A stretch of DNA of 21,170 nt from a virus. The notes under the pieces were generated by a model. That model searched no databases. It was not told where the DNA came from and saw only the letters and a list, made by a program, of their open reading frames with translations. Below are positions 1 through 21,170 of the stretch, piece after piece; the first letter of the stretch is position 1, and each line of letters starts with the position of its first letter. Both the position numbers and the translations under genes were made by a program. The stretch is taken from the IMG/VR virus record IMGVR_UViG_3300043411_001902, positions 1 to 21,170 of that record; one strand, 5' to 3'.

Positions 1-710
1 CCGCTCGCGATCCCGCCGATGGCCGCGGACGCGCCGGCCGCCTGCCCGGCCGCGTACACCGTCCGATGCACCGAGGACAGGCGCGTGGGGGCGGCGCTCG
101 CGTGGGGGAACTGCGCGGACTCGAAGGTCGTCACCGCGGTGTCCGCGTCGCGGAGGCGGACCACGGCGTACTGCCCGCCCTGCTGCTCGAGCGTGCCGCG
201 GCGCTCATGGAGGCGCCGGTACACCGCGACCACGAACCCGAGCAGGAAGCTGGTCCGGAAGGTGGCCCGGGGCACCGCGCGAACGCTGGTCTCGTACGCC
301 TGCTTCTCCAGCCGCTTGGCCTGCTGGTGCAGCATCTGGAGCGTGGCCAGTGCGATCGCGCGGTCCGACGCCCGGCCGAGCAGCGTGGCCCGCGCGCGCC
401 ACCGCCGGCCGGTGCCAGTGAAGACCAGCCGGCAGAAGTGGGTGTGGGCCACGGCGGACGCCAGCCGCGCGGACCATTTCTGCTGCACGCCGCCCCACGC
501 GGCGGTCAGGAGATCGTCCCGGCCCATGGGGTCGTGGTCCTGCTCGTCCTGCAGCTCGAGGTCGGTCATCTCGAGCCGGTGCCGCAGCAGCAGCTCGTTG
601 GCCTTGGCGGCGAAGGCCGCCGCCTCCTCGGTGCTCCCGATCTCCGCGGCGCTGTCCGCCTTGGCGAACAGCTTGCGGACCAGCTCGACGATCTTCGCAG
701 TGCCTGACAT
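1..710 (-). CDS. DUF2786-domain protein, 3' end missing (runs off window)
   Basis: The frame is open from an ATG at 710 to the window edge (236 codons seen). The N-terminus (residues about 5-45) has the DUF2786 pattern: KIVELVRKLFAKADS, then an Ala/Glu-rich helix ending in KANELLLRHRLE. The following part, with W-rich and Arg-rich helices (KWSARLASAVAHTHFCRLVF, then LLGRASDRAIALATLQML), fits the domain that usually follows DUF2786 in phage and bacterial proteins. The molecular role of the family is unknown. GAGGA lies about 8 nt upstream of the ATG. It is probably co-transcribed with the upstream leftward gene ending at 798, after a hairpin in the gap. The long + strand frame opposite it has no recognisable protein and is taken as a shadow. 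Confidence 0.85.
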   Translation of the reverse strand, partial: MSGTAKIVELVRKLFAKADSAAEIGSTEEAAAFAAKANELLLRHRLEMTDLELQDEQDHDPMGRDDLLTAAWGGVQQKWSARLASAVAHTHFCRLVFTGTGRRWRARATLLGRASDRAIALATLQMLHQQAKRLEKQAYETSVRAVPRATFRTSFLLGFVVAVYRRLHERRGTLEQQGGQYAVVRLRDADTAVTTFESAQFPHASAAPTRLSSVHRTVYAAGQAAGASAAIGGIAS

Positions 711-750
711 AGTCGTGTCCTCGTGTGGTCGGCGGTGTGTGGTGCGTGGT

Positions 751-788
751 GCGCCTGAGCTAGTATGCAAGAAAGCTAACTCAGGCGC
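751..788 (-). terminator. Stem-loop between the two leftward genes
   Basis: GCGCCTGAG (751-759) pairs perfectly with CTCAGGCGC (780-788). After one mismatch, TAG/CTA (761-763/776-778) extends the stem, leaving a 12-nt loop. It lies about 10 nt past the stop codon of the gene at 798-1163. There is no clear U-run on the - strand, so it may be an attenuator, an mRNA-stabilising hairpin or a protein site rather than an efficient terminator. Confidence 0.4.
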
Positions 789-797
789 AAGGCCCAG

Positions 798-1163
798 TCA
801 GTCGCCCGGCTCCAGCGACCGCAGAGATACCGTGATCCCGTGCCGGGCACTCCAACGCTCGGCCTTGGCAAGGCCCTTGTAGCCGTTGGCAAGGCCCTCG
901 TGCCATGAGAGCGCGCTCCAGCATTCCGCCTTGCCCTCGATCTCCCGCAGCCTCAGCTGGGCGTAGCGCTCCAGCCGGTCGATGGAGGCGCAGCCGCGAC
1001 CGGCTGCCCGCTCCCGCGCGACCAGCTCCAGCGCGCTCTGGATGCGGTCCCGGACCGCCTCCACCGGCTCGCAGGCCACCACCACGTGGGTGTAGGCGTG
1101 GGCCGTGGTGCGCTCGGCAACGGTGCCATCGGGGAGGGTCAGGGAGAGGGTGCGCTTGGCCAT
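798..1163 (-). CDS. Conserved phage-type hypothetical protein, 121 aa
   Basis: I do not recognise a characterised function. The protein starts MAKRTLSLTLPDGTVAERTT, which looks like a short beta-hairpin. A helical middle follows (VEAVRDRIQSALELVARERA), and the C-terminal half contains SWHEGLANGYKGLAKAERWS. Small proteins with this layout are common in mobile elements. The ATG at 1163 is chosen because GGAG sits 6 nt before it. An in-frame start 51 nt further upstream has no such site and would overlap the promoter region. It is the first gene of the leftward pair. Confidence 0.65.
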   Translation of the reverse strand: MAKRTLSLTLPDGTVAERTTAHAYTHVVVACEPVEAVRDRIQSALELVARERAAGRGCASIDRLERYAQLRLREIEGKAECWSALSWHEGLANGYKGLAKAERWSARHGITVSLRSLEPGD

Positions 1164-1204
1164 TTTCTGCTCCGGCTTGGGTGGTGAACGCTTCGCGTGG
1201 ATGT

Positions 1205-1233
1205 ATATTAGCAAGCTAGCCTACTGAACGCAA
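1205..1233 (-). promoter_or_regulatory. Candidate leftward promoter (extended -10)
   Basis: Read on the - strand: TTGCGT (1233-1228), a 17-nt spacer, then TAATAT (1210-1205) preceded by TGC, an extended -10. Transcription would start near 1198, about 35 nt before the ATG at 1163. The same 9-mer TGCTAATAT recurs on the - strand at 1333-1325, inside the symmetric repeat array, but without a good -35. Inferred from consensus only. Confidence 0.45.
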
Positions 1234-1280
1234 GAGCCCAATTGTAACAGCTCCCGGGGCGCAGGTTAGCATATATGGTA

Positions 1281-1549
1281 CGGACGGATTGAGCGTGGTC
1301 CGGACACATTGCGGACAGATGAACATATTAGCATCCCTCGAGATACCAAGGAGTTAGGACACATCGGACGGATCGGACGGATTATTCTCCCCTTCCAGCC
1401 TTAAGAGACACTTCAGGAGCTACACTATAGGGTACCACAGGCGAAAAATGTGTCCGATGTGTCCGATGTGTCCTAACTGTATGCGGGGCCGGCGCTTGCA
1501 GTTTCCCACATCTGTCCGCAATGTGTCCGCAAGCGCTCGGATGTGTCCG
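1281..1549. repeat. Mirror-symmetric array of twelve 9-bp elements (6 + 6 inverted)
   Basis: Six elements of form CGGACNNAT are on the + strand: 1281-1289, 1301-1309, 1312-1320, 1356-1364 (first base A), 1365-1373 and 1374-1382. Six are on the - strand: 1448-1456, 1457-1465, 1466-1474 (again the A variant), 1510-1518, 1521-1529 and 1541-1549. For every pair, start plus mirrored end is 2830, so the whole set is symmetric about base 1415. The pair 1301-1321/1509-1529 is a perfect 21-bp inverted repeat. The pair 1353-1382/1448-1477 matches at 26 of 30 positions, the first 17 perfectly. The DNA between elements is not symmetric. The region lacks any credible gene and is visibly more A+T-rich than the neighbours. 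The likely role is a multi-site protein-binding region (packaging, origin or operator); which one is not decided by sequence. Confidence 0.9.
1383..1447. other. 65-bp asymmetric core of the repeat array
   Basis: This is the spacer between the two innermost elements. It has no internal dyad and no good sigma70 pair. CACTATAGGG at 1423-1432 equals the downstream half of a T7-class promoter, but the upstream recognition half is absent. TATAGT on the - strand (1429-1424) is a possible -10 without a -35. Confidence 0.4.
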
Positions 1550-1786
1550 GTACGTTCCAGAGTGGAATGCTGGTAGGCTCGCAAGCGGAGCGCTGCCGCC
1601 GAGCGCCAAACGATCGGTTCGCCATTGCCGAGCGCCGCGGCCATTGCCGGCCCAGCGCCAGCCGATCGGCTCGCCATTGCCGGCCCAGCGCCAGCCGATC
1701 GGCTCGCCATTGCCGGCCCAGCGCCAACCGATCGGCTCGCCATTGCCGGCCGGAGTCACTGGGTGGGGAGTTAGCACGGGAGGGAA
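1550..1786. repeat. 33-bp tandem repeat, 3.3 copies, with a degenerate leading copy
   Basis: Units lie at 1641-1673, 1674-1706 and 1707-1739, with a partial unit at 1740-1750. Units 1 and 2 are identical and unit 3 differs by one base. Each unit carries the palindrome CCGATCGG and the word CCATTGCCGG. A decayed copy (GATCGGTTCGCCATTGCCG) lies at about 1612-1630. There are no unique spacers, so it is not a CRISPR array. Frames through it only repeat short peptides (for example RQWRADRLALG) and are not taken as genes. The flanks (1550-1603 and 1751-1786) hold only a small palindrome, TTCCAgagTGGAA, at 1555-1567. Confidence 0.85.
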
Positions 1787-1814
1787 TTGCACACGCACGG
1801 TAAGACACTATCCT
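1787..1814 (+). promoter_or_regulatory. Candidate terS promoter, possibly giving a leaderless mRNA
   Basis: TTGCAC (1787-1792), a 16-nt spacer and TATCCT (1809-1814) form a modest sigma70-like pair. The -10 ends only 5 nt before the ATG at 1820, so transcription would begin at or next to the start codon. No Shine-Dalgarno sequence precedes that ATG, which agrees with a leaderless message. Confidence 0.35.
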
Positions 1815-1819
1815 TGGGC

Positions 1820-2419
1820 ATGGCCGGCCGACCGAAACTCAGGGGCATGGTGGCGCAGCTGGTGCGCCTCGCCCGGGAAGCAGGGCTCGACGAGCAGGAC
1901 GACGGCGTCGCGCCCTTGACCGAGGAGCAGCTCGCGCTCGCGTACGCGCTGGCGTGGATCCGCGGCGGCAACCCGGCCGAAACCTCGCCCACAGTGCTCT
2001 CGCTTGCTCGTTACCTCGGAGTATCACGGCCGCTGCTGTACGAGTGGCTGACCGGGACGGACGAGCGCAAGGCGGCGCTAGCCGTCGCGCGCGAGGACTC
2101 GGGGGGCGCTCTTGCCGAGGAAGCGTTGCACCTGCTCGACACCGCAAGCCCGCTCGAGTACCAGCACGCCAACGCGCGTGCCAACTTCCGTAAGTGGCTG
2201 GCTTCGGTACTGGACCGCAAGACCTACGGGCAACAGACAAACGTGCCGGCTGTCGCCATCTCCATTGGTAGCTTGCACTTAGCAGCACACCAAGCGCTCA
2301 AGGCGCTGTCGCCTGCGCCGCTTGCGGTGCTCGGGAGTGGGGCAGAGACCGTGGTAGAGCCCGAGATGTGTGGCGAGGATGCGACGCCTCTGACCCTCGA
2401 GCAAGTGCTTGGTGCTTAA
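1820..2419 (+). CDS. terS: Terminase small subunit (predicted)
   Basis: The 199-aa protein would recognise the phage DNA end and load it onto the large subunit. It begins MAGRPKLRGMVAQL, the basic GRPK start common in small terminases. Around residues 58-76 it has a helix-turn-helix (LSLARYLGVSRPLLYEWL). The stretch NFRKWLASVLDRKTYGQ (about 126-142) matches the W-x-K-x-Y-G signature of Sf6/P22-type small subunits. The length fits the family. Position supports it: first gene of the rightward set, one gene before terL, and directly next to a repeat region that could be its target. A TTG at 1787 is in frame, but the ATG at 1820 gives the canonical N-terminus. Family assignment rests on motifs; a DNA-binding regulator is the alternative. 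Confidence 0.75.
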   Translation: MAGRPKLRGMVAQLVRLAREAGLDEQDDGVAPLTEEQLALAYALAWIRGGNPAETSPTVLSLARYLGVSRPLLYEWLTGTDERKAALAVAREDSGGALAEEALHLLDTASPLEYQHANARANFRKWLASVLDRKTYGQQTNVPAVAISIGSLHLAAHQALKALSPAPLAVLGSGAETVVEPEMCGEDATPLTLEQVLGA

Positions 2420-2712
2420 CGACTTACAGAGTCTGCGTCGTATAATCAGCATTATGTTAAGCTGCTGCGCCCCTTGGCACGCGGCTTGCAGGGCGGCAGA
2501 GCTGACCGATTTTCGACCCCCCCCGGTCTCGGAAAAGCGGGGGGCGGCTGGAGCAAGGGTGGGGGATAGTGACGGACCCCACCCCCCGGGGGGTACCCCC
2601 CGGTCTCCGGAGTCCCACTTCCAAAAAATTGGGAATCCGGGTAGAGTAGAGTCACCTCGCCTCACTGGGGGCAGCGTAGGGCCAACCGCAACACCCTGAA
2701 AGGGGCACACGC
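2420..2712. promoter_or_regulatory. Non-coding gap with TATAAT box and G/C-homopolymer hairpins
   Basis: The gap starts with a perfect -10 box TATAAT (2441-2446) inside the inverted repeat ATAATcagcATTAT. The best -35 (TTAACG, 2416-2421) is 19 nt away, so the promoter is plausible but not optimal. Further on, C8 (2517-2524) can pair with G6 (2539-2544). C6G6TAC6 at 2582-2601 contains an 18-bp perfect palindrome (2586-2603) centred on GGTACC. The 12-mer CCCCCCGGTCTC occurs twice, at 2519-2530 and 2596-2607. The last 60 nt hold only the ribosome site of the next gene. A frame spanning 2409-2699 reads through the homopolymers and resembles no protein. Confidence 0.5.
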
Positions 2713-3822
2713 ATGGCGCGATGGTTCCGTAACCTCGGGCTCCTCCTCTCCACCTTCTTCGCCGCGGCGCTCGCGCGGCCGCTCGTGGCGCAGGCCACCC
2801 GGGACTCCACGGTCTGCACCGGCTGCGTGCCGGTGGTGGTGCAGGTCCCGGACTCGGTGCAGGTCTGGAGCTACTTCACCCGGCCGGACACGACCTACCG
2901 CGATTCGGTCGTGCAGGTGCCCATCGTGGTGCCGCCCCCGGCCCCGAGCCGGCCGCACGAGCCAGCCGGCTTCACGCCCATTGTGGAGATCTCCTTCGGC
3001 GCGCAGAAGCTGCCGGCGGGGCCCACGGGGCCCAGCGCGGTCTACGGGGTCGAGCGGGGCAAGGTGACGTCGGCCGAGCAGTCCGCACGGGTGATTCCCG
3101 GACGCACTGGGCAGCCGGGCGACTACGCGCACCGCTGTGTCTTCCCGAAGAACACCAGCAATCAGGCCGGCAAGGGCGTCGGCTGCACCTTCACGGCCAA
3201 GGAGGATCTGCCGGGCAATACCGACGGGAACACGGTGCACAGTTACCGCCGGTACTACGAAAGCGGATGGTTCCGCTTCGCCAACGTCGACGCGGCCGGG
3301 GTGCTGCAGCCCGTCTTCGAGGAGCCCTCGCCCGGGGGCATGAAGCTGCTCGGCTACTGGGGCGTCGGGTTCTCCGGCAACAGCTACCCGCTCCAGCTGA
3401 TCGGCTGGTGGGCGCCGGTGCCCCGCGGGTCGGCCGGCATGGGCGTCGGCATCGCCACGTGGACGTTTCAGCTGTCCTCGCAGAACACCGGGGTGCTCGT
3501 CTGGGACAAGTACAGTACCGCGCCGGTGGCGGCCGGAAACCTCTGGCACCCGTACGAGATCCTGTTCGATGCGGGGGATCCGAACCAGTCCAACGGCACG
3601 GCGGAGGTGTGGATCGACGGCGTCCGCGTGCTGTCGGCGTCGGGGCTCGCCTTCCGCGCCACGGCGGCCGCCAACGGGGGCACGCTGGTCCGCGGCTTCC
3701 TCGGCCGGCACTGGAACCCGGTGCAGGGCGGGGGCTGTCAGGGGACGTCGTGCGGCCGGGCGAGCGCGGGGGTGCTCGACGTCGACGACCTGTACATCTC
3801 GGTGAGCCAGCCGGTTGACTGA
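2713..3822 (+). CDS. Secreted protein with ConA-like (jelly-roll) domain
   Basis: The 369-aa protein has a classical signal peptide: basic MARWFR, a hydrophobic stretch (about 8-21) and a likely cut after VAQA (residue 28). A short segment with CTGC and a valine/proline-rich linker (VVPPPAPSRPHEP, about 72-84) leads to a roughly 280-residue beta-rich domain. Its motifs fit concanavalin/polysaccharide-lyase-like folds: YYESGWFRF, LWHPYEILFD and NGTAEVWIDGVRVL, ending in LDVDDLYISV. No catalytic residues can be named, so sugar binding or cleavage is inference. GAAAGGGG precedes the ATG. It sits between terS and terL and its stop overlaps terL by 8 nt. It could coat or alter the host surface, or be an accessory gene carried for the host. 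Confidence 0.7.
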   Translation: MARWFRNLGLLLSTFFAAALARPLVAQATRDSTVCTGCVPVVVQVPDSVQVWSYFTRPDTTYRDSVVQVPIVVPPPAPSRPHEPAGFTPIVEISFGAQKLPAGPTGPSAVYGVERGKVTSAEQSARVIPGRTGQPGDYAHRCVFPKNTSNQAGKGVGCTFTAKEDLPGNTDGNTVHSYRRYYESGWFRFANVDAAGVLQPVFEEPSPGGMKLLGYWGVGFSGNSYPLQLIGWWAPVPRGSAGMGVGIATWTFQLSSQNTGVLVWDKYSTAPVAAGNLWHPYEILFDAGDPNQSNGTAEVWIDGVRVLSASGLAFRATAAANGGTLVRGFLGRHWNPVQGGGCQGTSCGRASAGVLDVDDLYISVSQPVD

Positions 3823-5266
3823 ACCCGGGGCGGGGAACCCGCTCATTCCCTTCCTCCTCCGCTACGGGCGCAAGCACGCGGGGGAGGAAGGACCGGTCCG
3901 GTTCGTCCGCGAGGTGCTCGGGGTGGAGCCGGACGCATGGCAGCTCGAGCTGCTGCGCGCCTACGGGCGCGGGGAGCGGCGCCTGTCCGTCGTCTCCGGC
4001 CACGGGGTGGGCAAGTCGGCCGTGCTGGCGTGGATCGCGGTGCATCATCAGGTGACGGAGCATCCGCAGAAGACGGCCGCGACGGCCCCGACGGCCAATC
4101 AGCTGTTCGATGTGTTCTTCGCGGAGACCAAGAAGTGGCTGGGCAAGTGCCCGGACTGGCTGCAGGCGCTCTTCGAGGTGAAGAGCGATCGCATCGAGTT
4201 GCGCGCCGCGCCGGCCGAGAACTTCCTCACCTGTCGAACCTCCCGGGCGGAGACGCCCGAGGCGTTGGCGGGGTTGCACAGTGACGACGGGAGCGTGCTG
4301 CTGATCGGCGACGAGAGCAGCGGCATTCCGGAGCAGATCTTCGAGGCGGCCTCCGGCTCGATGTCGGGGCACAACTGCACGACGCTGCTGGCCGGGAACC
4401 CGGTACGCGTGTCGGGCCTCTTCTTCGAGACCCACCACCGACTCCGGTCGATGTGGTACACGATTCAGGTCTCCTGCGAGGACTCGCGCCGGGTCTCGGA
4501 CGATTTCGTGCAGGACATGGAGCAGCGGTACGGCCGGGAGTCGAACGCCTTCCGCGTCCGCGTCCTCGGCCAGTTCCCGCGCGCGGATGACGACGTCGTC
4601 ATCCCGTACGACCTGATGATGGCGGCCACCCAGCGCGACATCACGGTGGCGCCGACGGTGCCGACGGTCTGGGGGCTCGACGTCGCCCGCCGCGGCGGGG
4701 CGCGCACGGCGCTCGCCAAGCGGAAGGGCAACCTGCAACTCGAGAAGGTGCAGTGGTGGCGCGACAAGGATCTGATGGAGACCGCGGCCCGGGTCAAGAT
4801 GGAGTGGGACCTGACGCCGCCCTCGGAGCGGCCGGTCGCGATCAACGTCGACGTCATCGGCATGGGGTCCGGGGTGGTGGACCGGCTGCGGCAGTTCGGC
4901 CTCCCGGTCTATGGCGTCAACGTCGGCGAGCTGCCGCCCATCGCGAGCGAGGTCTACCGGAATGTCCGCTGTGAGCTGTGGTTCAAGGTGCGCGAGTGGC
5001 TGATGACGCGCGCGGTGCGGCTGGTGCCGGAGGACGTGGAGCTGCAGGAACAGCTGGTGGTGCCGAAGTTCAAGTACCTGCCGTCGGGGAAGCTGTGGGT
5101 GGAGAACAAGGACGAGGTCAACCGCCGCACCGGCCGGGAATCGCCGGACCTCGCGGACGCCTTCATCCTGACCTTCGCCTCCGACGTCTCCACGATGGCG
5201 TTCGGGTCCGCGGGGGTCGGTAACTGGAACACGGAACTGCGACGCGACATCAAGGGGGTCACATGA
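3815..5266 (+). CDS. terL: Terminase large subunit (ATPase and nuclease)
   Basis: The 483-aa motor pumps DNA into the prohead and cuts the concatemer. Visible parts: N-terminal FVREVLGVEPDAWQ (adenine-binding-motif region), Walker A SGHGVGKS (61-68), Walker B VLLIGDE (161-167), coupling region TTLLAGNP (189-196), and an RNase H-like nuclease with acidic residues at GLDVAR (D289), NVDVIGMGSG (D346) and SPDLADAF (D445/D448). Length and order are normal. The start is a TTG at 3815, overlapping the stop of the previous gene by 8 nt. No other start keeps the conserved N-terminus, and GGTGAG lies about 10 nt upstream. Confidence 0.95.
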   Translation: MTEPGAGNPLIPFLLRYGRKHAGEEGPVRFVREVLGVEPDAWQLELLRAYGRGERRLSVVSGHGVGKSAVLAWIAVHHQVTEHPQKTAATAPTANQLFDVFFAETKKWLGKCPDWLQALFEVKSDRIELRAAPAENFLTCRTSRAETPEALAGLHSDDGSVLLIGDESSGIPEQIFEAASGSMSGHNCTTLLAGNPVRVSGLFFETHHRLRSMWYTIQVSCEDSRRVSDDFVQDMEQRYGRESNAFRVRVLGQFPRADDDVVIPYDLMMAATQRDITVAPTVPTVWGLDVARRGGARTALAKRKGNLQLEKVQWWRDKDLMETAARVKMEWDLTPPSERPVAINVDVIGMGSGVVDRLRQFGLPVYGVNVGELPPIASEVYRNVRCELWFKVREWLMTRAVRLVPEDVELQEQLVVPKFKYLPSGKLWVENKDEVNRRTGRESPDLADAFILTFASDVSTMAFGSAGVGNWNTELRRDIKGVT

Positions 5267-5406
5267 AGCGACTGTACGACGGCGTGCGCCTGTCGATCAC
5301 GTGGTGGTGGGATGACTGGTCGCTGGGGCTGCACTTCGGGACGGTCTGGGTGCTCGATCTGGGCCCGCTGATGGTCACGTGGGTGCATCGTCCGAGGGTG
5401 GCATGA
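5263..5406 (+). CDS. Small Trp-rich protein, 47 aa
   Basis: ATGA overlap with the terL stop. The sequence starts MKRLYDGVRLSITWWWDDW and continues LGLHFGTVWVLDLGP, ending MVTWVHRPRVA. It has five Trp in the first 33 residues and is amphipathic or membrane-associating in character. Function not recognised. GGGGG precedes the start by about 5 nt. Both ends are coupled to neighbours (start in the terL stop, stop in the next start), which supports translation. Such short genes are easily missed in annotation. Confidence 0.65.
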   Translation: MKRLYDGVRLSITWWWDDWSLGLHFGTVWVLDLGPLMVTWVHRPRVA

Positions 5407-5489
5407 CGCGCGCCGAGGATCTGCGGCACACGATCGAGCTGATGCGCCGGGAGTGGGAGAAGATCCGGCGCTCGCTCCTGCGCCTGTGA
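5403..5489 (+). CDS. Very small basic helical peptide, 28 aa
   Basis: ATGA overlap with the preceding gene and GTGA overlap with the following one. The peptide MTRAEDLRHTIELMRREWEK plus IRRSLLRL forms one predicted amphipathic helix. GAGGGTGGC sits just before the start. It is supported only by its exact coupling on both sides and plausible composition. It might serve mainly to carry ribosomes to the next gene. Confidence 0.45.
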   Translation: MTRAEDLRHTIELMRREWEKIRRSLLRL

Positions 5490-5839
5490 TCTATCTCGTG
5501 CTGGCGGGGCTCTGCTTCGGCTTCAACCTCCTGCATTACTACGTGGGCGGGAAGCAAGCCGGGGCGGAGCGCGAGCTGCAGGACATCGCGGCCGGCAACT
5601 GGGCCGCGGCGGCCGAGTTCTTGGCCAATCTGGATTTCGTGGTCTTCATGGCGGTGGCGCTGGATGACGGCGACATCTATCGGGCGTCCGCGGTGAGCGT
5701 GCTGCCGGCGTGCGCGGGGGCGTGGCTTGGCGCCCGGCGCAGCGTGCGGGAGAACCAGATCCAGCAGCGGCTCCGGAAGAAGCGGCAGCGCGAGCGGGCG
5801 GCGGCCCTTGCCGCCGGGCCCCCTCCGGCGCTACCTTAA
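5486..5839 (+). CDS. Small membrane protein, 117 aa
   Basis: GTG start at 5486 in a GTGA overlap. Hydrophobic segments lie at about 1-15 (MIYLVLAGLCFGFNLL), 48-60 (LDFVVFMAVAL) and 68-84 (ASAVSVLPACAGAWLGA). A strongly basic, Arg/Lys/Gln-rich tail follows (RENQIQQRLRKKRQRER). The topology could suit a holin-like or membrane-anchoring role, but a separate holin candidate lies beside the endolysin, so no function is assigned. An earlier in-frame ATG at 5453 would overlap the previous gene more and add a Pro/Ala-rich tail in front of the first membrane helix. Confidence 0.65.
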   Translation: MIYLVLAGLCFGFNLLHYYVGGKQAGAERELQDIAAGNWAAAAEFLANLDFVVFMAVALDDGDIYRASAVSVLPACAGAWLGARRSVRENQIQQRLRKKRQRERAAALAAGPPPALP

Positions 5840-5848
5840 GCATTCCAA

Positions 5849-5906
5849 GGGCCCTCTCGGCCCGCTGTTCTGGCATGGTTGCCTGTCCTCGGCCCGTCCC
5901 GGGCCG
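5849..5906 (+). terminator. Two short GC hairpins in the gap before the next gene
   Basis: GGGCC/GGCCC (5849-5853/5859-5863) with a 5-nt loop, and CGGCCC/GGGCCG (5890-5895/5901-5906) with a 5-nt loop. Neither is followed by a U-run. Possibly a weak terminator or a processing site. Confidence 0.25.
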
Positions 5907-5943
5907 CTTCGCAACGGCTGCGCGGCTCTCGAGGATTGCCACC

Positions 5944-6429
5944 ATGCCCCTGTCTACCGCCATCGCCTACGCCGTCGGAACGCTGACCGCGTCGGCCGCC
6001 CCCGCCAACACCAACACGGTGACCATCGGCGGGAAGGTGTACACCTACCAGACCACCCTGACCAACGTCGACGGCAACGTCGCCATCGGCGCGGATCTCG
6101 CAACCTCCCTCGCCAACCTCGCCGCGGCGATCAACCTCGGCGCCGGGTCGGGCACCGCCTACGCGGCGGCCATGACCGAGAACGGGCACGTGAAGGCCGT
6201 GGCGGGGGCCACCACGCTGGTGGTCACGGCCAAGGTGCCGGGGTCCGTCGGCAACTTCATCGCCACGACCGAGACCCACGCCAACGCGTCGTGGGGCGCG
6301 GCCACGCTGGCCAGCGGCTCCGGGTCGGTGTACCTCGCGATCCGCGAGATCGTGGCCACGCAGCAGGTCAACGCGGGCGTGCTCGACGATCTCGACCGTA
6401 TCAACGGGTCCTCCTTCAGCATCGGCTAA
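5944..6429 (+). CDS. Phage structural protein, 161 aa (tail/fibre-type module)
   Basis: The protein contains NTVTIGGKVYTYQTTL (about 21-36), then IGADLATSLANLAAAIN (about 44-60) and a Thr/Ala/Gly-rich C-terminal half. This pattern (TVTIGG-x-YT, then IG-x-S/T-LANLAAAIN) is a recurrent module in phage tail and fibre proteins; its precise role is not established. GAGG lies about 10 nt before the ATG. A longer frame back to 5875 has no ribosome site. It is next to the portal, so a head- or neck-associated fibre or decoration is possible. Confidence 0.6.
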   Translation: MPLSTAIAYAVGTLTASAAPANTNTVTIGGKVYTYQTTLTNVDGNVAIGADLATSLANLAAAINLGAGSGTAYAAAMTENGHVKAVAGATTLVVTAKVPGSVGNFIATTETHANASWGAATLASGSGSVYLAIREIVATQQVNAGVLDDLDRINGSSFSIG

Positions 6430-6432
6430 GGC

Positions 6433-8739
6433 GTGATCGACGAACCCGGCAACACGGCCATTCCCGACCCGGCCCGCTTCGAGGAGGACAGCGACGCGGG
6501 CGCGGCGCCGCCGGCCGAGGGGCCCATGAGCCCGGAGGATGTGCAGGCCACGGTCAAGCAGCTGGCCCAGCAGGCGGTGCAGTACATCGAGGAAGAGCTG
6601 GGCCCCCTCCGCGAGGAGGCGACCAAGTTCTACCTCGGCAAGCCGCTCGGCAACGAGGAGAAGGGCCGGTCGCAGATCATCTCGACGGACGTCCGGGACA
6701 CGGTCCTCGGCGTCATGCCGTCGCTGATGCGGGTCTTCCACGGCCCCGAGCGGACCGTGGAGCTGGTCCCGCGTACGGCGGAGAACGTGGCCGCGGCCGA
6801 GCAGGGGACGGACTACCTCTTCTACATCTACAACGAGGACAACCCCGGGTTCCTCGAGACCTACCAGTGGCTGCTCGACGGGTTCATCCGCAAGACGGGC
6901 GTCATGAAGTGGTGGTGGGAGGCGCAGGAGCGCATGGAGACGTACGCGCTCACCGGCCTGACGACGGAGCAGGTCCTGCTGCTCGGGCAGGACCCCGCCG
7001 TCGCGTCCTACCGCGTCACGAGCCCGCCGGACGCGTCGGGAGCGGCGCCCGCGTTCGTGGACGTCGAGGTCACGCGCCGGGTCAACGACGGCCGGGCGCG
7101 GTTCGAGTGCGTGCCGCCCGAGGAGGCCATCTGGAGCCGGAACGCGCGCACGGCCGAGACCGCCACGCTCTTCGGGCACCGCCGGACCATGTCCGTCGGG
7201 GAGGCGTACGCCCTCGGCGTCGCCGGCTGGGACGAGCTGCTCGAGCACGCGGGGGCCAACAGCGAGCTGGAGCTGAACGCCGAGAAGCTCGAACGAGAGG
7301 CCGCCAGCACGGTACTGGACGGGGACGGCGAGTCGGCCGATCCGTCGTCCAAGAGCATCACGATTTCGGAGCTGTGGGTCCGGATCGACCGGGACGGGGA
7401 CGGCATCCCCGAGCGGCGGAAGTTCTGGGCCCTCGGGCCGGACTTCCACCTCGTGGACGTCGAGGGGGAGCTGGCCAACAGCCTGCCCTTCGCGGTCTTC
7501 TGCCCGTACCCGGAGCCCCACACCCTCGTGGGCCAGAGCATGGCCGACATGACGATGGACATCCAGCGCATCAAGACGGCGCTGCTCCGCAACAACCTCG
7601 ACTCGCTCGGGCTGGCACTGCACCCGCGCATGTGGATGGTGGACGGCGCCGTCAACCCGAAGGACGCCATGAACACCGAGATCGGCGCGCTGATGCGAGT
7701 CAAGGCGCCGGGCATGCTGGGAGAGTTCGCGCACAGCTACGTGGGCAAGGAGTCGTTCCCGCTCCTGAGCTACATGGACGAGGTCAAGGAGCAGCGGACC
7801 GGCCAGACCAAGGCCAGCAACGGGCTCGACGCGGACGCACTCCAGTCGAGCACCAAGGCAGCGGTGGCGGCGACGCTCTCCGCGGCGCAGGCGCGTACCG
7901 AACTGCTGGCCCGGCTCTTCGCGGAGACGGCCTTCCGGCACTTCTTCAAGGGGCTCTACCAGCTGGTGAAGGAACATCAGGACGCGCCGCGGATGGTGCG
8001 GCTGCGCGGGAAGTTCGAGGCCATCGACCCGCGGCCGTGGGACGCCCACATGGACGTCCGGGTGGTCGTGGCGCTCGGCGCCGGCCTGACGGAAGACAAG
8101 CTGGCGGTCCTCGGCATGATCAAGCAGACGCAGGAGAGCATCCTGCAGCTGCTCGGCCCGGCCAATCCGCTGGTGACGCTCGACCAGTACCGGCACACGC
8201 TGGCGCGCATGGTCGAGCTGGGCGGCTTCCGGGACGTCGACAGTTACTTCCAGCCGATGACGCGGGAGCAGGGCCAGCAGCTGGCCCAGCAGGCCGCGCA
8301 GGCGCCGGCGCCGAAGGACCCGGCGACGATGCTGGCCGAGATCGAGATGCAGAAGGCGCAGGCGCAGCTGCAGATGGAGCAGCAGAAGCTCCAGCTGGAG
8401 GTGCAGAAGGCCATCTGGGATCACGAGCTGCGCCAGCGGGAGCAGGAGCAGGCGATGCTGCTCAAGACCCGCGAGCTGGAGCTGAAGTACCGCGCCGACA
8501 TCGACGAGGCGCAGATGCACGCGGCCATCGCGGGCAACAAGGCGGCCCTCGAGGCCGTGTCCCAGCGCCGGCAGGCCGAGACGGATGCGGCCCTGCGGCT
8601 GCACGAGATCGAGACCAATGCGGCTGTCAAGAAGCAGGAAGCGGCGGCGAAGGCCACCGCGTCCAAGTCCCTCAAGATCGAGCGCGGCAAGGATGGGCGC
8701 GTCTCGCATGTCATCACGGAATCCGGACCCGCGCAGTAA
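6433..8739 (+). CDS. Portal protein
   Basis: The 768-aa protein would form the dodecameric ring at the capsid vertex and dock the terminase. It matches large podophage portals: SQIISTDVRDTVLGVMPSLM (about 77-96), QGTDYLFYIYNEDNPGF, GFIRKTGVMKWWW and VGQSMADMTMDIQRIKTALL. After about residue 620 it becomes a long Gln/Glu/Ala-rich coiled coil with QLQMEQQKLQLEVQKA and MLLKTRELELKYRADIDEAQ. Such helical extensions form a portal barrel in related phages. The GTG at 6433, 3 nt after the previous stop, gives an Asp/Glu/Pro-rich leader. An ATG at 6526 (MSPEDVQ) is a possible alternative start. Confidence 0.9.
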   Translation: MIDEPGNTAIPDPARFEEDSDAGAAPPAEGPMSPEDVQATVKQLAQQAVQYIEEELGPLREEATKFYLGKPLGNEEKGRSQIISTDVRDTVLGVMPSLMRVFHGPERTVELVPRTAENVAAAEQGTDYLFYIYNEDNPGFLETYQWLLDGFIRKTGVMKWWWEAQERMETYALTGLTTEQVLLLGQDPAVASYRVTSPPDASGAAPAFVDVEVTRRVNDGRARFECVPPEEAIWSRNARTAETATLFGHRRTMSVGEAYALGVAGWDELLEHAGANSELELNAEKLEREAASTVLDGDGESADPSSKSITISELWVRIDRDGDGIPERRKFWALGPDFHLVDVEGELANSLPFAVFCPYPEPHTLVGQSMADMTMDIQRIKTALLRNNLDSLGLALHPRMWMVDGAVNPKDAMNTEIGALMRVKAPGMLGEFAHSYVGKESFPLLSYMDEVKEQRTGQTKASNGLDADALQSSTKAAVAATLSAAQARTELLARLFAETAFRHFFKGLYQLVKEHQDAPRMVRLRGKFEAIDPRPWDAHMDVRVVVALGAGLTEDKLAVLGMIKQTQESILQLLGPANPLVTLDQYRHTLARMVELGGFRDVDSYFQPMTREQGQQLAQQAAQAPAPKDPATMLAEIEMQKAQAQLQMEQQKLQLEVQKAIWDHELRQREQEQAMLLKTRELELKYRADIDEAQMHAAIAGNKAALEAVSQRRQAETDAALRLHEIETNAAVKKQEAAAKATASKSLKIERGKDGRVSHVITESGPAQ

Positions 8740-8751
8740 GGAGCGCACCTC

Positions 8752-9156
8752 ATGGCCAACAACCCTCACCTGAGCACGGCGGCGCGGAACGCCGCCCTCG
8801 ACACGCTCAACACCACCATCGGCTCCGGCGGGTTCCTCCGGATCTACAGCGGGACGCAGCCGGCGAACGCCAACGCGGCGCTGGGCGGCAACACCCAGCT
8901 GGCCGAGCTGGCGCTCTCGTCCTCGCCCTTCGCGGCGGCCGCGAGCGGCTCGGTGTCGATCAACACCGTGACCAACGACTCGAGCGCGGACGCGACCGGC
9001 ACGGCGTCGTTTGCCTCGCTGGTCACCAGCGGCGGCACGCGTGTGCTCGACCTGTCGGTTGGCCTGTCGTCCGCGGACGTCATCATCGACAACACGAGCA
9101 TCGTGGCCGGGCAGGTCGTCGCCTGCACCAGCCTGACCTTCTCGCTCCCGGCGTAA
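8752..9156 (+). CDS. Small virion (decoration/tail) protein, 134 aa
   Basis: Residues 26-50 (GGFLRIYSGTQPANANAAL, then TQLAELALS) fit a small phage virion protein family found beside tail and head genes. The rest is a Ser/Thr/Val-rich beta sandwich with no Cys pairs. GGAG lies about 9 nt before the ATG. It is 12 nt after the portal gene and 9 nt before the Gly-rich fibre, so co-expression is likely. No enzymatic role is suggested. Confidence 0.65.
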   Translation: MANNPHLSTAARNAALDTLNTTIGSGGFLRIYSGTQPANANAALGGNTQLAELALSSSPFAAAASGSVSINTVTNDSSADATGTASFASLVTSGGTRVLDLSVGLSSADVIIDNTSIVAGQVVACTSLTFSLPA

Positions 9157-9165
9157 GGCGGACCC

Positions 9166-10314
9166 ATGACGCTCATCACGGCGGACCGGGTCCTCGAGAC
9201 CTCGACCACGACCGGCACGGGAGCGCTCACGCTGGCGGGCGCTGTCACGGGCTTTCAGGCGTTCGGGGACGTCTGCGCGAACAACGACACCGCCCTGTAC
9301 TACGCGGAGGACGTGGACGCGGATGGCAATCCGAGCGGAGACTGGGAAGTCGGGCTCGGCACGTGGACCACGGGCGGGACCCTGACGCGGACCACGATCT
9401 ACGCCAGTTCGAACGGGGGTTCGGCGGTGAGCTGGGCCGCGGGCACGCGACGGGTGGGCCTCGGCCAGCCGGCCAAGCGTGCGGCCTTCCCGGATGTCCA
9501 GATCTTCACCGCGAACGGCACGTGGACGGACCCGGGCGGGGGTGCCAAGTGGACGCGCGTCTGCGTGGTCGGGGCCGGCGGTGGCGGCGGGAGCGGCCGG
9601 AAGGGCGCCGCGGCGTCGGTGCGGTGCGGCGGAGGCGGGGGCGGGGGCGGCGGGGTGTCGGTCCACGATTTCCCCACGGCGACGCTCGGAGGCACGGTTA
9701 CGGTCACCGTGCCGGGGACCAAGGCAGGCGGCGCGGCTCAGACGACCAACTCCACCAACGGCAGCGCCGGTACGACGGGCGCTGCGACCACGTTCGGGTC
9801 GTTCCTCAAGGGGTCTGGCGGTACCAACGGCGGTGGTGGTACCAGCTCGGCGGGCACCGCGGGCACCGCGGGCACCGGGCTCTACCCCGGTGGCGCGGGT
9901 GCCGCGGCGTCCGGCACGGGCGCGGCGGGAGCCGCGGCGGCTGCGGTCAACCTGATCGGCGCGTCGGGCGGTGGCAGTGGCGGTGGCCTCACCTCGGGCA
10001 ACGCGCAGTCTGCCGGGGGCGCGGGCGGGACGGTGGGCGGCAACATGCTCGGGACCACGCTGACCGGTGGCACCGCGGGCACGGCCGGCGGGACCGCCGG
10101 CGGCGCGGGCAACACGGTCGGCTCGCAGTCCCCCACCGGGGGCTCTGGCGGCGGCGGAGGCGGGAGCAACCTCACGGGCAACGGAGGCGCGGGCGGCAAC
10201 GGTGGCAACTACGGTGCGGGCGGCGGTGGCGGCGGGGCGGCCGTTGACTCGGTCGGCAACAGCGGGGCCGGAGGCGCGGGCGCCGGGGGTCTCTGTATCG
10301 CGGTGAGCTGGTAG
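9166..10314 (+). CDS. Tail fibre / receptor-binding protein with long Gly-rich domain
   Basis: In the 382-aa protein, residues 1-105 carry a fibre-type N-terminal module (DRVLETSTTTGTGALTLAGA, then AGTRRVGLGQPAKRAAF). Residues 112-140 (FTANGTWTDPGGGAKWTRV, then CVVGAGGGGG) are the usual entry to a glycine-rich receptor-binding region. The remaining 240 residues are runs of GG, GGG, GTAGTAG and GGAGG. They end in LCIAVSW, the closing strand seen in such domains. Glycine-rich adhesins of T-even-like phages pack polyglycine II helices and bind hosts through the loops. A similar fold here is inference. Confidence 0.75.
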   Translation: MTLITADRVLETSTTTGTGALTLAGAVTGFQAFGDVCANNDTALYYAEDVDADGNPSGDWEVGLGTWTTGGTLTRTTIYASSNGGSAVSWAAGTRRVGLGQPAKRAAFPDVQIFTANGTWTDPGGGAKWTRVCVVGAGGGGGSGRKGAAASVRCGGGGGGGGGVSVHDFPTATLGGTVTVTVPGTKAGGAAQTTNSTNGSAGTTGAATTFGSFLKGSGGTNGGGGTSSAGTAGTAGTGLYPGGAGAAASGTGAAGAAAAAVNLIGASGGGSGGGLTSGNAQSAGGAGGTVGGNMLGTTLTGGTAGTAGGTAGGAGNTVGSQSPTGGSGGGGGGSNLTGNGGAGGNGGNYGAGGGGGGAAVDSVGNSGAGGAGAGGLCIAVSW

Positions 10315-10334
10315 CCCGGGAAGGCTAAGCACGC

Positions 10335-11396
10335 ATGCAGCTCGGGCGCGGTCCTCTCAGCAGCACCCCGATCAGCGCCGCGCTCCGACAGGGAGTTAGC
10401 GGCGCGGATCGGACGTTGTCGGACGGCGGCGCGAGCTACAGTTACAGCGCGGCTGGCGCGGCCACGGTCCGGATCGTCCTGACGGCTGGCGGCGCGAGCT
10501 ACAGTTACAGCGCGGCCGGCGTCTCGCAGGTCCGGGTCACCCTGTCGGATGGCGGCGCGAGCTACAGCTACAGCGCGACCGGCGTCTCGCAGGTCCGGGT
10601 CACCCTGTCGGATGGCGGCGCGAGCTACAGCTACAGCGCGACCGGGAACGTCACGGTGGGCGCGGGCGCGCCCGACCGGACGTTGTCAGACGGTGGCGCG
10701 AGCTACAGCTACAGCGCGGCCGGCGTGGCCACGGTCCGGATCGCCCTGACGGCCGGTGGCGCGAGCTACAGCTACAGCGCGGCCGGTGTCTCGCAGGTCC
10801 GGGTGACCCTGACGGCTGGGGGCGCGAGCTACAGCTACAGCGCGATCGGTGCCTCGCAGGTGCGCGTCACGCTGACGGCTGGCGGGGCTGCCTATACCTA
10901 CGTGGCGGCGGGCGAGGTGCTCATCGTGAGCACGCGCGTCCTCTCGGACGGTGGAGCTGCATATGCCTACGCCGCAACGGGCGAGCTGCGGGGACCCGGC
11001 ACGGCAGCGATCGGCGGCGGGAGGCCGCGGCGCGTGCTGCTGGCCGAGTGGCTGGCCCGGGAAGCGCTGGAGCGCAAGCTCCGCAAGCGCCGCGGGCAGG
11101 CGCCGCGCCGCCGGCCGGTTCCCGTCGAGCTGCTCGAGGGGGAACCGCTCGAGCTGATCGTCTGGGCGGACGAGACGGCGCTGCCGGTGGCGGTGCCGCC
11201 GGCCCTGACGGCCCAGCTGGCGCGGGCGCTCGAGGCGATGACGCCGGAGCAGCTGGTCTATCGGCGCCTGCAGGGTCGGGCCCAGCTCCGGTACACGGTC
11301 GAGGGGAGCCTGCGGGGCCCGGCCGGCCTGCGGATGGACGATGTGGAGGACCTGAGTGAGATCACGCTGATGCTGAGCCTACTGGGGGATGCGTGA
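10335..11396 (+). CDS. Repeat protein with nine approximately 21-residue Ser/Tyr beta repeats
   Basis: The 353-aa protein has about nine tandem units of the form LSDGGASYSYSAAGVSQVRVT (residues about 27-218; 63 bp per unit, some nearly identical in DNA). Two units carry short insertions (after repeats 4 and 8), and the last two are diverged (GGAAYTYVAAG, GGAAYAYAATG). The C-terminal part is different: a basic helix (LAREALERKLRKRRGQAPRR), then an acidic/hydrophobic region ending DLSEITLMLSLL. The repeats probably form stacked beta strands, as in fibre shafts; the C-terminus could attach to the virion. Function not recognised. It overlaps the next gene by 4 nt. Confidence 0.7.
   Translation: MQLGRGPLSSTPISAALRQGVSGADRTLSDGGASYSYSAAGAATVRIVLTAGGASYSYSAAGVSQVRVTLSDGGASYSYSATGVSQVRVTLSDGGASYSYSATGNVTVGAGAPDRTLSDGGASYSYSAAGVATVRIALTAGGASYSYSAAGVSQVRVTLTAGGASYSYSAIGASQVRVTLTAGGAAYTYVAAGEVLIVSTRVLSDGGAAYAYAATGELRGPGTAAIGGGRPRRVLLAEWLAREALERKLRKRRGQAPRRRPVPVELLEGEPLELIVWADETALPVAVPPALTAQLARALEAMTPEQLVYRRLQGRAQLRYTVEGSLRGPAGLRMDDVEDLSEITLMLSLLGDA
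10410..10985 (+). repeat. 63-bp tandem repeats within the coding region
   Basis: GGCGCGAGCTACAG(C/T)TACAGCG recurs about every 63 bp, seven times between about 10429 and 10842, with two weaker units after that. Third-position differences are few, so the units are recent or are homogenised by recombination. Confidence 0.85.
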
Positions 11397-11653
11397 GTGC
11401 AGAGCAGGAGCGGTACGAGCGTGGAGAGCGCGCGAGGATCATTCTCTCCGATCCGCTGGTGCGGGAGCTGCTGCTCGACATCGAGCGGGAGATCGTCACG
11501 CAGTGGATCGCCGCGGCGGCGCCCGACAAGCGGGAACGGGCCCACGCGCAGATCAACGCTGTCCGGTGGCTGCGAGAACGCCTCGAGCTGTCGGTGCAGC
11601 AGGGGGAACACTCTGCGCTGCTTCTCCAGAATGAGGATGAGCAGGAAAGCTAG
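11393..11653 (+). CDS. Small helical protein upstream of scaffold, 86 aa
   Basis: GTG start in a GTGA overlap with the preceding stop. Almost all helical and highly charged: ERYERGERARIILSDPLV, LLLDIEREIVTQWI, then HAQINAVRWLRERLELSVQQ. Small helical proteins of this shape often precede scaffold and capsid genes in podophages; their role in head assembly has not been shown. Function not assigned. Confidence 0.65.
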   Translation: MSAEQERYERGERARIILSDPLVRELLLDIEREIVTQWIAAAAPDKRERAHAQINAVRWLRERLELSVQQGEHSALLLQNEDEQES

Positions 11654-11683
11654 GACTCCCCCACTTCAAAGAGGATCGCTATC

Positions 11684-12691
11684 ATGGACAAGGATCAGCA
11701 GGACGACAGCACCGGCGAGTCGCTGACTGTCGAGCAGGCTGGTGAGAACCTTGCGTCGTTGTTCGGAGACTCCGAGTTGTTCGAGGATACCTCCGAGGAG
11801 CGGACGCCGCAGGACAAGGACGAGGCCGAGGCCGCGTCCGGGGACGAAGGTGACGTCCCCGCGAAGGACGCCGACGGGGAGGACTCCGCGGAGGCCGGTG
11901 AGGGGGACCAGACGCCCGCGGTGCGGGTGTTCAAGGACTCCCGGGGCAACGAGTACGAGTTGCCCACCGAGCTGCACGAGGAGATCGAGAAGGGTACCCT
12001 CCGGCAGTCGGACTACACCAAGAAGACGCAGGAGCTGGCCGAACGCCGCCGGGCCATCGAGACGGAGACGGCGCAGGCCAAGCAGGAGCGGGCCGAGGTC
12101 GCGGCCACGCTGACCAAGCTGCGGCAGATCGTCGAGACGCAGATGCCCGCGGAACCGGACTGGCAGAAGCTGGCCGCCGAGAACCCCGAGGCATTTCCCG
12201 AGACGTTCGCCCGGTGGAAGAGCACGGCCGACCGCCTCGCGAAGGTGCAGGCGGCGGAGGAGGAGGCAGCGGCGCGGGTGCACGCTGATCTCCAGAAGGA
12301 ACTCGAGGTCCGCATGCAGGAGGAGGCCGAGAAGCTCGCGGCGGCCTTGCCCGCGTGGGCCGACCCGAAGCAGGGACCCGTGGCCCGGCAGAGGCTGGTG
12401 TCGTACGCCGAGAAGATCGGGTACACGCCGCAGCAGCTGGGGCAGGTGCGGGACCACCGACTGATCGTGCTGCTCGACAAGGCGCGGCAGTTCGATGAAC
12501 TGAAGGCGACGGCGGCGAAGCCGGGGGCCGTGCCGGCCAAGAAGGTGGCGGCGCGTATCACCCTGAAGCCCGGGTCGTCGCAGGACAGCAAGCCGAAGGT
12601 AACCGACGCCGCACGTGCGAACATGCGGCTCGCGAAGACGGGCAGCGCGGAAGACGCTGCCGCAGCTTTCCTCGCCAGCGGCATCCTCTAG
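11684..12691 (+). CDS. Scaffolding protein (predicted)
   Basis: The 335-aa protein is strongly acidic through residue about 80 (rich in D, E, S). A conserved-looking VRVFKDSRGNEYELP follows, then GTLRQSDYTKKTQELAERRR (about 105-124), and a long coiled coil with Glu/Lys/Ala (about 110-220). The Lys/Arg-richer C-terminus is ARANMRLAKTGSAEDAAAAF (about 311-330), a typical helix for binding capsid subunits. It lies directly upstream of the capsid gene, as is usual. The protein would guide prohead assembly and be lost on packaging. AGAGGA lies about 9 nt before the ATG. Confidence 0.85.
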   Translation: MDKDQQDDSTGESLTVEQAGENLASLFGDSELFEDTSEERTPQDKDEAEAASGDEGDVPAKDADGEDSAEAGEGDQTPAVRVFKDSRGNEYELPTELHEEIEKGTLRQSDYTKKTQELAERRRAIETETAQAKQERAEVAATLTKLRQIVETQMPAEPDWQKLAAENPEAFPETFARWKSTADRLAKVQAAEEEAAARVHADLQKELEVRMQEEAEKLAAALPAWADPKQGPVARQRLVSYAEKIGYTPQQLGQVRDHRLIVLLDKARQFDELKATAAKPGAVPAKKVAARITLKPGSSQDSKPKVTDAARANMRLAKTGSAEDAAAAFLASGIL

Positions 12692-12725
12692 GGGCCGCCG
12701 GCTCACGTAAGAAAGGAGTCGCCCC

Positions 12726-13691
12726 ATGGCGATTCTCACGAACACGGTTCAGACGTACGACCGCAAGGGTCTGCGCGAGAGCCTCTCGAACATGATCTAC
12801 AACATCTCCCCGACGGAGGTGCCGTTCATGTCGAACGCCGGGCGCGGTTCGGCCAAGGCGACGCTGGAAGAGTGGCAGACCGACGCGCTGGCCGCGGTCG
12901 ACACCGCGAACCGCGCCATCGAAGGTGACGACATCACCACCTTCCCGTCGGACTCGGCCACCACGCGGGTGGGCAACTACCTGCAGATCAGCCGCAAGCT
13001 GGTCATCGTGTCCGACACCGTCGAGGAGGTGGACAAGGCCGGCCGGAAGTCCGAGGAGGCCCTGCAGCTGGCCAAGCGCGCGAAGGAACTCAAGCGCGAC
13101 ATGGAGGCCATCTGCCTCGACAATCAGGCGGGCTCGGCGGGCTCCAGCTCGACCGGCCGCCAGATCGCGACCCTCGGCGCGTGGGCGAAGACCAACGTCG
13201 ACAAGGACGCGGGCGGCACCAACCCGACGTACACCACGGGCGTGCCGAACGCGGCCCGGACCGACGGGACCGTCCGGACCTTCACCGAGACGATCCTGAA
13301 GGCCGTGATGCAGTCCTGCTTCAACAACGGGGCGAACCCGGACACCCTGATGGTCGGCCCCTTCAACAAGGGTATCGTGAGCGCCTTCACCGGCATCGCG
13401 ACCAAGACCATCCAGCAGACGGCCGTCAAGGCCAGTGCCATCATCGGGGCCGCGGACTTCTACGTCTCCGACTTCGGCACGCTGGCGGTGGTCGCCAACC
13501 GCTTCCAGCGGGAGCGGGACGCGTGGTTCCTCGACTTCTCGTACGTCAGCGTGGCGTTCCTCCGGAAGTTCCGGACCACGAAGCTGGCGAAGACCGGCGA
13601 CGCCGAGAAGCGCATGATCGTGGCCGAGTGGACCCTCAAGGTCCACAACGAGGCGGCGCTGGGCCTCGCGGCGGACCTCAAGACCAGCTGA
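12726..13691 (+). CDS. Major capsid protein, SU10/DUF5309-like
   Basis: The 321-aa shell subunit has an HK97-like fold in the SU10-type family. Diagnostic stretches: RESLSNMIYNISPTEVPFMS (about 18-37), TLEEWQTDALA (about 45-55), VGNYLQISRKLVIVSDTVEE (about 83-102), RAKELKRDMEAICLDNQ and, near the end, FLDFSYVSVAFLRKF and WTLKVHNEAALGLA. AGGAG is 7 nt before the ATG. A strong hairpin follows the stop. Family choice is confident from motifs; no protease or fused prohead domain is visible. Confidence 0.92.
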   Translation: MAILTNTVQTYDRKGLRESLSNMIYNISPTEVPFMSNAGRGSAKATLEEWQTDALAAVDTANRAIEGDDITTFPSDSATTRVGNYLQISRKLVIVSDTVEEVDKAGRKSEEALQLAKRAKELKRDMEAICLDNQAGSAGSSSTGRQIATLGAWAKTNVDKDAGGTNPTYTTGVPNAARTDGTVRTFTETILKAVMQSCFNNGANPDTLMVGPFNKGIVSAFTGIATKTIQQTAVKASAIIGAADFYVSDFGTLAVVANRFQRERDAWFLDFSYVSVAFLRKFRTTKLAKTGDAEKRMIVAEWTLKVHNEAALGLAADLKTS

Positions 13692-13708
13692 CCGTAGGAC
13701 GCAGCAAG

Positions 13709-13741
13709 GGGGCGGAGCGCCACGACAGGGCGCCCCGCCCC
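13709..13741 (+). terminator. Strong stem-loop after the capsid gene
   Basis: GGGGCGGAGCGCC (13709-13721) pairs with GGCGCCCCGCCCC (13729-13741) over 13 positions with one A/C mismatch and a 7-nt loop. A pyrimidine-rich stretch (TTCTTCTCC) follows. It is 17 nt past the capsid stop. It may be a partial terminator that keeps capsid mRNA high relative to downstream genes, or a 3'-protecting structure. Confidence 0.65.
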
Positions 13742-13776
13742 GCAGTTCTTCTCCACTTTCTACAAGGGACAACATC

Positions 13777-14385
13777 ATGGCGCGGACCTCTTGGGTCTAC
13801 CGGCTGCTCCCCGCGGTGGCATTCGTGGCGGTGCTGGCCCCCTTTACGGTCGCCCGTCGCGTCGATGACTGGCTCGAGCGGCGCGGCGCCGCTCGCGCCG
13901 AGATCGCGCGGGTGCAGGCCGAAAACGCGGTGCTGACGGCGCGCGCGCACGAGTGGCAGGCAGCCTATGAGGCGTTCCGCGCGGAACGCGCGACGCGGGA
14001 CACCGTGCTCCAGACCCGGATCATCCGGGTGCAGGCTGCGCCCGTCCCCGCCGACTGCGAGTCAGTGACGGCCCCGCGCGATAGCATCATTACGGAACTG
14101 CGGCAGGACAACGGGCGGCTCGCGAGTCGCCTTGACGCCGAGATCCAGCACTCGGCGGAGTTACTGGCCGGCCTCGAGGCGACGGCCCCGGTGCTCGACA
14201 CGGCGTCGGCGGTGCTCCGCGACGCGCCGGTGCGCCCGTCGCTCTGGCAGCGGCTCAAGCCCGAGATCCGGCTCGGTGTCGGCGTCGGGGTGACCTACGC
14301 GCTCGACGAGCCGGAGCGGCCGGTGCGCGAGCGCTTCCACGTGGGACCCAATCTCAGCGTGTCGGCTTCATGGAGGGTCTGGTGA
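13777..14385 (+). CDS. Membrane-anchored coiled-coil protein with C-terminal beta hairpin (spanin-like candidate)
   Basis: The 202-aa protein has one membrane helix near the N-terminus (about 8-26, YRLLPAVAFVAVLAPFTV), then a charged Ala/Arg/Glu coiled coil with a central RDTVLQTRIIRVQAAPVP segment and one Cys (about residue 90). The end reads RLGVGVGVTYAL, then a turn, then GPNLSVSASWRVW, an alternating pattern finishing in an aromatic, like the last strands of outer-membrane barrels. This topology (inner membrane, periplasmic rod, outer-membrane-like end) suggests an envelope-spanning lysis protein. That is inference; it lies far from holin/endolysin. A virion or surface protein is also possible. 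Confidence 0.6.
   Translation: MARTSWVYRLLPAVAFVAVLAPFTVARRVDDWLERRGAARAEIARVQAENAVLTARAHEWQAAYEAFRAERATRDTVLQTRIIRVQAAPVPADCESVTAPRDSIITELRQDNGRLASRLDAEIQHSAELLAGLEATAPVLDTASAVLRDAPVRPSLWQRLKPEIRLGVGVGVTYALDEPERPVRERFHVGPNLSVSASWRVW
14372..14377 (+). promoter_or_regulatory. Shine-Dalgarno site deciding the start of the next gene
   Basis: GGAGGG lies 4 nt before a GTG at 14382, inside the end of the preceding gene. It favours that GTG over the ATG at 14370, which has no such site. Confidence 0.6.
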
Positions 14386-14702
14386 CGATTCACAAGCGGG
14401 TGTTCCACCGCGACCCGGTCGCGGGGACCACCGAGTACCTGTACTACGACGACGACACCGACCAGATCCGGATGGAGACGGAGCAGGACATCGAGCCGCT
14501 GGCCGAGCTGGCGCAGTACGTGCGCCACGGCTTCGACGAGCGCGCGCGGTGGAAGGGCGACATGCACCACGTGGCCTCGGTCCCCATGACGGTCTACGAG
14601 GAGCTGCGGAAGAAGGGCATCCTGCAGGACAAGGTAGCACTCCGAAAGTGGCTCAACGACCCGGACAATCGCGTCTTCCGGACGCGCCCCGGCCGCGTCT
14701 AG
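14382..14702 (+). CDS. Conserved small phage protein, 106 aa
   Basis: GTG start in a GTGA overlap with the preceding stop and a strong ribosome site just before it; an ATG at 14370 would add four residues. Key stretches: YLYYDDDTDQIRMETEQDIE, ARWKGDMHHVASVPMTVYEE, then a C-terminal block rich in K/L/R (LRKKGILQDK) ending in NDPDNRVFRTRPGRV. The last blocks are the type often seen in phage proteins encoded near head genes, but no function is established. Acidic N-terminus, basic C-terminus, no membrane segment. Confidence 0.7.
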   Translation: MTIHKRVFHRDPVAGTTEYLYYDDDTDQIRMETEQDIEPLAELAQYVRHGFDERARWKGDMHHVASVPMTVYEELRKKGILQDKVALRKWLNDPDNRVFRTRPGRV

Positions 14703-14714
14703 GAGGCGCGCGAC

Positions 14715-15515
14715 ATGGCAAAGAACTTCACCAAGGAGCTGGTGTTCCCCCGCGCGCCCAAGGCGGCGCGGAACCTCGACAAGGACCCGATCCTCACCAT
14801 CGCGATCTGCATTCCGTCGCGGGACCAGTGGGACTCCCGCTTCGGGTACCGGCTGGCGCGGCTGATGGCGTTCACGGGGGCCACGCTCTGCGCGGACGGG
14901 CTGGCGGACCTTCGGCTGCACATGGTCAACGGGTCGCTGATCGACAGCTCGCGATGCACGCTGGTGAAGGAGGCGCTCACCGAGGGGGCCACGCACCTCT
15001 TCTGGCTGGATACCGACATGACGTTCCCGGAAGACACCATCGTCCGGCTGCTCCGGCACAACAAACCGATCGTGACGGTCAACGCGCCGACGCGCCGGTT
15101 CCCGATCCAGCCGACGGCGTTCAAGCGGATCGACTATGAGCACGGGCTGCACGCTCGACTGTACACCGAGGAGGGCAGCACGGGTCTCGAGGAGGTCGAG
15201 GCGTGCGGCTTCTCGGTGGCCATGATGCAGGCCAAGATCTTCGAGTCCATCCCCATGCCGGCCTTCCTTACCGAATACGATAAGGGGACTGGCCGCTGGA
15301 AGGGTGAGGACGTTTATTTCTGCGAGCAGGCGCGGGCGGCCGGGTTCCCCGTTCTCGTGGATCACGACCTCTCGAAGCTGATCGGCCATGTCGGGGTGAT
15401 GGAGTACCGCCACGACCACGCGCTGGCCGTGCGAGAGCTGGACGCGGAGTCGGGCGTCCGAAGTGGGATCGTGGTGCCCGAGGGGGTCCTCGCCGATGGC
15501 GCTGTCAACGTATGA
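14715..15515 (+). CDS. Glycosyltransferase, GT-A type
   Basis: The 266-aa protein probably transfers a sugar from a nucleotide donor. It shows ILTIAICIPSRDQWD (about 26-40), the metal/sugar-nucleotide DxD in HLFWLDTDMTFP (D99-D101), GEDVYFCEQARAAGF (about 197-211) resembling the acceptor-side ED loop, and a likely metal-binding His in KLIGHVG (about 225). AGGAGG precedes the ATG. It sits inside the structural operon, between a small head-region gene and the neck adaptor, with which it overlaps by 20 nt. The acceptor could be a virion protein, phage DNA bases or host surface glycan; none can be chosen from sequence. Confidence 0.8.
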   Translation: MAKNFTKELVFPRAPKAARNLDKDPILTIAICIPSRDQWDSRFGYRLARLMAFTGATLCADGLADLRLHMVNGSLIDSSRCTLVKEALTEGATHLFWLDTDMTFPEDTIVRLLRHNKPIVTVNAPTRRFPIQPTAFKRIDYEHGLHARLYTEEGSTGLEEVEACGFSVAMMQAKIFESIPMPAFLTEYDKGTGRWKGEDVYFCEQARAAGFPVLVDHDLSKLIGHVGVMEYRHDHALAVRELDAESGVRSGIVVPEGVLADGAVNV

Positions 15516-16128
15516 CGAGCTGCAGGCGTCTGTCGCGGACTGGCTGAACCGCGCGGACCTGACGGCGGTCATCCCGGACTTCATCGTCCTCGCGGAGGCC
15601 GAGCTGCGGCGCTCCCTGCGGGCGAAGCAGATCCGGGCACGCTCGACCATCACGCTGGACACCACGGGCGAGTACACGCTCCCGGCCGGGGTCAAGGAGA
15701 TTACCTCCCTGTACCTCAACGGGGCGACGGTCAAGGGCGAGATCGAGATGACCACGCCGGAGCGGGTGAACCTCATCCGCTCTCAGTGGGGCCCCAGCGG
15801 CGTCCCGTTCATGGCCGCCGTGGTCAACGGGACTCTGCTCCTCGGCCCCGTGCCGGACGCCGATTACACGGCCGAGATCATCTGGGACGCGGAGATCACG
15901 CCGCTGAGCGCGACCGCGCCCACCAACTGGCTGCTGACGGACTATCCCGACGTCTACCTGTACGGCGCGCTGATGCACGCGGCGCCGTACCTGAAGGACG
16001 ACGAGCGCATCCCGGTCTGGCGCGACACCTTCGCGGGTGCGCTGGATCGTCTGGAAAAGGCTCGCGACTCCGCGGAGTACGGCGCCAACACGCCCGTCGT
16101 CCGTCGGAAGAGCGCACTCGGGGAGTGA
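15496..16128 (+). CDS. Neck adaptor (head-tail connector) protein
   Basis: The 210-aa protein has the N-terminal signature MALSTYDELQASVADWLNR, followed by IPDFIVLAEAELRRSLRAKQ, the opening of phage adaptor proteins that bind under the portal. A beta-rich middle (TLPAGVKEITSLYL) and a final helix (PYLKDDERIPVWRDTFAGAL) also fit. The ATG at 15496 follows a GAGGGGG and overlaps the glycosyltransferase end by 20 nt; a longer in-frame start lies well inside that gene and is unlikely. The position before the nozzle-like gene supports it. Confidence 0.8.
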   Translation: MALSTYDELQASVADWLNRADLTAVIPDFIVLAEAELRRSLRAKQIRARSTITLDTTGEYTLPAGVKEITSLYLNGATVKGEIEMTTPERVNLIRSQWGPSGVPFMAAVVNGTLLLGPVPDADYTAEIIWDAEITPLSATAPTNWLLTDYPDVYLYGALMHAAPYLKDDERIPVWRDTFAGALDRLEKARDSAEYGANTPVVRRKSALGE

Positions 16129-16131
16129 CGC

Positions 16132-16692
16132 ATGGCTGACGGATCGACGACCAACTACGGCCTCATCCTGCCCGAGGTGGGCGGATCGAACGGCTCGTGG
16201 GGGACCAAGCTCAACACCGACCTGACCGACATCGACACCGAGCTGAAGGCCGTCTCGGATGTCGCCGCCGCGGCGCTGCCGAAGGCTGGCGGGACGCTCA
16301 CCGGGCCGGTGAAGGACACCATCGTGGCGGTGGCGTCGGCGGGCAACGGCGTGGAGACGCTGACGCTCAACCTCGCACTCGGCAACGTCTTCCTCGTCAC
16401 CATCGGGCACACGGGGCTCAAGACGCTGCAGCTCTCCAACTTCCCGGGTACCGGGCTCGCGGTCTCCTTCCGGGTCATGGTGGTCGCCACGGTGGGCAGC
16501 GTGCAGTTCGAGTACGGGGGCACCTCCTTCCGCAACGTGCGGGCGATGGAAGGCGCGTCCACCGACGACAAGACCAACAACACGTTGAACCTCTCCAACA
16601 CCGAGACCCACTGGGGCTGGCTGCACGCCATCAAGGGTGTCTACGGGGACCGCGCGTACGGCATGATCGCCAGCGACGCGTACTTCAACTAG
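16132..16692 (+). CDS. Tail-fibre-like protein, 186 aa
   Basis: Residues 7-31 (TNYGLILPEVGGSNGSWGT, then NTDLTDID) are the typical virion-attachment start of many phage fibres. KAGGTLTGPVKDTI (about 51-64) is a common fibre repeat. The remainder is beta-rich and ends in a short region without an enzymatic motif. Fibre ends of this size may be complete short fibres or adaptors for the glycine-rich fibre. GGGGAG precedes the ATG. Confidence 0.65.
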   Translation: MADGSTTNYGLILPEVGGSNGSWGTKLNTDLTDIDTELKAVSDVAAAALPKAGGTLTGPVKDTIVAVASAGNGVETLTLNLALGNVFLVTIGHTGLKTLQLSNFPGTGLAVSFRVMVVATVGSVQFEYGGTSFRNVRAMEGASTDDKTNNTLNLSNTETHWGWLHAIKGVYGDRAYGMIASDAYFN

Positions 16693-16705
16693 GAGCCGCG
16701 ACTCA

Positions 16706-17077
16706 ATGACCGACGAAGATCGGGAGCTGGGCCGCCTCGAGGGAGAAATGGCGGCCATGAAGGTGCAGATCTCGGAGCTGGGGCAGGACCTCGAGGCCGT
16801 GAAGGCGGACGTCCATGAGATCAAGGTCATGATGGCGGAGATGCGGACGGAGCTGCGCCTGCAGGCGAAGCGGCAGTCGTCCCTCGAGCCCATCTTCTCC
16901 TTCATGCTGCTGGGCGCCTGCGGCGCCGGCATCTGGTTCGGCAAGATCGAGGCGTGGCACGCGGGCATCGGCGTCATCGTGGCGGCCCTCGTGCTGCAGC
17001 GGGCGTCGCTGGGCCGGGTGCTGGCCGGGTACTTCAACCGCGGCAAGGCCGAGGAGAGCAAGTCCGATGTCGCCTGA
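16706..17077 (+). CDS. Holin candidate (coiled coil plus two membrane helices)
   Basis: The 123-aa protein has an N-terminal coiled coil (ELGRLEGEMAAMKVQISELG; about 7-55), then hydrophobic segments at about 62-79 (PIFSFMLLGACGAGIWFG) and 86-98 (AGIGVIVAALVL), and a basic tail. It overlaps the endolysin start by 11 nt, the classical holin position. The role, a timed hole in the inner membrane that releases the endolysin, is inferred from size, topology and neighbour. No characterised holin family is claimed. Confidence 0.65.
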   Translation: MTDEDRELGRLEGEMAAMKVQISELGQDLEAVKADVHEIKVMMAEMRTELRLQAKRQSSLEPIFSFMLLGACGAGIWFGKIEAWHAGIGVIVAALVLQRASLGRVLAGYFNRGKAEESKSDVA

Positions 17078-17522
17078 CCTCGTGGCGCACGTCAAGCAGG
17101 CCGAGGGGCTGCGCCTGCGGGCGTACCGCTGCCCCGCCGGCTACTGGACGGTCGGGTACGGCCACCGGGTGCCGTCGTCCAAGACGACGGTCACGGCGGG
17201 GCAGGCCGAGGTCTGGCTGGTGGAGGATCTCCGGAAGGCGGAGCGGCAGGCGCTCGGGCTGGTCCCCGGGCTCGCCGGCCGCCGACTGGACGCGCTGACT
17301 GACCTCGTCTTCAACGTGGGGCTCGGCGCCCTCGACGGGGACGATCCGGACAGCCCGCTCGATGACGCGGGGGTCGTACGCGCCCTGCGGGCCGGCGACT
17401 GGCTGGCTGCCGCCACGCGATTCCGGCAGTGGTGCCACGCGCGCGTCGGCGGGCAGCTGGTGGTCTTGCCGGGGCTCGCCGCGCGGCGGGCCGTGGGCGC
17501 GCGCTGGATCGAGGAGGGCTGA
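17067..17522 (+). CDS. Endolysin, GH24 lysozyme (muramidase)
   Basis: The 151-aa protein cuts peptidoglycan glycan strands. It carries the E-8aa-D/C-5aa-T triad of this family: E13, C22 and T28 in EGLRLRAYRCPAGYWTVGYG. The Cys form is known in phage lysozymes that have CPAG. TDLVFNVGLGAL (about 77-88) corresponds to the second conserved block (usually FNxG), and the C-terminal helix near RFRQWCH also fits. Nothing like a signal-anchor is present, so it needs a holin. Size is normal. Confidence 0.92.
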   Translation: MSPDLVAHVKQAEGLRLRAYRCPAGYWTVGYGHRVPSSKTTVTAGQAEVWLVEDLRKAERQALGLVPGLAGRRLDALTDLVFNVGLGALDGDDPDSPLDDAGVVRALRAGDWLAAATRFRQWCHARVGGQLVVLPGLAARRAVGARWIEEG

Positions 17523-19754
17523 GTGCTTACCGCGCTCAAGATCCCGCCCGGCGTTTACCGCAACGGCACCAAGTACCAGACCAAGGGGCGCTGGTACGAT
17601 GCGTCACTGGTGCGGTGCTTCGAGGGCACGATCCGCCCGGTCGGCGGGTGGCAGGAGCTGGAGGCCACCGGTCAGAACAGCGAGATCACCGCGTCGATCT
17701 TTGACGACGCCTTCAGTGGGGCTGTCGACACGGCCCTTACCGCGCATACGCCCGACTTCCCGGCCGCGTTCTCGTGGACGGACGCGGACGCGGCGTTCGA
17801 GCTGGACGGCTCGGGCGCGCTGCGCCCTGCGGTGACCGACGGGAACGTGCACAAGGCGTACGTGGCCGACGAGATCGGGACGCCGGCGGCGGGGCAGGAC
17901 TTCTGGTTCGAAATGACGCTGCCGGCGGTCGCCTCGGGCTTCGCCAGCGCGAGTCAGGGCCTGATCTTCCTGCGCTCCTCGGCCGACAGCGAGGAGTACT
18001 GGATGCGGCTCTTCCCGACGCCGCACGCGGGCAACACGGGGTGGGACTTCTTCAACGGCATCCTGATGAACAGCCGGAGCAGCGCGGGGGCCGACGAGCC
18101 GACGCGCTCCAACACGCTCTCGGCCACGCCCAATCTCCCGGCGGGCAGCTACCGGTTCGGGGTCAACATCGTGTCAGGCACGCAGTACGACGTCTGGTGG
18201 GAGCCCGCGGGCGGAGGCTCGCGCACCATCCTCGCCTCGTGGACGGGCAACTCGGCCGCGCTGGTGAGCCGGCTCGACGCGACGCACTCGAAGATGGGGC
18301 TGATCGCCGAGATGGAAGTCGGCTCGGATACCAAGATCAACTACACCCGCGTGCGGACGGAAGTTGTCACCGCGACCAACGGGACCGAGATCACGCTCGA
18401 GGGCGTGCCGCGGGCGATGGTCGGCTGGCGGGGCGACGACGGGAACCAGACGCTCGCGGTGGGGACCAACGAGAAGCTCTACGGGCACGTGACGGGCATC
18501 CTGTACGACCTGACGCCCTCGGGCTTCGTGCCCGGGAGCGTGGACTCGTCCCAGACCGCGCCCGGCGGCGGCTCGGCCGGGAACTACGGGGACGGTGACT
18601 ACGGCGAGGGGCCGTTCGGTACGGGCAACCCCGCGCAGGAGGCCATCACGCCGGCCGCCGTCTGGCACCTCGACACCTTCGGGGAGTACCTCGTCGGCTG
18701 CTGCGCGCCGAACGACGGGGACCTCTACTACTGGACGCGCGACGTTGAGGAGGCGGCCCAGCAGATGCCGGGTGCCCCGACGGAGTGCAAGGGCATCGTG
18801 GTCACGCCCGAGCGGTTCGTCTTCGCGCTGGGCGCCGGCGGGGCCTCGCGCCGGGTCGAGTGGGCCGATCAGGAGAGCCTGACGGCGTGGACGCCTGCGT
18901 CCACCAATCAGGCGGGCGGCATCGACCTCGAAGGCGTCGGGACGCTGGTCGCGGGCCGGCGCTCCAAGGGCGAGACGCTGCTCTGGACGGACGACGATAT
19001 GCACGCGGCGCGGTATATCGGCGGCACCCTGATCTACAGCTTCGAGAAGGTCGGATCGAAGTGCGGCCTGATCGCGCCCGGTGCGGTCGCGCTCGTCGAC
19101 ACCAAGGCCATCTGGATGGGCAACCGCCAGTTCCACCTCTATGACGGGTACGTGCGGAGCCTGCCGTGCGAGGTCAGCGACCTCGTGTTCTCGGACTTCA
19201 ACTACGACCAGCGCCAGAAGGTGACGGCCATGACGCTCTCACCCTTCGGCGAGATCTGGTGGTTCTACCCGAGCCTCGCCTCGACGGAAAACGACCGCTA
19301 CGTGGTGTGGAACTACCGGGAGAACCACTGGATGGTCGGGGCCCTGCCCCGCACAGCGGGCTGCGACTCGGGCGCGCTCGCGTACCCGATGGCGGCGGGG
19401 CCCAACGGCAAGATCTACGAGCACGAGCGGGGATCGGACCACCTCGACTTTGACGCGGCGGTAGTGCGGCCGTACATCGAGAGCGGTCCGGTCGAGATCG
19501 GGGACGGGGACCGGGTGTCCGCGGTGACTCAGCTGGTGCCCGACGAGAAGACCCACGGCGACGCGCAGTTCTACCTGTACGCGTCGATGTACCCGGGCGA
19601 GTCCGAGGTGTCGCATGGTCCCTTCTCGATCCGGACCCTGACCGATAGCCGGGTCACGGGCCGGTGGGTGCGCCTGCGGGTCGAGGAAGTCAACGCGGTG
19701 AGCTGGCGGCTCGGTTCGCTGCGGCTGGATCTCCGGGAAGCGGGGCGCCGCTAG
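17523..19754 (+). CDS. Tail nozzle/tube-like structural protein with inserted ConA-like domain
   Basis: The 743-aa protein starts at a GTG directly after the endolysin stop. The N-terminus (VYRNGTKYQTKGRWYDASLV, then RPVGGW; about 11-43) and the block from residue about 292 (LEGVPRAMVGWRGDDGNQTL, GTNEKLY) belong to one podophage tail hub/nozzle family in which these parts are normally close together. Between them lies a segment of roughly 225 residues (about 57-283) with a ConA/LamG look: DAFSGAVDTALTAHTPDF, FWFEMTLP, GLIFLRSSADSEEYWMRLF, SYRFGVNIVSGTQYDVWWE. The rest shows propeller-like repeats (EYLVGCCAPNDGDLYYWTRD, IWMGNRQFHLYDG). Role: distal tail tube, with the insert probably binding sugar. 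Confidence 0.75.
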   Translation: MLTALKIPPGVYRNGTKYQTKGRWYDASLVRCFEGTIRPVGGWQELEATGQNSEITASIFDDAFSGAVDTALTAHTPDFPAAFSWTDADAAFELDGSGALRPAVTDGNVHKAYVADEIGTPAAGQDFWFEMTLPAVASGFASASQGLIFLRSSADSEEYWMRLFPTPHAGNTGWDFFNGILMNSRSSAGADEPTRSNTLSATPNLPAGSYRFGVNIVSGTQYDVWWEPAGGGSRTILASWTGNSAALVSRLDATHSKMGLIAEMEVGSDTKINYTRVRTEVVTATNGTEITLEGVPRAMVGWRGDDGNQTLAVGTNEKLYGHVTGILYDLTPSGFVPGSVDSSQTAPGGGSAGNYGDGDYGEGPFGTGNPAQEAITPAAVWHLDTFGEYLVGCCAPNDGDLYYWTRDVEEAAQQMPGAPTECKGIVVTPERFVFALGAGGASRRVEWADQESLTAWTPASTNQAGGIDLEGVGTLVAGRRSKGETLLWTDDDMHAARYIGGTLIYSFEKVGSKCGLIAPGAVALVDTKAIWMGNRQFHLYDGYVRSLPCEVSDLVFSDFNYDQRQKVTAMTLSPFGEIWWFYPSLASTENDRYVVWNYRENHWMVGALPRTAGCDSGALAYPMAAGPNGKIYEHERGSDHLDFDAAVVRPYIESGPVEIGDGDRVSAVTQLVPDEKTHGDAQFYLYASMYPGESEVSHGPFSIRTLTDSRVTGRWVRLRVEEVNAVSWRLGSLRLDLREAGRR

Positions 19755-20131
19755 TGGGCGTCCCGTACCGCCGACTGCCGGCGCCGGCGCCGCGCTACGA
19801 CCCGGAGAACGAGTCGCAGATGCGATCCGCGGTCGAGGGCACGCTCCGGGCACTCGCGGAGCGCGCCCTGACGGCCGACGGTCTCGAAGTGCTGGAGGGG
19901 GCCAACCCGACGATGGGCGTGGCCACGCTGGTCGCGGGGGTCGCGACCGTCCTGACCAACCGGGTGACGGCGTCCAGCCGGATCTTCCTCTCGGTCCAGA
20001 CGCCCGGGGGCACGCAGGGCTTCCTGAGCGCCGCCGTGGCCAGCCGGGTGTCCGGGACGAGCTTCGCGATCGCCAGCACCAGCGCGACCGAGACCTCGGT
20101 GGTGGCGTGGCTGCTGGTGGAGCCCCAGTGA
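19754..20131 (+). CDS. Small virion protein, 125 aa (fibre or decoration type)
   Basis: GTG start overlapping the preceding TAG by one base. N-terminal MGVPYRRLPAPAPRYDPENE and a short helix (MRSAVEGTLRALAERA) resemble anchors of small tail proteins. The C-terminal half (about 55-125: MGVATLVAGVATVLTNRVTA, SSRIFLSVQTPGGTQGFLSA, VVAWLLVEPQ) is a beta domain found in many phage fibre, spike and decoration proteins. An exact position on the virion cannot be given. Starts further upstream lie inside the nozzle gene and are rejected. Confidence 0.65.
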   Translation: MGVPYRRLPAPAPRYDPENESQMRSAVEGTLRALAERALTADGLEVLEGANPTMGVATLVAGVATVLTNRVTASSRIFLSVQTPGGTQGFLSAAVASRVSGTSFAIASTSATETSVVAWLLVEPQ

Positions 20132-20502
20132 CCCCCGAAGTGGACTTTGCGCGGGTGGCCGGCTACCTTGAGGACGCGCTGGGGTACACGGGGGGCACCC
20201 ACACCCTTGACGACGTACGGCGGGGTATCGCCGACGGGTCGCTCCAGCTCTGGCCCGCCGCGGAATCCGCCCTCGTCACTGAGCTGCTACGCTACCCGAC
20301 TGGGTTGAAGGTCGTCAACTTCTTCCTCGCGGGCGGCAACATGGCGGAGGTCAAGCGCCTCTACCACATCGTCATCGCGTGGGCCCGCACGCAGGGCTGC
20401 ACACGCGCCACGTTCACCGGACGGCGGGGGTGGGAGCGTTCCTTCCTCACGGCCGACGAGGGGTGGAGCCCTGCGCTCACCTTCTACACCAAGGAGCTAT
20501 GA
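20128..20502 (+). CDS. Small virion-region protein, possibly GNAT-like, 124 aa
   Basis: GTG start in a GTGA overlap. The protein has LWPAAESALVTELLRYPTGL (about 37-56), LAGGNMAEVKRLYHIVIAWA (about 63-82) and CTRATFTGRRGWERSFL. The last part resembles the C-terminal strand/helix of acyltransferase-like folds, and internal virion protein A of T7-like phages has a comparable fold. Catalytic activity is not claimed: the usual acetyl-CoA loop is not clear. Its place between tail and ejection-type genes supports a virion or assembly role. Confidence 0.55.
   Translation: MTPEVDFARVAGYLEDALGYTGGTHTLDDVRRGIADGSLQLWPAAESALVTELLRYPTGLKVVNFFLAGGNMAEVKRLYHIVIAWARTQGCTRATFTGRRGWERSFLTADEGWSPALTFYTKEL
20491..20496 (+). 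promoter_or_regulatory. Shine-Dalgarno site that decides between two starts
   Basis: AAGGAG lies 8 nt before the ATG at 20505 but only 2 nt before the ATG at 20499. The second ATG is therefore preferred, although the first would form an ATGA overlap with the preceding stop. Confidence 0.5.
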
Positions 20503-20504
20503 AG

Positions 20505-21029
20505 ATGGGCAAGGGCCAGACGCAGACGCAGACGGTGTCCCCGGACGACAAGACCAAGGGCTGGATCGACCAGTACCGAACCCGGATCGCGGGACTCGAC
20601 CCGGCCGCCGGCGACTACGGGTACGGCGCCGCGCGCGACGCGCTGCAGCAGAACTTCGACCGCCAGCGCGGCCTCGCGGGCGTGAGCGCCAACCAGCAGG
20701 CGACGGCGGCCGGTGCCTTCGGAGGCGACCGGCACGCCATCCTGCAGGCGGAGCTGCAGGGCGGCGTCAACCGGGACGAGACCAACGCGCTCGCCAGCCT
20801 CGGCATGTCCGAAGCGGACGCGCTGTGGGGCCGGATCATGCAGCAGCTGGGGATGATGGGCGACGCCTCGCGTCTCGGGGGCATGAAGACCAGCAGCCAC
20901 CAGTCCGGCAATCTCCTCGGCGACCTGCTCGGCGCGGGGCTGACCATCGGCGGCATGGCGATCGGCGGGCCCGCGGGGGCCGCGGCGGGGAGCGCTATCG
21001 GGGGCGGTGACTACAAGGGGTTCGTGTAA
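20505..21029 (+). CDS. Internal virion / ejection-type protein, 174 aa
   Basis: The N-terminus is Gln/Thr-rich (MGKGQTQTQTVSPDDKTKGW). The helical middle includes ALQQNFDRQRGLAGVSANQQ and AFGGDRHAILQAELQGGVNR; A-F-G-G-x-R is a recurring motif of podophage proteins injected with the DNA. The C-terminus is a Gly/Ala/Leu/Ile stretch (about 144-168) able to enter a membrane. The function, a small ejection protein forming part of the DNA channel, is inferred from these features and the neighbouring genes. The stop overlaps the next start as TAATG. Confidence 0.65.
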   Translation: MGKGQTQTQTVSPDDKTKGWIDQYRTRIAGLDPAAGDYGYGAARDALQQNFDRQRGLAGVSANQQATAAGAFGGDRHAILQAELQGGVNRDETNALASLGMSEADALWGRIMQQLGMMGDASRLGGMKTSSHQSGNLLGDLLGAGLTIGGMAIGGPAGAAAGSAIGGGDYKGFV

Positions 21030-21170
21030 TGAGCAACCCGTTCGCGGGGCTGCAGGGCGTGCAGCCCGAGATCCCGGCGGCGCCGACGCTGCCGGCGTGG
21101 GCCCAGCGGTACCCGTTCACGCAGCCCCCCGCCAAGGCCGCAGCCCCCCGGGGCCCCGGCCTGCTCGGGC
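21029..21170 (+). CDS. Start of a further virion gene, cut by the window end
   Basis: ATG in a TAATG overlap with the preceding stop; 47 codons are visible and open to the end. It starts MSNPFAGLQGVQPEIPAAPT and is rich in Pro and Ala. This is too short to classify. Its place after an ejection-type gene makes a larger internal virion protein likely. Confidence 0.6.
   Translation, partial: MSNPFAGLQGVQPEIPAAPTLPAWAQRYPFTQPPAKAAAPRGPGLLG

What the first reader, a model, noticed from the sequence alone, without database searches (positions are those of the whole stretch)
1281..1549. Twelve short elements in exact mirror symmetry around base 1415
Six CGGACNNAT elements on one strand and six on the other occupy exactly mirrored positions: all six pairs sum to 2830. 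The order of spacings (20, 11, 44, 9, 9 bp between starts) is kept, and even the A-for-C variant is mirrored. The DNA between elements shares no symmetry. Binding sites and their geometry therefore look selected, as in a two-fold nucleoprotein complex or loop. It lies between leftward genes and the rightward late genes, beside terS. Candidates are a pac/cos recognition site for TerS, a replication origin with inverted iterons, or a master operator. I know of no described site with this layout, but could not search.
Basis: seen in the sequence. Interest (0 to 1): 0.88.

Follow-up and report, generated by a model that had tools for sequence, protein, structure and literature searches.

The report
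Mirrored twelve-site phage replication origin
A phage from metagenomic DNA carries twelve short protein-binding sites laid out as an exact mirror image, which most likely form its DNA replication origin, where two ring-shaped helicases are loaded face to face; the general plan is known from phage satellites, but the six-plus-six mirror and its place next to the packaging gene are new.

Summary
Twelve (C/A)GGACNNAT sites (1281-1549) form six pairs that all sum to 2830. Random placement never gave more than four mirrored pairs in 100,000 trials. Only two such sites lie elsewhere in the 21 kb record. The most likely meaning is an iteron origin of replication for a self-loading hexameric initiator helicase, as in SaPI/PICI islands and P4.

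Main evidence: a search for the core geometry found one other virus contig, L138, with 3 sites, 64 bp, 3 inverted sites (window: 3+65+3), just 3' of a D5/P4-type helicase gene. Among 72 D5 helicase loci, 50 have inverted iteron arms with a 9-bp period and a centre of about 59 bp, about 20 bp 3' of the stop codon. None was found in 5' flanks, inside genes or in shuffles. Iteron sequences vary while the geometry holds.

Not shown: the window is about half a genome and contains no initiator. Its array is not beside a helicase gene and lacks the CG-alternating centre of the D5 group, so the initiator class is open and I do not file it as a member. A TerS site or an operator remain weaker rivals. 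[quoted passage not shown] this is inference.

The parts
1281..1320 (+). outer three sites of the left arm (starts 1281, 1301, 1312)
   Evidence: exact matches to CGGACNNAT
1356..1382 (+). inner triplet of the left arm, 9-bp period (starts 1356 A variant, 1365, 1374)
   Evidence: tandem period 9
1383..1447 (.). 65-bp centre, 48% G+C in a 69.6% G+C record (0.4% of 65-bp stretches are as low); presumed melting region
   Evidence: function inferred
1448..1474 (-). inner triplet of the right arm, 9-bp period (starts 1448, 1457, 1466 A variant)
   Evidence: tandem period 9
1510..1549 (-). outer three sites of the right arm (starts 1510, 1521, 1541)
   Evidence: exact matches to CGGACNNAT
798..1163 (-). 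leftward neighbour gene, 121 aa, function unknown (N-terminus like phrog_32956)
3..707 (-). second leftward gene, DUF2786/DUF7168, cut by the record end
1787..2419 (+). terS (Sf6-like terminase small subunit), rightward neighbour; context, not shown to act on the array

Best explanation
The array is an origin of DNA replication of an SU10-like tailed phage. Each CGGACNNAT is an iteron bound by the C-terminal winged-helix domain of a phage-encoded, self-loading hexameric initiator helicase, most likely of the D5/P4 primase-helicase kind. The six sites on each side, all pointing inward, assemble one hexamer per arm, so two rings are placed head to head around the relatively A+T-rich 65-bp centre. 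The centre melts, each ring engages one strand, and two forks leave in opposite directions. Shown: the array, its exact symmetry, its low G+C centre, and that arrays of the same period, orientation and centre length lie at the 3' end of D5 helicase genes in other phages. Inferred: that this phage has such an initiator in the unsequenced half, that it binds these sites, and the one-site-per-subunit reading.
For: Same motif and core geometry (3 sites, 64 bp, 3 inverted sites) in L138, directly 3' of a D5_N/DUF5906 helicase gene in a module with Prim-Pol, SSB, YqaJ and ERF. In 50 of 72 D5 helicase loci, inverted arms with period exactly 9 in the 3' flank, none in 5' flank, gene or shuffle; centre mostly 57-68 bp, arm start about 20 bp after the stop; GAC core inward in 44 of 51, outward in 0, as in the window. 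Motifs differ between loci and track the helicase C-terminal part beyond the core (partial r 0.24, 0 of 2000 permutations). The L138 helicase model matches SaPI5 Rep (7ola, Z 29.3; sequence E 2.7e-13). Literature: SaPI Rep binds iterons 3' of its gene, apparently as two hexamers (PMC7581432); PICI origins have two iteron sets around an AT-rich region (PMC6092414). P4 has 9-bp-phased inverted type I repeats 3' of alpha, and an annotated origin between leftward and rightward genes.
Against: No initiator gene in the record; the array is not next to a helicase gene, as it is in the D5 set. The centre lacks the alternating CG tract found in 65 of 72 D5 flanks. Structural relatives have mixed replication genes, some with AAA_25 helicases. 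No binding or replication data.
Confidence: 0.7

Rival explanations
1. It is an origin, but the initiator is a RepA-like AAA_25 helicase rather than a D5/P4-type one.
For: TerL/portal relatives carry AAA_25 helicases; in L007 an array lies between the AAA_25 gene and terS, 2.3-2.5 kb before TerL, as in the window. L056 has CGGACACAT at 9 bp, 3+3, around the 3' end of an AAA_25 gene. L028 and L134 have GGACA clusters 3' of AAA_25 genes.
Against: L056 sites point outward, not inward. The AAA_25 group of L007 mostly has 10-12-bp iterons around a GC hairpin; 4 of 31 pass a mirror test that 50 of 72 D5 loci pass.
Confidence: 0.25
2. It is an operator cluster for a phage regulator that controls the leftward and rightward transcription units.
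For: It lies between divergent genes, and repeated operators are common there.
Against: The same core geometry recurs 3' of helicase genes, not in divergent promoter regions. No sigma-70-like promoter was found in 700-1900 (weak, the host may use other promoters). Operators are not known to need a 65-bp symmetric centre.
Confidence: 0.12
3. It is a TerS recognition (pac or cos-flanking) site.
For: terS is the next rightward gene.
Against: Arrays of this kind occur beside helicase genes in many phages; only the position links it to TerS.
Confidence: 0.07
4. It is a centromere-like partition site, the abutted ends of a mobile element, or an assembly artefact.
For: Clusters of short repeats also occur in centromeres and transposon ends (general knowledge).
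Against: No partition or transposase gene was found among the proteins searched. The arms differ in 31 of 48 spacer positions and in some sites, so neither a copied arm nor a chimeric read explains them.
Confidence: 0.04

Closest known systems
SaPI / PICI replication origins (pri-rep-ori; PMC6092414, PMC7581432)
   Same: Two oppositely oriented sets of short iterons around an A+T-rich centre; the initiator is a self-loading hexameric helicase whose C-terminal domain recognises the iterons (literature).
   Different: There the origin is immediately 3' of rep; here no rep is adjacent. Six sites per arm in exact register; full-size tailed phage, beside terS. SaPI iteron coordinates were not compared here.
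Phage P4 crr and origin (type I repeats; NC_001609)
   Same: crr has 9-bp-phased type I repeats in inverted pairs 3' of alpha; the annotated origin lies between leftward and rightward genes, like the window array.
   Different: Different sequence (GGTGAACA); P4 sites are fewer and not in exact mirror.
Array of L138 and the D5-helicase arrays of other phages (this survey)
   Same: Same motif (L138), 9-bp period, inward orientation, centre about 59-65 bp.
   Different: Usually 2-3 sites per arm, about 20 bp 3' of the helicase stop, CG-alternating centre.
Arrays 3' of AAA_25 (RepA-like) helicases, e.g. L007, L056
   Same: Iteron clusters beside an initiator helicase; L007 has the same position before terS; L056 has the same motif and period.
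   Different: L007 group: 10-12-bp iterons, central hairpin, not mirrored; L056: outward orientation.

Membership tests
PICI/SaPI/P4-type (D5 helicase) iteron origin | two oppositely oriented iteron sets around a centre | tested here: met
   six + and six - sites around 65 bp
PICI/SaPI/P4-type (D5 helicase) iteron origin | 9-bp iteron period and centre of about 57-68 bp (survey of D5 loci) | tested here: met
   inner triplets at 9 bp, centre 65 bp
PICI/SaPI/P4-type (D5 helicase) iteron origin | iterons point inward | tested here: met
   44 of 51 D5 arrays inward, 0 outward; window inward
PICI/SaPI/P4-type (D5 helicase) iteron origin | A+T-rich centre | tested here: met
   48% G+C against 69.6%; lowest 0.4% of 65-bp stretches
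PICI/SaPI/P4-type (D5 helicase) iteron origin | array immediately 3' of the rep/helicase gene | tested here: not met
   neighbours are a 121-aa leftward gene and terS; P4's own annotated origin is also remote from alpha
PICI/SaPI/P4-type (D5 helicase) iteron origin | element encodes the cognate helicase | not testable with these tools
   record is a fragment
D5 origin group of L138 relatives | alternating purine-pyrimidine tract in the centre | tested here: not met
   longest alternation 5 in the centre, 8 in the array, against 14 or more in 65 of 72 D5 flanks
AAA_25 (RepA-like) helicase arrays of TerL relatives | 10-12-bp iterons with a central GC hairpin 3' of the helicase gene | tested here: not met
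   window has 9-bp period, no hairpin in the centre, no adjacent helicase
TerS recognition (pac/cos) site | TerS binds the repeats and virion DNA ends map here | not testable with these tools
   only proximity to terS is known

The most novel reading that the evidence does not exclude
[quoted passage not shown]), so that the DNA itself records the geometry of a loaded pair of replicative helicases.
Probability: 0.2. Interest if true: 0.75.

Novelty: new variant of a known kind. Interest (0 to 1): 0.52.

Why it matters
If right, the layout gives a readable origin code for phages and plasmids with self-loading helicases: period 9, inward arms, centre of about 60 bp. In the D5 set this predicts origins from sequence across very different iteron sequences. 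The six-plus-six mirror would be a ready substrate for asking how two hexamers are loaded head to head, a question shared with SV40 T antigen and MCM.

Tried and rejected
TerS (196 aa) gave no relatives in IMG/VR or the phage records. DNA search of the region in phage records gave only short chance matches. Rfam: nothing. D5_N was not found in eight contigs with related TerL, nor the window's portal in 46 D5 contigs (that search had no positive control). A composite arm like the window's was not found elsewhere in IMG/VR. A looser pattern in genome contigs hit mostly Lentisphaeria repeats and was set aside. A plain CGGACACATCGGAC scan returned 119 stretches; of the twelve looked at closely, several lay inside genes. 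A scan for second, distal arrays in 27 D5 contigs found none beyond one single pair. A recent inverted duplication was rejected because spacers and site interiors differ.

Full report
Observation. The window is the whole of one IMG/VR record, 21,170 bases, apparently a fragment. It holds a rightward structural block of an SU10-like phage: Sf6-like terS, TerL, SU10 portal, scaffold, SU10 capsid protein, lysozyme. Left of the array are two leftward genes, one of unknown function (798-1163) and one with DUF2786/DUF7168 (3-707). Between them and terS lie twelve (C/A)GGACNNAT sites. All six pairs sum to 2830, the spacings are as reported, and the A variant is mirrored. Random placement never gave more than four pairs about one centre in 100,000 trials; Markov sequences never had more than three sites in 270 bp. 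Site positions match across the mirror at 48 of 54, spacers at 17 of 48 (random 11.8 +/- 2.9), and the flanks outside at 23 of 100. The arms therefore keep sites and spacing while most of the rest has drifted. The centre of 65 bp has 48% G+C in a 69.6% record.

The lead. A scan of IMG/VR for two 9-bp-phased sites, a 45-75 bp gap and two inverted sites returned one contig, L138. Its array has three + sites, 64 bp and three - sites of the same motif. It lies directly 3' of a D5_N/DUF5906 helicase gene, in an operon with Prim-Pol, SSB, YqaJ nuclease and ERF annealing protein, a replication and recombination module. The closest annotated phage by that helicase, AcaML1, has arms of CTGACGGGT at 9 bp in the same place, and phi105 has GTTACTTTT arms at 9 bp.

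The survey. With an alignment of these helicases 80 loci were fetched. Of 72 distinct ones, 50 had inverted arms with an internal period in the 700 bp 3' of the helicase match. In all 50 the period was 9, although 8 to 12 was allowed. None was found in the 5' flank, in the gene or in shuffled flanks. The first arm mostly starts about 20 bp after the helicase stop and the centre is mostly 57-68 bp. Motifs differ between loci (GTGACGGAT, CTGACGCAG, TTCGAAACC, GTGCCAGAT, CTGACAGAT). Iteron distance correlates with distance of the helicase C-terminal part (r = 0.62) and of the core (r = 0.61); the partial correlation for the C-terminal part given the core is 0.24, with no permutation of 2000 as high. 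Shared ancestry is not fully removed by this test. In 44 of 51 arrays the GAC core points inward, in none outward, as in the window.

The protein. The model of the L138 helicase (mean pLDDT 82) matches the SaPI5 primase-helicase (7ola, Z 29.3, 392 residues, 14% identity) and other D5-type hexameric helicases; by sequence the best PDB match is also 7ola (E 2.7e-13). Its C-terminus has the helix and strand order of a winged helix (my reading of the secondary structure). [quoted passage not shown] PICI origins always have two iteron sets flanking an AT-rich region, 3' of rep, and the rep-ori unit drives plasmid replication (PMC6092414). In P4, crr is 3' of alpha with 9-bp-phased inverted type I repeats, while the annotated origin lies between leftward and rightward genes.

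Mechanism proposed. An initiator of this kind would bind six sites on each arm, form one ring per arm, melt the relatively A+T-rich centre and leave as two forks. Shown here: sites, symmetry, low-G+C centre, and the association of the same core geometry with initiator helicases elsewhere. Inferred: the initiator, binding, melting. A 9-bp step is 0.86 of a helical turn, close to 5/6, which would suit neighbouring subunits of a six-fold ring; this too is inference.

Limits. The record has no initiator, its array is not next to a helicase gene, and the centre lacks the alternating purine-pyrimidine tract that marks the D5 set (65 of 72 3' flanks with at least 14 bp, 0 of 71 in 5' flanks, 0 in genes, 0 of 21 in AAA_25 flanks). 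For these reasons it is not filed as a member of the D5 origin group, only as working like one. Relatives by terminase and capsid have mixed replication genes, some with AAA_25 helicases. Arrays of the AAA_25 group near L007 are of another design, mostly 10-12-bp iterons and a central hairpin; 4 of 31 pass a somewhat more permissive mirror test (Fisher p about 1e-7 against 50 of 72). L056, however, pairs CGGACACAT, 9 bp and 3+3 with an AAA_25 gene, pointing outward, so that rival stays open.

Verdict. An iteron origin with inverted arms is the best reading. The stated 0.7 covers the origin reading as a whole, with the D5 kind more likely than AAA_25 as initiator; the 0.25 given to the AAA_25 rival lies partly inside it. 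The layout is a variant of a known kind: the strict six-plus-six mirror and the place beside terS are new here, while the principle is known. A pac site and an operator are weaker. A useful by-product is the fixed geometry of D5-helicase origins with a CG-alternating centre; no description of that centre was found in the one search made for it.

Noticed in passing
3' flanks of D5 helicase genes, e.g. L189, L190, L191, L197, L252: 65 of 72 flanks carry a 14-bp or longer alternating purine-pyrimidine tract (such as CGCGCGCGTGCGCGCG, Z-DNA-prone) and all 49 measured array centres have at least 10 bp of it; none in 5' flanks or genes. I found no description of it.
   Followed up: partly
window 1640-1751: 33-bp tandem repeat, 3.4 copies at 98% identity, between the array and terS.
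   Followed up: no
window 10417-10885: 63-bp tandem repeat inside ORF 10335-11396, giving repeats of LSDGGASYSYSAAGV.
   Followed up: no
window 757-780, 1205-1225, 1266-1275, 1328; L138 540 and 588: A+T-rich stretches with TTAGC upstream of both leftward genes and next to the array; TAGCATAT also stands beside the L138 array.
   Followed up: no
L007 4753-7227: The TerL gene of this relative seems to hold an intein-like insertion after the Walker A region (824 aa).
   Followed up: no
L267-L301: AAA_25 helicase genes of this group are followed by arrays of 10-12-bp iterons (TTATGGCGCA, AACCGTAGCA and others) around a GC-rich hairpin: a second origin-like design.
   Followed up: partly
L139-L141, L143, L144, L146, L149-L152, L154, L155, L157-L162: Oligosphaera and other Lentisphaeria carry many arrays of 9-bp CGGACNGAT-like repeats in opposite orientations; the one read in full (L141) is intergenic and hairpin-like. 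No initiator gene was looked for beside them.
   Followed up: no
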